64,000 nucleotides of DNA. It comes from Treponema sp. J25. Its GTDB lineage: Bacteria; Spirochaetota; Spirochaetia; Treponematales; Breznakiellaceae. The stretch is taken from positions 124,001 through 188,000 of the forward strand of contig NZ_PTQW01000003.1 in assembly GCF_004343725.1 (NCBI RefSeq), given 5' to 3'. Under the pieces are notes generated by a model, which saw nothing but the letters and a program-made list of their open reading frames with translations, did no database searches and was not told the DNA's origin. Positions 1 to 64,000 of this stretch are shown piece by piece. A program made the translations under genes and the position numbers. Within the stretch, counting starts at the first letter, position 1. Each line of letters begins with the position of its first letter.

Positions 1-667
1 CGATTTCCTCTAGAATGTCAAAGCGCAGGGGTGGCGGAATAAGAATCCCATTTGCGTCCCGGGTGCACTGTTCGGGCTTAAATTTGGTGCGCCCATGGCT
101 GGTCCCGATAGAAATGGCAAGGGAATCGACGCCCGTCTTTTTTACAAAGTCCTCTACTTCTTCGGGTCGAGTATAGTGGCTGTGTTCTGAGGAGACATCA
201 TCCTCCACGCCTGCCAGAACCCCTAGTTCCCCCTCTACCGATACATAATCTTTTCGAGAATGGGCAAATTCGCAGACCTTTTTAGTAAGGGCTACGTTTT
301 CGTCGTAGGGTAAATGGGAACCATCAATCATCACTGAAGAGAAGCCCGACTCGATACAATCTTTGCAAAGTTCAAAGCTGTCCCCGTGGTCAAGATGTAA
401 TACGATAGGAATATCATACCCTAACTCATGGGCGTACTCGACAGCCCCCCGGGCCATGTGGCGGAGCAGGGTCTGGTTTGCATATTTCCGGGCTCCTGCC
501 GAGACTTGGAGGATGACCGGTGACCGGGTCTCAACGCAGGCCTGAATAATAGCCTGGAGCTGTTCCATATTATTAAAATTGTAGGCGGGAATTGCGTATC
601 CACCGGCCATGGCTTTCTTGAACAGTTCAACGGTGTTCACGAGCCCTAACTCTTTATAGCTGATCAT
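1..667 (-). CDS. fba: Class II fructose-1,6-bisphosphate aldolase, N-terminal 222 residues (cut by window edge)
   Basis: Reversible cleavage of fructose-1,6-bisphosphate to DHAP and glyceraldehyde-3-phosphate in glycolysis/gluconeogenesis; cytoplasmic, zinc-dependent. The reverse-strand translation begins MISYKELGLVNTVELF and carries the class II landmarks HLDHG (about residues 91-95), EGELG (145-149) and GTSHG (188-192), which hold the zinc ligands. The ATG at 667 is preceded by a strong AAGGAG ribosome-binding site. The C-terminal third lies outside the window. It is transcribed away from the flaA genes from its own promoter. Identification rests on motif recognition and is secure. Confidence 0.93.
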   Translation of the reverse strand, partial: MISYKELGLVNTVELFKKAMAGGYAIPAYNFNNMEQLQAIIQACVETRSPVILQVSAGARKYANQTLLRHMARGAVEYAHELGYDIPIVLHLDHGDSFELCKDCIESGFSSVMIDGSHLPYDENVALTKKVCEFAHSRKDYVSVEGELGVLAGVEDDVSSEHSHYTRPEEVEDFVKKTGVDSLAISIGTSHGRTKFKPEQCTRDANGILIPPPLRFDILEEI

Positions 668-696
668 AGGCACTCCTTACAAGAAAAATTTACCTG

Positions 697-725
697 ATTG
701 TATGATTATCCCTTCCCTTGGTCAA
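697..725 (-). promoter_or_regulatory. Promoter of fba
   Basis: On the minus strand TTGACC (725-720) and TACAAT (702-697) are separated by 17 nt, a near-consensus housekeeping promoter, 30 nt upstream of the fba start codon. Confidence 0.7.
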
Positions 726-762
726 GGTAAAGATGACAATAGTGGTCAGTCCTCCGGGGTTA

Positions 763-792
763 TTGACCTCTTCATGGAGGACTAACTATGGT
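763..792 (+). promoter_or_regulatory. Promoter of the gene at 799, with expected start point on the ATG
   Basis: TTGACC (763-768), 18-nt spacer, TATGGT (787-792). The expected transcription start 7 nt after the -10 element is position 799, the A of the chosen ATG, so the mRNA may be leaderless. An upstream in-frame start at 718 would lie inside the divergent fba promoter and is less likely. Confidence 0.45.
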
Positions 793-798
793 TCATGT

Positions 799-1686
799 AT
801 GAAATTGAAGGGATTGGCTACCTCAAACATCAGAAACTGGCTTCCGTTCGGTTTTCTCTTAGTAGGATGGGGAGGGGCTCTTTTTTTGTTTATTAGTGCT
901 TCGCCGGTGATTGTGGTCACCGATCAATATGAAGTTACTCTGTATGGCAAAGAACGAATCCAGGCGACCTGTGTGCAGAGTTCCCTGGGAATATGGAAGC
1001 CCCTGCGCCTGGTGTATGGAGAACGAGGGGAAGACCCTGAGCGGCTGGTTTTAAAAATAGGATTAGCCGCTCGCCGGCCCGCTTTAGTTCTATTCCCTTC
1101 CTGGTTTTACGAAGGGGCCCTGCACTATACGAAGGTGTATCCTCAGGTGCCGGTGGGGATATGGTTTTCGGAGAAAGAACTGGAAAATGAAACAGCCTTC
1201 CTTTCATTTCCGGGTTATGTAGGAAGAATTGATTATAGAAAAGATATGGAACATCTGGTGTCTTTGTTTTTGGAGAAAAGCCCGTTAGAGGTGCCTCGCC
1301 TAAAGATTGATGAAGAAAGTTGGGCAGGGACTACCGCATCGCAGGTGCAAGCAGCTTTGGGAAAGGCTATTCAAAATCGCTTTCAAACGAAGAAAATCCC
1401 ATTTGGTGGAACATCCCCTGAATCGTATCCGCCAGATACTGAAACTAATGCCGGTTCTCTATGGATTATGGGTCCTAGTTCGGTAAAGACCCTCGCTGAG
1501 AAGGGCTCCTACGTGTTGTATAGCTGGCAGGATCCCCGTTATGTACCCCCTTCGGTGGTAGTTTTGCTTGACGATTCTCGCTGGCCCCATCTTGTCTCCT
1601 TTGCGCGGGATATCTGGAAAAGGGAAAGGCAAAAAGGGGAGCGCCAGATCTGGTATACTTCGGTTCAAAGGTTTTTAAAAAAATGA
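799..1686 (+). CDS. Membrane-anchored protein of unknown function
   Basis: About 295 residues if read from ATG 799. One hydrophobic segment near residues 14-34 (LPFGFLLVGWGGALFLFISA) suggests an N-terminal anchor or uncleaved signal; the rest is soluble and probably periplasmic. Alternating hydrophobic strands such as PALVLFPSW and SVVVLLDDS resemble a Rossmann/periplasmic-binding-protein fold, but no family signature is recognised. I chose 799 because the open frame upstream overlaps the fba promoter and because a -10 element is spaced to start transcription exactly at this ATG. A GGAGGA at 776-781 is spaced for an ATG at 788, which opens only a four-codon frame. No function is proposed. Confidence 0.6.
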   Translation: MKLKGLATSNIRNWLPFGFLLVGWGGALFLFISASPVIVVTDQYEVTLYGKERIQATCVQSSLGIWKPLRLVYGERGEDPERLVLKIGLAARRPALVLFPSWFYEGALHYTKVYPQVPVGIWFSEKELENETAFLSFPGYVGRIDYRKDMEHLVSLFLEKSPLEVPRLKIDEESWAGTTASQVQAALGKAIQNRFQTKKIPFGGTSPESYPPDTETNAGSLWIMGPSSVKTLAEKGSYVLYSWQDPRYVPPSVVVLLDDSRWPHLVSFARDIWKRERQKGERQIWYTSVQRFLKK

Positions 1687-1706
1687 AAAAAAAAGTAATT
1701 GCTCAT

Positions 1707-1735
1707 TTGACAAAGGTATAACAAGGTCATATAAT
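1707..1735 (+). promoter_or_regulatory. Consensus promoter of the flaA pair
   Basis: TTGACA (1707-1712), exactly 17 nt, TATAAT (1730-1735): a perfect match to the housekeeping consensus. The expected start is near 1742, giving a leader of about 40 nt that ends in AAAAGGAG before the ATG at 1782. No sigma-28 type promoter is needed to explain expression. Confidence 0.85.
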
Positions 1736-1781
1736 CAAACTGTCTACGGTTTCAGCAAAGAATTGGCAAAAGGAGTATAGA

Positions 1782-2537
1782 ATGAAACAAGGCGGTTTCA
1801 AAGCTCTTTGCCTGGTGTTGGTAGTAAGTGTTTTACTGCCGGCCATTATAGGGGCGGATGAGAAGGCTGTTAACCTGGAATCCAGGGTAATAGAAAATTT
1901 TGATGGATCCTCCGGGTATGAATGGCGGGCAATGGCAAGCAAATTTGCCACCAAAACCGATAAGGAGACGTTCCCCAAGATTGCACTGATAAAAGCCTGG
2001 CCTGCGGCGGTATACGGATATAATAAGGAAGGAAAAGATATCCGTAGCCTCGGAATTTGGGGCCGTTTTGATCGCAAAGGGTACAACTGGATTGATGTGT
2101 ATCCGGTGAAAAAAGGGAGTTCCGACAATGCCCCCGCAGAAATTCCCATGCCGGGAAGGGTTCAGATGCTCGATATGTGGGTATGGGGCTCTAATTTCTA
2201 TTATTACCTGGAAGCCTATGTGCGGGACTATAAGGGGATCGTTCATATTATTCCCATGGGGGATCTCAGTTTTGAAGGATGGAAGAATCTACGCATCTCT
2301 ATCCCCGCAAACATTCCGCAGGCGAAGCGTACCTTCCCCAAGCGGCAAGGGCTTTCGCTTGTAAAATTCAGGATCTGGACCCGGCCCACCGAACGGGTTG
2401 ATGACTTTCAGGTGTACTTTAACCAAATTAAAGTGCTCACGGATACCTTCGAAAGTCTTTTCGATGGGGATGATTTAGCCGATCCTGAAAATGTCCAGCA
2501 ACTGTGGAATGCCAGTACAACGACCAATGCCAGATAA
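1782..2537 (+). CDS. flaA: FlaA-family flagellar filament outer-layer (sheath) protein
   Basis: Secreted protein of 251 residues of the spirochaete FlaA family, which coats the FlaB core of periplasmic flagellar filaments. A signal peptide is visible (residues 1-24, MKQGGFKALCLVLVVSVLLP then an IIGA cleavage region). The mature part has family-typical segments such as VQMLDMWVWGSNFYYYLEAY and GDLSFEGWKNLRISIP. AAAAGGAG lies 7 nt before the ATG. It is followed by a second FlaA-like gene 10 nt downstream, sharing the consensus promoter. From memory, fba next to two FlaA genes is also found in T. pallidum. Which numbered FlaA paralogue this is cannot be decided from sequence alone. Confidence 0.88.
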   Translation: MKQGGFKALCLVLVVSVLLPAIIGADEKAVNLESRVIENFDGSSGYEWRAMASKFATKTDKETFPKIALIKAWPAAVYGYNKEGKDIRSLGIWGRFDRKGYNWIDVYPVKKGSSDNAPAEIPMPGRVQMLDMWVWGSNFYYYLEAYVRDYKGIVHIIPMGDLSFEGWKNLRISIPANIPQAKRTFPKRQGLSLVKFRIWTRPTERVDDFQVYFNQIKVLTDTFESLFDGDDLADPENVQQLWNASTTTNAR

Positions 2538-2547
2538 GGAGCGCCCC

Positions 2548-3264
2548 ATGAAACGAAGTATAGTTCTAATATCTTTAATAGTAGTGGCCGGTTTCCTCTT
2601 TTCTCAAGAATTGGGAACCCCCAATCCAGAAAAGGTAGGAATTGAAAGTGCCCAGCAAAAATTAAAGGAAGTTTCGGTTGATAAATTTGAACAGGATGGC
2701 TTCTGGGTCCCTTACATGTCCAGCGATGACGGCTTTGTAACGGTGCGCCTCTTTGAAGGGAACCCCGCCGGGAAAGTGCCGCTGGAAGAAGAAAAGAACC
2801 TCAATATCCCTGATAAATATGTCCTTGGTGTGCGGGTTGATTTTTTGCGGCGGGCCTATTCCCATTTCTATATACGTCCTTTACGGCCTATTCCTATCGA
2901 AGGAATCACCAAAACGATTTCGGTATGGGTGGTTGGACGGAATTATAACCATGTGCTCAAAGTGGTATTGCAGGATTTCTTTGGTCGGGAATATGAACTC
3001 TACATGGGTCGCCTTAATTTCCAGGGGTGGAAAAAGCTGACTGTGGCTATTCCCCCTCAGTCTCCTGATGGGAAGAGTGGAATTGTCCAGAGGGATTATC
3101 ACTATAATAGTAAAATGGGCCTCAAGATTATTGGGTTTAAGGTTGAATGCGATCCCATGGAAGCCTACGGGAGCTATTATATCTACTTTGATGATCTGCG
3201 GGCAGTGACGGATCTCTTTGCAGAAGAAAATCGGGATCCCGACGATATGGTTGATACCTGGTAA
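2548..3264 (+). CDS. Second FlaA-family flagellar sheath protein
   Basis: A 238-residue secreted paralogue of the preceding gene. The start at ATG 2548 gives a clean signal peptide (MKRSIVLISLIVVAGFLFSQ) and is preceded by AAGGAG; an upstream in-frame start overlapping the previous gene is unlikely. Shared family features are the SVWVVGRNYNHVLKVVLQD and GRLNFQGWKKLTVAIP segments and the acidic C-terminal tail after the FDDLRAVTDLF segment. It is presumably exported to the periplasm and assembled on the filament sheath with its neighbour. The transcription unit ends at a strong terminator 36 nt downstream. Confidence 0.85.
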   Translation: MKRSIVLISLIVVAGFLFSQELGTPNPEKVGIESAQQKLKEVSVDKFEQDGFWVPYMSSDDGFVTVRLFEGNPAGKVPLEEEKNLNIPDKYVLGVRVDFLRRAYSHFYIRPLRPIPIEGITKTISVWVVGRNYNHVLKVVLQDFFGREYELYMGRLNFQGWKKLTVAIPPQSPDGKSGIVQRDYHYNSKMGLKIIGFKVECDPMEAYGSYYIYFDDLRAVTDLFAEENRDPDDMVDTW

Positions 3265-3299
3265 AAAGCGGTTTGGCACCAACTATCGTTTCTTTGTAG

Positions 3300-3327
3300 A
3301 AAAGGCCCCCAAGGGGGGCCTTTTTTT
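3300..3327 (+). terminator. Rho-independent terminator of the flaA pair
   Basis: A 10-bp perfect stem (3301-3310 with 3314-3323, core GGCCCCC/GGGGGCC) with a 3-nt loop, followed by a run of seven T. On the opposite strand there are only four T after the stem, so it may terminate the minus-strand gene at 3378 weakly as well. Confidence 0.9.
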
Positions 3328-3377
3328 ATTGAACCGGTATCCTTGCTGGGTAGGAGTCCCTGGGTGGTGGGACCCCT

Positions 3378-3620
3378 TTACTGGACGTAGTTTTTAAGTT
3401 CCTCTGCGGGAACCAATTCAAGATAATATAACACTTCGGTAAGTCCCTTTTGTTCTTTACGGACTGTCCGTTGAACCCGATAGGCAATCATCCGATGAGT
3501 CTTAAGAGGGAACTCCAGAAGATGCCCATTTAAGTCCACAAGACTATTAAAAGGAAGGGGAGCTTCAATGGCCTGGATATCCCCTTCGGGGTACACCACA
3601 TAGTATTCTTCTTGATACAT
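3378..3620 (-). CDS. Small hypothetical protein
   Basis: An 80-residue soluble protein starting MYQEEYYVVYPEGDIQAIEA. It is rich in charged and aromatic residues and has no signal, membrane segment or known motif. No convincing Shine-Dalgarno precedes the ATG at 3620. It stands alone between the flaA terminator and the divergent mraZ promoter region. The frame is not a shadow of another gene, and the protein has a normal composition, so I accept it as probably real; function unknown. Confidence 0.55.
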   Translation of the reverse strand: MYQEEYYVVYPEGDIQAIEAPLPFNSLVDLNGHLLEFPLKTHRMIAYRVQRTVRKEQKGLTEVLYYLELVPAEELKNYVQ

Positions 3621-3783
3621 GGAGAAATGGTAGCAGTTTTATAGGTAGTTATTCAAGAAATAAAAAGGATATTCCTTACCTCATCTCTCTATTCTCTCTA
3701 ACCTTCCTCTGAAGACTTAACAATTGTATAGATAAAGGGTGATGTTTTTTTACTATTTATAATCTTTTCTTTTCTTCCTCTTA

Positions 3784-3812
3784 TTGACGATTCATTAGGA
3801 TGTGCTAATAAT
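3784..3812 (+). promoter_or_regulatory. Promoter of the mraZ/dcw cluster
   Basis: TTGACG (3784-3789), 17 nt, AATAAT (3807-3812). The expected start near 3819 places the MraZ-like repeats immediately downstream, inside the leader. A second TATAAT at 3758-3763 lacks a partner -35. Confidence 0.6.
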
Positions 3813-3820
3813 GGTGTTAA

Positions 3821-3860
3821 GTGGGAAATAGTGGGAGAAAGTAGGGAAAAGTGGGAAGAA
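3821..3860 (+). promoter_or_regulatory. Four 10-bp-phased direct repeats, probable MraZ operator
   Basis: Four consecutive 10-nt units begin at 3821, 3831, 3841 and 3851 with the cores GTGGGA, GTGGGA, GTAGGGA and GTGGGA, followed by A-rich spacers. MraZ is known to bind direct repeats of this type (GTGG/TGGG boxes at about 10-bp spacing) upstream of its own gene. The last unit runs into the mraZ start at 3862 and supplies the purine-rich sequence that must serve as its ribosome-binding site, so binding could also act on translation. Confidence 0.8.
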
Positions 3861-3861
3861 G

Positions 3862-4299
3862 ATGTTAACCGGCGAGTTTAAAAATGTACTTGATGAAAAG
3901 GGACGTCTCATTTTGCCTACTCGCATACGAAATGAACTGCCGGGTAACATGGTGGTGATAACCCAGGGGGTGGATCGCTGCCTTTGGATTTTTACTCCTT
4001 CCCAGTGGGATAGCCTTGCTCGAAAGTTGATGGAAAGCACTTCCCCTTTCCAAAGTCGTTCTCGTATGGTTCAGCGGCGTATTATCGCCCCTGCCCAGGA
4101 GATAGAAATCGACAAGGCGGGGAGAATCGCGATTCCCCAGAGCTTACGGGAATTTGCCCGGCTTACGAAGGAATGTGTGATTTTAGGAATAGATAAGTAT
4201 ATTGAGGTGTGGGATGCGGATGAGTACGCATCCTATTGGCAAGAAAACGAGGCTGAATTCCGTGGGGCTGCGGAAGAATTAAGTTCCCTTATTCTCTAA
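3862..4299 (+). CDS. mraZ: MraZ, transcriptional regulator of the dcw cluster
   Basis: A 145-residue DNA-binding protein with two AbrB/SpoVT-like half domains. Each carries the family pattern: GEFKNVLDEKGRLILPTRIR near the N-terminus and EIEIDKAGRIAIPQSLRE around residues 80-95. Members form ring-shaped oligomers that bind repeats upstream of their own gene and repress the cell-division operon. The length is normal. It is the first gene of a long co-directional block; rsmH starts 12 nt after it. Autoregulation is inferred from the four repeats directly upstream. Confidence 0.95.
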   Translation: MLTGEFKNVLDEKGRLILPTRIRNELPGNMVVITQGVDRCLWIFTPSQWDSLARKLMESTSPFQSRSRMVQRRIIAPAQEIEIDKAGRIAIPQSLREFARLTKECVILGIDKYIEVWDADEYASYWQENEAEFRGAAEELSSLIL

Positions 4300-4311
4300 A
4301 AGGAGGGGGGT

Positions 4312-5289
4312 GTGGAGGAAAGGGTAGAACCGGGGGATCTCTATACGCATATTCCCGTGCTCCTGGAAGAAACGTTGGAATATCTCGCTCCTCCCGCCAG
4401 AGAAGCCCTTCTGGTGGACGCCACGTTAGGAGAAGGGGGACACAGTGTGGCCTTCTTATCTCGTTTTCCCTTGTTACAGGTAATAGGGGTAGAAGTGGAT
4501 GAACGTATTTTAGCGCGAGCCAGGGAACGGCTTCTTCCTTTTGAGGGACGGATCCAGTTGTATCATGGCTGGTCCCATGATTTTTTTGCTTCCTATCCCC
4601 CCTCTTTTGCTCGCCCCGATCGTATCTTAATCGATCTGGGTATCAGTGTGTTTCACTATGAAAAGAGCGGGGGAGGTTTTAGTTTCCGTAAAGATGAGCC
4701 CCTTGATATGCGACTGGATCCGACGAACTCCGTCCGGGCGGCGGATCTGGTGAATACTCTTTCAGAAGGGGACCTCGCAAATCTTATCTATCGCAATTCG
4801 GAAGAACGGTTTTCCCGTCCTATTGCTCGCGCCATCGTCCAGGAGAGAAGGCGGGCACCCATTCAATCTACCCTGGTACTGGCTGATATTGTTGCCCGGG
4901 CCGTTCCTCCGTCGTATCGCTATGGAGCCATACACCCGGCCACAAAGACGTTCCAGGCCCTCCGGATCGAAGTAAATGGTGAACTGTCTCGGCTGGAACT
5001 GCTTTTGGAACGGGCCTTTCGAGTGTTAAACAAAGGCGGACGGATGGGGGTGATTACCTTTCATTCCCTGGAAGATCGAATAGTGAAAAATTTTTTTCGC
5101 GAAAAAAACAAGGACTGCATCTGTCCTGCAGAGGCGCCGATATGTACATGTAGGGGGAAACGACTTCTTTCTCTGGTGACGCGAAAACCTATTGTTCCTG
5201 GCGAACGGGAAATACAGTATAATCCCCCTTCTCGGAGCGCGAAATTCCGGGTTGTAGAAAAACTGGCAGATGAGGATGTGGCGGTATGA
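4312..5289 (+). CDS. rsmH: 16S rRNA m4C1402 methyltransferase RsmH
   Basis: SAM-dependent N4-methylation of C1402 in the decoding centre of 16S rRNA. The 325-residue protein shows HIPVLLEETLEYL at the N-terminus, the SAM loop DATLGEGGHSVAFL (about 39-52), LIDLGISVFH, the GGFSFRKDEPLDMRLDP block and the GGRMGVITFHSLEDRIVKNF block. The C-terminal region has the usual cysteine cluster (CICPAEAPICTC). The start is GTG 4312, 5 nt after an AGGAGG. The stop codon overlaps the ftsL start (ATGA). Confidence 0.95.
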   Translation: MEERVEPGDLYTHIPVLLEETLEYLAPPAREALLVDATLGEGGHSVAFLSRFPLLQVIGVEVDERILARARERLLPFEGRIQLYHGWSHDFFASYPPSFARPDRILIDLGISVFHYEKSGGGFSFRKDEPLDMRLDPTNSVRAADLVNTLSEGDLANLIYRNSEERFSRPIARAIVQERRRAPIQSTLVLADIVARAVPPSYRYGAIHPATKTFQALRIEVNGELSRLELLLERAFRVLNKGGRMGVITFHSLEDRIVKNFFREKNKDCICPAEAPICTCRGKRLLSLVTRKPIVPGEREIQYNPPSRSAKFRVVEKLADEDVAV

Positions 5290-5576
5290 AGAAACGGCTT
5301 CTGTTATATCTGTGGTCCTTAAGTATTCCCCTACTATTTTTTGTGCAGGTCTGGCAGGCTAATCGGTATGAAAGAATAGTGCGGGAGGTGAACATCCTTG
5401 TTAAGCGACAACAGGAATTGATCGACGAAAATAAGCGCTATGTGGCAGCCATAGCGGTTCTTTCTGCCACAGAACGAATAGAACGGATTGCCCGGGAGGA
5501 TCTGGGATTAGAAAAAAAACGGGCAGCGGATATTATCCAGCTGAGTATTGCCCGGGGGAGGAATCATGATAGCTGA
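5286..5576 (+). CDS. ftsL: FtsL-like cell-division protein
   Basis: A 96-residue single-pass protein: short cytoplasmic start, membrane helix at about residues 5-22 (LLLYLWSLSIPLLFFVQVW), then a coiled-coil/leucine-rich segment. This size, topology and position between rsmH and murF fit FtsL, which joins FtsQ/DivIB and FtsB-type proteins in the divisome. Sequence conservation in this family is poor, so the call leans on context. It overlaps rsmH by 4 nt and murF by 11 nt. Unlike in many bacteria, no ftsI follows; a transpeptidase gene lies at 60.7-62.6 kb. Confidence 0.72.
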   Translation: MKKRLLLYLWSLSIPLLFFVQVWQANRYERIVREVNILVKRQQELIDENKRYVAAIAVLSATERIERIAREDLGLEKKRAADIIQLSIARGRNHDS

Positions 5577-6984
5577 ATCTCCTCTCATGAGTATTCGGTC
5601 CGTGATGGAAGCCCTTTCCGGGAAAATACTTCCGGAAGCGGTTAATCCCCAGCAAGGTATTAGTTCGGTAACCATAGATTCCCGTAATGTTACTGAGGGA
5701 GCCCTCTTTGTGGCCCTGCCAGGAACGGTGACGGATGGGCATGCCTACGTAGAAAAGGCTTTTCAGCAGGGGGCGGTCTTTGCCCTGGTCCAAGAAAATC
5801 GGATGGAGCAGTATGGAGCGACCATTGTGGCGGCCGCACGGGGGGCCGGAAAAAATGTGATGGTGGTTCCCGATACACTGCGGGCCCTGCAGGATCTCGC
5901 CCGGTGGTATGTGGATCGCTTCCCCCATTTGATTCGTGTAGGTATTACCGGTTCTTCTGGCAAGACGACCACCAAGGAAATAGCCGCAGCCATGATTAGG
6001 AGTGAAAAAGTAGTGGTCATGAATGAGGGAAACCTGAATTCTGAAACGGGACTTCCCCTCTCGGTTTTCTCTATTCGTCCAGAACATCAGGTAGGTGTTT
6101 TTGAGTTGGGGATGAATAGGGTGGGGGAAATTACTGAGCTTGCCCGGGTGCTGCGGCCCCACATCGCCCTGATTACGAATATTGGCACCGCCCATATTGG
6201 GAAGCTCGGGAGTCAGGAAGCTATTGCCCGAGAAAAAAAAGAAATATTTTCCCAATTTACGGGGAGAGAGGTAGCGATAATCCCAGAGTCGGATCCCTTT
6301 GCGGCGTTTCTTAAAGAAGGAGTTCGGGGAAGGATTCGGAGTTTTGGCTATCGTTCCATGGTTTCCCTGGGGGAAGTTACCCCCCTGGGGATTGAAGGTA
6401 CCCGTATTGTGTGGGATGGTGTTCCGGTAATCCTGCCTCTGCCGGGGACCCATAATGTCCTCAATGCGTTGGGGGCGGCGGCCATTGCCCAGGAAGTAGG
6501 GATTAGCGCCGAGGGAATCCGACAGGGTATAGCGCAGGTGCGTCCCCTCTTTGGCCGTGGCGAAATTATTAAGGGGCCGGTCACGATTCTGCGGGATTGT
6601 TACAATGCCAATCCCGAATCTATGGAGCAGGCTGTAGGATTTTGTGATTCTTTAGAATGGAAGGGAAAGCGAGTATATGTAATTGGATCCATGCTTGAAT
6701 TAGGTGAAAAAAGCGAAGAAGCTCATCGACAGATAGCTCATGTTTTGGCCAAGTCAAAGGCAGACCGGATTTTCCTTTTTGGAGAAGAAACGGCCATCAT
6801 GGAACCTATTGTGGCTGCCACAAAAGGTTCTGCGGCGGTAGGGTATACCACTTCTTTTGATGAGCTACAAGAAAAGGTGCGGCGATCGGTGGAAGAAGGA
6901 GACCTGGTTCTTCTTAAAGGATCCCGGGGTATGGCCCTTGAACGGTTAACTGAAATCCTAACAGGAGAAAAAAATGTTTTATAA
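5566..6984 (+). CDS. murF: UDP-MurNAc-tripeptide:D-Ala-D-Ala ligase MurF
   Basis: ATP-dependent addition of D-Ala-D-Ala to the UDP-MurNAc-tripeptide, the last cytoplasmic step of precursor assembly. About 472 residues with the Mur-ligase three-domain order: N-terminal substrate domain (DSRNVTEGALFVALPG), central ATP domain with the P-loop GITGSSGKTTTKE and the ELGMNRVGEI and NIGTAHI segments, and a C-terminal domain with DCYNANPESM. I prefer ATG 5566, which follows GGGGAGGA, over a TTG at 5548. It overlaps ftsL by 11 nt and mraY by 11 nt. Confidence 0.95.
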   Translation: MIAESPLMSIRSVMEALSGKILPEAVNPQQGISSVTIDSRNVTEGALFVALPGTVTDGHAYVEKAFQQGAVFALVQENRMEQYGATIVAAARGAGKNVMVVPDTLRALQDLARWYVDRFPHLIRVGITGSSGKTTTKEIAAAMIRSEKVVVMNEGNLNSETGLPLSVFSIRPEHQVGVFELGMNRVGEITELARVLRPHIALITNIGTAHIGKLGSQEAIAREKKEIFSQFTGREVAIIPESDPFAAFLKEGVRGRIRSFGYRSMVSLGEVTPLGIEGTRIVWDGVPVILPLPGTHNVLNALGAAAIAQEVGISAEGIRQGIAQVRPLFGRGEIIKGPVTILRDCYNANPESMEQAVGFCDSLEWKGKRVYVIGSMLELGEKSEEAHRQIAHVLAKSKADRIFLFGEETAIMEPIVAATKGSAAVGYTTSFDELQEKVRRSVEEGDLVLLKGSRGMALERLTEILTGEKNVL

Positions 6985-8053
6985 GTTTATATATCCCCTG
7001 GTAAAGTATTTTACTCCCCTGAATGTGCTCCGCTACATTACCTTCCGGGGCGCCTATAGTGCTATTACGGCCCTTTTTATAGCCTTCTTGTTTGGGCCTC
7101 GAATCATTGAAGCCCTTCGGAAACTCAAGGTAGGTCAGGCAATTCGATCTGATGGACCCCAGACGCATCTCCAGAAGGGGGGGACCCCCACCATGGGCGG
7201 AGTTATGATGATCCTCTCCGTGGCGGTTTCGGTTTTTCTGTGGCAGGATTGGAATAATTTTTATGTGTGGGTCGCCTTTTCTGCCTTAGTGGGTTTTGGG
7301 GCTATTGGGTTTGTGGATGATTATCTTAAGGTAACCCGAAAGAATTCCGCGGGGCTTCCTGCCTGGGCAAAACTCGTGGGCCAGTTTGCGGTAGCCATCG
7401 CTATCGTCATGAGCCTGTATAATTATGGGGATGAACGAATTACCTACCTGTATCTTCCATTCTTTAAAAATCCAGTATTAGACCTGGGGTATTTGTGGAT
7501 ACCCCTGGCGGTTCTTCTTGTGGTGTGGGAATCCAATGCGGTAAACCTGACCGATGGTCTTGATGGGCTTGCAATTGGTCTTGTAATCATGGTGTTCATT
7601 GCCCTGGCGGTGATAACCTACCTTTCGGGCCGGGCCGATTATTCGGCATACCTTGGCATTCCCTACTTTGCGGGCTCAGGGGAACTTATGATCTTTTGCC
7701 TTGCCATGATCGGTGCCAGTGTGGGTTTCCTGTGGTTTAATAGTCACCCCGCGGAAGTCTTTATGGGAGATGTGGGAAGCCTTTCCCTGGGAGGAGTAAT
7801 TGCCACTATTTCCCTCATGGTAAAAAAAGAGGTGCTTGTCCTGATTATTGGGGGGGTCTTTTTGCTGGAAGGTATGTCGGTGGTGCTCCAGGTGCTGTCG
7901 TATAAATTAACAAAAAAGCGGATTTTTAAAATGGCGCCGCTTCATCATCATTTTGAACTATCAGGGTGGGCCGAAACAAAGGTGGTTATCCGATTCTGGA
8001 TTATCGGTGGCCTTTTTGCATTAATAGCTCTTTCTACGCTTAAGATCCAATAG
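6974..8053 (+). CDS. mraY: Phospho-N-acetylmuramoyl-pentapeptide transferase MraY
   Basis: Integral membrane enzyme making lipid I from UDP-MurNAc-pentapeptide and undecaprenyl phosphate. 359 residues with about ten membrane helices. Signature segments are GTPTMGGVMM, GFVDDYLKV, the catalytic NLTDGLDGLA, EVFMGDVGSLSLGG and the C-terminal HHHFELSGW. An AGGAG precedes the ATG, which overlaps the murF end by 11 nt. ftsW follows after 10 nt. Confidence 0.96.
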   Translation: MFYKFIYPLVKYFTPLNVLRYITFRGAYSAITALFIAFLFGPRIIEALRKLKVGQAIRSDGPQTHLQKGGTPTMGGVMMILSVAVSVFLWQDWNNFYVWVAFSALVGFGAIGFVDDYLKVTRKNSAGLPAWAKLVGQFAVAIAIVMSLYNYGDERITYLYLPFFKNPVLDLGYLWIPLAVLLVVWESNAVNLTDGLDGLAIGLVIMVFIALAVITYLSGRADYSAYLGIPYFAGSGELMIFCLAMIGASVGFLWFNSHPAEVFMGDVGSLSLGGVIATISLMVKKEVLVLIIGGVFLLEGMSVVLQVLSYKLTKKRIFKMAPLHHHFELSGWAETKVVIRFWIIGGLFALIALSTLKIQ

Positions 8054-8063
8054 GAGGGAAAAA

Positions 8064-9200
8064 GTGGATCTCAGCATGGAATGGACAAGAAAAAAACAGG
8101 GAGTGGACCCTCTATTAGTAAGCACCATTATTATATTCCTCGGTGTGGGATTGGTAACCCTCTATGGGGCATCCTATGGAGCGGGTGAATATTTTTACAA
8201 GGATGGTTACTATTTTATTCACCGACAACTGTTGTTTGCTGGGGCGGGGCTGGTGTTTTTCGTCCTTCTTTCCTTGCTGAATCTTGAGATTATCCGACAA
8301 TGGGTAAAACCTCTGGTTATCTTCTCGTTCATTTTGTGTGTGCTTCCTTTTATTCCCGGTATCGGGGTAGTAAAGAATGGAGCGGCCCGCTGGATTCGCC
8401 TGGGACCTGTTGGATTCCAGCCTTCGGAACTGGTAAAACTGGTGATTCCCCTATACCTGGCCCATATTCTGGATAAGAAACAGGATCGCCTTGACGATGT
8501 TTTCAGTGTTCTCCTTCCTCCTCTGATTATTCTTTCCCTGTTTTTTGTAATAATTTATCTCCAGAATAATTTTTCTACCGCCTCTTTTATTGTTTTGAAT
8601 GGGCTCCTTCTTCTTTTCTTAGGGGGAATTCGTCTGCGACATTTTTTGGGGCTGGCGGTCATTGTCGCACCGGTTGCGGTCTTTATGGTGATTACCAAAG
8701 AGTATCGACTCCAACGGGTGATGTCCTTTTTACAACCCGAGTGGGACCCCCTCGGTGCGAGTTTCCAGATCCGCTCGTCCCTGGCAACTATCCGATCCGG
8801 CGGTATCTTTGGGAAAGGATTGGGGGCAAGTATGCGGGATCCAATACATGTCCCCGAGATTCATTCGGATTTTATTTTTGCATCCTTTGCCCGCGATACA
8901 GGGCTCGTAGGAGTAGCACTCTTTTTCATTTTGGTTCTGATATTCCTGGTTCGGGCTTCTCAGATAGCCTTCGATGGAATGAATCCTTTTTCGCGGCTTC
9001 TTGCCCTGGGAATTACCACGACCCTGGTAACCCAGATTATTTTGAATGTGGCGGTGGTATCCGCTACTATTCCGGCAACTGGGGTCCCCCTGCCTTTTTT
9101 CTCCGCCGGGGGCTCTTCTCTTTTTGTGACGCTAGGTTCCTGTGGAATCCTGGTAAATGTTTCTCGCTATAGAATGATGAGGAAGGGTGCCTATGTCTGA
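8064..9200 (+). CDS. ftsW: SEDS-family septal glycan polymerase FtsW
   Basis: Polytopic SEDS protein of 378 residues that polymerises lipid II at the division site with a class B penicillin-binding protein. The family blocks are visible: NGAARWIRLGPVGFQPSELVKL, the large loop with GIFGKGLGAS and HSDFIFA, and the C-terminal ATGVPLPFFSAGGSS. The GTG start at 8064 has AGGAGGG upstream. The position between mraY and ftsQ supports FtsW rather than RodA. It overlaps ftsQ by 8 nt. Its transpeptidase partner is probably the gene at 60.7-62.6 kb, which is unlinked. Confidence 0.9.
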   Translation: MDLSMEWTRKKQGVDPLLVSTIIIFLGVGLVTLYGASYGAGEYFYKDGYYFIHRQLLFAGAGLVFFVLLSLLNLEIIRQWVKPLVIFSFILCVLPFIPGIGVVKNGAARWIRLGPVGFQPSELVKLVIPLYLAHILDKKQDRLDDVFSVLLPPLIILSLFFVIIYLQNNFSTASFIVLNGLLLLFLGGIRLRHFLGLAVIVAPVAVFMVITKEYRLQRVMSFLQPEWDPLGASFQIRSSLATIRSGGIFGKGLGASMRDPIHVPEIHSDFIFASFARDTGLVGVALFFILVLIFLVRASQIAFDGMNPFSRLLALGITTTLVTQIILNVAVVSATIPATGVPLPFFSAGGSSLFVTLGSCGILVNVSRYRMMRKGAYV

Positions 9201-10029
9201 TAGTTCTCTTGTGTTTGAAAAAATTGAAAGAGAAGAATCTCATTCCTTTATTGGAGAAGGGCTTTTCCAAAAAGTTGCCTTTTTCTTTATCATAGTGCTG
9301 ACCATTGAAATCCTCTGGTATGGAGTGTTTTTACCACTCCAACCCTTCCAATCGATTCAGATGAGCCCTCTTGAAGGCTATAGTCGGGAACAGCTCCTTG
9401 CGATGGCAGGTATTACGAAGAGCTCTTCTTATTTCAGTCTTTCGGTACCGGCCACGATTCAGGCTCTGGAAAGAATCCCTGAGGTGGAATCGGTAACTGT
9501 CCAGAAACAGTTCCCCTCAAGTCTTGTCATTACTATTGTGCCCCGTCACGCGGTGGCAATTCTCTTGCTTTCTGTGGAAAATAAAATTTGTCCTGCCTAC
9601 GTGGATCGCGAAGGGGTTATCTATAAAATAAAGACATCGGTACAACACCCAGAAACTACGGTGTTTAATCTACCGGTCCTTTCTGGAATAGAATTTAGGG
9701 GGGAAAATCCCGTGGGGAGCCGTTTACCCTCTGCCCTGGTACCATTCCTGGCGCGTCTTGAGGTAATTCAGAGGTCTAACCCTCAGTTGTTTCAGTGCCT
9801 TTCAGAAATCCGTATCCTGCAAAAGGCCTATGGAAACTATGAACTCGTGCTCTATCCCCTCCATTACCCCATTCGCGTTTTGACCAATCTCCAGTTGAAT
9901 GAGGAAACCCTTCGGTATATGATATTAGTTCTTGATGTGTTAACCCAAAAGGGCGTTCAGGTATCGGAGGTAGATTTTCGGTCCGGTACGGTGTCATTCC
10001 GAGAAAAGGAGGCATCCTCTGGCAACTGA
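9193..10029 (+). CDS. ftsQ: FtsQ/DivIB divisome protein with POTRA domain
   Basis: Single-pass protein of 278 residues: cytoplasmic N-terminus, membrane helix at about residues 27-47 (KVAFFFIIVLTIEILWYGVF), then a POTRA domain (residues about 50-120, including the YSRE..LAMAGI and ALERIPEVESVTVQKQFPSSL segments) and a beta domain. It is the divisome scaffold that binds FtsL and FtsB-type partners. ATG 9193 is chosen over GTG 9187 because AGGAAGG is 7 nt upstream. The 3' end overlaps the proposed ftsA start by 11 nt. Confidence 0.88.
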   Translation: MSDSSLVFEKIEREESHSFIGEGLFQKVAFFFIIVLTIEILWYGVFLPLQPFQSIQMSPLEGYSREQLLAMAGITKSSSYFSLSVPATIQALERIPEVESVTVQKQFPSSLVITIVPRHAVAILLLSVENKICPAYVDREGVIYKIKTSVQHPETTVFNLPVLSGIEFRGENPVGSRLPSALVPFLARLEVIQRSNPQLFQCLSEIRILQKAYGNYELVLYPLHYPIRVLTNLQLNEETLRYMILVLDVLTQKGVQVSEVDFRSGTVSFREKEASSGN

Positions 10030-11278
10030 TGATGTAATTGTGGGCCTTGATATTGGTACTACCAAGGTCTGTGCGGTAATAGGTGAACTCAATGAACAGG
10101 GCTTGCTCGAAATTACAGGAGTCGGCACTGCCCCTTCTACTGGTCTGCGTAAGGGGGTAGTGGTAAATATTGAGGCGACCCTTCGCTCTGTGGCCGCGGC
10201 TATTGAGGCGGCGGAAATGATGAGTGGGCGGGAGGTTCATGCCTGTTGGACCGGTATTGGCGGTTCCCATATTGAAGGGCTGAACTCTCGCGGGGTGGTA
10301 GCCGTTACAGGAAAGAATCGAGAGACCCGGGAAATTACGAATCAAGATATAGAGCGGGTTATCGAGGCGGCCCGGGCGGTGGTCATTCCCATGGATCGCC
10401 AGATTCTCCACGTTATTCCTCAATCTTATATTGTGGATGACCAACGGGGGATCCGGAATCCCCTGGATATGATTGGTGTTCGCCTTGAAGCGGAAGTACA
10501 CATTATTACCTGTTCTGTCACCAGTGCCCAGAACCTCATAAAATGTGTAAACCGGGCAGGATTTAAGGTTGAAGACCTGGTCCTTCAATCTCTTGCGGCA
10601 GGACGGGCTACCCTTACCCAAGAAGAAAAGGAACTGGGGGTTGCCCTGGTGGATTTAGGGGGCGGAACCACGGATCTCCTGGTATATGCGGAGGGGGCGC
10701 CCTATTATACCGCCACTATTCCCGTGGGGGGCTCCCAGGTAACCAGTGATATTTCCATTGTAAAAAGTATTCCCTACGAAACGGCGGAGCGTATCAAAAT
10801 AGAGGCCGGCTGTTGCTGGCCGGGACTCTTTGAATACGATGAAGAAATTATCGTGCCAGGGGTAGGGGGCAGGCCACCAATGCCAATTCCTCGCTCTCAC
10901 CTGGAAAAGATCATAGAACCCCGGATGCGGGAACTTCTTATGCTGGTAAAGGAAAAGCTGGATAAGCTCCAGTTGTCCCGTCCGCTCGGCGGAGGAGTGG
11001 TGCTTACCGGTGGGGGGGCTTTGTTGGCGGGGCTCCCGGAATTGGCGAGCGAATTGTTTAACCTACCGGTACGGATTGGGTTTCCCCTGGCGGTAGGGGG
11101 ACTTGTGGAAGAATACCGGAATCCCCTCTACGCTACGGCGGTGGGACTTGTCATGGAAGGGTATGATCGGCTGCGTCAACAGAAGGTGGAAGTCCTCAGT
11201 GAAGGCCGGGGGAAAGAGCGGAGCCAGCCGTCCTGGATTTCGCGGGTCATAGACTGGGTGCGGCGTGAATTTTTTTAA
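10019..11278 (+). CDS. ftsA: Actin-like divisome protein FtsA, probable CTG start
   Basis: Actin-fold ATPase that tethers FtsZ to the membrane. It has the phosphate-1 loop VGLDIGTTKVCAVIGE, the 1C subdomain, DLGGGTTDLLVY and VLTGGGALLAGL, and a C-terminal amphipathic helix (SWISRVIDWVRREFF) typical of the membrane anchor. The first standard start in frame is GTG 10040, which would remove the beginning of the first strand and has no ribosome-binding site. A CTG at 10019 lies 6 nt after AAAGGAGG and gives MATDDVIVGLDIGTTKV, so I place the start there; about 419 residues. The resulting 11-nt overlap with ftsQ equals the overlaps at ftsL/murF and murF/mraY. Confidence 0.88.
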   Translation: MATDDVIVGLDIGTTKVCAVIGELNEQGLLEITGVGTAPSTGLRKGVVVNIEATLRSVAAAIEAAEMMSGREVHACWTGIGGSHIEGLNSRGVVAVTGKNRETREITNQDIERVIEAARAVVIPMDRQILHVIPQSYIVDDQRGIRNPLDMIGVRLEAEVHIITCSVTSAQNLIKCVNRAGFKVEDLVLQSLAAGRATLTQEEKELGVALVDLGGGTTDLLVYAEGAPYYTATIPVGGSQVTSDISIVKSIPYETAERIKIEAGCCWPGLFEYDEEIIVPGVGGRPPMPIPRSHLEKIIEPRMRELLMLVKEKLDKLQLSRPLGGGVVLTGGGALLAGLPELASELFNLPVRIGFPLAVGGLVEEYRNPLYATAVGLVMEGYDRLRQQKVEVLSEGRGKERSQPSWISRVIDWVRREFF

Positions 11279-11444
11279 AAAGGGAGAAGAAGAAAGGGGG
11301 ATAGCAACTGGTCCTGAGGAAGGAGCCAAAGGGAAAAGGACAAAGATTTTTCCTTAAGCCCTTTACTATAGAATGATAAAAGGAGCCCCGTGGTGCTTTC
11401 CTTTGAAGGGGTGCTACGGTGGATGCCTGTGTTGGGGGGGGAAT
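11279..11444 (+). other. ftsA-ftsZ intergenic leader
   Basis: At 166 nt this is the largest gap in the 23.6-kb block. A TAGAAT (11369-11374) could be a -10 element for an internal ftsZ promoter but no good -35 is visible. AAAAGGAG at 11378-11385 precedes GTG 11390, which opens a different frame running over the ftsZ start. FtsZ itself has only a G-rich run before its ATG. Confidence 0.4.
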
Positions 11445-12641
11445 ATGGATATAGAAGTGGTAGAAGAGCGAACCTACGGACCAAGCCAGACGATTATCAA
11501 GGTTATTGGCTGTGGAGGCGGAGGTTCCAATGCGGTAGACCGGATGATTGCCTGTGGAGTTCAGAATGTGCAGTTTATCGCGGCCAATACGGATCAACAG
11601 GTGCTCAATTTATCAAACGCCCCTATCAAGCTTCCCATCGGGGCCCGTCTTACCCAGGGGCTTGGGGCGGGGGGAAAACCCGAGATTGGGGAACAGGCGG
11701 CCCTTGAAGATAAGGATATGATCGCCAATGCCCTCAAAGGGGCCCACATGGTGTTTGTCACCGCCGGTATGGGTGGCGGGACAGGCACGGGAGCCGCTCC
11801 GGTGGTTGCCCGGATTGCCCGGGAACTGGGGGCCCTCACGGTAGGGGTTGTTACCAAACCCTTTGAATTTGAAGGCCGCTATAAAATGAAGCTTGCTGAA
11901 GAAGGGATAGCCAAGATGCGGGATGCGGTAGACACCCTTATCATCATCCCCAATCAGCATCTCCTTAAAATTGTGGATCGCCGAACCCCCATCCAGCAGG
12001 CCTTTCTCCTGGCTGATGATGTACTCCGACAGGGAGTGCAGGGTATTTCAGACCTTATTACGGTGCCGGGAATTATCAATATCGATTTTGCGGATGTAAA
12101 AAGCACCATGGAAGGCCAGGGCGATGCCCTCATGGGCATTGGAGAAGGTCGGGGGGATAATCGGGCGGTTGATGCGGCGACGAATGCCATTAACAATCCC
12201 CTTCTGGATGACTGCCGCATCGAAGGGGCCCAGCGGATCCTTATCAATGTCCGGGGAGGGGAAGATCTGACCCTCACCGAATACGAAGAAATTGTGAACA
12301 TCATTACCGCCAGTGCGGACGAGGATGCCCAGATTATCGCGGGAACCTGTGTGGATCCTTCTTTTAGCGATCGACTCATGGTGACGGTTATTGCCACCGG
12401 CTTTTCGCAGGATGGACGAATGTCCAGTCGGGAAAGCCCCAAAGGGGAAAAGGCTCGACAGGAGGATACCGACTTCATTCGCTTTGAGGAATGGAAAACC
12501 TACACGGAACGAAAAAGTGGAAATCTCCAGTTCTTGCTCAATCGGAACTACCGGGAAGATGACCTGGAAATCCCCACGGTGATCCGGGATCAAAAATATT
12601 CAGGGGAAGATCGCCTGGGACCTCGAAAAAAGGAGGCCTGA
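11445..12641 (+). CDS. ftsZ: Tubulin-like division GTPase FtsZ
   Basis: Forms the Z-ring. About 398 residues from ATG 11445, with [14 protein letters not shown] at the N-terminus, the tubulin signature GGGTGTG near residues 110-116, and the T7 loop region [11 protein letters not shown]. After a variable linker comes the C-terminal conserved peptide [12 protein letters not shown], which binds FtsA and other partners. An ATG at 11373 is in frame but would add a cysteine-rich segment foreign to the family. The stop codon is 1 nt before the next gene. Confidence 0.97.
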
Positions 12642-12642
12642 G

Positions 12643-13548
12643 GTGGAAGAGGGCCGCCAGATTCTCATCCAATACCAGGGTCGCCTTGTGGCGGTGGATC
12701 GCCTGTCTCCTCGAACGGTGGAAACCTACGTGCTTGAAAACCGGCGTCTTGTGGAGTGGCTGGAAGCCCAGGGGCTTCCATTGGAACAGGTAAACGGGCA
12801 GGATCTGGCGGGTTACCTGGAAAAACGGCGAAGGGAGGATGGCCTTGATGGTCCTTCCATTGCAAAGGCTATCTCGGCGCTCCGTTCTTTTTTCCGTTTT
12901 TTGGTGGATAGGGGCCTGCGGTCTGATAGTCCGGCGGACCTCTTAGAACACCCCCGCCCTCGCTACCGCATTCCCCGGGTATTGCCACGGGAACAGGTAG
13001 AGGGCCTCTTCAATGCTATCCCTCTGGATACCCCGGGGGGTATCCGGGATCGGGCCCTTTTTGAACTCCTCTATTCCTGTGGCTTACGAGTGTCTGAGGC
13101 GGTTCGCCTTAATATGGAAGATGTGTACCTTTCTGAATCGGTGCTTCGGGTGTACGGTAAGGGTTCTAAAGAACGGCTTGTTCCTTTTGGCGATGAGGCT
13201 GCTTACTGGTTAAAGCGCTACCTGAAGGAAGCCCGTCCGGTTCTGGTGGGCTCAAGGATATCCCGGAGCCTTTTCTTGAATCGTCTGGGTAAACGACTTT
13301 CCCGTAAGGGAATCTGGAAACGGTATGCGGCGTATGCCCGTTCGCTGGGGGTGGGAAGTAAGCTCCACACCCTGCGACATAGTTTTGCCACTGAACTCTT
13401 GTGGGGAGGGGCGGATCTCCGGTCTGTGCAAGAATTGTTGGGCCATGCCGATTTGAGTACTACCCAGATCTATACCCATGTGGATAACAGCCTCTTACGG
13501 GAACAGCATCGGCGCCATCTACCGAATCTGAGGGGGTACGAAGAATGA
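12643..13548 (+). CDS. Xer-type tyrosine recombinase (first of two)
   Basis: 301-residue tyrosine recombinase with an N-terminal SAM-like core-binding domain and a C-terminal catalytic domain. The catalytic set is complete: R149 (CGLRVSE), lysine in GKGSKER near 173, H242 and R245 (HTLRHSF), H268 (GHADLST) and Y277 (IYTHV). Length and compactness match XerC/XerD, which resolve chromosome dimers at dif, not phage integrases. GTG 12643 follows AAGGAGG. It starts 1 nt after ftsZ and overlaps the next gene by 4 nt, so expression is probably tied to division genes. Whether it is the C or D partner is undecided. Confidence 0.9.
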   Translation: MEEGRQILIQYQGRLVAVDRLSPRTVETYVLENRRLVEWLEAQGLPLEQVNGQDLAGYLEKRRREDGLDGPSIAKAISALRSFFRFLVDRGLRSDSPADLLEHPRPRYRIPRVLPREQVEGLFNAIPLDTPGGIRDRALFELLYSCGLRVSEAVRLNMEDVYLSESVLRVYGKGSKERLVPFGDEAAYWLKRYLKEARPVLVGSRISRSLFLNRLGKRLSRKGIWKRYAAYARSLGVGSKLHTLRHSFATELLWGGADLRSVQELLGHADLSTTQIYTHVDNSLLREQHRRHLPNLRGYEE

Positions 13549-14276
13549 AACAACCTACTACTCCCCGCCGGCTGGGGATTTTTCTGGGGATACTGGTAGC
13601 AGGGGGGCTGATATTCTGGTTTTACCAGCGATATTCCTCCTGGGGTGCCTTTGCGACCCGGATTGCGGAGATGGGGCCCGCGGGTAGACCCCCTCAAAGT
13701 GTTGAAGAACTCCAGAAGGCGATTGCCACCTACGAAGGTCGAATTGAACGCTATGTAAAAGACGCCGCCCAGCTGGGAATCTACTGGAAAATTCTTGCGG
13801 TTCGTCTTATGGATAAAAAGATGTATGGGGAAGCCCTGGACGCCCTGGAACGGGCGATTCGTTTCTATCCTGAGGACCCCAGTCTGCAGTATATGAAGGG
13901 ACTTTCGGCGGCTATCATGGCAAAGTCGACCACAGGAAAAGAACGAAGTGCGTTCTTTTCCCAGGCTGAACAGGCTCACCTGCGGGCCCTGGAGATAGAT
14001 CCAGCATATCATCGGAGTCGCTATGCCCTCGGGGTGCTCTATGTTTTTGAACTGAATGCCCCCGAACGGGCCATTCCCCATCTAGAAATTCTTCTGGAAC
14101 AACAAAAAAAGGATGTGGATGCCCATTTTGTTCTTGCCCGGGCGTATTATGAAACGGGGCAATACCGGAAGGCCTTAGACCTGTACGATCGCATTCTTTC
14201 GATAACGAAGGTGGCAGAAAAAAGACGTCAGGCAGAGGAAAACAAAAAAATTGTACAGGACCTGCTGAATGAATAA
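13545..14276 (+). CDS. Membrane-anchored TPR protein
   Basis: 243 residues: one membrane helix near residues 11-26 (GIFLGILVAGGLIFWFY), then a periplasmic helical region with tetratricopeptide repeats around residues 75-120 (MYGEALDALERAIRFYPEDP) and 140-225 (AHLRALEIDPAYHRSRYALG; YETGQYRKALDLYDRIL). It is likely a scaffold in the envelope, but the partner is unknown. It overlaps the recombinase by 4 nt (ATGA) and dprA by 8 nt. Confidence 0.75.
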   Translation: MKQPTTPRRLGIFLGILVAGGLIFWFYQRYSSWGAFATRIAEMGPAGRPPQSVEELQKAIATYEGRIERYVKDAAQLGIYWKILAVRLMDKKMYGEALDALERAIRFYPEDPSLQYMKGLSAAIMAKSTTGKERSAFFSQAEQAHLRALEIDPAYHRSRYALGVLYVFELNAPERAIPHLEILLEQQKKDVDAHFVLARAYYETGQYRKALDLYDRILSITKVAEKRRQAEENKKIVQDLLNE

Positions 14277-15150
14277 GGATGCACTACTGGCGGCAACCCT
14301 ACTGCATATTCCGTCGCTTCGGCCATGGGAACGGATACGGTTGTATCAGCAGGTACAGAAAGAAGACCTGGACTGGGAGCGGGTCGGACAAAGGGATGTG
14401 GAGTCCTTAGTGGGGCGTCCTCTGGCAGTCCCTTCGTGGAATATGGCAGACTGGATCCACAGGGGAAATCAGGATCTGGAGCGGGCCCTCCGGCGGGGAA
14501 TTCGCTGGGTTTTGTATGGAGATCCTGCATATCCCCCGCTGCTCCGGGAGATCTCCGATCCGCCCCTGCTTTTGTATATGCGGGGAAGCTTGCTGGATGT
14601 GGAGAGACCCTGTGTGGCCATTGTAGGAACCCGGGAGCCAACCCCTGCAGGGCGAAAGGATGCCTATCGGTTAGGGCGGGAATTTGCCTCCGCCGGGCTC
14701 GCTGTCGTTTCGGGGCTTGCCCGGGGGATCGATGCCATGGCCCATCGCGGGGCCCTGGATGGTAAGGGTATTACCCTGGCGGTGCTTGGGTCGGGCCTTG
14801 ATGGGGTCTACCCCGTGAGTAACCGTCCCCTGGCAGAGCGGATTGTCCATGAGGGAGGAACCCTTATCAGTGAGTATGCGCCGGGGGTTCCCCCCTATAA
14901 ATGGCATTTCCCGGCCCGGAATCGAATTATTGCGGGACTTTCCCGCACCATCGTCATTTCTGAAGCCCCTGAACATTCGGGGGCCCTTATTACTGCCCAG
15001 TTTGGGCTTGACATGGGGCGGGATGTGTGGGTTTCTTCCATAAATAAGGAAAGCCCCCGTGGAAAAGGGGCCTGTCAACTGGTCGAGCAGGGGGCCCCCT
15101 GGATACACACAGCGGAGGATGTGCTTCATGATTGGCAGATGGTGCCGTAA
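14269..15150 (+). CDS. dprA: DNA-processing protein DprA (Smf)
   Basis: Single-strand DNA-binding protein that loads RecA on incoming DNA in competent bacteria; widely present also in species without known competence. The 293-residue protein has the Rossmann-like core with VAIVGTREPTPAGRKDAYRL, VVSGLARGIDAMAHRGAL, TLAVLGSGLDGVYP, the SEYAPGVPPYKWHFPARNRI block and EHSGALITA. The N-terminal SAM-like part is present, whereas the C-terminal winged-helix domain seen in longer DprA proteins seems absent. The DprA-TopA order is common across bacteria. Confidence 0.92.
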   Translation: MNKDALLAATLLHIPSLRPWERIRLYQQVQKEDLDWERVGQRDVESLVGRPLAVPSWNMADWIHRGNQDLERALRRGIRWVLYGDPAYPPLLREISDPPLLLYMRGSLLDVERPCVAIVGTREPTPAGRKDAYRLGREFASAGLAVVSGLARGIDAMAHRGALDGKGITLAVLGSGLDGVYPVSNRPLAERIVHEGGTLISEYAPGVPPYKWHFPARNRIIAGLSRTIVISEAPEHSGALITAQFGLDMGRDVWVSSINKESPRGKGACQLVEQGAPWIHTAEDVLHDWQMVP

Positions 15151-15177
15151 ATCTCCGTGGAGCGAAAGGAACAAGAG

Positions 15178-17328
15178 ATGGTAGAAAAAACAAAAGTAAA
15201 ACAAAAGAAGACAGAAAAAACAGAGCGGAAAAAGACCCTCGTCATTGTGGAATCCCCCGCAAAGGCCAAGACGATCGAAAAATATCTGGGGACCCACTAC
15301 GTGGTCCGGGCTTCCATGGGGCACCTCATCGATTTGCCCAAGAGTCGCCTTGCCATTGATGTGGACCACAATTTTGAGCCTGAGTATATCACCGTCCGGG
15401 GGCGGGCAAAGATACTCAAGGAATTACAGGGGGAGGCGAAAAAAGCGGATCAGGTGTTCCTCGCCAGTGATAATGACCGGGAGGGAGAAGCCATTGCCTA
15501 TCATCTGCGGAAAGCCATCGAACCAAAGGCGCCAGAGGTTCCCATAAAACGGATTGTTTTTAATGAAATTACGCCGGTGGCCATTAAACAATCCGTAGAA
15601 GCCCCGGCGGATATCGATGAGGCTAAGGTAAATGCCCAGAAGGCCCGTCGAGTCCTGGACCGCCTTGTGGGATATAACCTTTCCCCCCTCCTGTGGAAAA
15701 AGGTAAAGAATGGCCTTTCTGCCGGCCGGGTCCAATCGGTAGCCCTCAGGCTTATCTGTGAACGGGAGCGGGAGGTTGAGTCCTTTATCCCTACCGAGTA
15801 CTGGTCCCTCTCGGCGGAACTGAAGAAGGGTAAGAGCCATCTTCTGGCGGAGCTTGTTTCCTGGAAGGGGGAAAAGGTAGACCTGCCAAACGAGAAGGCC
15901 GTAGAAGAACTAATGGCGGAACTTAAGGGAAAAACAGGCCAGGTTATCGAGGTAAAAGAATCGGAAAAGACGATTCGGCCCCGTCCACCCTTTACCACAA
16001 GTACCCTTCAGCAAACCGCGGCCAACCGTTTGGGTTTTACAAGCAAGAAGACCATGCAACTTGCCCAGCGTTTGTATGAGGGGGTCAATGTAAAGGATGG
16101 TCGGGTGGGGCTTATCACCTACATGCGAACCGACTCGGTGCGGATTTCCCAGACCGCCCTTACGGATGTGCGTTCCTGGCTTTCGGAACACTATCCCCGG
16201 GAAGTTCCGGAGAGCCCCCAATTCTATACGGTAGAATCAAAGGCCCAGGATGCCCATGAGGCCATCCGGCCTACCTATGTTCGCTATACCCCTGAGGAAG
16301 TGAAGGACTATTTAAGCCGGGATGAATGGCGCCTATATAGCCTTATCTGGGAACGCTTTGTGTCTAGCCAGATGAAGGCGGCCCGGTCTAAGGCCGTCAG
16401 CGTGGATATTCAGATAGGAGATGGGGTGTTCCGGGTTTCGGGTTCCAAATTGATAGAAAAAGGCTTTTACCGGGTATTGAATATCCTTGCGCCAAAGGAA
16501 GACCGGGAACCCACAGTCCCGGACCTGCAGGTGGGAGAGGAAGTAGAGGTAGTACGGTTAAAGCCGGAACAGCACTTTACCCAGGGTCCGAGCCGCTATA
16601 CTGACGCCTCTATCGTGAAGGCCCTGGAAGAAAAAGGCATAGGCCGCCCTTCCACCTATGCGCCGATTATTTCGGTTTTGTTGGAACGGTACTATGTAAC
16701 CCGGGTGAATAAACAGCTTGTTCCAACCCCCCTGGGGCGGATGATTAATGATATGCTCGTGGAATATTTCCCCGATGTGGTGGATGTGGATTTTACCGCT
16801 ACCATGGAGAGTAAACTTGATATGGTAGAGGAAAATCGCATCCACTGGCCCGACATGATTCGGGAGTTCTATGGGCCCTTTTCCAAAAAAGTGGAGGAGG
16901 TCCAGCAAAACCTTGCCTCTTTTAAAGGCTCCCTTGATGAACCCACCGAATATGTCTGTGAAGTCTGTGGAAAACCCATGGTAAAAAAACTGGGGCGTTT
17001 TGGGTATTTCCTTGCCTGCTCAGGATTCCCCGAATGTAAGAATACCCGCTCAATTCCCCTGGCAAAATGTCCCCGGCCCGGCTGTGATGGGGATATTGTG
17101 GCTCGAAAATCAAAGGGCCGGCGGGGAAAAGAATTCTATGGCTGTACCCGGTTCCCTGCCTGTGATTTTATTACGTACTATAAACCGCTGCCTATCAATT
17201 GTCCTAAGTGTGGCCAATTTTTGGTGGAAAAATACGACAAGAAAAACGGTTCCATAAAGGTGTGTATTAATCCCGCCTGTGATTATCTCCATACTGCCGA
17301 GGAAGAGGCCCATGCAGCAGAACAGTAA
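15178..17328 (+). CDS. topA: DNA topoisomerase I with three C-terminal zinc fingers
   Basis: Type IA topoisomerase that relaxes negative supercoils. From ATG 15178 it has 716 residues; AAAGGA lies 7 nt upstream, which makes this start better than GTG 15157. A lysine-rich N-terminal tail precedes the Toprim domain (VIVESPAKAKTIEKYLG, DNDREGEAIAYHL). The active-site tyrosine is Y315 in GLITYMRTDS. Three C4 zinc motifs follow at the C-terminus (CEVCGKPM..CSGFPEC, CPRPGCDG..CTRFPAC, CPKCGQF..CINPAC). It overlaps the following recombinase by 17 nt. Confidence 0.96.
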   Translation: MVEKTKVKQKKTEKTERKKTLVIVESPAKAKTIEKYLGTHYVVRASMGHLIDLPKSRLAIDVDHNFEPEYITVRGRAKILKELQGEAKKADQVFLASDNDREGEAIAYHLRKAIEPKAPEVPIKRIVFNEITPVAIKQSVEAPADIDEAKVNAQKARRVLDRLVGYNLSPLLWKKVKNGLSAGRVQSVALRLICEREREVESFIPTEYWSLSAELKKGKSHLLAELVSWKGEKVDLPNEKAVEELMAELKGKTGQVIEVKESEKTIRPRPPFTTSTLQQTAANRLGFTSKKTMQLAQRLYEGVNVKDGRVGLITYMRTDSVRISQTALTDVRSWLSEHYPREVPESPQFYTVESKAQDAHEAIRPTYVRYTPEEVKDYLSRDEWRLYSLIWERFVSSQMKAARSKAVSVDIQIGDGVFRVSGSKLIEKGFYRVLNILAPKEDREPTVPDLQVGEEVEVVRLKPEQHFTQGPSRYTDASIVKALEEKGIGRPSTYAPIISVLLERYYVTRVNKQLVPTPLGRMINDMLVEYFPDVVDVDFTATMESKLDMVEENRIHWPDMIREFYGPFSKKVEEVQQNLASFKGSLDEPTEYVCEVCGKPMVKKLGRFGYFLACSGFPECKNTRSIPLAKCPRPGCDGDIVARKSKGRRGKEFYGCTRFPACDFITYYKPLPINCPKCGQFLVEKYDKKNGSIKVCINPACDYLHTAEEEAHAAEQ

Positions 17329-18364
17329 AAGAGTCTCCGCCTATGCGGAACAAAAAAGAGCCCCCCCCATTCCCGATTCTCAGCACACGGTGGTAGTTAG
17401 GTCGGGCACGCCGCAGGAAGGGGATGTGCAAAGGGATCGCAACGGAACACCGCTCCAGGATCTTCCCTCGAGTGTGGAAGCATACCTTTCGTATCTTGCT
17501 TCGGTGCGGAACGTTTCTCCCCGGACTATAGAAGCTTATCGGCAGGACCTTATCCGTTTTATTCAGTATTGTACTGTTATCGGAAAGGCGGTAGAGCAAG
17601 TGGAGAGCCGGGAAATTCAGGATTTTGTGGGAACCCTCAGTGCGGAGGGGGCGGCGGCGGTCAGTATCAACAGGGCCCTCTCTTCTCTCCGGGGCTATTT
17701 TCGCTATGTGGTGCGGCACGGATGGCGGCAGGATAACCCCTGTGCTACGATTCGAAACCTCCGGGCACCGAAACAACTCCCTTCGTTTTTATGGGAAGCC
17801 GAGATGGCCCAGTTTGTCCGGACCCCTGAACGGGCGGGAATCCTCTGGCCAGAACGGGATAAGGCCCTGATCCTGGTGATGTATTCGGGGGGATTACGTA
17901 TTTCCGAACTGGCTTCCCTCTGTGTGCAAGACCTGGACCCGGACCTTCGGGGAGGTCATGTGATAGGGAAGGGAAACCGGGAACGGCAATTTTTCCTCTC
18001 CGACGAGGCTCGGGAAGCCCTTATGGCCTATCTTCCCCTTCGGGCCAGTCGTATTCCACCGGATACCCGGATCCAGGCCCTGTTCATTAGCAGCAAGGGG
18101 CGGGGACTTTCTATACCGGGCATCCGCTGGATCATCGATCAATATGCCCGCCGTTCGGGGATTCAGAAACACATCCATCCCCATGCGCTGCGGCATAGCT
18201 TTGCCACCCATCTGGTAAACTCCGGGTGTGACGTTCGGCTGGTACAAGAACTGTTGGGCCATGCGAGTCTTTCTACCACCCAACGGTACACCCATGTGAA
18301 TATAGAACACCTAAAGAAGGTGTATTTTAGTGCCCATCCCCATGGGCAGCGAACGAGGAAATGA
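17312..18364 (+). CDS. Xer-type tyrosine recombinase (second of two)
   Basis: 350 residues from ATG 17312, which is preceded by GAGGAAGAGG inside the topA end. An unusual polar N-terminal extension of about 50 residues precedes the core-binding domain ([20 protein letters not shown]). Catalytic residues are all present: R196 (GGLRISE), lysine in IGKGNRER, H291 and R294 (HALRHSF), H317 (GHASLSTT) and Y326 (RYTHVN). Together with the recombinase at 12.6 kb it forms a plausible XerC/XerD pair; XerC next to hslVU and topA is a familiar arrangement. It overlaps hslV by 4 nt. Confidence 0.88.
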
Positions 18365-18900
18365 CTATGAAGATTCGAAGTACGACGATATTGGCGGTTC
18401 GCCGGGACGGTAAGGTAGCCATGGCCGGCGATGGACAGGTCACGGTGGGTGAAACGGTCATGAAACCCAATGCCCGTAAGGTGCGACGCCTTCTTGATGG
18501 GAAGGTCCTCTGTGGTTTTGCGGGGGCCACCGCCGATGCTTTTACCCTCTTTGAACGTTTTGAGGTAAAGCTTAAGGAGTATTCGGGGGATCTGGCCAGG
18601 GCTGCGGTGGAACTGGCTAAGGACTGGCGTACCGATCGGGCCCTCCGGCGCCTTGAGGCGATGCTCCTCGTGGCGGATAAACAGAAGACCCTGCTTATCT
18701 CGGGTACGGGCGATGTGATTGAGCCTGCCGAGGCAGCTCTGGCCATCGGTTCGGGGGGGCCCTACGCCTATGCGGCGGCCCTGGCCTATCTGGATGGAAG
18801 CAATCTCTCGGCCCGGGAAATCGCCGAAAAGAGTTTGCGCATCGCCGGTTCTATTTGTATTTATACCAATGATCAGATTGTGGTAGAGGAGCTTGAGTAA
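18361..18900 (+). CDS. hslV: HslV, peptidase subunit of the HslUV protease
   Basis: Threonine peptidase of the ATP-dependent HslUV (ClpYQ) complex. The expected catalytic threonine is the first T of the [20 protein letters not shown] block, preceded by a short MTMKIRS propeptide (or MKIRS from ATG 18367) that must be removed. Further blocks are [33 protein letters not shown] and SGTGDVIEP. 179 residues is normal. The ATG overlaps the recombinase stop. hslU follows within 4 nt. Confidence 0.95.
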
Positions 18901-18904
18901 CACC

Positions 18905-20434
18905 ATGGAAAGTAACCGATATGGTATACAGGAAGCAGATGGGCGTACCAAAGAAATAAGCTTAGCCCGGAGCCTAACTCCACGGCAGATTGTAGCGGCC
19001 CTGGATACCTACATCGTGGGGCAGCGAAAGGCAAAACGGGCGGTAGCCGTGGCGCTCCGTAATCGGATGCGGCGACTCGAATTGCCCGAAGATGTGCGGG
19101 ACGATATTGCGCCTAAGAATATCCTCATGATTGGCCCCACCGGCGTAGGAAAAACAGAAATTGCCCGGCGTCTTGCCAAACTCGCCGGGGCCCCCTTTGT
19201 AAAGGTGGAAGCCACCAAATATACCGAGGTAGGCTACGTCGGGCGGGATGTGGAGTCCATGATCCGGGATCTGATGGCCGCGGGTATTCAGATGGTCCGC
19301 CAGGAGATGCAGGAACAGGTCCGGGAAGAGGCGGAGAAACGAACTGAGGAGATTCTCCTGGATCTTCTCTTGCCGGGATCGAAGAAGACAACCAGTTCCC
19401 CCGCTAACCCCTTGGGGGCCCTCTTTTCAAGTTTAACCGGAGGAGCAGAGAGAGCATCCCCTTCCGCTCCGGGATCCTTCCTTGTTTCGGGGACCGAAGG
19501 TGAGGCCCCGGGAAGTCCCTTGTTTGGGGGTGAAGAGGGAGTAAATAAGGAAGCCCCCAGCAGGGAAAAACTCCGGGCCATGCTCCGCCAGGGACTCCTG
19601 GAGGATCGCCTGGTGGAGGTCATGGTCCAGCAAAGTCCCCAACTGCCGGCCATGGAAATCCTGGGTGGGGGCAACCTGGAAGATCTGGAAAATAGCATTA
19701 CTGGCCTCGTAGGCATGTTCGGGGTAGGCAAGAAAAAGAAAGAACTGCCGATACGACGGGCCCGGGAGGTAATATTCCAGGAAGAGGTAGAAAAACTCAT
19801 CGATCGGGACCGGATGATCGAAGAGGCCCGTCGACGGGTGGAACAGATGGGTATCGTTTTCATTGATGAGATTGATAAGATTGCCTCCCGGGGGGAACGG
19901 GTAGGCGGCCCTGATGTGTCCCGCGAAGGGGTGCAACGGGATATTCTTCCCATTGTAGAAGGATCGGTGGTCAATACCCGCTGGGGGCCGGTGGACACCC
20001 GGCATATCCTCTTTATTGGGGCCGGGGCTTTCAATGTGAGTAAACCCTCGGACCTTATCCCCGAATTGCAGGGGCGTTTCCCCCTGCGGGTAGAGCTGGA
20101 GCCCCTGGGAAAAGAGGAGTTCCTCCGGATCCTTACGGAACCTAAAAACGCCCTTACCAAGCAGTACCATGACCTTTTGGCGGTGGAAGGGGTAGAAATC
20201 GAATTTACCCCCGATGCAATAGAACGGATCGCCTCTATTGCTGCCGAGGTGAATAGCAAGCTGGAGAATATTGGGGCCCGCCGGCTTCATACCATTATGG
20301 AGGCCCTCTTAGAGGAACTATCTTTTGAGGCCCCCGATATCGCTCCTGCTCGGGTTCCCATTACAGCAGCCTATGTGGATGAAAAACTGCGCCACCTGGT
20401 GGTGGATCAGGATGTAGGGCGCTACATTTTGTAG
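18905..20434 (+). CDS. hslU: HslU, AAA+ unfoldase subunit of the HslUV protease
   Basis: Hexameric AAA+ ATPase that unfolds substrates for HslV. About 509 residues from ATG 18905 (a TTG at 18893 is possible; a purine-rich GAGGAG lies at 18886-18891). It shows LTPRQIVAALDTYIVGQRKAKRAVAVAL, Walker A GPTGVGKTE, the pore motif KYTEVGYVGRDVES, a long I-domain rich in Gly/Ser/Pro (about 145-250), Walker B VFIDEIDKIA, and the sensor and C-terminal regions ending in a conserved hydrophobic tail. It is longer than E. coli HslU because of the I-domain insertion. Confidence 0.95.
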   Translation: MESNRYGIQEADGRTKEISLARSLTPRQIVAALDTYIVGQRKAKRAVAVALRNRMRRLELPEDVRDDIAPKNILMIGPTGVGKTEIARRLAKLAGAPFVKVEATKYTEVGYVGRDVESMIRDLMAAGIQMVRQEMQEQVREEAEKRTEEILLDLLLPGSKKTTSSPANPLGALFSSLTGGAERASPSAPGSFLVSGTEGEAPGSPLFGGEEGVNKEAPSREKLRAMLRQGLLEDRLVEVMVQQSPQLPAMEILGGGNLEDLENSITGLVGMFGVGKKKKELPIRRAREVIFQEEVEKLIDRDRMIEEARRRVEQMGIVFIDEIDKIASRGERVGGPDVSREGVQRDILPIVEGSVVNTRWGPVDTRHILFIGAGAFNVSKPSDLIPELQGRFPLRVELEPLGKEEFLRILTEPKNALTKQYHDLLAVEGVEIEFTPDAIERIASIAAEVNSKLENIGARRLHTIMEALLEELSFEAPDIAPARVPITAAYVDEKLRHLVVDQDVGRYIL

Positions 20435-20481
20435 GCCCTGAGAAAGATGCGGAAGTGGTCGGTGGAAGGGAGGACTTATCC

Positions 20482-20541
20482 ATGAAACAAAAACCGCCGA
20501 TGATAAGAGAAGGAGAGGTGGTATATGACCATACAGAATGA
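20482..20541 (+). other. Possible 19-codon leader ORF overlapping the flgB start
   Basis: In the 90-nt gap between hslU and flgB, GGGAGG (20469-20473 region) precedes an ATG at 20482 that opens MKQKPPMIREGEVVYDHTE and stops at 20541, 16 nt inside flgB. It could couple translation to flgB or be chance. Confidence 0.3.
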
Positions 20542-20944
20542 TTTTACCAAGACCGTAGACATCCTCCATCGTGCCATGGATGCAAGCCTTATCCGACGGG
20601 ATGTGATAGCCAATAACATCGCCAATGCGGATGTGCCGAATTTTAAACGCACGGTAGTGAATTTTGAAAGCGAACTTAAGCGGGCCCTGGAAACCGAAAA
20701 GCAACGGCCCGCTCTGGAACTCACCCTGACCAACCCCAAGCATATTCCCAATTGGCGGGAACGGGATTACCGGGAGGTCCAGCCCCGACGGGTCCTGGAT
20801 TATGTGACCACCGCCAAAAATAACGGCAACAATGTGGATCCCGAAGAAGAGATGATGCTGGCCCTGCAGAATCAGCTTATGTATACCCTGATGGCCCAGG
20901 CCCAGACTTTCCAGTTTGGACAGATCAATCTGGTGTTGCGTTAG
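20525..20944 (+). CDS. flgB: Flagellar proximal rod protein FlgB
   Basis: 139-residue rod subunit exported by the flagellar type III system. The N-terminal hallmark DASLIRRDVIANNIANADVPNFKR and the C-terminal heptad-type segment MALQNQLMYTLMAQAQTFQF fit FlgB. AAGGAG precedes ATG 20525. It heads the flagellar part of the block; flgC starts 10 nt later. No flagellar-type promoter is visible in the 90-nt gap upstream, so it may be read from the division/protease genes. Confidence 0.92.
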   Translation: MTIQNDFTKTVDILHRAMDASLIRRDVIANNIANADVPNFKRTVVNFESELKRALETEKQRPALELTLTNPKHIPNWRERDYREVQPRRVLDYVTTAKNNGNNVDPEEEMMLALQNQLMYTLMAQAQTFQFGQINLVLR

Positions 20945-20954
20945 GAGGTAAGCG

Positions 20955-21413
20955 ATGGGGCTTTTTAATTCGATTAACATCGCCGCCAGTGGCATGACCG
21001 CCGAACGGCTGCGGTCCGATGTAATCGCCGATAATATTGCCAACGCCAACACCACCCGGACCACCGAAGGGGGACCCTTCCGCCGGAGTCGGGTTATTCT
21101 TCGTCCCCGGGCTCAGCAGCCCTACTGGCGAAGTCCCTTCTTGCCTGACATGATGGACGGGGGTATCGCCAAGGGTGTCCGGGTAGTGGGTGTAGAAAAG
21201 GATACGTCGCCGCCCCGGCTGGTGTACGACCCCACCCATCCGGATGCGATTAAAAGCGGTCCCCGGGCAGGGTATGTGGAGATGCCCAACGTGAATATCG
21301 TTACCGAAATGGTAGATCTTATTGCGGCGTCCCGGGCCTATGAGGCCAATGCGGCTATCGTGAATGGATCAAAAGCCATGTTTATGAAGGCCCTGGAAAT
21401 TGGGGGGAGGTAA
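20955..21413 (+). CDS. flgC: Flagellar proximal rod protein FlgC
   Basis: 152-residue rod protein with the N-terminal rod signature (NIAASGMTAERLRSDVIADNIANANT) and the C-terminal signature (EMVDLIAASRAYEANAAIVNGSKAMFMKALEIG). These paired helices pack in the rod. GGAGG precedes the ATG. It is followed by fliE after 3 nt. Confidence 0.95.
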   Translation: MGLFNSINIAASGMTAERLRSDVIADNIANANTTRTTEGGPFRRSRVILRPRAQQPYWRSPFLPDMMDGGIAKGVRVVGVEKDTSPPRLVYDPTHPDAIKSGPRAGYVEMPNVNIVTEMVDLIAASRAYEANAAIVNGSKAMFMKALEIGGR

Positions 21414-21416
21414 TAG

Positions 21417-21794
21417 ATGACCATTTATAAGCCCGAACTGGTAACAGGGGATAAGATCCCCATGGTGGTAACCCACCCGAAGCACCTGGTTCCTAAAACG
21501 GGAGAATTCCGGACCAGCGGGACCGCCCTGGCCCAACTGGGAGAAAAGGTTGGAGCAGAGGGGGTGCTCCGCAGCGGGTCCTTTGAGGATGCCATGCTGA
21601 AAGCCCTGGATTCGGTGAATCAGGATCAGATTACCAGTGATCAGCTTATGGTGGACATGGTGACCGATCCCGATTCGGTGGACCCCCATGACGTGACCAT
21701 CGCCATGGCAAAGGCGAACCTCTCGTTGAACATCGCTCGAACGGTCTTAGACCGGGTGGTGAAGGGCTGGAAAGAACTGATTAATACTCGCTAA
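21417..21794 (+). CDS. fliE: Flagellar hook-basal body protein FliE
   Basis: 125-residue adaptor between the MS ring and rod. The C-terminal part (SFEDAMLKALDSVNQDQ, VDPHDVTIAMAKANLSLNIARTVLDRVVKGWKELINTR) is the typical FliE helix pair. The N-terminal 30 residues are less conserved. GGGGAGGTAAT provides the ribosome-binding site across the flgC stop. Confidence 0.92.
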   Translation: MTIYKPELVTGDKIPMVVTHPKHLVPKTGEFRTSGTALAQLGEKVGAEGVLRSGSFEDAMLKALDSVNQDQITSDQLMVDMVTDPDSVDPHDVTIAMAKANLSLNIARTVLDRVVKGWKELINTR

Positions 21795-21833
21795 GGAAAT
21801 AGATAAAAGAATCGTTCTTCTGGGGAGGGGAAC

Positions 21834-23540
21834 ATGATGGAGTTTTTTAAAAAGCTTATCGAGCAGCTCAAGACCCTGTGGGGGAAGTGGACCCTGGTCC
21901 AAAAGCTTATCCTCATCGGGATTGTGGTGGCGGCCCTGGTAGGGGTGGCGGTTCTTATCGGTGTTTCGTCGGCCCCTTCGATGGTGCCCATCATCGATGC
22001 GCCGATTCGGGATGAAACCGCCCGGGATCGGATCATTACCCGGCTCAACGAGGAAGGGGTGCGGGTCTCTGTCACGTCCACGGGGGTTATCATGGTAAGT
22101 GATGAAAAGACCGCCCGTCGGATGCGTTCGATCCTGATCCGGGAAGACCTGATTCCCACAGGCACTGATCCCTGGGCAATCTTTGACCGGGAACGCTGGA
22201 CCATCACCGACTTTGAGCGCAATGTGAACCTCCGTCGTTCCATTACCCAGATGGTAACCGAACACATCAAGGCCCTGGACGATGTGGACGATGCAAACGT
22301 AACCATCGTGATGCCCGAACGGCAACTCTTTCAGGCGGATCAAAACCCTGTAACCGCCAGTGTTATCATCACCCCTCGACCGGGAAGTGATATCACCACG
22401 AACCGTAAAAAAATAGAAGGGATTCAGAAGATCCTTAAGTTTGCCGTGGAGGGCCTTAAGGACGAGAACATCGTTATCACCGATCAGAATGGCCTGGTGC
22501 TCAACGATTTTGCCGGCATGGCAGACCTGGATCGGCTCGAAATAACCAAGCGGGAACAGCGGCTGGTGCAATCCCTGGAGGCCCAGTACCGGGCGGCGGT
22601 GCTCAAGGCGCTGCAGCAGATCTATACCCCCGATCGGGTGCGGGACCTGAACATCAAAATAGAAATGGATATGTCGAAAAAATCGATCCAGACCGAAGAG
22701 TTCTTCCCCATCACCTTGAAACCGGACAATCCCGATACCCCCTACGATGACTCGGAAATTACCCCCTCCATTACCCGGTCCCAGTCTTCCTCTACCACCA
22801 AATGGGAAGGAACCGGTTTTAATCCCGAAGGCCCGGCGGGGGTGGAGGGCCAGACCCCTCCTGCCTTTAAGGACATGTCCAATCTTTATGGTAAGGTGGA
22901 ACAGACAACCCTTACCAAGAACGAGGAAATCAATCGGCGCCAGATCCAGGAAGATCGGAGCCCCACGATTAATCGGGTTACCGTTTCCGTGAATATCGAT
23001 GGACGCTGGAAGCTAAAATACAACGAAAAGGGAGAGCCCATAATCAACCCCGATAACTCCCTGGCCCGGGAATATATTCCCATCCCCGAAGAGGAACTGA
23101 AGAAGGCCCAGGCCCTGGTCCAGGATGCCATTGGGTACAACCGAGCCCGGGGGGATTCGGTGACGGTCCAGAATATCCAGTTTGATCGGACCAAGCAGTT
23201 TGCCGAAGAAGATGCGGCCTACCTCAGGCGGCGTCAGTTCCAGACTACTATGGTATTGCTGCTTGCGGGAATCGCCCTCCTTCTGTTATCATTTATTATA
23301 TTCCGGATTGTCAGCAGAGAACTGGAGCGCCGGCGACGCCTGCGGGAAGAGGAACTGTCTCGCCAGCATCAGATGATGCGAGAAAGCGCCCTCCGGCAGG
23401 CCGAAGAAGAGGGGGTGGAAGTTTCCATGTCGGTGGAAGAGCGCAAACGGCTTGAACTGCAGGAGAATGCCATCAATATGGCAAAGGAACACCCCGAAGA
23501 TGTGGCCCAGCTTATTCGGACCTGGTTGATGGAGGAGTAG
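21834..23540 (+). CDS. fliF: Flagellar MS-ring protein FliF
   Basis: 568-residue membrane protein forming the MS ring. First membrane helix at about residues 22-45 (LVQKLILIGIVVAALVGVAVL), a periplasmic region of ring-building motifs, and a second helix near 466-487 (MVLLLAGIALLLLSFIIFRIV), followed by the cytoplasmic FliG-binding tail (MAKEHPEDVAQLIRTWLMEE). GGGGAGGGG precedes tandem ATGs at 21834 and 21837. fliG follows after 3 nt. Confidence 0.95.
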   Translation: MMEFFKKLIEQLKTLWGKWTLVQKLILIGIVVAALVGVAVLIGVSSAPSMVPIIDAPIRDETARDRIITRLNEEGVRVSVTSTGVIMVSDEKTARRMRSILIREDLIPTGTDPWAIFDRERWTITDFERNVNLRRSITQMVTEHIKALDDVDDANVTIVMPERQLFQADQNPVTASVIITPRPGSDITTNRKKIEGIQKILKFAVEGLKDENIVITDQNGLVLNDFAGMADLDRLEITKREQRLVQSLEAQYRAAVLKALQQIYTPDRVRDLNIKIEMDMSKKSIQTEEFFPITLKPDNPDTPYDDSEITPSITRSQSSSTTKWEGTGFNPEGPAGVEGQTPPAFKDMSNLYGKVEQTTLTKNEEINRRQIQEDRSPTINRVTVSVNIDGRWKLKYNEKGEPIINPDNSLAREYIPIPEEELKKAQALVQDAIGYNRARGDSVTVQNIQFDRTKQFAEEDAAYLRRRQFQTTMVLLLAGIALLLLSFIIFRIVSRELERRRRLREEELSRQHQMMRESALRQAEEEGVEVSMSVEERKRLELQENAINMAKEHPEDVAQLIRTWLMEE

Positions 23541-23543
23541 GGT

Positions 23544-24650
23544 ATGGCAAAGACAAGTACGCCCACCACAGAACAAACTAAAACGCCGGCCACCACGACA
23601 CCTTCCCATACCACTACCCATACGACTACCGGTAAGAAGGGAAAATCCTCCAAGGAATTGACGGGGCGCCAAAAGGCGGCCATATTCCTGGTTACCATAG
23701 GATCGGAAATTTCGGCGGAAATTTTTAAACACCTGCGGGAAGATGAAATAGAAACCCTCACCTTTGAAATCGCCCGCCTTGAAACCATAGAGCCGGAACA
23801 GAAGGATGCGGTCCTCATGGAGTTCCAGGAACTCATGATGGCCAGCGAATTTATCACCACCGGCGGTATCGACTATGCCCGGGAACTGTTGGAAAAATCC
23901 CTGGGGAGCCAGAAGGCCATCGAAATTATTAACCGGCTTACCAGCAGCCTCCAGGTGCGACCCTTCGATTTTATCCGGCGTACTGATCCCGCCCATCTGC
24001 TTAACTTTATTCAGCAAGAGCATCCCCAGACCATTGCCCTTATCCTAGCATACCTGGAACCCAATAAGGCCTCGGTGATCCTTCAGAGCCTTCCCCACGA
24101 GATGCGTAGCGACGTGGCCCGGCGCATCGCTACCATGGACCGTACAAGCCCGGAGGTTTTGCGGGAGGTTGAGCGGGTACTGGAGAAAAAGCTTTCCACC
24201 CTTTCCAGCGAAGACTACACCGCCGCCGGTGGTGTAGAAAGCATCGTGGAAATTCTAAACCTGGTAGATCGTTCTTCTGAAAAGCAGATTATCGAGGCCC
24301 TGGAAGAAGAGGACCCCGAATTGGCCGAGGAAATCAAGAAACGGATGTTCGTTTTCGAAGATATCGTTATGCTGGACGATCGGGCCATTCAGAAGGTGCT
24401 TCGGGAAGTGGACTCCCAGGAATTGGCCAAGGCCCTCAAGGCAGTGGATACGGAGGTTCAGGACAAGATCTTCCGGAACATGTCCAAGCGGGCCGCCAGC
24501 ATGCTCAAGGAAGATATGGAATACATGGGACCGATCCGCTTAAAGGATGTAGAGGAGGCCCAGCAGAAAATCGTTTCTATTATTCGTCACCTGGAAGATA
24601 CGGGCGAAATCGTTGTGGCCCGCTCCGGGGAAGACGAACTGGTGGTATAA
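23544..24650 (+). CDS. fliG: Flagellar motor switch protein FliG with threonine-rich N-terminus
   Basis: Rotor protein that transmits torque from the stator and controls direction. The 368-residue protein has a low-complexity Thr/Pro/Lys-rich extension (residues about 2-37) before the conserved start LTGRQKAAIFLVTIG. The middle domain has the EHPQT motif (FIQQEHPQTIALILAYL), and the C-terminal charged torque helix reads DDRAIQKVLREVDSQELAKAL. The usual FliG length is about 335, and the extra length is all in this N-terminal tail. The tail would sit at the MS ring interface. Spirochaetes often carry two fliG genes; this one is in the main flagellar cluster. Confidence 0.95.
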   Translation: MAKTSTPTTEQTKTPATTTPSHTTTHTTTGKKGKSSKELTGRQKAAIFLVTIGSEISAEIFKHLREDEIETLTFEIARLETIEPEQKDAVLMEFQELMMASEFITTGGIDYARELLEKSLGSQKAIEIINRLTSSLQVRPFDFIRRTDPAHLLNFIQQEHPQTIALILAYLEPNKASVILQSLPHEMRSDVARRIATMDRTSPEVLREVERVLEKKLSTLSSEDYTAAGGVESIVEILNLVDRSSEKQIIEALEEEDPELAEEIKKRMFVFEDIVMLDDRAIQKVLREVDSQELAKALKAVDTEVQDKIFRNMSKRAASMLKEDMEYMGPIRLKDVEEAQQKIVSIIRHLEDTGEIVVARSGEDELVV

Positions 24651-24653
24651 GGT

Positions 24654-25616
24654 ATGGCAAAAACCGTATTTCGCCCGACCGAAATCATTATCCAGCCCAA
24701 GCCGGTGGTGTTAGAACCCTTGCCGGGAACGGGCGCCGGGGGAACTGGTGCTCCGCTTGGCGGAGGGGAAAAGGAAGCTCAACTTGAATCGGTGGAAGAG
24801 GTCTACACCGGTCCCACCGTGGAGGAGCTTCGCCAGGAGGCAGAGGCCTTCCGGGCCCAGTGGGAGCAGGAACGGGAAGCCATGATTGCCGCGGCCCGGG
24901 CGGAAGCGGAAGCTATTGTTAAAGAAGCAGAACAGGCGGCCTTTCAAGAAGTAAAACGAAAAACTGATCAGGCCCAGTTGATTAAGCGCCAGGCTGAAGA
25001 TGAGGCCGCCCGGATTGTGGCGGAGGCGGAACGGAAGATAAAGGACCTGGAGACTCAGATCCGTTCGACCCTTGAAGAGGAACGGAAGCGGGCCTATCAG
25101 GAGGGCTTTGCGGCGGGTAAGGAAGCGGGCTTTGCGGAAGGTAAGGCCGAGGCCCAGCGCCTTGTGGAGCGGCTCCATGTAGTATTAGAGCGGGCCCAGG
25201 AAAAACGGGCCGAGATTCTGGCCGAAACGGAGCAGCAAATCATCGATCTGGTGCTCCTCATCGCCCGGAAGGTGATAAAGGTTATCAGCGAAAATCAGCG
25301 GAACGTGGTAATTTCCAACGTGGTGCAGGCCCTCCGAAAGGTAAAGGGCCGGGGCGATATCATTATTCGGGTGAATCTTGAGGATCTCAAGGTTACGAGC
25401 GAACATATCAAAGAATTTATCCAGCTTATCGAAGGGGTAAAGAATATTCAGGTTGTCGAAGACTCCACGGTAGACCAGGGCGGTTGTATTATCGAAACTG
25501 ACTTTGGCGAGATCGATGCCCGCATTGCAAGTCAGCTGGCAGAACTGGAGCAGAAGATTCTCGAACTTTCGCCTATTAAAGCCCGGGCCCGCACTACCCC
25601 GGTGGATGCCCAATAG
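24654..25616 (+). CDS. fliH: Flagellar export regulator FliH
   Basis: 320-residue stator of the export ATPase FliI. A Gly/Pro-rich head (residues about 15-45) is followed by a long Glu/Ala/Lys/Arg-rich coiled coil with GxxxG-like repeats (EGFAAGKEAGFAEGKAEAQ near 150-165) and a globular C-terminal domain (VNLEDLKVTSEHIKEF, DSTVDQGGCIIETDFGEIDARI). It sits between fliG and fliI, starting 3 nt after fliG. Confidence 0.92.
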   Translation: MAKTVFRPTEIIIQPKPVVLEPLPGTGAGGTGAPLGGGEKEAQLESVEEVYTGPTVEELRQEAEAFRAQWEQEREAMIAAARAEAEAIVKEAEQAAFQEVKRKTDQAQLIKRQAEDEAARIVAEAERKIKDLETQIRSTLEEERKRAYQEGFAAGKEAGFAEGKAEAQRLVERLHVVLERAQEKRAEILAETEQQIIDLVLLIARKVIKVISENQRNVVISNVVQALRKVKGRGDIIIRVNLEDLKVTSEHIKEFIQLIEGVKNIQVVEDSTVDQGGCIIETDFGEIDARIASQLAELEQKILELSPIKARARTTPVDAQ

Positions 25617-25633
25617 AACCCCCGAGGTGCTGA

Positions 25634-26986
25634 ATGGCGGCAACCGAATCAATTATTGAAAAATACCTAGAGGCTACAGAACGACTTGATCCCATTAAAT
25701 GTATTGGTCGGGTTATCCGGGTCCAGGGCCTTTTGATAGAAAGCCGGGGGCCTCAGGCAATTATTGGCGAACTCTGCCGCATCGATGTACCGAAAGGGCG
25801 GGGGGTTATTCAGGCGGAGGTGGTAGGCCTGCGGGGCGAGACGGTCCAACTCATGGCCTTTGAGGATACCACCGGCATCGAGGTGGGCAATCGGGTGGTG
25901 GCAACGGGGGAACTCCTTTCTGTGCCTGTTTCCAAGAAACTCCTTGGCAGGGTGCTGGATGCCCTGGGGCGGCCCACCGATGGGAAAGGAGCTATCGAAG
26001 CGACCCATTCATATCCCGCTATCGCAGAACCTCCAGACCCGATTAAACGGAAGCGGATTACCCAGCAGGTTGCGACGGGCGTCCGGGTAATTGATGGTCT
26101 TTTACCGGTAGGAAAGGGGCAGCGGCTAGGGATCTTTGCGGGCTCCGGGGTGGGAAAGTCTACCCTCCTCGGTATGATTGCCCGCAATACCAGCGCGGAT
26201 GTAAACGTGGTGGCCCTTATCGGTGAGCGGGGCCGCGAGGTAAACGATTTTATAGAAAACGATCTGGGACCGGAAGGCCTTGCCCGTTCGGTTATTGTGG
26301 TTTCCCCTTCGAGTGCCCCTCCCCTTGCCCGGCTCCGGGGGGCTTACGTGGCCACCGCCATTGCCGAGTATTTTCGGGATCAGGGGCTTGATGTGATGCT
26401 CCTTTTTGATTCGGTAACCCGTTTTGCCCGGGCCCAGCGGGAAATTGGTCTTGCCATTGGGGAACCCCCCGCAACCCGGGGCTATACCCCCAGTGTGTTC
26501 GATTCCATGCCCCGGCTCCTGGAACGTTGTGGAACCTCCGAAAAGGGAACCATCACCGGCTTTTATACGATCCTTGTGGAAGGGGACGACATGGATGAAC
26601 CCATCGCCGACACGGTGCGGGGAATCTTAGATGGCCACATTGTGCTTTCCCGGCGGCTTGCCCAGCAAAATCACTATCCGGCGGTGGATGTCCTTGCCAG
26701 TGTGTCCCGGCTTGCGCCGGTATTGGCCGGGCCGGTAACCAAAAAAGCCGCCGGTTATATCCGACGCCTCCTGGCAACCTATGCAGAGGCGGAGGACCTT
26801 ATCAATGTGGGGGCCTACAAGATGGGGAGCAACCCCGGTATCGACGAAGCAATAGCAAAAAAAGCTTCCATCGATGAGTTCCTTATCCAGGGAATTGAAG
26901 AAAAATCGTCCCTTTCCGAGACCCTTTCCTTTTTAGGGAAGGTGGCAGGGATGGAAATTCCCGACCTTGAAAAGGGACGGTTTTGA
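25634..26986 (+). CDS. fliI: Flagellum-specific export ATPase FliI
   Basis: 450-residue AAA+/F1-beta-like ATPase energising flagellar type III export. Walker A GIFAGSGVGKST near residues 170-181, VALIGERGREVNDF, Walker B VMLLFDSVTRFARAQRE, and ARGYTPSVFDSMPRLLER-like segment (written here as RGYTPSVFDSMPRLLE). Length is normal. It starts 17 nt after fliH and its stop overlaps the TTG start of fliJ. Confidence 0.96.
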   Translation: MAATESIIEKYLEATERLDPIKCIGRVIRVQGLLIESRGPQAIIGELCRIDVPKGRGVIQAEVVGLRGETVQLMAFEDTTGIEVGNRVVATGELLSVPVSKKLLGRVLDALGRPTDGKGAIEATHSYPAIAEPPDPIKRKRITQQVATGVRVIDGLLPVGKGQRLGIFAGSGVGKSTLLGMIARNTSADVNVVALIGERGREVNDFIENDLGPEGLARSVIVVSPSSAPPLARLRGAYVATAIAEYFRDQGLDVMLLFDSVTRFARAQREIGLAIGEPPATRGYTPSVFDSMPRLLERCGTSEKGTITGFYTILVEGDDMDEPIADTVRGILDGHIVLSRRLAQQNHYPAVDVLASVSRLAPVLAGPVTKKAAGYIRRLLATYAEAEDLINVGAYKMGSNPGIDEAIAKKASIDEFLIQGIEEKSSLSETLSFLGKVAGMEIPDLEKGRF

Positions 26987-27441
26987 AACGTTTTCGCTTT
27001 AATCTTGAAAAACTTCTGGAACTTCGCCGCTTTGCCGAGGAAGAGGCCGAACGGGAACTCGCCCGGGCTATTGGAGAACTTTCTGAATTGGAACGGCGGC
27101 TTGCTTCCCTGGCGGAAGAACGGGTTCAGGTGGCCCGGGAACGGTTTTCCCATCCCCATTCGGTGGCAGAGCTGCGCCATCTGGAATTATACTTGTTACG
27201 ATTAGATCAACAGAAGGAAAAACTCCTGGAAGCCATGGCGATTGCATCCCAGAACGTTGAACGGGCTCGCCAGAATTACCTGGAGGCGAGTCGGGATAAA
27301 CGGGTGGTAGAAAAACTTAAAGAAAAAAAACATTCCCAGTACAGGAAAGAACTTTTCAAAGAAGAAACCCGGCTCCTCGATGACCTCGGGGGAAGGAAAA
27401 GACCCCTCCTTTCTGATGCCCCTGAAGAAAGGAGCTTGTGA
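26983..27441 (+). CDS. fliJ: Flagellar export chaperone FliJ
   Basis: 152-residue, highly charged, almost entirely helical coiled-coil protein beginning KRFRFNLEKLLELRRFAEEEAE, as expected for FliJ, which links FliI to the export gate. The start is TTG 26983 overlapping the fliI stop (TTGA), with AAAGGGACGG upstream. This is the last gene of the block. In several spirochaetes a further small flagellar gene follows fliJ; here a convergent unrelated gene lies downstream. Confidence 0.85.
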   Translation: MKRFRFNLEKLLELRRFAEEEAERELARAIGELSELERRLASLAEERVQVARERFSHPHSVAELRHLELYLLRLDQQKEKLLEAMAIASQNVERARQNYLEASRDKRVVEKLKEKKHSQYRKELFKEETRLLDDLGGRKRPLLSDAPEERSL

Positions 27442-27533
27442 AAGGGACCGTGCTTTCTGCTTTTCTATACGCCGTCCCCAAAGATCCTTCCCCTCGGGGA
27501 AGCAAGATCAGTCCCTGCCGCCTCAAGCGACCG

Positions 27534-29192
27534 TTAATACTTAAACTCGCTTTCCCCAATGAATTCCCTCAGGATGCTTTGTCCTGGAACGTAATGGCTG
27601 GGAATGGGCGCAAAATTTTCCAGAAACGATAGAAGCCGAACCGCCTCTCCATATTCGGGCATGGTGGGTTTTATCGACCGCAGGAGGGGTTCTGCGTATA
27701 CTTTCAGAACTGAAAGCTCATAATCCAGGGCAGAGTTAAAGGCCACATCGGCACTTTCCTGGAAAGGGAAGATATGCTTTTTTTCTCCCCGTTGAACACT
27801 GGGCCACATACGCAGGGTCCCCTGGGCGGAGTTACCCCGGAACTGGTAGTCCCGGACCATTCGACGGATAAGACGGTTATCGCTGGTAGATACCCGGTTA
27901 TGGTCGTCTAGATTAAGTTGGGTAAGGGCCGAAACATACAATTTAAATTTCTGTTCCCGGGGAATGTGGGGGGTAAGTCGGTCATTTAAGCCGTGAATTC
28001 CTTCCACGATCAGCATGGAACGGTTTCCCATCTTGATTTTTCGTCCCCCGGCCCGACGCATGCCGCTCTTAAAATCGTAGGAGGGAATCTCTACTTCCTC
28101 ACCCTGGAAGAGTGCCAGGAGCTGTTCGTTAAGGTATTCCACATCCAGGGCCTCAAGGCACTCGTAATCGGGTTTCCCTTCTTCATCGAGGGGTGTTTTG
28201 TCATGGTTTACGTAATAATCATCAAGACTGATAGGGATGGGATCAATACCAAGCACCTTCAACTGAATGGCCAGGCGCTTGGCGGTGGTGGTTTTCCCCG
28301 AACTTGAAGGCCCCGCAATGAGCACCATTTTTACTTTGTCCTGACGCTCGTAAATTTGGTCTGCGATTTCTGCAAGTTTCTTTGCCTGGAAGGCCTCGGC
28401 AATTTGAATAAAGTCCTTTATCTTTCTGTTGGCTACCAGGGTGTTCAGGTTTCCTACCGCGTGGACCCCCACAATACGACCCCATTTTTTATATTCTTTA
28501 TACACCGCAAAGAGTTTGGTGTTTTGTTCTAGTTCAGCCAGTTTCAGGGGCCACCCGGCAGGGGGGTACCGGAGTAATAAGCCCTGTTCATAGGGGAGGA
28601 GCCCAAACACTTCCATGAGCCCCGTCCGGGGGAGCAAGGGGGCGATACAGAGATCCATGAAGCCCCGACATTCATTGACGGGAACCAGGGCTTCACTGCG
28701 CTGTTCCAGAAGCAGGGCCGTATCGGTTTGTCCCGTTTCCGTAAAGTACCGGAGGGCATCCGCATAGGAGAGGTAAAAGAAACGGATAGGAATATCCTCA
28801 GCCACAAGGGCCTTCATGGTTTTTTCAAGACGATCGATTTCTTCTGCGGTGGGGGGCTGTTCATCCCCAAAGCTGTAGTAGTAGCTGTGTCCCAGGGAAT
28901 GCCCTACATACAGGTTTCGATTAGGGAACACATCCCGTGCCGCAAGGGCGAGGAGGAACGAGAGGGAACGGCGATACATTACTACCCCCTCGGGATCCCG
29001 CAGGGTTACCGGTTCAAGCCGGACATTTATCTCAAGGCGATGGGAAAGGGCCACCACTTCATTGTTTGCCTTGGCGGCCACAATGGGGACATCGCTGGGT
29101 TCAAAATATTCAAGGAGGCTTTCTACACGGGTCCCATAGGGGCTTCGTATTTCTGTGCCATTTGCAAATTGGATGGTGATTTCATTATTCAT
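27534..29192 (-). CDS. TGS/uridine-kinase-family nucleoside kinase
   Basis: 552-residue cytoplasmic protein. The N-terminal part (residues 1-60, ITIQFANGTEIRSPYGTRV) is TGS-like, followed by a region resembling the editing domain of threonyl-tRNA synthetase (VGHSLGHSYYYSF). The C-terminal half is a phosphoribulokinase/uridine-kinase domain with P-loop GPSSSGKTTTAKRL (about 291-304) and SLDDYYVNHDKTPLDEEG. This architecture is known as a conserved nucleoside kinase family in spirochaetes and Thermotogales; substrate uncertain. ATG 29192 follows AGGAGG; an open extension upstream lacks a start signal. Confidence 0.82.
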   Translation of the reverse strand: MNNEITIQFANGTEIRSPYGTRVESLLEYFEPSDVPIVAAKANNEVVALSHRLEINVRLEPVTLRDPEGVVMYRRSLSFLLALAARDVFPNRNLYVGHSLGHSYYYSFGDEQPPTAEEIDRLEKTMKALVAEDIPIRFFYLSYADALRYFTETGQTDTALLLEQRSEALVPVNECRGFMDLCIAPLLPRTGLMEVFGLLPYEQGLLLRYPPAGWPLKLAELEQNTKLFAVYKEYKKWGRIVGVHAVGNLNTLVANRKIKDFIQIAEAFQAKKLAEIADQIYERQDKVKMVLIAGPSSSGKTTTAKRLAIQLKVLGIDPIPISLDDYYVNHDKTPLDEEGKPDYECLEALDVEYLNEQLLALFQGEEVEIPSYDFKSGMRRAGGRKIKMGNRSMLIVEGIHGLNDRLTPHIPREQKFKLYVSALTQLNLDDHNRVSTSDNRLIRRMVRDYQFRGNSAQGTLRMWPSVQRGEKKHIFPFQESADVAFNSALDYELSVLKVYAEPLLRSIKPTMPEYGEAVRLLSFLENFAPIPSHYVPGQSILREFIGESEFKY

Positions 29193-29307
29193 AGAAAACC
29201 TCCTGAGCATAACAATATCACGAGCCTGAGGGGGAAAACCTTCCCGGGCCTTGCCTTTGTGATAGAAAGCCCTGTAAAAGGGATTCTTTGAGTCTGGTGT
29301 AGAGTAG

Positions 29308-29336
29308 ATGATAAGAGGGAAACCTATAAAATTCAA
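29308..29336 (-). promoter_or_regulatory. Promoter of the nucleoside kinase gene
   Basis: Minus strand: TTGAAT (29336-29331), 17 nt, TATCAT (29313-29308). The leader would be about 110 nt. Confidence 0.5.
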
Positions 29337-29378
29337 GAACCTCAGGAAAATCTATTATCTTTCACCGAAACAATAGGG

Positions 29379-30251
29379 TTAGCGTACTCGAGGCTGGGAC
29401 TGTAAAAAATCAAGGAGCGGTTTTCCCCAAAATGGGGTTACCTGGGAATTCCTCTTTTCTTGCAAGAAAGAATCGTACTGCTTTTTCATAAACTGCTGGA
29501 TGTTTTCTTTGGCTTCCGGTGAAATCCCTGGTTCTTCAGTGAGCAGTTCTTCGATAAAATCATGGGCTTCCTCGGCTGACCACAGGCTTTCATCGTAACA
29601 GGTTAAGGCATACAGGGCCGCGGGGACGCAGTTAATGCTGTGCTGTTTTACAAAAAGAATAGAAGCGCTAATAGCCCGGGCCCCCTGGTGCAGTTCTTGG
29701 ATATGGGAGGTAAAAAGCTCCTGGTCCTCATGACGGTTCAGGAAGGCCTCGAATTGTTTCCATGCGTGGACCACCACCATCACATGGAGACTCGGAATGC
29801 ACATCAGATGAGGATCCAGGAAATGAATCAGAATGAAGCGAGGATGTTTTAAATACCGGGGGCGCTGGGTGGTGGAAAGATTGTGCCGGTATACCTCTGC
29901 TGCGAAAGAATAGAGCCTTCCCATGGAATCTACAAAGGCTGCTATTTCCTCTTCGGCGGAGGGGCCATACCGATCGAGAAGAAAACCTACTGACCGGATC
30001 CAGAAAAAGACAAAGTCCAGGTAGATGTTTACCTTTTCAGGAACAAAGGGAATCTCCTGGTCCAGTGGATGATCTACCTGACTGACTGGAATTTTTCCCC
30101 GATGGAGAACCGCCCAGTACTGGAGCCCAAAGAAGTCTCGCAGGGCCCGCCCAAGGCAGCGAAGTCCGGCCTGACGAATTTTTTTATGCTTCAAAGCCTT
30201 GAACACAGTGCGCCACACCGAATACTGTGCAATATGTCCTCTGTAATGCAT
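29379..30251 (-). CDS. PAP2-like protein, possibly catalytically altered
   Basis: About 290 residues, unknown function. Two segments resemble lipid phosphatase/phosphotransferase (PAP2) motifs: CIPSLHVMVVVHAW resembles the PSxH motif, and ISASILFVKQHSINCVPAAL resembles the third motif, where an aspartate after KQHxxx is usual and here reads N/C. Membrane helices typical of the family are weak; the best is near 80-95 (VNIYLDFVFFWIRSVGFLL). No Shine-Dalgarno is seen; ATG 30251 is chosen over GTG 30272. It stands alone. The PAP2 link is inference from motifs only. Confidence 0.5.
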   Translation of the reverse strand: MHYRGHIAQYSVWRTVFKALKHKKIRQAGLRCLGRALRDFFGLQYWAVLHRGKIPVSQVDHPLDQEIPFVPEKVNIYLDFVFFWIRSVGFLLDRYGPSAEEEIAAFVDSMGRLYSFAAEVYRHNLSTTQRPRYLKHPRFILIHFLDPHLMCIPSLHVMVVVHAWKQFEAFLNRHEDQELFTSHIQELHQGARAISASILFVKQHSINCVPAALYALTCYDESLWSAEEAHDFIEELLTEEPGISPEAKENIQQFMKKQYDSFLQEKRNSQVTPFWGKPLLDFLQSQPRVR

Positions 30252-30427
30252 GATAGTGGAAAAGCATAGCACAGTTTATCTTTTTGTGCAGTACCCTCTA
30301 TAGAAAAAAGTTATAAGTCTGCCGGTTTAGATCGGCGGGGTAAGATTATACGACTTGACAAAGGCGGTACGTCCATGGCACATACAAATATCTCTTGGTC
30401 TTGTCTTAAAAGACCCGGATGAGAAGA

Positions 30428-30501
30428 GCGACATTAGCTCATCAGGATAGAGCAACTGCCTTCTAAGCAGTAGGTAGGGGGTTCGAGTCCCTCATGTCGC
30501 G
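30428..30501 (+). tRNA. tRNA-Arg (anticodon TCT)
   Basis: The 74-nt cloverleaf has a GCGACAT/ATGTCGC acceptor stem, a GCTC/GAGC D stem, an ACTGC/GCAGT anticodon stem with loop CTTCTAA (anticodon TCT, reading AGA), a T arm with TTCGAGT and discriminator G. CCA is not encoded. Confidence 0.93.
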
Positions 30502-30592
30502 GAAAGTATTTTCTTCCCTCGTTGGATTGTATGGGATTTCGATAAAGAAATAATTCCTTTATAATTGAGACACTCCTCTTTGTCGTGGCGGG

Positions 30593-31183
30593 TTAAACTT
30601 CACTGAACACCGTGGCGGTAAAGGTATACAGTTCCGCTCCCGGCTCTTGATAGGACCCCGGTGGAAGGCCTGCCTTGCGACAGAGGTAGTCTAAAAATTC
30701 CTCTCGATTCCATCCTTGCTCTACGGGAACCTGGGGGAGCAAAACCCCCGCCCGGCCCCGATGTATCAGGTAGAGCCCATGATGACCCACCACCACATCC
30801 TTCGGGTTGTCGCAGCGCTCAAGGGGAGAAAGGACCGAAATTTCGATGCTACATCGGGGGAGTTCTTCTTCACTCAAGGGCGGGAATCGGGGATCTTCAA
30901 AGGCGGCCTCTAGGGCCATGTCCCGCACGGTTTCCTCAAGGGGCCGGACCGCTACCATCCGGCCGATACAGCCCCGGAGGGCCTTTCCCTTTTCGAGGGT
31001 TACAAAGGCCCCAGAGGGGGTTTTCAAAGCAGAGGCCCCTGCGGAAACCTGTGAAACAAGGTCCGCCGGATAGGGGAGAATTTCCTGTACGGGGATATGC
31101 ACCGCCTGGCGCTGGAGGGCCCGTTCGATGGTCCTGCGGGCCAGGGCCAGCAAATAGGTTTTCTCTACCGGAGAGAGTTGCAT
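30593..31183 (-). CDS. amrA: AMMECR1-domain protein (AmmeMemoRadiSam protein A)
   Basis: 196-residue AMMECR1-family protein. Family segments are FVTLEKGKALRGCIGRM (with the invariant LRGCIG core, about residues 68-73), AAFEDPRFPPLSEEEL and IEISVLSPLE, plus VVVGHHGLYLIHRGRAGVLLPQVP. The biochemical role is unsettled; the domain co-occurs with a Memo-like protein and a radical-SAM protein. The radical-SAM partner lies 2 kb away beyond gnd; no Memo gene is in the window. The ATG at 31183 lacks a Shine-Dalgarno, and a TATACT -10 places the transcript start on the ATG. Confidence 0.9.
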   Translation of the reverse strand: MQLSPVEKTYLLALARRTIERALQRQAVHIPVQEILPYPADLVSQVSAGASALKTPSGAFVTLEKGKALRGCIGRMVAVRPLEETVRDMALEAAFEDPRFPPLSEEELPRCSIEISVLSPLERCDNPKDVVVGHHGLYLIHRGRAGVLLPQVPVEQGWNREEFLDYLCRKAGLPPGSYQEPGAELYTFTATVFSEV

Positions 31184-31189
31184 ATCTAT

Positions 31190-31195
31190 AGTATA
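31190..31195 (-). promoter_or_regulatory. -10 element of amrA, leaderless spacing
   Basis: TATACT on the minus strand, with 6 nt between it and the ATG, so a start 7 nt after it is the A of the ATG. No good -35 is seen. Confidence 0.4.
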
Positions 31196-31382
31196 CCATT
31201 CTTTTTTCGTTCTGCATAGTTTCTCAGTATATATGAAAAAATATATTTATCACCTTTTCATTTCCCTACCACATCGTTATATTTACACTATAAGCTCGAT
31301 ATAAACCTCTTGGATCTGCTTTTTGAAAAAATATCACGATTTTACAACCAGGAGGATTCATTCTTGATAGGGAGGATGGGAC

Positions 31383-32801
31383 ATGCAGGCTGATATTGGA
31401 TTAGTAGGTCTCGCGGTCATGGGGGAAAACCTGGTACTCAATATGGAACGGCACGGTTATAGGGTGGCGGTGTATAACCGGACCGTCGAAAAGGTTGATG
31501 CTTTTGTGAAAACCCGGGGAAAGGACAAAAACATCCTTCCTGCCCATAGTCCGCAGGAACTGGTATCTCTTCTTACCCGTCCTCGGCGGATTATGATGAT
31601 GGTGAAGGCGGGACCGGCGGTGGACGAAACAATACAGCAAATTCTTCCCTATCTTGAGGCGGGGGATATTCTTATTGACGGCGGTAATTCCCATTATGTG
31701 GATACGGAACGGCGGCTCAAGGATCTTTCTGCTCGGGGAATCCGATATGTCGGTATGGGGGTTTCCGGTGGCGAGGAGGGGGCCTTGAATGGACCTTCCC
31801 TTATGCCCGGCGGAGACGAGACGGCTTGGCCTCATATAGGGGGGATATTTCAGTCCATTGCAGCCCAGGTTGAGGGGAGCCCCTGCTGCGACTGGATTGG
31901 CCCAGGTGGATCCGGCCATTTTGTGAAGATGGTGCATAACGGGATTGAATATGGGGACATGCAGCTTATCGCCGAAGTTTACCAGATATTGCGGGATCGA
32001 CTGGGCCTTTCGGCGGATGAAATGGCGCCGATTTTTGATGAGTGGAATAGGGGGAACCTTTCAAGCTATTTAATTGAAATTACATCCCATATTCTGCGAT
32101 ATAAAGATGAGGATGGCCAGCCCCTGGTTGATAAGATTCTTGATGCGGCGGGACAAAAGGGAACCGGAAAATGGACGGGTATGAGCGCCCTGGAATGGGG
32201 AGTTCCCCTTACCCTGATTACTGAGGCAGTATTTGCCCGATCCCTTTCTGCCCGAAGAGATGACCGGCTAGAGGCCGCTTCGCTGTTGGGCGTCCCCTCT
32301 ATCCAGCGGTTTGAAGGCCCCCTTCAACCCTACCTTGATGAGGTAGCACTAACCCTGTATGCCGCAAAGATAGTTTCTTATGCGCAGGGCTTCCTTCTCT
32401 TGCAAGAAGCATCCCGCAGTTCGGGCTGGAATTTAAACCTCGGGGCCATTGCGATGCTCTGGCGGGGAGGCTGTATCATCCGTTCCCGCTTCTTAGGAAA
32501 AATAAAAGAGGCCTATGATCGTAATCTATCGCTATCAAACCTGATTCTGGATCCCTACTTTGCAGACCAGCTTCGTAATGCGGAAGGGGCCTGGCGCCGG
32601 ATTGTGGCGGATGCGCTGATGCAGGGAATCCCTGTGCCTGCCCTTGCCTCCGGTCTTTCCTGGTATGATGGTTTTCGAACCACCCGATTGCCGGCAAACC
32701 TTATTCAGGCCCAGCGGGACTATTTTGGGGCCCATACCTATGAACGGGTGGATACGCCCCGCGGAACCTTCTTCCATACCCAGTGGACCACGAACTCCTG
32801 A
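31383..32801 (+). CDS. gnd: 6-phosphogluconate dehydrogenase, decarboxylating
   Basis: NADP-dependent oxidative decarboxylation of 6-phosphogluconate to ribulose-5-phosphate. 472 residues with the Rossmann start IGLVGLAVMGENLVLNMERHG (cofactor loop GLAVMG), the substrate block IDGGNSHYVDTERR, GVSGGEEGALNGPSLMPGG, the catalytic HNGIEYGDMQLIAE and the C-terminal dimer-type region with YFGAHTYERVD. Length matches the long enteric-type enzyme. GGGAGGA precedes the ATG. It is convergent with amrS, only 8 nt apart, with no terminator between. Confidence 0.97.
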   Translation: MQADIGLVGLAVMGENLVLNMERHGYRVAVYNRTVEKVDAFVKTRGKDKNILPAHSPQELVSLLTRPRRIMMMVKAGPAVDETIQQILPYLEAGDILIDGGNSHYVDTERRLKDLSARGIRYVGMGVSGGEEGALNGPSLMPGGDETAWPHIGGIFQSIAAQVEGSPCCDWIGPGGSGHFVKMVHNGIEYGDMQLIAEVYQILRDRLGLSADEMAPIFDEWNRGNLSSYLIEITSHILRYKDEDGQPLVDKILDAAGQKGTGKWTGMSALEWGVPLTLITEAVFARSLSARRDDRLEAASLLGVPSIQRFEGPLQPYLDEVALTLYAAKIVSYAQGFLLLQEASRSSGWNLNLGAIAMLWRGGCIIRSRFLGKIKEAYDRNLSLSNLILDPYFADQLRNAEGAWRRIVADALMQGIPVPALASGLSWYDGFRTTRLPANLIQAQRDYFGAHTYERVDTPRGTFFHTQWTTNS

Positions 32802-32809
32802 AAACCTTT

Positions 32810-33835
32810 TCAATAATAGATAGGAAGGGGTGCCTTGCAGGAGGCGCAGCGATAGGAGCCATGGAAGCCCTCTTCCCCATCGGCGGGTGGTATCTTTTCC
32901 AGAGCCACAAGACGAGTATGGTAGTTGTGGCGTTCGATGACCAGGGCTCCGCAGACGGGACAGCGGGTATTGTTGGAGTTGGTCCAGAGATTTCCCACGT
33001 ACACGTAGCGGAGGATTTTTTGTGCCCCGGTGGCGATGGAAAAGAGAAAGGTCCCTGAGGTAGGAGGAGCCTGGTAGCGATAGGCGGGATGGTATGCCGA
33101 AAGATGCCAGGGGATGTGGGGAGAGAGCCGGCCTATCCATTCAGCTATGGCAAGGAGTTCTTCCTCAGTATCGTTTATGCCGGGAACCACCAGGGTGGTT
33201 ATTTCGGTGTGTACCCCCATTTCATGAGCAAGGGAGATAAAACGGCGGACCGCATCCAGGTCGCCGCCGAGAATGGTGCTATAGGTCTGACTGGAAAAAC
33301 TTTTTAAATCCACATTAGTAGCATCCACAAGACGGAGAATTTCCCGGGCCGGCTTTTCCTGAATACATCCATTGGTTACAAGCACATTGGCGAGCCCCCG
33401 TCGGTGGGCTTCTGTCATGCTGTCTAATAGGTATTCGGCATGAACCAGGGGTTCCGAATAGGTGTAGGCGATGGCCCCGGTGTGGCTTTCTTCTGCCTTC
33501 TCACAGAGTTGGGCGGGGGAAAGAAAACGAAGGGGGATCTCCGTCCCTTGCGATATTTCCCAGTTCTGACAGAAGGGACAGCGGAGGTTGCATCCTACAA
33601 AACCTACTGAAAAGATAGAGGTGCCGGGGCGAAAATGATAAAGGGGCTTTTTTTCAATGGGATCCACCGCAAGAGAAGAAAGGGCCCCGTAGTAGGGAAG
33701 GTCGATTCCTTCTTCTCCTCCCTGTCGAACCTTACAGAGCCCAAAGGTCCCTTGCTTCAGGGTACACTGGTGGGGACAGAGTGTACAGCGGATCCGTTGG
33801 TTGTCTTCTCTGGTAAAGAAGCGCCCCTTCTGCAT
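32810..33835 (-). CDS. amrS: AmmeMemoRadiSam-type radical SAM protein
   Basis: 341-residue radical-SAM protein related to pyruvate formate-lyase activating enzymes. The 4Fe-4S motif is CNLRCPFC (CxxxCxxC) in the VGFVGCNLRCPFCQNWEIS block near residues 77-90. An N-terminal cysteine cluster (RCTLCPHQCTLKQGTFGLC) and a C-terminal zinc-ribbon-like tail (CPVCGALV..CASC) flank the TIM-barrel core. This layout is that of the radical-SAM member of the AmmeMemoRadiSam set. The start overlaps the upstream small gene by 1 nt (TAATG). Confidence 0.88.
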   Translation of the reverse strand: MQKGRFFTREDNQRIRCTLCPHQCTLKQGTFGLCKVRQGGEEGIDLPYYGALSSLAVDPIEKKPLYHFRPGTSIFSVGFVGCNLRCPFCQNWEISQGTEIPLRFLSPAQLCEKAEESHTGAIAYTYSEPLVHAEYLLDSMTEAHRRGLANVLVTNGCIQEKPAREILRLVDATNVDLKSFSSQTYSTILGGDLDAVRRFISLAHEMGVHTEITTLVVPGINDTEEELLAIAEWIGRLSPHIPWHLSAYHPAYRYQAPPTSGTFLFSIATGAQKILRYVYVGNLWTNSNNTRCPVCGALVIERHNYHTRLVALEKIPPADGEEGFHGSYRCASCKAPLPIYY

Positions 33836-34209
33836 TATGGCAGTTCCTTTTTCAGCCGTTCCCGTACTTTATGAAGATGGGAGAGAAACTGCACTTCATC
33901 CTGCACTTCAAAGGGTTCGTGGATAATTCCATGGGCTCCCTTTTTTACCCAGATTTTTACCAGTTGCAGGGTTTCCCCTGTTTCCAGGGCCACCGCCGGA
34001 AGCTCTTCCACATAGCTGATATCGGTCACTTTAAACTCAAGAATAGTAGGGCTATCGCCCAGGGGATTGAATACAAAAATCAATTTTTCCTTTTCAAAGG
34101 GATGGGGGCGGGGATACCCGGTAAAGGGAACCGTATCTTTCGGAGGACCGCCACTGTAGCGGGTAATCTCAAAAAAGGGCGCAATACCAAGGTAGTGGTC
34201 AATAGTCAT
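33835..34209 (-). CDS. Hypothetical protein upstream of amrS
   Basis: 124-residue soluble protein starting MTIDHYLGIAPFFEITRYSG, with an alternating strand pattern in the middle and a charged helical C-terminus (VQFLSHLHKVRERLKKEL). No known motif is recognised. ATG 34209 follows GAAAGGGG; an earlier in-frame ATG at 34224 is less well placed. The stop shares a base with the amrS start, so the two are probably co-translated. Confidence 0.6.
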   Translation of the reverse strand: MTIDHYLGIAPFFEITRYSGGPPKDTVPFTGYPRPHPFEKEKLIFVFNPLGDSPTILEFKVTDISYVEELPAVALETGETLQLVKIWVKKGAHGIIHEPFEVQDEVQFLSHLHKVRERLKKELP

Positions 34210-34361
34210 AGTTACCCCTTTCATCTCGTGCTGGTGATTTTCTGATATACCTTATTTTAATGATAGTCATAAAAAGGGCGATGGACAAGTTTTTATAAAA
34301 GTAAAAAGCCCGTAAGATAGGGAGAAACAGGGGACTGTTTCCGAGGAAACGTTACCTTTGC

Positions 34362-34390
34362 TAGTCATGATGGAATAAAACGGGTAGAAT
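34362..34390 (+). promoter_or_regulatory. Promoter of nudC, leaderless spacing
   Basis: TAGTCA (34362-34367), 17 nt, TAGAAT (34385-34390). The expected start is 34397, the A of the nudC ATG; there is no Shine-Dalgarno. Confidence 0.5.
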
Positions 34391-34396
34391 ACCCAT

Positions 34397-35293
34397 ATGC
34401 TTCAAGAAGAACCTCTGTGTTTTGTATTCCTCGAAGATAAACGACTATGGTATCCTGCTTCTTCGTCGGTATGGGATGCGGTAGCGGGGCTTACGCCAGG
34501 GGACGTGGCCTTTCTTCGTGGAATGGTGACTCCTGTGGCTATTCCGCTTCACTTTTCAGTATCACCTCAGGAGCATGGGGGGCCCGCCAGCCATATCATT
34601 GGGAAGGGAAGTGGGGCTTCCTCTAAACAGGCCTTGTGTTTTCTGGTGCAGGAATCTCATATGCCCCCCGCAATGCAGGAGGGGCGGATCCTCCCTATTC
34701 GGACGCTCCTTGCGGAACTTCACGGTTCAGACACCGATGTTCTTTCCCGTTTTTTACGGATCTTTCATTTGTTTCAGTGGCTGGATGTATCCCGCTATTG
34801 CGGTCGTTGTGGCGCTCAGAACGAGCTTGCCCCGGACGAGATGGCCCGACTCTGTCCTGTCTGTGGTAGACGAGAGTACCCTCGTATTTCACCGGCCGTT
34901 ATGGTTGCGGTCACGGACGATGAGGGGCGCCTCCTTTTGGCCCACAATGCCCATTTTCGAGCGGGCCTGTACAGTGTGATTGCCGGCTTTGTGGAAGCGG
35001 GCGAAACGCTGGAGGCCGCCGCCGCTCGGGAAGTTCTGGAAGAAACGGGGATTGTTATTGATAGCATCCAGTATGTGGCAAGCCAGAGCTGGCCCTTCCC
35101 CGATTCTCTTATGGTGGGATTTACCGCCCATGCCAGGACCACCACCATCCAGGTGGATAACCGGGAGATCCTGGATGCCCGCTTCTATCGACCTGAGGAA
35201 TTGCCCGACATACCCCTACCGGGGTCCCTTTCCCGGATGCTCATTGAGCATTGGCTGGCCCAGCATACAGATCGTTCCCCTTATCATCAATAA
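34397..35293 (+). CDS. nudC: NADH pyrophosphatase / NAD-cap hydrolase NudC
   Basis: 298-residue Nudix hydrolase that cleaves NAD(H) and removes NAD caps from RNA. A variable N-terminal domain is followed by a C4 zinc ribbon (YCGRCGAQ..LCPVCGRREYPRISPAVMV, about 134-165) and a complete Nudix box, GFVEAGET through REVLEETGI (about 197-219). The NudC-specific motif SQPWPFPxS appears as SQSWPFPDS. The ATG has no ribosome-binding site and lies 6 nt after a -10 element. The 3' end overlaps the convergent fumarase gene by 53 bp. Confidence 0.93.
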   Translation: MLQEEPLCFVFLEDKRLWYPASSSVWDAVAGLTPGDVAFLRGMVTPVAIPLHFSVSPQEHGGPASHIIGKGSGASSKQALCFLVQESHMPPAMQEGRILPIRTLLAELHGSDTDVLSRFLRIFHLFQWLDVSRYCGRCGAQNELAPDEMARLCPVCGRREYPRISPAVMVAVTDDEGRLLLAHNAHFRAGLYSVIAGFVEAGETLEAAAAREVLEETGIVIDSIQYVASQSWPFPDSLMVGFTAHARTTTIQVDNREILDARFYRPEELPDIPLPGSLSRMLIEHWLAQHTDRSPYHQ

Positions 35294-36947
35294 TGATGAA
35301 GGCCAGAAGATCCTTTACCGTGATACGCCGCACCGCCTCCATCCCCAGTTCGGGATAGTCAAGAATTTCGCAGGCGAGAATGTTTTGTTCCGCTATAAGG
35401 GCCGCCACCCCTCCAATAACCCCCAGGTAAAAGCCTCCGTATTTCTTACAGGCCTCCCGCCATTGGCTTGCCCGGTTTCCCTTTGCCAGGGTAATTCGCG
35501 CAATGCCCCGGGAAAGCAGTTCCTCCCCGTAGCTATCCATTCGCTGGGCCGTCGTGGGACCGAAACTACCGATGATTTTTCCGGGAGGAGTCGCCGCGGG
35601 GCCTCCATAGAGAATAGGATACTGGTACAGGTACTCCGGAAGGGGCTTGCCTGCTTCGATGAGCCGGTGCCAGCGAAGATGGGCCGCATCCCGGGCAATC
35701 AAAAGGTCTCCCGAAAGCAAGAGGCGGCTTCCCACGGATAGCTCTGAAAGACGACGGCAAACCCTTTCGATGCCTTCTTCCAGGTTGATGTGGGGGGCCT
35801 CAATTTTGTGGAATGAAGGGGCCGGTACGTAGGATTCAGGCTGAGTCTCAACCTGTTCAAGCCACATTCCCCGCCGATCGATATAGCCGAGGAGATTCCG
35901 ATGGGCGCTACAGGAAACCCCTATCGAGATAGGGCACGAGGCGGCATGACGGGGTAAACGGATAACCCGGCAATCCAGGGCAAAGGCGCTTCCCCCAAAC
36001 TGGGCGCCTAAGCCTGTTTCCCGGGCTATTTCAAGGATCCGCCGTTCCCAGAAGACATCCCGGAAACAGAGGGGGGCTTCTGGATACGGAGAGGTAAGGG
36101 GGGACTGAAAATTTGAAGAGGGGGATGTTTTGGCGGTATTGCTGTTTATGTTAGAAGCTGGGGACCCCTCCAGAGAGGGAAGTCCATCGAGAATTTCCGT
36201 GGTAGCGAGTTTTAGAATCCGCAGGTTCTCTTCGGGACTCGTACCGCCCACCACGATGGCAAGCCGATAGGGTGGGCAGGCGGCGGTTCCCAGGGCGGAG
36301 ATTTTTTCCCGTACAAATCGTTCAAACGCCAGAGGCTCTAAAATACCGGGGGGCATCTGAAAAAAGCCCGTTTTATTTGCCGATCCTCCTCCTTTGGCAA
36401 CAAAAAGGAATCGATACCGGGGGCTTTCTCCAGAGGAAGGGGTTGCTTCAATATGAATTTGGGCGGGTAAGTTGGTCCCCGTGTCATATTCTTCAAAAAA
36501 ACTCCGGGGCGCCACTTGAGAGGAGCGCAAATAGTATTTTTCATAGGCTTCCCGAATTCCTTCGCTCAGCCAGTGGGCATCGTCACTTTCAGTACGAATC
36601 CCCTCATCCTTCCATGCAAGTACCGTAGCGGTCCCGGTATCCTGACAGAGGGGCAATACCCCCCTGGCGGCGATGGTTGCGTTTTCCAATAGGGCGCGGA
36701 TAACGATGCGATCGTTTTCGGAACTGTGCGGATCTGCCCACTGAGTTTTGAGGAGATCAAGATGACTTTTTCGCAGAAAAAAGGAAAGCCGATAGAAAGC
36801 CTCCCGGGCAAGGTATTGTAGAAGGGCTGGCGAGACAGAAAGAAAGTTTCCCGATACCTGTAGTGATCCTTCGGCTTCGGGTGGCGGAGGGATACGCTCA
36901 AAGGAAATATGTTGAAAGGCTTTTTCGATAGCGTTCTGTAATTCCAT
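35241..36947 (-). CDS. Class I fumarate hydratase, fused alpha and beta parts
   Basis: Iron-sulfur fumarase converting fumarate and malate. 568 residues; the N-terminal (alpha) part carries the cluster cysteines in LPLCQDTGTATVL, TACPPYRLAIVVGG and PRHAASCPISIGVSCSAHRN, and the C-terminal (beta) part has GSRLLLSGDLLIARDAAHLR, PILYGGPAATPPGKIIGSFGPTT and RITLAKGN. A Ser/Thr/Pro/Asn-rich insert (about residues 263-290) interrupts the alpha part. ATG 36947 has GAGGAAGG upstream. L(+)-tartrate dehydratase is an alternative within the family. The end overlaps convergent nudC. Confidence 0.88.
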   Translation of the reverse strand: MELQNAIEKAFQHISFERIPPPPEAEGSLQVSGNFLSVSPALLQYLAREAFYRLSFFLRKSHLDLLKTQWADPHSSENDRIVIRALLENATIAARGVLPLCQDTGTATVLAWKDEGIRTESDDAHWLSEGIREAYEKYYLRSSQVAPRSFFEEYDTGTNLPAQIHIEATPSSGESPRYRFLFVAKGGGSANKTGFFQMPPGILEPLAFERFVREKISALGTAACPPYRLAIVVGGTSPEENLRILKLATTEILDGLPSLEGSPASNINSNTAKTSPSSNFQSPLTSPYPEAPLCFRDVFWERRILEIARETGLGAQFGGSAFALDCRVIRLPRHAASCPISIGVSCSAHRNLLGYIDRRGMWLEQVETQPESYVPAPSFHKIEAPHINLEEGIERVCRRLSELSVGSRLLLSGDLLIARDAAHLRWHRLIEAGKPLPEYLYQYPILYGGPAATPPGKIIGSFGPTTAQRMDSYGEELLSRGIARITLAKGNRASQWREACKKYGGFYLGVIGGVAALIAEQNILACEILDYPELGMEAVRRITVKDLLAFIIIDDKGNDLYAGPANAQ

Positions 36948-37104
36948 AACCTTCCTCAATAGCCATCATTTTTGTGATTCCCCCGCCTAAAAAACGCATC
37001 CGAGACCTTTGGCGCGTTACGGGGCAATCTCCCAATATCTTTGTCCCTACTATTCATATAACCAGACCACCGTCATAGTTGTTTATATATATTATCAGAA
37101 GCAG

Positions 37105-37133
37105 TGGTCTCATACAATCACTTCTGGTACAAT
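37105..37133 (+). promoter_or_regulatory. Promoter of the histidine kinase gene, leaderless spacing
   Basis: A weak TGGTCT (37105-37110), 17 nt, TACAAT (37128-37133). The expected start is 37140, the first ATG of a tandem ATGATG; no Shine-Dalgarno. Confidence 0.4.
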
Positions 37134-37139
37134 ACTACT

Positions 37140-38498
37140 ATGATGACCCATTCAGCGGAACTACGTCTCCTTATTTTGCTCTTTTTTTGCACCGTGCTTA
37201 TCACCGTAGGGGGCATTTTTTTCATGATGTTCCAGGAACAGAACCGGCTTACCCTGATGGCTGAATATCGGGCTTTTCAGCTTGCGGCCGACCTGAATCG
37301 GGCGGTAGAACAGGGAAACCGGGTTTCGGTGGAGCAACTCCCGAATCTTCTGGGTTTTGGAATCTATACTATTCGAGGCGAGGCCCTGTATCGCTATGGA
37401 AACGCACCCTCTCAGGTAGATCCCCGGGCGGTTCAGGATGCCCCTCGTATTCAAGGAGATGAAGTTTCATTGCTACGGGCCTTTGGGGGGATGGGACGGA
37501 TCCGCAACCGTTTCATGATGGCGCCTCCAGATCCCCAAAGGGGAGAGGGAGATGTTGGGAATCTGTCGGAAAACCAGAACACATCCCGGAGGCCCCGTCC
37601 TCCTTCTATGATGATGGCCCCGATGGCGGCCCCGCGGCTGGTGTTTCTTTCTTATCGAGTGGCTTCTCTTCAACGAGGGATGTGGACCCTCTATATTCTA
37701 GGGAGCCTCCTCCTTTTGGTTCTAATAGGTACCTATGGGTTGTTGATTCAGCTTGCCCGACGGATCGATCTCTATCGACTCGAAGAAGCCCGAAATCGGG
37801 AACTCATTACCTTAGGAGAGGCAGCCCGAAGTCTTTCCCATGAGATCAAGAATCCCCTGGGGGTGCTTCGTATACAAACGGCCCTTTTAAAAAAGATGCT
37901 CAAAGGACAGGAGGTTGAAAAGCAGGTAGATATCATCGAAGAAGAAATAGATCGAATTAATACCCTTACCGAACGGGTCCGGCAGTATCTGGGAAACCGA
38001 CAGGCTTCAGTGGAACCTCTTGATATGGGAAACTACCTGCTTCATATGAAGGAACGCTATGGTAATAGTATTGAAGTGTCCCTTCCTCTTGATGCCTGGC
38101 CGATAGTAAAAATAGACCGGCAGCATTTGGATCAAATTCTAGATAACCTTATCCGCAACGCCCTCGAAAGTATGGAAGGTCAGGGAGAATCCCTGGTAAC
38201 CCTTCGCCTTTCAGTCGTGGGTCATAAAAAGTGTCTGATTGAGGTAGCCGATCGGGGACCGGGGATCCCTAAAGATATCGAAGGTCGAATTTATGACCTC
38301 TTCTTTACTACAAAAACCAAGGGATCCGGCATTGGCCTTGCCCTGGTAAAAAAACTGCTTTCCCAGTACGGGGGGACAATTTACCACCGTCCCCGCGAAG
38401 GGGGAGGTACCCTCTTTTATGTTGAACTCCCCTATGGACGACTGGTCCCGGCGAAAAAAATTGAGCACCAGAAACCGGTACTGGCCTCTGAGAAATAG
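37140..38498 (+). CDS. Membrane sensor histidine kinase (NtrB/AtoS type)
   Basis: 452 residues. First membrane helix about 9-30 (LLILLFFCTVLITVGGIFF), a short extracytoplasmic region with a Met/Pro-rich stretch (residues about 120-165), second helix about 180-200 (LYILGSLLLLVLIGTYGLL), then HisKA with the phospho-acceptor in SLSHEIKNPLGVLRIQ (H near 235), and an ATPase domain with N box LDQILDNLIRNALESM, G1 DRGPGIP and G2 GSGIGLALVKKL. It precedes its probable partner, a sigma-54 activator, by 11 nt. From memory T. pallidum has an orthologous pair. The signal is unknown. Confidence 0.88.
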   Translation: MMTHSAELRLLILLFFCTVLITVGGIFFMMFQEQNRLTLMAEYRAFQLAADLNRAVEQGNRVSVEQLPNLLGFGIYTIRGEALYRYGNAPSQVDPRAVQDAPRIQGDEVSLLRAFGGMGRIRNRFMMAPPDPQRGEGDVGNLSENQNTSRRPRPPSMMMAPMAAPRLVFLSYRVASLQRGMWTLYILGSLLLLVLIGTYGLLIQLARRIDLYRLEEARNRELITLGEAARSLSHEIKNPLGVLRIQTALLKKMLKGQEVEKQVDIIEEEIDRINTLTERVRQYLGNRQASVEPLDMGNYLLHMKERYGNSIEVSLPLDAWPIVKIDRQHLDQILDNLIRNALESMEGQGESLVTLRLSVVGHKKCLIEVADRGPGIPKDIEGRIYDLFFTTKTKGSGIGLALVKKLLSQYGGTIYHRPREGGGTLFYVELPYGRLVPAKKIEHQKPVLASEK

Positions 38499-38509
38499 GA
38501 GGTACCCCT

Positions 38510-39940
38510 GTGAGCGATACGCCTCTTACCGTTCTTGTAATAGATGATGAGCGGAATTTACGGGAATCCCTTAAGCTCTATTTAGAAGGGGAGGATTTCC
38601 GGGTACTCCTTGCACCCACCGGTGAAGCCGGCAAGGATGTTCTAGAAAAGGAACGCTGCGATGTGGTGGTGGTGGACCTCAAGATGCCGGGCATGTCGGG
38701 TCTTGATTTCCTTCACTGGATGAAGGAAAGTGGCCCCGCTATTCCCCTTATTATGATGAGTGCCCATGGGGATATCCAGGATGCGGTGGAGGCGATGAAA
38801 GGGGGTGCCGCTGATTACCTGGTCAAGCCCTTTCATCCGGAAGAACTTGTGGTTCGACTGCGGCGGGTTGTTTCTGATGCCCGGCTTATTTCCCGGGCCC
38901 AGGTGGTGGAAGCGGTGCATCGGGGAACGGGGAAAAAGGCAAATGGAAAGGAACACGATGAGGTCTGGCTTGGGGAGAGTCCCCCTATGAAGACCCTGCG
39001 GGCCCTTATAGATAAGGTGGCCCCCACCGATTCCACGGTGTTGATTACCGGCGAAAGTGGAACGGGGAAAGAAGTGGTTGCCCGCTCTATTCACCGCTTA
39101 AGCAAACGTTCTGACGGGCCCTTTGTTCCCATCAATCTGGGGGGAATCCCAGAAAACCTTTTGGAAAGTGAGCTTTTTGGCTACGAAAAAGGGGCCTTTA
39201 CGGGGGCAGAGGGACGGAAGGTAGGGCTTTTTGAATTGGCCAGTGGGGGTACCCTTTTTTTGGATGAAATTGGAGACATGCCCCTCCATCTCCAGGTAAA
39301 GCTCCTGCGGGTACTCCAGGACCGTAAACTTATAAGATTAGGGGGAAGTCGCCCTATCCCTATCGACGTCCGTATCGTTGCGGCCACCAATAAAAACCTG
39401 GAAGAAGCAGTCCGGGAGGGTCAGTTCCGGGAAGATCTCTATTATCGGCTTGCGGTAATCCGCCTTCATATTCCTCCCCTCCGGGAGCGAAAGGAAGATA
39501 TCCCCGTGCTTGCCCAGCGTTTTACAGAACGTTTTGCCCGGGAATTGGGGCGCTATCCCCGGCGCCTTTCGGCGGAGGTTCTCCAATTTCTGGACCGGTA
39601 CCCCTTTCCGGGAAATGTGCGGGAACTGGAAAATGCTATTGAGCGGGCCGTTATCCTTTCGGAAGGGGAAGAAATAAAGATAGAGGACTTTAGTTTTGCC
39701 GGTCCCTGGCAGGCCTCTCCCCCCGCGTTCTCGGGGATGGAACCTCCCGCAGCGGTTGGTGAGTCCCCGCAGAACCCCTCTGGGCTCGGTGGACTCGAAG
39801 GGCGTTCTCTTCAGGAACTGGAACGGGAAGCAATCCGACTTGCCCTCCTTAGAAACGGGGGACACCGGGAAAAGACCGCCCAGGAACTGGGGATTACCCG
39901 GCGAACCCTTCTTAACAAAATCCGGGAGTATGGCCTTTAA
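38510..39940 (+). CDS. Sigma-54-dependent response regulator (NtrC/AtoC type)
   Basis: 476 residues in the order receiver, AAA+, Fis-type HTH. The receiver has the acidic pocket VIDDE, phospho-acceptor D56 (VVVDLKMPGMSGLDF) and a conserved K near 106 (LVKPFHPEEL). The AAA+ domain has Walker A GESGTGKE, the sigma-54 contact loop GAFTGA, and LFLDEIGDMPL. The C-terminal HTH reads GHREKTAQELGITRRTLLNKI. GTG 38510 follows AGGAGG. It requires RpoN, whose gene is not in the window; I found no clear -24/-12 site here, so targets lie elsewhere. Confidence 0.93.
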   Translation: MSDTPLTVLVIDDERNLRESLKLYLEGEDFRVLLAPTGEAGKDVLEKERCDVVVVDLKMPGMSGLDFLHWMKESGPAIPLIMMSAHGDIQDAVEAMKGGAADYLVKPFHPEELVVRLRRVVSDARLISRAQVVEAVHRGTGKKANGKEHDEVWLGESPPMKTLRALIDKVAPTDSTVLITGESGTGKEVVARSIHRLSKRSDGPFVPINLGGIPENLLESELFGYEKGAFTGAEGRKVGLFELASGGTLFLDEIGDMPLHLQVKLLRVLQDRKLIRLGGSRPIPIDVRIVAATNKNLEEAVREGQFREDLYYRLAVIRLHIPPLRERKEDIPVLAQRFTERFARELGRYPRRLSAEVLQFLDRYPFPGNVRELENAIERAVILSEGEEIKIEDFSFAGPWQASPPAFSGMEPPAAVGESPQNPSGLGGLEGRSLQELEREAIRLALLRNGGHREKTAQELGITRRTLLNKIREYGL

Positions 39941-40057
39941 AACAACGAGAAGCCCCTCCTCCTTTGCATAGTGGAAGATCTCTCGCCGGTGTTTGCGGCT
40001 CTTTCAGCCGTTTGTGCCTTTTCTTGCGGTTTGTGGCTTTGCCGGGACCCCTCGATT

Positions 40058-41893
40058 TTATTGAGCTTCGGGGGAACTTGTTTCCAGAACCTGACGGTCG
40101 ATCCGGGTGATTTTCCATCGGTCTTTTAAGTAGGTAAGAAAGACCCGATCCTGGCGGCGTACCCAGGAAGTTTCAAGCCTGGTGGGGGGAAGGGGAGTGG
40201 AATGGAGGTTGAACTGCCCCGCAGGTTCCTCTTTGGAAGAGGATGGTCCGCCCTCTAAAGGAGCGCTATCTTCCCGTCGTTCCGGATACCAGAAACGGTA
40301 GCTAACCCGTCCTACCGCCTCATTTCCCTCCACCTGAAGTTCATCGATGGAAAAATCCGAAATTCCAAACACATGGAATTCCCCCTGCGGTTTTCCCCGC
40401 TCCATCCAAACTTCCGGAGGAAGAACGAGGACCTTCTGTTCATAGGCTTCTCGTACCTTGGAAATGACGTAGAAATTCATCACCGCCGTAATATCCTCTT
40501 TCCCTGTCTTCCCTTCCACACATGTGGACATCCGTTCGTGGTCCAGGGTGTTAAAGGCGGTGTAATAGGCGGTAAGCACCTCGGCGGGGCTCATCCCTTT
40601 TGTGGTGGGACGCTGGGCCTGATCCCGTATAAAGCTAGCAATGAAAAGAGCCAGGGCAACAAGAGAAAGGGCCCCTCCTATGAGGAGTCCCCGATTCCTT
40701 CGAAGGAAACGGTTCCCTTTAATCCGTTGCTGCTGGAACCGAAGGTACCGCTCTTTTTCTTTGCGCAGGGTCTCCTGTTCTTTTTCGGTAAGAGGCTTGA
40801 TGAAAGCCGCCGGTTCGTGGTGGTGTGACTTTTCGAGTATTTCAAGAAGCGCTTCAAGGGAAGGGGCCCTATCACGCTCCTGCCCGGGAAGAGCTTTTTT
40901 CACAGGTAGTTCTTCTCTTTCGCTGCCACCGTTGGGAGAGGGAGTAGGCCCTGGCGCTGTTCCCAGCCTTTCTTTTATATCTCTGAGGGGGGTATTTGGG
41001 GCCTTTTTTCCTCCGGGGCTCCTGGCTATTGCAGAGTGGGTCAGGGCTCCCTCTATCCACTGGGCCAGGTCCCCATCGATTCCGGGAACCGCCAGGTGTA
41101 TCGGTTCAAAAAGACCATCCCGAATATCGGCCCGAATCTGGTGTATAGCGTGATCGATCTGGGGAGCGGTCCATTCTGAGAGAGCCATCCCGGGGGCGGC
41201 CCCTTCTGTCGTTTGAGTGGGGTGTTGGAGCGTTTCTTTTTGTTTCCCCCTGGATTTTTCGGGTATCGCCATAAAGCGGAATGGAAAGGTCCCTGCCCAC
41301 AGACGGTAGGCAAGGACCGCGACGGTAAAGGATAGCCCCGTACGGTCGGGGAGATCGGGGTGCTGGTACTGTTCAAGGATCTCTTCTGGCCTTCTGTCGT
41401 GTACGCCAGAGCGAAGGCTTCGCTCTCCTAAAGCCCGGGGAGGAAAGAAAACCTTCTCTCCCGGTACTACCAGCACCAGGGGAGGTAGGATGGTCATGTC
41501 TTTTATACGATCGGGACAGAGAGCTTCAATATGACGGAGGGCCCGAACATATGAAACAAAAGCGGCCAGGGCTGTTTTGCCTCCCTGGGCGATATATTCT
41601 TCAAGGGGAAGCCCCGGCACCTCCCGCCCCCAGATCCACAGGTGGCCATCGATTTCTCGGCTCCCTTCGGGAAGCCAGGGATGCATTTCTCCAGGGGAAA
41701 ACGAGGGGGCAGTTATTCCTTCTTTCCCAGAAGTGAGGAGTCCCTGTTTTCCTGTCCAGCGAATTTCCAGACCCTGTTGGGTAAGGAGTTCCGCCCCCCG
41801 GGTCTTTGCGAAGGCCCGGGGATCCATCCCTGTATCAAAAGCTACTGCCGGCTGTCCATCAATGATGATATGTTCGATACAGGAACGATGCAT
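40058..41893 (-). CDS. Large membrane protein with degenerate kinase-like domain and NTF2-like C-terminus
   Basis: 611 residues. Residues about 90-230 resemble a eukaryotic-type kinase C-lobe only in its skeleton: RTGLSFTVAVLAYRLWAGTF looks like kinase helix F (where LGVLLYELLTGxxPF is usual), but no Gly-rich loop, HRD or DFG is present. A linker rich in Pro and charged residues follows, then a single membrane helix near 398-420 (GLLIGGALSLVALALFIASFI). The outer part (about 430-611) begins with AEVLTAYYTAFNTLDHERM, resembling NTF2/SnoaL-like folds. GGGAGG precedes the ATG. It is the third gene of the hflKC operon, starting 2 nt after hflC. The domain assignments are inference. Confidence 0.6.
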   Translation of the reverse strand: MHRSCIEHIIIDGQPAVAFDTGMDPRAFAKTRGAELLTQQGLEIRWTGKQGLLTSGKEGITAPSFSPGEMHPWLPEGSREIDGHLWIWGREVPGLPLEEYIAQGGKTALAAFVSYVRALRHIEALCPDRIKDMTILPPLVLVVPGEKVFFPPRALGERSLRSGVHDRRPEEILEQYQHPDLPDRTGLSFTVAVLAYRLWAGTFPFRFMAIPEKSRGKQKETLQHPTQTTEGAAPGMALSEWTAPQIDHAIHQIRADIRDGLFEPIHLAVPGIDGDLAQWIEGALTHSAIARSPGGKKAPNTPLRDIKERLGTAPGPTPSPNGGSEREELPVKKALPGQERDRAPSLEALLEILEKSHHHEPAAFIKPLTEKEQETLRKEKERYLRFQQQRIKGNRFLRRNRGLLIGGALSLVALALFIASFIRDQAQRPTTKGMSPAEVLTAYYTAFNTLDHERMSTCVEGKTGKEDITAVMNFYVISKVREAYEQKVLVLPPEVWMERGKPQGEFHVFGISDFSIDELQVEGNEAVGRVSYRFWYPERREDSAPLEGGPSSSKEEPAGQFNLHSTPLPPTRLETSWVRRQDRVFLTYLKDRWKITRIDRQVLETSSPEAQ

Positions 41894-41895
41894 GG

Positions 41896-42882
41896 CTACC
41901 TCCCTCGGGGTGAATATAGATATTTAAAGTAATCCATGTCGGTGGAAAGGGTTTTACTGAATTGGGGCATGGTGGTTTTGTAAGATTCAATACTGCGCCA
42001 GAAGTCGAAGAATTCCGGATCTCGACTGTAGGCCTGGGCATAAATGCGGGTGGCCTCCGCATCGGCTTCGCCCTTAATCTTTTCCGCCTTTTCATAGGCC
42101 GCCGAAAGGATAGCCCGGCGCTCGTTTTCGAGTTTCCCCTGCCATTCGGCCTTTTTCCCTTCTCCGTAGGACCGGAAGGCCTGGGCTATCTGATTTCGCT
42201 CCTTAATCATCCGGTTATACACGCTCTGGGTAAGCTCATCGGAATATTTAATCTGGCGGGGCACCACATCGATAAGTTCGATGCCGTATTCGGGCACGGT
42301 TTGGCGGGCCCGCTGAAGGATCTCTTCTGCCAGTTTGCGGCGACCCTTCTGGACTACCTCATAGGTAACATCGCTTCGGGTAAAGGCGGAAAGTTGTCCC
42401 GCGTCCTGTTCCGAACCGAGTTCAAAATTTTCTATTTCCTCTGCTTTGCTCTGGCGGATCCGGTTAGAATTCCGCACCGTTTCTCGAAGCCAGTTTTCGG
42501 CTATAACCGTGCGAACCGCCGAATCGATGATATCGTCCAGACGGGAGTAGGCCGCTTCCATGGTCTGGATAGATTCATAAAATTTACGGGGGTCCGCAAT
42601 TTTCCAGCGCGCCGTCGTATCAACCCAGATGAACTGGTTTTCCTTGGTAGGGATCCGCTGGGGTTCCCCATCCCAGGCCATGATGCGTCGAGGGTACTTT
42701 ACCACGTCGTCGAGGAAGGGGGTTTTTATATGAAGCCCCGCATTGGTATGCACCGCTACGATCTTTCCTAATTGGACGACGACCGCCTGCTCTCCTTCCT
42801 CGATTGTATAGAAGGGACCTGCCAAGAGAAAGGCGATTCCTAACACTACTATTATGATGAGGGTAGTTATCAATGATCTCAT
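41896..42882 (-). CDS. hflC: HflC, SPFH-domain modulator of FtsH
   Basis: 328-residue membrane protein: N-terminal helix (LITTLIIIVVLGIAFLLAGPF), then the SPFH/band-7 domain (YTIEEGEQAVVVQLGKIV, DAHT-like strands) and a long Ala/Glu-rich helix (GKKAEWQGKLENERRAILSAAYEKAEKIKGEADAEATRIYAQA in part) and the C-terminal FFDFWRSIESYK segment typical of HflC. It forms a large complex with HflK around FtsH. The start overlaps the end of hflK by 4 nt (ATGA). Confidence 0.9.
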   Translation of the reverse strand: MRSLITTLIIIVVLGIAFLLAGPFYTIEEGEQAVVVQLGKIVAVHTNAGLHIKTPFLDDVVKYPRRIMAWDGEPQRIPTKENQFIWVDTTARWKIADPRKFYESIQTMEAAYSRLDDIIDSAVRTVIAENWLRETVRNSNRIRQSKAEEIENFELGSEQDAGQLSAFTRSDVTYEVVQKGRRKLAEEILQRARQTVPEYGIELIDVVPRQIKYSDELTQSVYNRMIKERNQIAQAFRSYGEGKKAEWQGKLENERRAILSAAYEKAEKIKGEADAEATRIYAQAYSRDPEFFDFWRSIESYKTTMPQFSKTLSTDMDYFKYLYSPRGR

Positions 42883-43852
42883 TGGACGCCTCCGCGGGTA
42901 TCAAGATTTTTTAAGGGGAGGAAATTCTGAAAGCGGCGATCAATAAGGGTGGTGCCTTTATCATCTTTAAAGATATTTTCTACCATTTCGTAATAGAGCC
43001 GCCGACGGGTAATATCCGGGGCTTTTCGGTACTCTTCGTAGACCGCGTTAAAACGGGCCACATCCCCCCGGGCCATATTTACCCGTTCAGAGGCATACCC
43101 CTGGGCTATCTGGATGATTTTGTCCGCCTCTCCCTGGGCTTTGGGAATTTCCGCGTTATAGGCTTCTTTCCCTTCATTGATAAGGCGGTTCATGTCCTGG
43201 ATAGCCTTGTTCACATCTTCAAAGGCGGCCTGAACCCCCTGGGGGGCACGATATTCTGAAGTTTTACGGTGATCACCGAAATGCCTAGGCCGTACTGCTT
43301 AAAGGTGTCATTCATGAGCTGAATTGCCTCTGATTCAATTTCCGTTCTTTGGGGCCCCATCACATCAAGAATGGCCCGATCTCCCACGAGCATGTTCATA
43401 ACTGACCGGGATACGTCCCGAATTGTAGTGGTCCGCTCTTTAGGGTTTACATTGAAGAGCCACGCCCGGGGATCTACAATACGATACTGGATGATCCATT
43501 CCACATCGACGATGTTAAGATCTCCGGTCAACATGGTGGATTCATCGGGAAAGGCTTCCTGGGAATACACGGTGTTCACCCCTGCTTTGAGGGTTCTGAA
43601 TCCAAACTGTTCGGTTTGAACTACCTTTGTTTTTACTAGGTAATGTTTGTCAATTCCAAAGGGAAGTTTATAATGCATCCCTGGCCCATTGGTGGTAAGG
43701 TACTTACCAAAGCGGGTTACCACCGCTTCTTCGGTCTGGTCCACGATGTAAAAACTGGTGCTCATCAGTACTATCACTACAATAATACCAATGGCCAGGA
43801 TGATGGACGTAGGCCCCAGGAATCTTTTGATGTTTCCTGTGCTATAGGACAT
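42879..43852 (-). pseudogene. hflK: hflK, interrupted by a -1 nt frameshift in a C6 run
   Basis: HflK is the SPFH partner of HflC. The first open frame (43852-43211, 213 residues) has the membrane helix, DQTEEAVVTRFGKYL and the SPFH core, and then reads LQNIVPPRGFRPPLKM before a TGA. The second frame (GTG 43214 to 42879) continues the family sequence with VQAAFEDVNKAIQDMN, visible when read from the junction. Adding one C to the six-C run (43241-43246 on the plus strand as G6) joins them into one full-length protein. Both halves are otherwise undamaged. A sequencing error, a recent mutation, or ribosomal slippage are all possible; GTGA coupling could also give two polypeptides. AAAGGAGG precedes ATG 43852. 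Confidence 0.85.
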
Positions 43853-44144
43853 GCTGGAATCCTCCTTTCTGTGACTTTAGTTTATGATAAACACAGCGAA
43901 GTGTGTTTGTATTTTGCCTTAAAAGGGTGGAGGAAACAACTATTCTCCCTCGTTTCTTCGCCACCAATCCCATTACTCAGAAAAGGGATGCCCAGGAAAT
44001 TTTACGCACCCGCCTACCTTTACAAGGTATCCCTTTCAATGCTTGTCGTCAAGGAAGAGGAACTTAAAAAAGTTACCGGTGTCTTACCTAATCCTCTCTC
44101 CCAGCGGCGATGGGGATTGGGAAATCTTTTCTCCCTTTGAACTC
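43853..44144. other. Intergenic region upstream of hflK (divergent from rpoZ)
   Basis: No gene is supported here. Near the hflK start there is a palindrome GTTTATGATAAAC (43880-43892) partly overlapping a 7-bp hairpin AAACACA/TGTGTTT with a 6-nt loop (43889-43908). The two would be mutually exclusive in the hflK leader. The rest shows no recognisable structure; a plus-strand open frame across it is mostly a shadow of hflK. Confidence 0.4.
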
Positions 44145-44173
44145 TTTACAGGAAAGGCTCTCTTTGATATACT
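44145..44173 (+). promoter_or_regulatory. Promoter of rpoZ-miaA
   Basis: TTTACA (44145-44150), 17 nt, TATACT (44168-44173). The leader is about 95 nt and ends in AAGGAGTGAGG before the rpoZ ATG. Confidence 0.7.
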
Positions 44174-44275
44174 ATTTTTCCACAATTAATACACAGCTGA
44201 TGTTATCCTGAAGCAGTTTGTTTTCTCAATCAAAGAGGATGAAAGAAAGAGTCTTCAAGATAGAAGGAGTGAGGT

Positions 44276-44467
44276 ATGATATTCCCTCTGGAACAGCTTA
44301 TTGAATTTGATGGCAATGTCTACGAAATTACCTGTGCGGCTGCCCGGCGGGCGTATCAGCTTGCGATGATGAAAGACCCGGAAATCGAAGCTAATGATGG
44401 CAAGGTAGTTTCCCTTGCGGCCCGCCAGCTCTTTACTCGCCAGATCGAATACCGCCTGGAGTCGTAG
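44276..44467 (+). CDS. rpoZ: RNA polymerase omega subunit
   Basis: 63-residue omega-type protein, MIFPLEQLIEFDGNVYEITC followed by AARRAYQL and DGKVVSLAARQLF. The E-T-x-A-A-x-R-A-x-Q core is the family signature for the helix that clamps beta-prime. The protein is shorter than E. coli omega but normal for spirochaetes. AAGGAG lies 8 nt before the ATG. miaA starts 8 nt later; omega next to miaA is, from memory, shared with T. pallidum. Confidence 0.82.
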   Translation: MIFPLEQLIEFDGNVYEITCAAARRAYQLAMMKDPEIEANDGKVVSLAARQLFTRQIEYRLES

Positions 44468-44475
44468 GAATTTTC

Positions 44476-45456
44476 ATGACCCCCATCCCGGTAGTCATTC
44501 TCTTTGGTCCTACCGCTTCGGGAAAGACGGCGGTGTTGGAGGCCCTTTTTGCCCGGGAGCCGCCCCTGGTGCCTGCCGAAGTGGTGAGTGCCGATTCCAT
44601 GCAGGTCTACCGGGGCCTTGATATTGGAACCGCAAAACCCAGCGCTGCTCTGTGCCGCCGTCTCCCCCATCACCTTATTGATATTCGGGATATCCGTGAG
44701 CAGTGGACCGTGGGCGACTTTGTCCGAGAGGCAGACCGGATCTGTGAGGATATCTATCGGCGGGGGAAGCTTCCAGTGGTGTCGGGAGGGACAGGGTTCT
44801 ATTTAAAACACTTCGTGCTGGGGCTTCCGGCGGCTCCCCCTTCCAGCCAGACTATCAGGGACGAGTTGAAACACGAATTAGCCCAAAAGGGGGCTCCTGC
44901 CTTGCTTGCCCAGTTGCAGGCGGTGGATCCGGAGACGGCCTCCCATGTGCATCCCCATGATACCTACCGACTCCTCAGGGCCCTGGAAGTGTATCGGCTC
45001 ACCGGGAAGCCCCTGAGTGCCTATCCCCGCTATGGGGGGAATGCTCCTCGGCCATCGTATCGCTTTTTGCTGTTGGGTATCCATCGACATCGGGATGACC
45101 TCTATCGTCGTATTAATGAGCGCGTGGCCGCTATGATGCAGGCCGGCCTCTCTGCGGAGGTCCAGCGGCTCTGGCAGCAGGGGTACCGGCCAGGGGATCC
45201 GGGGATGCGGGCCATTGGTTACCAGGAATTTTTTACCGAGGAGGGGGATCTTCATAGCGATGTGGAGCAGGTGGCTGCCCTTATCGCCCAGCATACCCGG
45301 CAGTATGCAAAACGGCAGATTACCTTTTTTAAAAGTCTTTCCGGGGTACACTGGATCAGCGTAGAGGAAGATGAGAAGGGTTTTATAAGCACTATACAAC
45401 AAAAGATACAGGATTTTGTGGGGACCTCTTCTTTTATGCCTTCAAAAGTTGTTTAG
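44476..45456 (+). CDS. miaA: tRNA dimethylallyltransferase MiaA
   Basis: Adds dimethylallyl to A37 of tRNAs reading UNN codons. 326 residues with P-loop LFGPTASGKTAVLEAL near residues 7-22, SADSMQVYRGLDIGTAKP, the HHLIDI segment, SGGTGFYLKHFVLGLP, and YAKRQITFFKS near the C-terminus. The dimethylallyl donor could come from the isoprenoid pathway whose first enzyme, dxs, lies 380 nt downstream. Confidence 0.95.
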   Translation: MTPIPVVILFGPTASGKTAVLEALFAREPPLVPAEVVSADSMQVYRGLDIGTAKPSAALCRRLPHHLIDIRDIREQWTVGDFVREADRICEDIYRRGKLPVVSGGTGFYLKHFVLGLPAAPPSSQTIRDELKHELAQKGAPALLAQLQAVDPETASHVHPHDTYRLLRALEVYRLTGKPLSAYPRYGGNAPRPSYRFLLLGIHRHRDDLYRRINERVAAMMQAGLSAEVQRLWQQGYRPGDPGMRAIGYQEFFTEEGDLHSDVEQVAALIAQHTRQYAKRQITFFKSLSGVHWISVEEDEKGFISTIQQKIQDFVGTSSFMPSKVV

Positions 45457-45525
45457 TGAAGAGCCCCTATTGAAGCCCCTTGGATAAGGGGGCCGATCTT
45501 TCCCAATACCCCTCCATAATGCCTC

Positions 45526-45554
45526 TTGACCTTTTACTACCTCCCTGTCATACT
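45526..45554 (+). promoter_or_regulatory. Promoter of the 30-residue basic protein gene
   Basis: TTGACC (45526-45531), 17 nt, CATACT (45549-45554). The expected start is near 45561, giving a 74-nt leader ending in AAAGGAG. Confidence 0.5.
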
Positions 45555-45634
45555 ATGCAAAGGTTGAAACCGCCGGATCGGGGATCTTTCCTCTGACCAT
45601 AAGGAAATCCATTTTTTTCAAAGGAGACGCTCAA

Positions 45635-45727
45635 GTGCCCTGCGGAAGAAAGCGAAAACTCAAGAAAATCGCAACCCACAAGCGAAAGAAGAAGCTGAGA
45701 AAGAACCGACACAAGAAGAAGAAGTAG
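45635..45727 (+). CDS. 30-residue basic protein of the AURKAIP1/COX24 (bS22-like) type
   Basis: GTG 45635 encodes MPCGRKRKLKKIATHKRKKK followed by LRKNRHKKKK; AAAGGAG lies 8 nt upstream. More than half of the residues are Lys or Arg. The pattern KKIATHKRKKxLRKNRHK is that of the short AURKAIP1/COX24 proteins of bacteria, related to mitochondrial mS38 and to the small ribosomal protein bS22 of mycobacteria. It probably binds rRNA in the small subunit. It has its own promoter and a strong terminator 57 nt downstream, so it is a monocistronic gene. Such genes are usually missed by annotation because of size. Confidence 0.82.
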   Translation: MPCGRKRKLKKIATHKRKKKLRKNRHKKKK

Positions 45728-45783
45728 GAATGTGACAGATTGGTACTGTCATGGGCCTGGTTTGTGTTGGTAAAGAGCGTTAA

Positions 45784-45817
45784 AAACCGCGGACCGCTAG
45801 AGTTCCGCGGTTTTTTT
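45784..45817 (+). terminator. Rho-independent terminator of the 30-residue protein gene
   Basis: A 10-bp perfect stem (AAACCGCGGA 45784-45793 with TCCGCGGTTT 45804-45813), 10-nt loop, then T7. The T tract lies directly against the TATAAT of dxs. Confidence 0.92.
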
Positions 45818-45820
45818 GTT

Positions 45821-45826
45821 TATAAT
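45821..45826 (+). promoter_or_regulatory. -10 element of dxs, near-leaderless spacing
   Basis: TATAAT ends 8 nt before the dxs ATG, giving an expected leader of about 2 nt. No -35 is seen; the upstream position is the terminator stem and T tract. Confidence 0.45.
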
Positions 45827-45834
45827 ACCATTCT

Positions 45835-47739
45835 ATGAACGAAAAAATTCTCCCCCGAATTCGGGGCCCCCATGAGGTGAAACGCCTTTCCCGGCAGGAA
45901 CTGCAGCAATTAGCGGAAGAATTACGGCAGGAAATCATCTATCGGGTAAGCCGAAACGGGGGACACCTGGCGAGTAATCTGGGAATCGTAGAATTAACCC
46001 TGGCTTTGCACCGGGTATTTGATAGTCCCCAGGATAAGATCATCTGGGATGTGGGACACCAGTGTTATCCTCATAAACTGCTTACCGGTCGCTACCGGAA
46101 TTTTTCGGGCCTCCGAAAGAAAGAGGGAATCTCTGGTTTCCCCAAACGGTCGGAAAGTCCCCACGATGTGTTTGAAACGGGTCATGCCTCTACCTCGATT
46201 TCGGCGGCCCTGGGGATGCTGGTGGCGGAAAGAAGCCGGGGCTCTTCCCATCGGGTTATAGCGGTTATTGGCGATGGGGCCTTAACAGGGGGCCTTGCCT
46301 ACGAAGCCCTTTCTCATGCGGGACAGCTCCAGATTCCCCTCATCGTCGTGCTTAATGATAATTCCATGTCCATCGGTCCGAATGTAGGAGGAATTTCTAA
46401 GCATTTGAGTATGTTAACGATGAAGGCTTCGTACCAGCGCATGAGAAACCTGATAGATCGATGTGTAAAAAGGATACCCCTTATTGGGCAATGGTTATAT
46501 TTCTGGCTTGTTCGTTTTAAAAACGCCATTAAAATCCTATTTTATCCGCGGAACTTTTTTGTGGATCTCGGCTTTGAGTATGTGGGCCCCATCGATGGAC
46601 ACCACATGCTAACCCTGGAGGAAGTCTTTCGAGACATAAAACAGCTGAATCGGCCGGTGGTGGTCCATGTGGTTACTCAAAAAGGAAGGGGCTACAAACC
46701 GGCAGAAAAAAATCCTGCCCAATTCCACGGGATCGGTTCTTTTTCTATCGAAGACGGAATGGTAGAAAAAACGGCGGGCTTTACCTTTACCGATGGTTTT
46801 GGCAAAGCCATGGTGACCCTGGGAGAAGCCTGTCCATCCCTGGTGGCCATTACGGCGGCCATGGAAAAGGGAACGGGCCTTACCCCCTTTCGGGAGCGTT
46901 TCCCTGAGCGCTTCTTTGATGTGGGGATTGCGGAGTCCCACGGGGTAACCTTTGCGGCGGGCCTTGCGGCAAACGGACTTTTACCGGTGGTGGCCATCTA
47001 TTCATCCTTCATGCAGCGGGCGGTGGATCAGGTGATCCATGATGTGGCGTTGCAGAACTTGCCGGTTATCTTTGCCCTGGATCGCTCAGGAGTGGTCCCC
47101 GAGGATGGAGAAACCCACCAGGGGATCTATGATATCAGTCTCTTTCGGAGTGTTCCCCACATGGCATTGCTGGCCCCTGCCACCGCCGGCGAACTGGAGC
47201 AAATGCTTCGCTGGGCCCTGGAGCAGCGGCGTCCGGTGATGATTCGCTATCCCAAGGCTCCCTGTCCTAAAGAAGAAGAGACCTGTATGCAGCCCCTCGA
47301 GACGGGGAGGGGGGCCTTTGTGCGGCGGAATGGAGGGGAAGTCTGTCTTGCTTTTACGGGGAGCCTACTGCCAGAGGCGTTAAAGGCCGCGGAGATTCTG
47401 GATAAAGAGGGGATTCCCCTCGATCTGTATAATTTTCGCTTTATAAAACCCCTTGATGAAGTACACCTTTTTTCGATAATCAAATCTTATCGGTTGTTTA
47501 TCATAGCCGAAGAAGGGGTACGGGAGGGCGGTTTAGGAGAGCACCTGGTGACGCGGCTTTCCGAGATAGGAATTGAAACGTCCTGTAAGGTGCTGGGTAT
47601 CCCCGAAGGACCCCTTCCGCAGGGAACACGTCAGGAACTCCTTTCGCTCTGTGGTCTTGATGGTACTACCCTGGCACAACACATCCATGACTGGTATGGT
47701 ACAGCCAGAGAATTGCATCGGAAGGTAAGCGGAACATGA
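45835..47739 (+). CDS. dxs: 1-deoxy-D-xylulose-5-phosphate synthase
   Basis: First step of the MEP isoprenoid pathway: thiamine-diphosphate-dependent condensation of pyruvate and glyceraldehyde-3-phosphate. 634 residues with DVGHQCYPHKLLTGR, GHASTSISAALGM, the TPP motif GDGALTGGLAYEALSHAG to DNSMSIGPNVGG, DLGFEYVGPIDGH, RFPERFFDVGIAESHGVTFAAG, and DRSGVVPEDGETHQGIYD. There is no Shine-Dalgarno. The stop overlaps the folP start (ATGA). Confidence 0.96.
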   Translation: MNEKILPRIRGPHEVKRLSRQELQQLAEELRQEIIYRVSRNGGHLASNLGIVELTLALHRVFDSPQDKIIWDVGHQCYPHKLLTGRYRNFSGLRKKEGISGFPKRSESPHDVFETGHASTSISAALGMLVAERSRGSSHRVIAVIGDGALTGGLAYEALSHAGQLQIPLIVVLNDNSMSIGPNVGGISKHLSMLTMKASYQRMRNLIDRCVKRIPLIGQWLYFWLVRFKNAIKILFYPRNFFVDLGFEYVGPIDGHHMLTLEEVFRDIKQLNRPVVVHVVTQKGRGYKPAEKNPAQFHGIGSFSIEDGMVEKTAGFTFTDGFGKAMVTLGEACPSLVAITAAMEKGTGLTPFRERFPERFFDVGIAESHGVTFAAGLAANGLLPVVAIYSSFMQRAVDQVIHDVALQNLPVIFALDRSGVVPEDGETHQGIYDISLFRSVPHMALLAPATAGELEQMLRWALEQRRPVMIRYPKAPCPKEEETCMQPLETGRGAFVRRNGGEVCLAFTGSLLPEALKAAEILDKEGIPLDLYNFRFIKPLDEVHLFSIIKSYRLFIIAEEGVREGGLGEHLVTRLSEIGIETSCKVLGIPEGPLPQGTRQELLSLCGLDGTTLAQHIHDWYGTARELHRKVSGT

Positions 47740-48593
47740 ATCGGACCATACAGCTTCGGACGGGAGCGGTGCTCGATCTTTCTGGGACCCCCCTCGTCAT
47801 GGCTATCATTAATACTACCCCTGATTCCTTTTATCCTGCCAGTCGGGCCTTTGCCGAGGATGCCGTCGCCCGGGCCCTGGCAGCGGTGGAAAAGGGGGCG
47901 GCCATCATTGATGTGGGGGCCGAATCCACCCGCCCTGGCTCTGACTATGTCCCGGCGGAAGAAGAACTGAAGCGGCTTTTGCCGGTAGTGCGGGGGATTC
48001 GTCGGCGTTCGAACATACCCCTTTCCATCGATACCCGTAAGGCTGAAGTGGCCCGGGTCATGTTAGAAGAAGGGGCCGACATCATTAATGATGTTTCGGC
48101 CCTGATGGATGATCCTGCTATGTTGCCCCTCTGTGCACAGGAAAAGGCGGTGGTGGTCCTCATGCATAAGAAGGGTATCCCCCGGACAATGCAGGAGGCC
48201 CCCTATTACGACGATGTGGTTCAGGAGGTTCATGAATTTTTGTGGGGCGCCGCCCAGCGGGCAGAGGCAGGAGGTATTCCCGCCGAGCGGATAATCCTTG
48301 ATCCAGGAATCGGCTTTGGTAAACGCCTGGAAGATAACCTGCGACTGTTGGCCCACCTTGAAAAGCTGGGAAATGGGAACTATCCTCTTCTCGTGGGCCT
48401 ATCCCGGAAATCCTTCGTAGGGGCTATTACCGGTAAGGAGGTGGAACGGCGACTCCCCGGAACGCTGGGGGCTACCGCTGCAGCCCTCTCTCATGGGGCT
48501 CGTATCCTTCGGGTCCATGATGTGGAAGAAACGGTAGATTTCGTTCGTTGTTTCCATAGTATCGAAGCAGCACGAAGGAGCCAGGATGATTGA
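47736..48593 (+). CDS. folP: Dihydropteroate synthase
   Basis: Condenses 6-hydroxymethyl-dihydropterin diphosphate with p-aminobenzoate in folate synthesis. 285 residues; the TIM-barrel signatures are MAIINTTPDSFYP, IIDVGAESTRPGSDYVPAEEE, SIDTRKAEVA, INDVSAL, ILDPGIGFGKRLEDN and GLSRKSFVGAITG. It overlaps dxs by 4 nt and cdaA by 8 nt. Sulfonamide targets belong to this family. Confidence 0.95.
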   Translation: MNRTIQLRTGAVLDLSGTPLVMAIINTTPDSFYPASRAFAEDAVARALAAVEKGAAIIDVGAESTRPGSDYVPAEEELKRLLPVVRGIRRRSNIPLSIDTRKAEVARVMLEEGADIINDVSALMDDPAMLPLCAQEKAVVVLMHKKGIPRTMQEAPYYDDVVQEVHEFLWGAAQRAEAGGIPAERIILDPGIGFGKRLEDNLRLLAHLEKLGNGNYPLLVGLSRKSFVGAITGKEVERRLPGTLGATAAALSHGARILRVHDVEETVDFVRCFHSIEAARRSQDD

Positions 48594-49407
48594 ATGGTTT
48601 CGCAACCTGAACCATTTGTATAACCTTATTCGACCAGTACTGGACGTTTCCATATTGGCCTTTATCATTTATAAGGCCTATGATCTTCTCGTAAAAACCC
48701 AGGCAATTCAGATTATCAAAGGGGCGGGGTTGCTGTTTATTTGCTATGGCCTGGCGTATTTCCTTAAATTGACCACCCTTTTATGGGTTCTTAATTTTCT
48801 TGCCCCGGGGCTTTTTATTGCTATAGCTATTGTGTTTCAACCGGAATTACGAAAGATTTTTCTGAGACTGGGGCAGGGGGAACTGTTCCATCTTGCCTCG
48901 CAACCAACCCAGACGGTTTTTGAGCCCGTGTTAACGGCGGCGGAGATTCTCTCTAAACAAAAACGGGGAGCCCTTTTTGTTTTTGCCCGCCGGGTTAATC
49001 TGCGCACCTACATTGAATCGGGAACCCGCCTGAATGCAGAACTCTGTTCGAATCTCCTCATCACGATCTTTGCCTACGATGGGCCCCTCCACGATGGGGC
49101 GGTGGTTATTCAAAATGGGAAAATTCTTGCGGCGGGGTGTTTTTTGCCCCTGTCGGAACAACAGGATATCCGTAAAACCTTTGGGACCCGGCACCGGGCG
49201 GCCCTGGGAATTTCGGAGGTCTCCGATGCCATCGTTATTATCGTTTCAGAAGAGACAGGGGCTATCAGTCTTGCCTATGATGGAAAACTGTATTATGACC
49301 TTTCCTCCCTTGAGATACAACGGAAATTAACGTTCCTCCTCGAAGGAGAACGGACCACGGAAGAGGAATCCCCTGAGGAATCATACCATGAAACGGCCCG
49401 GCGCTAA
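48586..49407 (+). CDS. cdaA: Membrane diadenylate cyclase CdaA
   Basis: Makes c-di-AMP from two ATP. 273 residues: three membrane helices in the first 90 residues (including LDVSILAFIIYKAYDLL and LLFICYGLAYFLKL), then a DAC domain with the DGA motif at about 170-172 (DGPLHDGAVVI) and the RHR motif near 202 (GTRHRAALGIS). The gene is followed by a YbbR-domain protein, the typical CdaA partner, with 20 nt overlap. Confidence 0.94.
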   Translation: MIEWFRNLNHLYNLIRPVLDVSILAFIIYKAYDLLVKTQAIQIIKGAGLLFICYGLAYFLKLTTLLWVLNFLAPGLFIAIAIVFQPELRKIFLRLGQGELFHLASQPTQTVFEPVLTAAEILSKQKRGALFVFARRVNLRTYIESGTRLNAELCSNLLITIFAYDGPLHDGAVVIQNGKILAAGCFLPLSEQQDIRKTFGTRHRAALGISEVSDAIVIIVSEETGAISLAYDGKLYYDLSSLEIQRKLTFLLEGERTTEEESPEESYHETARR

Positions 49408-50353
49408 AAAAAGGATAGAAAAATTTATCAAGGATTGGCCAATCAAGGCCCTTTCTCTGGTAATTGCAATGGTGCTTTTTATGTTTCATCGTCTGAGTAT
49501 GTTGGAAGAGCGGTACTTTATCGTTCCTCTGGTGGTGGATTCCCATAATGACCTTGTCCCCGCTACTTCCTATCCCCATGTGGTACGGCTCTCGTTACGG
49601 GGAGACCCGTCGATTATTACTACCCTCTCGGAAGACAGCCTGGAAGCCTATATCGATATCGATTCATATACCTCCGAAGGAATTTACAAAATTCCTGTCC
49701 GGGTTCGGCAGAAAGCTCAGGCTACTCATTTTGAATCCCTCGAGATTCAGCCTGAACCCGCAGAAATCATGATAGGTCTTGAACGGAGCCTTTCGAAATT
49801 AGTTCCCGTAACACCCAGTTTTCGGGGGTACCTTGAAACGGGCTATGAACTTGCCTCCTTTCAGATTGAACCGGCCCAGGTGTATGTTGTCGGTCCCCGC
49901 AGTAAAGTTGCAGAGATCACCGACGTTACCACCGAAAGTATCGAGCTAACCGGTAGAAAAGAGAATTTCTCGGTAACGGTCCGCTTGCAATCAAAGGATA
50001 GTCTGGTGAGTATTAAGGGGAACTCACTGGTTACCTTTAATGCGGTGGTACAACAGTCCCTTATCATTAAAAATTTCGAGAATATTCCTATCATTGTGAC
50101 GGGGCTTCCCTCATCATTTATTGCGCGGCTCCAGATTAATTACGGTTCTATCAAACTTCAGGGGGCCCAAAAAGAACTAGAAGCCTATACACCGGACTAC
50201 TCGATTCTTTCGCTGGATTGTTCAGATATCAAAGGGGAAGGCACCTACATTATCCCGGTGACTGTTCAGGTTCCTCCCAATTTTCAGGTGATCCGTTTTG
50301 ATCCCCTTGAAATACCCGTCGAGGTGGTCCGGAAAGGACGGGAAAACCCATGA
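49388..50353 (+). CDS. YbbR-domain protein (CdaR-like)
   Basis: 321 residues: N-terminal membrane helix about 17-35 (IKALSLVIAMVLFMFHRL), then extracytoplasmic YbbR repeats marked by PVRVRQKA, PVTPSFRGYLETGYELASFQ, PAQVYVVGPRSKVAEI and PVTVQVPPNFQVIRFDP. In Firmicutes CdaR regulates CdaA from outside; the same pair here suggests the same role. It overlaps acpS by 4 nt. Confidence 0.88.
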   Translation: MKRPGAKKRIEKFIKDWPIKALSLVIAMVLFMFHRLSMLEERYFIVPLVVDSHNDLVPATSYPHVVRLSLRGDPSIITTLSEDSLEAYIDIDSYTSEGIYKIPVRVRQKAQATHFESLEIQPEPAEIMIGLERSLSKLVPVTPSFRGYLETGYELASFQIEPAQVYVVGPRSKVAEITDVTTESIELTGRKENFSVTVRLQSKDSLVSIKGNSLVTFNAVVQQSLIIKNFENIPIIVTGLPSSFIARLQINYGSIKLQGAQKELEAYTPDYSILSLDCSDIKGEGTYIIPVTVQVPPNFQVIRFDPLEIPVEVVRKGRENP

Positions 50354-50760
50354 TTGTGGGAATAGGCATCGATGTGGTGTATGTGTCCCGGCTTGCCCAT
50401 TGGCTGGATAATCCGGGACTCCTGGAACGCTTTTTCCATCCCCGGGAAATAGAAGCCGCCCGGGCCCGTCGCTCGGGGGCGCTGTTTTCGTTAGCCGCCC
50501 GCTTTGCGGCAAAAGAAGCCTTTGGAAAGGCCCTCGGGACAGGACTGCGGGGCATTGTCCTTAAGGATATCCTGGTAGAAAATAATCATAATGGAAAGCC
50601 CCATATCCTTGTTTTTGGGAGTGCCCAACGGGCTTTAGAGGAGTGTGGGGCAAACCGGATACATCTTTCCCTGACCCATGAAAGGGATAATGCGATTGCC
50701 ATGGTGATCCTCGAAAAAATTGAAAAAGACGGGAGTGCTAACCATGCTTCGATTTGCTAA
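50350..50760 (+). CDS. acpS: Holo-[acyl-carrier-protein] synthase AcpS
   Basis: Transfers phosphopantetheine from CoA to apo-ACP. 136 residues with the GIGIDVVYVSRL start (metal-binding D), RFFHPREIEAARARR, ARFAAKEAFGKALGTGLRG (catalytic E in AAKEA) and HLSLTHERDNAIAMVILE. The length is normal apart from a short C-terminal tail of about 12 residues. It overlaps the next gene by 17 nt. Confidence 0.93.
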   Translation: MIVGIGIDVVYVSRLAHWLDNPGLLERFFHPREIEAARARRSGALFSLAARFAAKEAFGKALGTGLRGIVLKDILVENNHNGKPHILVFGSAQRALEECGANRIHLSLTHERDNAIAMVILEKIEKDGSANHASIC

Positions 50761-51625
50761 GGCCCCTCAGGAAGAGCGGGAAGTGAAAATTTCGTTCTTT
50801 TCAAAAGAACCTATCCGTTGCCCCGTGTGTGATACCTCCTTTCAGCGGGAAGAAATGCTTTCAGGGGGAGGGCGGCTTATTGCGGGGCCCCTCACCGACG
50901 AACTCCATCGAAAATATGAGGCCTCTCTAAAATATGGAGCGGTGTATCCCCTTATCTATCAGGTAACGGTCTGTCCCAATTGTTGGTTTGCCGCGTTACC
51001 GGATGATTTTCCCCGTCTTCCCCGGGAATCCCGTCTTAAGGCTGAGGATGATCGGGAGGGACGTATCGCTGCGGTGGGACATATTTTCCCTTCTGTGGAT
51101 TTTACCTCCTGTCGCACCTTAAAATCGGGAACCGCCGCCACCTACCTCGCCCTCCGCTGTTACGATTATTATCCTGGGGAATTTTCTCCCACCATTAAGC
51201 AGGGAATTACGGCCCTCCGCTGTGGCTGGCTTTTTGATGAACTGAACGAACGGTATCCCCATCAGCATTATGATTGGCTTGCCCTGCTTTGCAAACGGAA
51301 GGCCCGCTTTTTCTATCGGGAAGCGATTAACCGGGAACAGACAGGAAAGGAAGCCCTTTCTGGGCTTAAGTACTTTGGTCCCGATACGGATAAAAACTAT
51401 GGATATGAAGGGGCCCTTTATCTCATGGCGCTGCTGGAACTGAAATATGGTCCCCGCGAACCGGAAGAAAGCCGCCGCCAGGCCCTGGCGGAATCCCGGC
51501 GTACCATTGCTAAAATCTTTGGCCTGGGAAAGTCCTCCCGGGAAAAGCCGGGTCCCCTCCTGGAAAAAGCCCGGGACTTGTATGAGCAAATAAGTGCCGA
51601 ATTGGAAGATGAGGACGGGGAATAA
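50744..51625 (+). CDS. DUF2225 family protein with zinc-type cysteine pairs
   Basis: 293 residues from ATG 50744 (GGAG upstream). Two cysteine pairs, CPVCDTSF (residues about 25-28) and CPNCWFAAL near 72-80, can form a treble-clef zinc site; a helical, TPR-like region with Arg/Tyr-rich segments follows (RCYDYYPGEFSPTIKQGI, RKARFFYREAINREQTGKE). This pattern belongs to the uncharacterised DUF2225 family found in spirochaetes and Firmicutes. Function unknown. It is tightly coupled to acpS and truA. Confidence 0.75.
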   Translation: MLRFAKAPQEEREVKISFFSKEPIRCPVCDTSFQREEMLSGGGRLIAGPLTDELHRKYEASLKYGAVYPLIYQVTVCPNCWFAALPDDFPRLPRESRLKAEDDREGRIAAVGHIFPSVDFTSCRTLKSGTAATYLALRCYDYYPGEFSPTIKQGITALRCGWLFDELNERYPHQHYDWLALLCKRKARFFYREAINREQTGKEALSGLKYFGPDTDKNYGYEGALYLMALLELKYGPREPEESRRQALAESRRTIAKIFGLGKSSREKPGPLLEKARDLYEQISAELEDEDGE

Positions 51626-51627
51626 GC

Positions 51628-52380
51628 ATGGGGAGCCGCAATATCCGTTTGTTAATCGCCTATGATGGGACCGATTTCTCTGGCTGGCAACGGCAAGGTA
51701 ATGGTCGTTCTGTGCAGGGGGAAATTGAGCGGGCCCTGGAAAAAATACACCATGAACCGGTGCACCTTATAGGTTCAGGAAGAACCGATGCGGGGGTTCA
51801 TGCCATAGGCCAGGTTGCCAATTTTCATACCTCCATTACGTCTATCCCGGCAGAACGGTTCGTGATGGCCTTGAATGCGCTGCTTCCCCAGGATGTTCGT
51901 ATTCTCGAAGCCCGGGAAGCTTCTCCCGACTTTCATGCCCGTTTCGATGCCCGCTATCGGACCTACCGTTATTTTTTTGTCTGTGGGCGGCCGGCCCTAC
52001 CTCAGGAGCTTCGCTATGCTCACCAGTTATGGCGGGTTCCTGATATACGCCTTCTTTCTGCTTATTGTCGGGTGATCCACGGAGAACTGGATTGCTCCCT
52101 CTTTGCCAGTGCGGGTGATAGTAGCCTTTCCCGTCATCGATACATCGTGGGTTGTCGGTTTATCCAGGAGGGATCCTACCTGGTGTTTGAAATTACGGCC
52201 AATGCCTTTCTCTGGAAAATGGTGCGGTCCATCGTAGGCACCTTACTTTTTTATGAAGAGCGGGGGCTTGCGCCAGAAGAATTTGAGCGCATTGTTCTTC
52301 GGGGGAATCGAAAGGAAGCGGGTCCCACGGTCCCGCCCCGGGGCCTCTTTTTATGGCATATTGATTACTATCGAAATTAA
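51628..52380 (+). CDS. truA: tRNA pseudouridine(38-40) synthase TruA
   Basis: Isomerises uridines 38-40 in the anticodon stem. 250 residues with IAYDGTDFSGWQRQ, the catalytic aspartate in GSGRTDAGVHAIGQVANF (D near 51), RFDARYRTYRYFF and NAFLWKMVRSIVGTLLFYEE. The start is 2 nt after the previous stop. Confidence 0.96.
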   Translation: MGSRNIRLLIAYDGTDFSGWQRQGNGRSVQGEIERALEKIHHEPVHLIGSGRTDAGVHAIGQVANFHTSITSIPAERFVMALNALLPQDVRILEAREASPDFHARFDARYRTYRYFFVCGRPALPQELRYAHQLWRVPDIRLLSAYCRVIHGELDCSLFASAGDSSLSRHRYIVGCRFIQEGSYLVFEITANAFLWKMVRSIVGTLLFYEERGLAPEEFERIVLRGNRKEAGPTVPPRGLFLWHIDYYRN

Positions 52381-52398
52381 GAGAAAAAAGGACGAGGG

Positions 52399-53235
52399 AT
52401 GGAACTGCTAAGCCAGAAAAAAGCTGAAGCCCCTGAACAAGGGAAAGTAGTTACGGCAGAAAACGCCAGGGGAGAGCAGAGCATGCCCCTGCAGGGGGAG
52501 AATCCGCTTATTGTAGCGGCTGAGGCGGGGAAAAAAATCCTCGAGGCTGGGGGAGAAACCTATCGGGCCGAAGAAATGGTGGTTCGGCTATGTCGGCTCT
52601 GGTCCTGTAAGGATGCCGAATGTTTTGCCACCCCCACGGGAATCATGGCTTCTATAACCGGAGAGGATGGCAGAAGTTATGGGGTAGTCCGTCGCATTTC
52701 CCGTCGGTCCGTGAATCTCCATAAGCTCGGAGCCCTTATTCACCTGGTAGAAAGGGCGGAACAGGAAAAGCTCGATGAACACCTTTTCTTGTACTTCCTG
52801 CATCAATTAGAAATTGCCCAACCCTATCCCCTCCCTGTTTCTCTGGGAGCGGCAGGTCTGAGCACCTTCTTTTTTACCCTTTTGTTTCAGGGTTCCCTCG
52901 GAGATGGACTTGCGGCCTTTCTTGTGGGCATAGGAATAAAATTGGTGATGATCCACCTGCAAAAACGGAATCTCCCCGATTTTATTACCCACCTCGTCGG
53001 GGGGATGGTTGTAGCCCTCCTTTCGGGGGCTTGTTTTTCCCTCGGATTGGGGAAGCAACTGGATAAAATCATTATCGGTTCTATTATGCTGCTGGTGCCT
53101 GGTCTTGCTACGGTCAACGCCATTCGAGATACCATGGCGGGGGACCTGGTGGCAGGAATAGCCCGTTTCGCCGATGCGATTATTACCGCCATGGCCATTG
53201 CCATGGGGGTACTCCTCGTGGTGGTGTGGGGGTAG
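52399..53235 (+). CDS. ThrE/YjjP-like transporter, large subunit
   Basis: 278 residues: a polar N-terminal extension of about 33 residues, then a soluble domain (AAEAGKKILEAGGETYRAEEMVVRL) and about five membrane helices (ALLSGACFSLGLG, IIIGSIMLLVPGLATVNAIRDTMAGDLVAG). This is the YjjP/ThrE N-terminal type, associated with export of threonine/serine or, in E. coli YjjPB, succinate. The small subunit follows after 12 nt. AAGGACGAGGG precedes the ATG. Confidence 0.82.
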   Translation: MELLSQKKAEAPEQGKVVTAENARGEQSMPLQGENPLIVAAEAGKKILEAGGETYRAEEMVVRLCRLWSCKDAECFATPTGIMASITGEDGRSYGVVRRISRRSVNLHKLGALIHLVERAEQEKLDEHLFLYFLHQLEIAQPYPLPVSLGAAGLSTFFFTLLFQGSLGDGLAAFLVGIGIKLVMIHLQKRNLPDFITHLVGGMVVALLSGACFSLGLGKQLDKIIIGSIMLLVPGLATVNAIRDTMAGDLVAGIARFADAIITAMAIAMGVLLVVVWG

Positions 53236-53247
53236 GAGAACTTATTC

Positions 53248-53673
53248 ATGGAAGGAATTCTGTGGGCAGGCCTTTCCAGTGGGGCCTTTTCGATGGTGTT
53301 TCAGGTGAGGGGCCGTCATATACCCCTTTCAGCGTTGGGGGGAAGCCTCGGATGGGCCGTGTATCTCCTGGTGTATCGGGAGGCCCATCTCCTCGTGGTA
53401 GCCAATCTCCTTGCGGCCCTGGCAATTGCCCTCTATGCAGAAGTAATAGGGGCCTTATGCAAGACCCCTGCTACCACCTATCTGGCCTGCGCCCTTATTC
53501 CCCTCGTTCCCGGCGGGGGCATGTATTACACCCTTTCCTATTCAATTATGGGGAATCTTGAAAAAAGTCTTGCCACGGGGTTCGAAACCCTCAGCGCCGC
53601 TGGGGCCCTGGCAGGGGGGGTCGCTATTGGCTCGGTGATGGCCCGTCTTTTAAAGGCTCCCCGCGGCGGCTGA
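53248..53673 (+). CDS. ThrE/YjjB-like transporter, small subunit
   Basis: 141 residues with four membrane helices (LLVVANLLAALAIALYAEVI; TYLACALIPLVPGGGMYY), the C-terminal half of the ThrE fold encoded as a separate protein. It pairs with the gene just upstream to give the complete exporter. Its last 50 bp overlap the convergent corC-type gene. Confidence 0.82.
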   Translation: MEGILWAGLSSGAFSMVFQVRGRHIPLSALGGSLGWAVYLLVYREAHLLVVANLLAALAIALYAEVIGALCKTPATTYLACALIPLVPGGGMYYTLSYSIMGNLEKSLATGFETLSAAGALAGGVAIGSVMARLLKAPRGG

Positions 53674-54958
53674 TGATAACCTTGTCGATCCGGTTTCCAT
53701 CCATATCGACAATTTCGAACTGAAGGTCCTGCCAGGTGAACACTTCGCCGGTACGGGGAATTTTCCCGCTAATGTCCAGGATGAATCCCGCCAGGGTACT
53801 GTACTCTCGGTGATCGGGGAGTTCGTTCCGCTTTCCGAGAACCTCTGCTATTTCGTCGATATTTACGCCTCCCCCGACGAGGTATGAGCCATTTTCCCGT
53901 TTGATAATCTCTTCATGGTCCGCATCGGAACGGGAAAGTTCGCCCACGATTTCTTCGATCAGCTGCTGGAATTGAAGGATCCCCGAGAAACCCCCATATT
54001 CATCGATGATGCAGAGGATTTCCGTTTCTTCCTGTTTAAAGACTTCGAAGGCCCGAAGGGCCGGCATGGTCTCAGGAATGAACACGGCCTTTTTCATCAA
54101 TTGGGAAAGGTCGAGACTATTCCCCAAAGCAAGGGCCCGGTACAGGTCTTCTCGGTACAGAATGCCGATGATGTTATCCAGCGATTCCTTATACAGGGGG
54201 ATAAAGTGGGGTAACTCCTTACCCGATTTCAGAAGGCCCGCCAGATCAGGAATGGAAAGGGTCATATCAATCCCTTCGATTTCTGAACGATGGGTCATAA
54301 AGGTGCTTACCGGTCGATCCCCCAGGTAGAAGACCCCTTCCACCATATGCCGTTCCTTTGATTGCACAACCCCTGCCTGTTCTCCTTCGAGGAGGGCGAT
54401 GCGGAGCTCTTCTTCGGTGATGGGGGGCACGGTCTTTTCAGGGATCCTCAACAGGGTAACGATGAACTGGGTGCTTTTAGAAAGAAGATTTACCAGGGGA
54501 GTAAACATGAAGGTGATACCGTTGAGCACGGGGGTAACAAGGAGGGCGATGAATTCGGGATGAGAAAGGGCTATGTGTTTGGGAACCAATTCGCCCAGGA
54601 CGATAGAAATGTAGGTAACACCCAAAACCATCAGGGTTGCCCCCAGGGCTTCTGCGTAGGGCGCAAGAAGAGGAAGCTGCTGTAGCCCTTCTACCAGGGG
54701 GGCGGTGAGGTTCGCTCCTCCCACGGCCCCCGACACAATGCCGATAAGGGTGATGGCAATCTGAATGGTGGAAAGAAAGCGCCCTGGCTTTTCTTTTATG
54801 TGAAGTACCCGCTCATAGGACCGTTTTCCCTCCTGAACTCGGGCCTTGATGGTGCTGGTGCGGGAAGATACCAGGGACATTTCGGCCATCGAAAAAAAAC
54901 CGTTTACCAATGCCAGAAGTACGATGATGAGGAGATTCCACAAAAGGCTTGTATCCAT
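53624..54958 (-). CDS. CorC/HlyC (CNNM-like) membrane protein with CBS domains
   Basis: 444 residues: N-terminal transmembrane domain with three to four helices (LLIIVLLALVNGFFSMAEMSLV; FLSTIQIAITLIGIVSGAVGG; VTYISIVLGELVPKHIALSHP), a CBS pair (about 200-330, MTHRSEIEGID and FVFKQEETEILCIIDEYGG-like blocks) and a C-terminal CorC_HlyC domain (EYSTLAGFILDISGKIPRTGEVF). Family members export magnesium or cobalt or support ion homeostasis; the label hemolysin is historical. It is downstream of the HD-GYP gene, 4 nt apart. Confidence 0.88.
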   Translation of the reverse strand: MDTSLLWNLLIIVLLALVNGFFSMAEMSLVSSRTSTIKARVQEGKRSYERVLHIKEKPGRFLSTIQIAITLIGIVSGAVGGANLTAPLVEGLQQLPLLAPYAEALGATLMVLGVTYISIVLGELVPKHIALSHPEFIALLVTPVLNGITFMFTPLVNLLSKSTQFIVTLLRIPEKTVPPITEEELRIALLEGEQAGVVQSKERHMVEGVFYLGDRPVSTFMTHRSEIEGIDMTLSIPDLAGLLKSGKELPHFIPLYKESLDNIIGILYREDLYRALALGNSLDLSQLMKKAVFIPETMPALRAFEVFKQEETEILCIIDEYGGFSGILQFQQLIEEIVGELSRSDADHEEIIKRENGSYLVGGGVNIDEIAEVLGKRNELPDHREYSTLAGFILDISGKIPRTGEVFTWQDLQFEIVDMDGNRIDKVIISRRGEPLKDGPSPSQ

Positions 54959-54962
54959 GGAC

Positions 54963-56117
54963 TTATTCCGTCGCGAGGGGGATTTCTTCTTTTACCAGGG
55001 GGCGAAGAACGTGGACCCCTTCCTGGCTTGTTTCGATCACCTTGTTTTTTCCATCCGGTGTTTGTTCCCCCAGAATTTGTACCACCGGGAAACGGGGATT
55101 TTCCGGGTTTACATCCACCACCTGTCCCCGTTTTCCATTGGAAAGGAGAACGTATAAACCAATGGGATAAATTGACAGGGAATATACCAGGGCCCGCACC
55201 ACCGTATCATCGTACTGTTTTCCCACATTCTTAAGAAGATCGATCATGCCCGCATAGCCATTCTTGGCGTCCTTGTAGGGGCGGGGGGCCGTCAGGGCCT
55301 CATACGAACAGGCTACGGCGATTATTTTTGCATAGAGGCTGATTCTTTCGGCGGTAAGTTTCTGAGGGTAGCCCTCTCCATTTTCCCGTTCGTGGTGTTC
55401 CAGAACGGCCACACAGATATTCAAAGGAAAATCGGCGGCCTTCAGGATGTTGTAACTTAAAATAGGGTGAGAAAGGATCGCCTTCCGTTCCTGCACGGTG
55501 AGGGGCCTGTTTGCCATGTAGAGCTGGGGTGGCAGTTTCAGCATGCCAATTTCGTGAAGAAGGGCCGCGGTTCCCAGTTCAATGAGTCGATGGTTAGGGA
55601 GTTTCAGATACAGCCCGATGACGATCGCAATGATTGTGGAGTTTACGGTGTGAACAACCAGGAAATTCTGTTGTTTTTCGGCGGGTTTCAGGGAACGGAG
55701 GATAAATCGTCGTTGCTGCCGCACTATTTCGCAGAGTTCCTTTACTTTTTCTGCGATTTCTTTTGCAGAAAGTTCTTTCTTTGTGGCATAGCGAACAAAG
55801 AGGTTCTCCACATATTGAATAAGGTGATGGTAATAATCGCTGGTGCGATTCAACTCCTTTTTATCGTCCTCTTCGGTTTCTTCCGCCCCTTCCTTCGCTG
55901 GGGCTTCCTGGGTACTGGCCGAACCAGTTTCTGCGCTGTACTCTGGTCGCAGTTCTCCTTCGGTATAGATTTCTCGAAACTCCCAGTCCAGAAGTGCCTG
56001 GATAAGCTCTTGTTTAAAGGGTATCTCCGGTGTGGTAAGAATAAACTGGCCATCCAGGTAGGTCGGCTTTGTAAAGTAGTATCCAGCCGGGATGTTTTTT
56101 ATCACCATCGATTCCAT
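54963..56117 (-). CDS. HD-GYP domain protein with HE in place of HD
   Basis: 384 residues. An N-terminal DUF3391-like region (VIKNIPAGYYFTKPTYLDG) and an acidic linker precede an HD-GYP domain. The GYP block is intact (LEHHERENGEGYPQKL, near 238-253), but the first metal motif reads ALLHEIGMLKLP (H188, E189) where HDIGK is normal. HD-GYP proteins hydrolyse c-di-GMP; the change of the Asp ligand and the missing Lys question this. A C-terminal extension (VDVNPENPRFPVVQILGEQT) resembles those of other HD-GYP proteins. The start may be M1 or M4. Confidence 0.82.
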   Translation of the reverse strand: MESMVIKNIPAGYYFTKPTYLDGQFILTTPEIPFKQELIQALLDWEFREIYTEGELRPEYSAETGSASTQEAPAKEGAEETEEDDKKELNRTSDYYHHLIQYVENLFVRYATKKELSAKEIAEKVKELCEIVRQQRRFILRSLKPAEKQQNFLVVHTVNSTIIAIVIGLYLKLPNHRLIELGTAALLHEIGMLKLPPQLYMANRPLTVQERKAILSHPILSYNILKAADFPLNICVAVLEHHERENGEGYPQKLTAERISLYAKIIAVACSYEALTAPRPYKDAKNGYAGMIDLLKNVGKQYDDTVVRALVYSLSIYPIGLYVLLSNGKRGQVVDVNPENPRFPVVQILGEQTPDGKNKVIETSQEGVHVLRPLVKEEIPLATE

Positions 56118-56189
56118 CTCTTCTTCTGCCCCCGTTGACCCAATGGGTCCTTTCTTCTATCATTTTCGGTAAATATAAGGAGAAACCAA

Positions 56190-57008
56190 TTGAAATTCAA
56201 ATCACTATTCTTCCTGTTCAATGTATCGCTTATTATATCATTTTTCTTTGTATTTGCCCTCCCCTTTTTTATCCTGGGGCCTTCTTTTGCTCTTTCTTTC
56301 TGGCAATCTAACTGGCCCCTCGCCCTCTTTTTTATCATTATTCTGGCTATCCTCAACGGTTTTTACTTTTACAATCGCCCCCTTTTTACCCTGCTTGAAC
56401 GGGAAGATTGGCCTGCCCTGGCCCACTATCTGGAAGGGCGGATCCTGGATCGCCAGCGATTTTTCCCCTATCTGGTGAATCTGTTGGCCCATACCTATGT
56501 GGTCCTTTCTGATTTTACCGGTCTCCATCGGCTCGAAAGCGCCCTGCGCCAGAAAAAGCCCCGGTTGTTAGAAAAGATCGCCCTTATCTTTGGCCTTGCC
56601 TATATTCTGGAATCCCGCCACGAGGAAGCGATTTCCTTTCTTTCACGATACCGAAATAACGGGAAAAAAGCCCAGGAACAGTGGATTTCCCTGTATTATG
56701 CCTTTTCTCTTTTGTATACCCGGAACTATGAAAAAGCAGGCCCCGTGCTTAGTGAACTCTGTGAACAGGCCTCGGAACCCCTCGTGGTGGCGCTGGCGGC
56801 TTACTTTGTGCGGCAGAGTCTCCTGGTGGCATTCCCTGCCGAAAAAGAACGGTGGGAAAACCTGGTTACAAGGGCCCTGCAACGGGTTCGATCCATGGTC
56901 CCCGATCGATCCCGATGGGAGCGGGAACTTTCCCGTAACCAGGGAGATCTGGCTATTGCTATCCTGGCTAAACCCCTTGCGGAGGCCGCCCTTCTCATAT
57001 ATACCTGA
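56190..57008 (+). CDS. Membrane protein with helical-repeat domain, unknown function
   Basis: 272 residues from TTG 56190, which has AAGGAG 7 nt upstream. Two membrane helices occupy about 5-30 (FFLFNVSLIISFFFVFALPFF) and 42-62 (WPLALFFIIILAILNGFYFY). The rest is helical with TPR-like units (ALIFGLAYILESRHEEAISF; YYAFSLLYTRNYEKAGPVLS). It is divergent from the HD-GYP gene. No specific function. Confidence 0.65.
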   Translation: MKFKSLFFLFNVSLIISFFFVFALPFFILGPSFALSFWQSNWPLALFFIIILAILNGFYFYNRPLFTLLEREDWPALAHYLEGRILDRQRFFPYLVNLLAHTYVVLSDFTGLHRLESALRQKKPRLLEKIALIFGLAYILESRHEEAISFLSRYRNNGKKAQEQWISLYYAFSLLYTRNYEKAGPVLSELCEQASEPLVVALAAYFVRQSLLVAFPAEKERWENLVTRALQRVRSMVPDRSRWERELSRNQGDLAIAILAKPLAEAALLIYT

Positions 57009-57196
57009 AAAAAGGTTGAAGGGGCAAAGGTGTAAAGGACTGTCCGTTTTATAAGGGGACAGGATCGGCATGGAGTGATAGCGACGGTGTAAAGGACCGC
57101 AAGAGAAACGGTAAAGGGACCCCGGGGATGCCGGGCTGGGGCAGAAAAAAGCTCCGCCAGCGTTAAAAGGATTATCGGAATAAGCGGGCCCCTTTT
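57009..57196 (+). other. Repeat-containing leader region upstream of alaA
   Basis: Contains GGTGTAAAGGAC twice, at 57029-57040 and 57086-57097, and a degenerate GGTAAAGGGAC at 57110-57120. GC-rich inverted segments follow (CCCCGGGGATGCCGGGCTGGGG at about 57121-57143 in part). No open frame of interest. Confidence 0.4.
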
Positions 57197-57225
57197 TTGG
57201 GGTAAAGCATTCAGAAATGTATACA
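57197..57225 (+). promoter_or_regulatory. Promoter of alaA
   Basis: TTGGGG (57197-57202), 17 nt, TATACA (57220-57225), followed by an AGAGGAG ribosome-binding site. Confidence 0.5.
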
Positions 57226-57248
57226 CTATATTCAAAGAGGAGCAACCT

Positions 57249-58478
57249 ATGAGAAGCTTTGAAAAATCCCACAAGTTAGACAATGTCTGTTATGATATTC
57301 GGGGCCCCGTACTCCGGGAAGCAAAGCGACTTGAAGCAGAGGGCTACCGTATTTTAAAGCTGAATATAGGAAATCCTGCGGCCTTTGGATTTACCGCACC
57401 GGATGAAATCCTCCATGATATTATCGTGAATCTGCAGAATGCCCAGGGATACTGCGATTCCCAGGGTCTGTTTCCTGCCCGCAAGGCGGTGATGCAGGAG
57501 TTCCAGGAAAAGGGTATCATGGATGTTACGGTGGATGATATCTTTATTGGGAACGGCGTAAGTGAGCTTATCATGATGGCCATGCAGGGCCTCTTGAATG
57601 AGGGCGATGAAGTGTTAATCCCTGCCCCCGATTATCCCCTGTGGACCGCGGCGGTAAATCTTTCGGGGGGGACCGCCGTTCACTATCGGTGCGACGAGGC
57701 CTCGGCCTGGAATCCCGATATCAAGGACCTGGCTTCCAAGATAACCAGTAACACCAAGGCTATCGTGGTTATTAATCCCAATAATCCCACCGGCGCGGTG
57801 TATGAGCGGGATATCCTGGAAGCCATTGCCCATCTTGCGGCGGAGCATGGGCTTATCGTATTTGCCGACGAAATATACGACAAAATCCTGTACGATGGGG
57901 CTACCCATGTTCCCATGGCTTCTATCAATCCCGATATTCTTACCATTACTTTTAATGGTCTTTCAAAGGCCTACCGGGCAGCGGGATTCCGGTCAGGCTG
58001 GATGGTGCTTTCGGGAAATAAAAAGCTCGCCGCAGGTTATCGGGAGGGTCTTGAGATGCTTTCGAACATGCGGCTCTGTGCCAATGTGCCGGCCCAGTAT
58101 GGCATTCAGACGGCCCTGGGAGGCTATCAGAGTATTCGGGACCTGGTCTTACCGGGAGGACGGCTTAAGGAGCAGCGGGATCTCTGTGTGTCCCTGGTGA
58201 ATAGTATCCCCGGCCTTTCGGTGGTGCCCCCCCGGGGAGCCCTGTATTGTTTCCCGCGGATAGATACGAAGCGCTTTAACATCACCAATGATGAACAGTT
58301 TGTGATGGATCTCCTCCGGAGTCAGCACATTCTCCTGGTCCATGGGACCGGTTTTAACTGGTTTGAGCCGGACCATTTCCGTATCGTGTTCCTGCCGGAT
58401 ACGGCAACCTTGGCGGATGCCCTGGGACGCCTGAAGACGTTCTTGCAGACCTATCGACAGGTCCCCGATGGGATCTGA
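57249..58478 (+). CDS. alaA: Alanine aminotransferase AlaA-type PLP enzyme
   Basis: 409-residue class I/II aminotransferase converting pyruvate and glutamate to alanine and 2-oxoglutarate. It matches the enteric AlaA pattern closely from the N-terminus: KLDNVCYDIRGPVLREAKRL, LKLNIGNPAAFGF, AQGYCDSQGLFPARKAVMQ and DIFIGNGVSELIMMAMQ. PLP contacts are in IPAPDYPLWTAAVNLSGG and INPNNPTGAVY; FADEIYDKILYDG and the lysine in FNGLSKAYRAAGFRSGW are present. Alanine feeds peptidoglycan synthesis. Confidence 0.93.
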   Translation: MRSFEKSHKLDNVCYDIRGPVLREAKRLEAEGYRILKLNIGNPAAFGFTAPDEILHDIIVNLQNAQGYCDSQGLFPARKAVMQEFQEKGIMDVTVDDIFIGNGVSELIMMAMQGLLNEGDEVLIPAPDYPLWTAAVNLSGGTAVHYRCDEASAWNPDIKDLASKITSNTKAIVVINPNNPTGAVYERDILEAIAHLAAEHGLIVFADEIYDKILYDGATHVPMASINPDILTITFNGLSKAYRAAGFRSGWMVLSGNKKLAAGYREGLEMLSNMRLCANVPAQYGIQTALGGYQSIRDLVLPGGRLKEQRDLCVSLVNSIPGLSVVPPRGALYCFPRIDTKRFNITNDEQFVMDLLRSQHILLVHGTGFNWFEPDHFRIVFLPDTATLADALGRLKTFLQTYRQVPDGI

Positions 58479-58539
58479 TATTCCGGGGGAACCTAAGGGC
58501 TCTGTAAGGGAAGTACTTTCCCCGCTGGTTTCTGGAAAT

Positions 58540-58580
58540 AAAAAAAGACGATGCGCCTGGACGTCGATACGCGCACCGTC
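58540..58580 (-). terminator. Rho-independent terminator of the lepB-PBP-maf operon
   Basis: Read on the minus strand: GACGGTGCGC (58580-58571), 14-nt loop, GCGCATCGTC (58556-58547; one mismatch), then seven T (58546-58540). It lies about 190 nt beyond the stop of the minus-strand operon. On the plus strand no T tract follows, so it is not a good alaA terminator. Confidence 0.7.
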
Positions 58581-58705
58581 TCCATGGGGGATTATCCACC
58601 ATTACCTTTTGTATCGACCAAAAGGCGTCAGTTCTTTATAGTTTTTGATACGAATTGGTCCCTCTTTTTATACTTCTATCCAGAAAAGGGGAAGGGGAGA
58701 ACTGG

Positions 58706-58748
58706 GGGCCTTTCTCAAAGCCTTCTTGGGTGAATCTGAGAAAGGCCC
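58706..58748. other. Perfect 12-bp inverted repeat downstream of the maf-like gene
   Basis: GGGCCTTTCTCA (58706-58717) and TGAGAAAGGCCC (58737-58748) form a perfect stem around a 19-nt loop. It sits 18 nt from the stop of the minus-strand gene, without a T tract on either side. It might stabilise the 3' end of that mRNA. Confidence 0.5.
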
Positions 58749-58766
58749 GAGACACCTTTGATGTTT

Positions 58767-60674
58767 TTACAAAGAAAGATAGGGAGCTAATCGAGTTTTA
58801 AGGTAGTTAATCCCCTGCAGGAGGGGGGTCCCCGTACCTGGAGAAAGGGGAGGCTTTTGGATGGAGCCTGATTGCATGTTGAGAGATTCAGAATTCTCAG
58901 AACCTTCATTTTGAAGGGATGCCATCACAAAATCTAAAAGAGGAGACAAGGGGCTGGCTTGAGTGTACAGGAAGAATTGATCCTTGCTTTTTGTATGCCC
59001 GGGGGAAGGGGTCTGCGTTGTAGGGAAGGGGTGCTGACCGCTTTCGATACAGAGGGGGACCCAGCCTCTTTTTGAGGAAAGCCCTATTTTATCCACGCCT
59101 TTTTCAAGATGCTCTAACTCCTGCCAGGCCCTCTGGATCCACTGGCTGAGGATTTTTTCCCGTTCCGACAAAGGGAAGGTTGCTTCGAATTGGGCCTGGG
59201 CTTCAACCACCAGTTGTCGCAGGGTTTCATTGATCTTTTGTCGCTGGAGGGGCATGGCGAGGAGCTCTTCAAGGGATCCCTTTTGTAGTCCCCGAATGGC
59301 AAGTCCCCGTGAGCTCAGGCTCCGGGGCACTGCCTCAGGATAGTGGGCAAATCGCTCTTCAAACCAGTGGGCATACAGGAGCATCCGCTCGTCGGTCCAC
59401 AGGGGCTGACCATCCATCGCGTACCGTTGACGGGGGTTCCCGCTCCGCAGCACCTGAAAGAGCTCCGTGGCCTGGGGCCTGAAGCGAAAGGCCCTGGTAT
59501 GGGTCCGTTCTTCGAACAGGGCCCCTTTGTAATGGGTTTGATAGTCCGGAAAGCCCAGATCAAGTCCCCCAATCCAGAGGGGGTGAGCTCCCGTGTATCG
59601 GGCAAAATCCCATGCAGAGGTCGCTACGGAGCCTCCTGCCCCAAGGAGTCCCCGCTGAGCGAGGCTTTGTTCAACCCATAGCCCGAGGGGAGAGGGGGTG
59701 TTGCAGAAAAAGGTGGTCCGCCGTTTTGTCCGGAAGACTCCGGGATAGACGGTGGTGTCCGTGATGAGCACGCTTTGTTCAAGGGAGCAGTGGTCCAGGT
59801 GGCGGTAATTCCAATACTGAGGGTCCATCACCATGACAAAATCAGGGGCTACTCCTTCTTGAAGCAAAAACCGCAGGGCCGTATCTACTGCGATGATACA
59901 ACATCGGTCGTAGAGTTCTTTCAGAAAGGGCCGCAGTTCGTCGAGGGACGGCCCTGCCGCAACGATAAGGGTGGGAATCCCCTGGAGCTTCTGGGAAAAA
60001 TACGTAATACCAGGGGTGTTCTGGATCTCAGGAAGGTTGTGGAGAAGGTTGCTCACCCAGCGTTTCCCGAATTTTCGAAGGGTATTCCGGTTAATACGAT
60101 GTTTCTGTTCCCAATGGTGCAAAGCCTCAAGGAAAGGGTCATACCATTCCCTGTCAAGAGAATATAAGGTGGGGTTCGTTATAAGGTCTGGGGGGGGCTC
60201 CGCAATGGGGTGAAACTGCTCTGCTTCGATGCGACGGAGAATTTCCAGCAATTGAGCCGGCTCTCCTCCTATGATCCAGAACAGGGAGCCCTTTGTTGTT
60301 TCTGTCGTTGACAGAAAAAGAGGGGAAAGGTCCACAAGTTCCAGGGCTTTTTGAATGAAGAACCCATGGCGTTCAATAATGATGAGGGGGCGATGGGGAA
60401 AGCGCTGGCGGAGCGCCAGGGGAAGGTACCCAAGACCAAAACCAAGCACCACCAGGGGGGCTTCCCTATCTGGGACCGTTGCGGCTATTCGTTCTGCTTC
60501 CCGGATAGGATCCCGGGGGGAATGAACATGTTTTCCCTCTATCATAAGGGAGGGATATCCTGAATTGGTGGCAATAAAGCTATGCTGAAAAGAAGGTGGC
60601 GTAAGGGGCGTGGTGAAAATCCGGAGTAACTCAGGAAAGCTCTGGGTAAGGGCTCGGTAATTTGCCTCACGCAT
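58767..60674 (-). CDS. Maf-type motility/flagellin glycosylation protein (DUF115)
   Basis: 635 residues. The DUF115 (MptE-like) core is clear: GIPTLIVAAGPSLDELRPFL (about 233-252), CCIIAVDTALRFLLQEGVAPDFVMVMDPQ and GGSVATSAWDFARYTGAHPLWIGGLDLGF. Proteins with this core are called Maf or motility-associated factor and transfer nonulosonic-acid-type sugars onto flagellins in several bacteria. Spirochaete flagellins are reported to be glycosylated, so a flagellar target is plausible. The C-terminal region is low in conservation and Ser/Pro-rich. It starts 2 nt after the transpeptidase stop. Confidence 0.82.
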   Translation of the reverse strand: MREANYRALTQSFPELLRIFTTPLTPPSFQHSFIATNSGYPSLMIEGKHVHSPRDPIREAERIAATVPDREAPLVVLGFGLGYLPLALRQRFPHRPLIIIERHGFFIQKALELVDLSPLFLSTTETTKGSLFWIIGGEPAQLLEILRRIEAEQFHPIAEPPPDLITNPTLYSLDREWYDPFLEALHHWEQKHRINRNTLRKFGKRWVSNLLHNLPEIQNTPGITYFSQKLQGIPTLIVAAGPSLDELRPFLKELYDRCCIIAVDTALRFLLQEGVAPDFVMVMDPQYWNYRHLDHCSLEQSVLITDTTVYPGVFRTKRRTTFFCNTPSPLGLWVEQSLAQRGLLGAGGSVATSAWDFARYTGAHPLWIGGLDLGFPDYQTHYKGALFEERTHTRAFRFRPQATELFQVLRSGNPRQRYAMDGQPLWTDERMLLYAHWFEERFAHYPEAVPRSLSSRGLAIRGLQKGSLEELLAMPLQRQKINETLRQLVVEAQAQFEATFPLSEREKILSQWIQRAWQELEHLEKGVDKIGLSSKRGWVPLCIESGQHPFPTTQTPSPGHTKSKDQFFLYTQASPLSPLLDFVMASLQNEGSENSESLNMQSGSIQKPPLSPGTGTPLLQGINYLKTRLAPYLSL

Positions 60675-60676
60675 GG

Positions 60677-62557
60677 TTATTCTAGCTCCACATGGATAAC
60701 CATTCCTGGCTTAAGGGGTGTCCCCGGCGGAGGATCCTGTCGCTGGACCCACCCATCGCCTTTTATGTCTATGGTGATATCGTCCCGTAATAGCAAAGGA
60801 AGGAGTTGCTTTTTCCCTAATCCCCGTAGGTCGGGAACCGTATCGGTTATCTGGGGCAAGGGGGGGACTTGTAACTGAACGGTTCCGCTATGTTGGACCT
60901 GAGGACTGTTCCCTCGAGGAATGGCGAGGTAGTCTGCCAGGGCATCTGCGGCTTCTCGAATAGGAATAGTGGATATTCGGCCGCCGTGAATAGATGGTCC
61001 CTTAGGTTTTATAACTACATGATACAGGATGAGTTGAGGTCTATCGATTGGTAAAATGGCAAGACAACTGGCGATATAATCGGTTTTCGAATAGGCCCCT
61101 GTTTTGGGATCGATAAGTTGGGCCGTCCCTGTTTTTACGCCGATGGGTATATCCTCTACCCGGGCCCGATACCCGGTGCCACCGGTAGAAGCCGCACTGG
61201 CCATGTAACTGCGCAGGAGTCGGGCTGTTTCGGGTTGGAACACCTGTTTCCCCTGGGGTACGTTTTGCTTCAGGATGCTCCCATCGGCGTTAAGAATGCG
61301 ACTTACTACGGAGGGGGTAAGGAGAAGACCATCCTGGGCGACGGCGGTTGTTGCCTGGAGGACCTGAAGGGCCGAAACAGCGACTTCCTGGCCCATCGCA
61401 ATAGTCTGTTTTGAACGGGCGGACCATCGTTGTACGGGTCGTAAAAAACCAGCGGTTTCTCCCGGAAGTCCCAGGGGGGTCTTTGCCCCAAACCCAAGAT
61501 CAAGAAGTTTAGTATAGAAGGCTACCGAATCTACCTGGTCTGACGCATAGGCGGCGCCGGCATTACAGGAATAGGTAATGATTTCCCGGGGATGAACCGT
61601 TCCATGGGATCCCATACATTTAATGGTTATGGTTTCTCCACTTCGGGTAGTTTTTTCATATTGACCATTACAGTAAAAGGTTGAACTATCGGTAATGGCG
61701 CCCAGGTCGAGCATGGAAGCGATAGAGAAAACCTTAAATACCGAGCCCGGTTCATAGGCAAACTGGGCGATGCGATCCTGTCGTTCTTCTTCTCGGGAAG
61801 TGCTAATATCGTTGGGATCAAAAGAAGGAAGTGATACATAGCCCAGAATTTCGCCAGTCCGACTGTCCATGGCAACCATGATTACCCCGTCGGCCTTATT
61901 GGTGTCCAGGGATTTCTGGGCTATTTCTTCTAGTATTCGTTGCACCTGAATATCTATGGTAAGAACCACCTGATTCCCATAGGAGCTTCCTTCCTGGGGA
62001 TACAGGAAACTATCCAGGGCGTATTCGATACCACCAAGGCCATGGTTATTTTCTCCCACAAAGCCGATAAGAGCACTGGCCAATCTTTTTTCCGGGTATA
62101 TTCTGCCACTTGTGTATTCTACCTTTACTTCCTGCAGTTTGTATTTTTGTTTTACTTCCTCGATAGAACGGGCAGTCACTTCATCGATTCGCTTTTTGAG
62201 GTAAACAAAATTATTTTTTGACTGATTGATGATATTTTTTATTTCCCCGGCGGACATATCCAGGAGGGGAGCCAGTAGCTCTGCTGTTTTTGTTGGATCC
62301 GTACTGGAAGGTTTCCAGATACTTACGTGGGCAAATTTGGCCTGCACCGCCAGGAGTTTCCCATTTCTATCCATGATTGGGCCCCGTTCTTTGACGGAGG
62401 GAATCACTACCTGTTCTATCGGTTTCTCATTGTCTGTCATAAGAAAAATGAAACGGACAAAAAGTCCCCCTAGAAGAAGTATAAGAACACCTAAGACCAA
62501 TAAGAAACGGGCTTTTGTGGGGACAAGTACCGAATGGTCGTATGAAACTTTTCCCAT
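60677..62557 (-). CDS. Class B penicillin-binding protein (FtsI/PBP2-like) with one PASTA domain
   Basis: 626-residue transpeptidase for peptidoglycan cross-linking. N-terminal membrane anchor about 15-40 (FLLVLGVLILLLGGLFVRFIF), a PBP dimer-type domain (PSVKERGPIMDRNGKLLAVQ), and a transpeptidase domain with SVFK (S272, in EPGSVFKVFSIA), YSCN (SxN) and KTGT (GVKTGTAQ). The last 60 residues (VPDLRGLGKKQLLPLLL and DPPPGTPLKPGMVIHVEL) are a PASTA domain. FtsI is missing from the dcw cluster here, so this is the likely septal partner of FtsW, though the PBP2 role is possible. It overlaps lepB by 1 nt. Confidence 0.9.
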   Translation of the reverse strand: MGKVSYDHSVLVPTKARFLLVLGVLILLLGGLFVRFIFLMTDNEKPIEQVVIPSVKERGPIMDRNGKLLAVQAKFAHVSIWKPSSTDPTKTAELLAPLLDMSAGEIKNIINQSKNNFVYLKKRIDEVTARSIEEVKQKYKLQEVKVEYTSGRIYPEKRLASALIGFVGENNHGLGGIEYALDSFLYPQEGSSYGNQVVLTIDIQVQRILEEIAQKSLDTNKADGVIMVAMDSRTGEILGYVSLPSFDPNDISTSREEERQDRIAQFAYEPGSVFKVFSIASMLDLGAITDSSTFYCNGQYEKTTRSGETITIKCMGSHGTVHPREIITYSCNAGAAYASDQVDSVAFYTKLLDLGFGAKTPLGLPGETAGFLRPVQRWSARSKQTIAMGQEVAVSALQVLQATTAVAQDGLLLTPSVVSRILNADGSILKQNVPQGKQVFQPETARLLRSYMASAASTGGTGYRARVEDIPIGVKTGTAQLIDPKTGAYSKTDYIASCLAILPIDRPQLILYHVVIKPKGPSIHGGRISTIPIREAADALADYLAIPRGNSPQVQHSGTVQLQVPPLPQITDTVPDLRGLGKKQLLPLLLRDDITIDIKGDGWVQRQDPPPGTPLKPGMVIHVELE

Positions 62558-62973
62558 TATCGTATTCCTACTACTTTTCCCGTAATAAAATCAATCGGTA
62601 CAGGCCCATAATGACGGGAATCATAGGATACCGCCTTATTATCTCCTTCTACAAAAAAGAAATCATGTTCAGTGAGGCTGATACATCGTTTTACCGCTAT
62701 TTTCCCCTGCGGTGAGAGAAGCACCACAATGTCCCCTGGATGCGGAGTGGACCAGCGAAGTACATAGTGACGTTGCCAGGGAAAGCGGAATCCATAGGCC
62801 AGGCGATTGATAAAAATGATTCTTCCTGGAGGAATGGTGGGGCTCATTGAAGAACCTTCTGTGACGGCTAGATCAAAACAACACAGACGAACTATCAGCG
62901 CTACTACAAAGGCGAGTAGTATAAGCCCTATGAGATCCCTGTCCGGCAGGGTAACGTTAGACCGACTCTCCAT
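62557..62973 (-). CDS. lepB: Signal peptidase I (small, LepB-type)
   Basis: 138-residue S26 signal peptidase. One membrane helix at about 13-32 (DLIGLILLAFVVALIVRLCC), then the catalytic serine in GSSMSPTIPPGR (S near 43) and the lysine in KIAVKRCIS (near 95), followed by FFFVEGDNKAVSYDSRHYGPVP. Much shorter than E. coli LepB but similar to Gram-positive forms. The start codon has no ribosome-binding site and lies 8 nt after a TATACT. It heads the operon with the transpeptidase and the Maf-type gene. Confidence 0.9.
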   Translation of the reverse strand: MESRSNVTLPDRDLIGLILLAFVVALIVRLCCFDLAVTEGSSMSPTIPPGRIIFINRLAYGFRFPWQRHYVLRWSTPHPGDIVVLLSPQGKIAVKRCISLTEHDFFFVEGDNKAVSYDSRHYGPVPIDFITGKVVGIR

Positions 62974-62981
62974 GGTGTTCC

Positions 62982-63010
62982 AGTATAATGGACATGGTCC
63001 GTTCTGTCGA
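62982..63010 (-). promoter_or_regulatory. Promoter of the lepB operon, near-leaderless
   Basis: Minus strand TCGACA (63010-63005), 17 nt, TATACT (62987-62982). The expected leader is about 2 nt. The -10 overlaps a plus-strand TATAAT. Confidence 0.6.
62984..62989 (+). promoter_or_regulatory. -10 element of the M23 peptidase gene
   Basis: TATAAT on the plus strand, sharing bases with the lepB -10. The leader would be about 25 nt without a clear ribosome-binding site. No good -35 is present. Confidence 0.4.
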
Positions 63011-63020
63011 TAAATAGAAC

Positions 63021-64000
63021 ATGATGCAAGGATTACTTAAAAAACAGCGGATAGAACATCGGCGTTTCACTCCCCGGCCCATTTCGTTTTCTTCGAAAAC
63101 CCTTATGCATGGGGTGATTTATAAAAAAAGATCGCCCCTTGTTCTTCCCGCTCCTCGTATGGCACCAACTTTTTCTGATTTAGAAAAACCATCGTTGCTA
63201 GGACTTCTTATCGCTTTATCCCTTTTGGGGACCTCCTGTTTTTTTGTTGTCCAGAACCTCAGGGGTTTTTCTCTGGTTTCTTTGCCTTCCCTTACTCTTT
63301 TTTATGCTTCCTTAGATCAAGGGATGATAGAAAAAACTACCCATCGGGACATTCAACAACATCTTACTCAGTATGTGTCTCCTCCTCCGGTGTCTCAATC
63401 CTTAGAAACTGACGAGGGTTCTCTGGATCTCACGGAACTTTTTTCGTGGAAAACCTATCGAGTTCAGAAGGGAGATACCCTTCTTTCTATTGCGCGGCGT
63501 TTTTCTCTTGCCATCGATACGATTGTTTCGGTTAATAATCTCAGTTCTGCCCGACTGTTACGGGTGGGGAGTACCATTAAAATTCCCAATATGGATGGTA
63601 TTCTGTATACCGTACAGCGGGGAGATTCCCTTTCTCGGATCTCCCGTCAATGGGGGATTCCCATGACGGCTATTCTGGATGCAAACGATTTAGCGAGTGC
63701 CACCATTATACCGGGAACGGTCCTGTTTTTGCCCGGAGCTAAAATGAATCCTACCGAGCTTAAGCGGGTACTGGGGACCCTCTTTATCATGCCTATAAAA
63801 GGTCGTATTAGTAGTCCCTATGGCTGGCGTGAAGATCCTTTTACCGGTGATCGACGGTTCCATGCGGCCATTGATATAGTGGCTCCCCTGGGAACCCCAG
63901 TACCTGCTTCCCGGGAAGGGCGCGTTGCGGCGGTAGGTTTTAACATGGTGTATGGAAACTATGTCATTCTAAGCCATGATGGGGGGTATCAAACGATGTA
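63021..64000 (+). CDS. LysM and M23 family peptidase, cut by window end
   Basis: First 326 residues. A cytoplasmic N-terminus and one membrane helix at about 58-77 (SLLGLLIALSLLGTSCFFVV) anchor it in the inner membrane. Two LysM domains follow (about 144-189, YRVQKGDTLLSIARRFSL; and 195-238, YTVQRGDSLSRISRQWGI), then an M23 domain from about 256 with SSPYGWREDPFTG and the zinc motif H281xxxD285 (HAAIDIVAP). It should cut peptide cross-links in peptidoglycan or regulate such cuts; the second HxH motif is beyond the window. Tandem ATGs at 63021 and 63024. Confidence 0.88.
   Translation, partial: MMQGLLKKQRIEHRRFTPRPISFSSKTLMHGVIYKKRSPLVLPAPRMAPTFSDLEKPSLLGLLIALSLLGTSCFFVVQNLRGFSLVSLPSLTLFYASLDQGMIEKTTHRDIQQHLTQYVSPPPVSQSLETDEGSLDLTELFSWKTYRVQKGDTLLSIARRFSLAIDTIVSVNNLSSARLLRVGSTIKIPNMDGILYTVQRGDSLSRISRQWGIPMTAILDANDLASATIIPGTVLFLPGAKMNPTELKRVLGTLFIMPIKGRISSPYGWREDPFTGDRRFHAAIDIVAPLGTPVPASREGRVAAVGFNMVYGNYVILSHDGGYQTM

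Follow-up and report, generated by a model that had tools for sequence, protein, structure and literature searches.

A lone frame break in hflK of Treponema sp. J25 points to a sequence error or a recent mutation rather than a switch

As assembled, hflK of Treponema sp. J25 is an otherwise normal gene that appears to have suffered a lone net loss of one base within a short C6-A-G5 stretch. The available evidence points to an ordinary frame break, due either to a sequence error or to an isolated mutation of recent date, and not to a switch. The likeliest single cause, with a probability of just under one-half (about 0.48), would be an error in the consensus or assembly of the 66-contig draft, and living cells would then carry an intact hflK; the presence of the base in the cell is what we infer on this reading. 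The odds of such an error seem a little better than those of a recent null mutation, and neither of these two leading readings would need a switch or a recoding device.

The hflK locus and its neighbours

The window, which is the whole stretch of 64,000 nucleotides that was analysed (G000:C3:124001-188000), belongs to a genome of 3.18 Mb that is 99.88% complete, is spread over 66 contigs and is the sole representative of its genus among the genomes searched. Here hflK runs on the minus strand from 43852 to 42879 in two frames one base apart, starting at the ATG at 43852 and ending at a native TGA (42881-42879) that overlaps the hflC ATG. The N piece (43211..43852, minus; 213 aa) covers the membrane segment together with the greater part of the SPFH domain and ends in TGA, its last 7-9 residues being out of frame. 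The C piece (42879..43214, minus) has 111 aa when counted from an internal GTG. The N piece matches the NCBIfam model TIGR01933 (hflK) at positions 1-149 of 261 (E 1.7e-47, 162 bits, cut-off 159.4) and also Band_7 at positions 2-152 of 176, and the C piece matches TIGR01933 at positions 159-261 of 261 (E 3e-32; 112.1 bits, which alone is below the cut-off). Because the two pieces match consecutive parts of TIGR01933, they represent a single gene and not a chance arrangement. Further, a 7-state coding HMM that was trained on the J25 genome itself and had no information on the gene placed the change of frame at 43242/43246. The first-pass annotation had read two halves of HflK in adjacent frames at this place, and both the model matches and the HMM change point bear this out.

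The frame changes by one base in C6-A-G5 (43235..43246, minus), which is composed of C6 at 43246-43241 (G6 on the plus strand), an A and G5 at 43239-43235. The first-pass annotation had put the missing base in the run of six C. The net loss of one base from a C/G-rich stretch stands; its placement in the C run does not, since the lost base could lie anywhere in C6-A-G5 and the sequence alone cannot assign it to the C run over the G run. Compared with HflK as a family (TIGR01933; SPFH/Band 7 partner of HflC and FtsH), the J25 gene is alike in its consecutive model parts with a match above the cut-off, in having hflC directly downstream and FtsH in the genome, and in sharing the gene order of the related genome G026, but it differs in lying in two frames in the assembly instead of a single open frame.

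The adjacent hflC (41896..42882, minus) is intact, with 328 aa and a TIGR01932 match at E 4.7e-99. As read from the sequence, GGAGG motifs at 43861..43865 (minus), 5' of the hflK ATG, and at 42889..42893 (minus) are the likely ribosome sites of hflK and hflC, respectively; with its own likely site, hflC would start independently of translation of the hflK C piece. Both of the two FtsH genes in the genome are intact. The N piece is 82% identical to that of Gracilinema caldarium bin74, and G026, a single-contig genome, shows 84% identity and synteny across 33-58 kb of the window. A scan for promoters upstream added nothing, and the 18-base stretch adjoining the break site had no match in viral contigs. 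Directly downstream, three bases past hflC, starts an ORF of 611 aa (window 40058-41893, minus) with one predicted-looking hydrophobic segment; Pfam and NCBIfam searches with it gave no match at E 0.001.

Conservation, selection and assembly cleanliness

The site is read in one frame at all 109 related loci (L008-L116). Motif searching found 105 of these, which are 94 when only those distinct by DNA are counted, and tblastn found the other four, in which the two sides of the site share a frame. In 11 of the 94 distinct relatives, all of them intact, the site has a C or G run of at least six, and the runs in the closest relatives (L008, L037, L039) are shorter than six. The tract is a by-product of encoding Val-Pro-Pro rather than a conserved element.

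Both hflK and hflC score above their cut-offs in the same 42 of 58 genomes (own included) and below them in the same 16, all within the window's own family; eight of the 16 pair-less genomes are at least 90% complete. The pair is thus kept or lost together. Consequently, an hflC standing beside a dead hflK would be unusual, and a real null would nevertheless be viable, as the loss is tolerated in 16 relatives. A search of the other 41 pair-bearing genomes for an hflK frame break found none. Split-looking hflK genes in G046 and G035 were set aside, being due to contig ends and N runs, respectively, and the hflK match in G024 starts at the contig start. In the draft genome G028, an isolated frame break was seen close to the 3' end of hflC (L029, G028:C88, around 3263-3275).

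Selection on the C half is informative about the age of the break. Against the four nearest relatives, dN is 0.03-0.06 and dS is 1.3-1.9, with synonymous sites near saturation, so that dN/dS is about 0.02-0.05. When the dN of the C half is divided by that of the N half, the quotient ranks 31 of 94; the 93 relatives used are those of the 105 motif-found loci that remained after 12 had been removed (one for containing N, eleven as duplicated or short), and the four tblastn loci were left out. The C half is as strongly constrained as in relatives, and neither relaxed selection nor further lesions past the break, the marks of a decaying pseudogene, were seen. With no sign of disuse in the C half, the break would be either very young or an error absent from the cell.

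The cleanliness of the assembly was assessed in several ways. Alignment of the open frames from a 260 kb portion of G026 covered 60 genes (59.8 kb) in our sample of J25, of which hflK alone lay in two frames. The HMM listed 49 close frame changes over 304 kb, among which only hflK was recognised as a split gene; nine pairs were inspected by eye as translations, and the rest were judged from the listing of starts and ribosome sites. Another 356.8 kb gave 34 changes, and among the six that had no ribosome-like start and were read, one was a split gene. The neighbours at the listed frame changes include what we take to be ftsQ/ftsA, hslV/hslU, fliI/fliJ, purA/guaA and leuC/leuD, among others. The HMM recovered 125 of 150 simulated single-base losses, so some breaks may be missed. 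The split gene of the second set is a chemotaxis receptor (L153, G000:C8, near 17272) whose break does not lie at a homopolymer, and its pieces match 4HB_MCP_1 at model positions 2-71 and 81-179.

The 12-mer CCCCCCAGGGGG that spans the hflK site recurs at L127:4832 within an unbroken frame of 663 codons. Self-complementary stretches of the C5+/G5+ kind number nine, the hflK one included, in a sample of 660.8 kb (about 21% of the genome, with 4 kb counted twice). The intact second copy and the location of other such stretches in long open frames indicate that there is no systematic error at sites of this type. A general homopolymer-error signature was rejected, as only one break was found among the 60 G026-aligned genes. 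The small number of breaks argues against wholesale homopolymer errors and leaves a single consensus error neither proven nor excluded.

Weighing the explanations

The possibility of an assembly error, already allowed for by the first-pass annotation, is still very much alive. In its favour are the single frame at every one of the related loci, the constraint on the C half, the intact hflC and the joint retention of the pair. The C6-A-G5 stretch is G/C-rich and nearly self-complementary, and consensus errors are plausible in stretches of this nature. The isolated break in one of the other 41 pair-bearing genomes, in hflC of the G028 draft, is also counted for it. In the GeneTack survey, homologue-confirmed singletons are expected to be sequencing errors and not genuine indels (PMC3711429), and hflK is like the singleton frameshifted genes described there (recent indel or sequencing error) in having a lone break in a conserved gene with intact homologues and no decay. 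Against a consensus error stand the otherwise clean assembly, the 12-mer left intact elsewhere and the tolerance of pair loss in relatives. A real loss-of-function mutation, recently arisen in the sequenced strain and leaving HflK truncated and FtsH intact, is a strong contender that falls somewhat short of even odds. It is favoured by the scarcity of other breaks in the sample, by the dispensability of the pair in the family (half of the genomes below the cut-off being largely complete) and by the two intact FtsH genes. In Escherichia coli, HflK and HflC alternate and about 110 C-terminal residues form the 'hat' of their assembly (PMC12048511); without these residues, a truncated HflK that still had its membrane segment and the bulk of its SPFH domain should not allow the FtsH cage to form normally. 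The C half, however, shows no decay, and a frame break in hflK occurs in none of the other 41 pair-bearing genomes. If real, the mutation would make J25 a natural example of truncated HflK beside intact HflC, which none of those 41 shows.

Phase variation, recoding and coupled synthesis are improbable even when taken jointly. Slipped-strand mispairing in C6 (or in C6-A-G5) that toggles HflK on and off is very unlikely, although the break does sit in a homopolymer-rich stretch and long poly-G tracts are present elsewhere in the J25 genome. For G/C tracts, a cut-off of 7 or more is in use and switching has been shown at 8 or more, as in work on Campylobacter (PMC6321876); both C6 and G5 are under this cut-off. 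The hflK break is like the poly-G/C phase-variable genes of that source in having a homopolymer within the coding frame, but its run is 6 and not 7+, is unconserved and has no known length variants, and hflK is a housekeeping gene and not of the surface-antigen type. Retention of the tract in related genes, as might mark a phase-variable gene, was not found, given the shorter run of the nearest relatives and the few intact relatives with a run of six or more. Moreover, the 660.8 kb sample contains 474 C or G runs of at least six, and a second gene carries the identical 12-mer without a break. The proposal that a homopolymer switches the HflK-HflC-FtsH complex therefore finds no support. More generally, where a draft genome shows a single broken frame in a conserved gene, a short and unconserved run is no ground for inferring phase variation. 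Recoding, in which ribosome (-1) or RNA polymerase slippage on C6-A-G5 yields some full-length HflK, has even less to recommend it. A single tRNA could re-pair one base back on CCC or GGG, and the C half is strongly constrained. The frames rejoin in translation only with a -1 shift, however, while tRNA-Pro slips +1 on CCC-C, which is the wrong direction. The codons at the site offer no heptamer that allows both tRNAs to re-pair, and the RNA of 121 bases is not unusually stable (fold z 0.53), so that neither the slippery heptamer nor the stimulator of a programmed -1 frameshift is found at the junction; relatives require no shift. The first-pass annotation was right that the TGA of the first frame (43213-43211) overlaps a GTG of the second (43214-43212) as GTGA (43211..43214, minus), and such overlaps can permit reinitiation. 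Its suggestion that two functional pieces are made, the second from this GTG, is the most remote of the readings. The overlap is a by-product of conserved codons, TGA/GTG being the Asp-Val pair of a conserved ..F[ED]DVN.. motif, and the GTG is a conserved Val codon that is likewise GTG in 31 of 94 distinct intact relatives (in 27 of these after GAT, as in J25). No Shine-Dalgarno-like site is present in the 16 bases 5' of the GTG, no conserved start is found at the overlap, the C piece would be without a membrane segment, and no relative has a split of this kind. Coupled synthesis is thus unsupported. It is also highly unlikely that the break is real and is tolerated because enough full-length HflK arises, either by slippage on C6-A-G5 or by tract reversion in some of the cells, with slippage thereby tuning the FtsH-HflKC cage. 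A consensus error, or failing that a recent null mutation, is the reading that we prefer.

Promoter-like poly-G spacers elsewhere in the genome

If phase variation is to be sought in these spirochaetes, poly-G promoter-like spacers near small peptide genes are more promising candidates than hflK. G tracts of at least 10 occur at six places in the J25 genome, the longest G run listed being G18 at G000:C53:27517-27534. Four of the six places (C37, C41 and two on C12) have a TTGACA, a G tract and a -10-like box in succession. G13 lies between TTGACA and the -10 box at G000:C41:2675-2712 (L168, spacer 21), at G000:C37:4928-4959 (L192, spacer 20) and, in the related genome, at G026:C1:296431-296462 (L182, spacer 20). 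In all three cases, the promoter faces a small secreted-looking ORF with a start resembling MKK..IASLLVL..GA.MVMAE and is divergent from a C39-family peptidase gene. These G13 tracts are candidate phase-variable promoters of a peptide cassette common to two genera.

Among the 58 genomes, own included, the pattern TTGAC-polyG(9+)-TANNNT was detected in 10 and its reversed control in none; the genes downstream of it were considered at L168, L192, L183 and L182. On C12 (L183), two TTGACA-G10-(-10-like) arrangements lie 1.7 kb apart, at G000:C12:126324-126357 and 127993-128026, and a nearby ORF of 73 aa has a weak match, below the cut-off, to a class IIc bacteriocin leader family.
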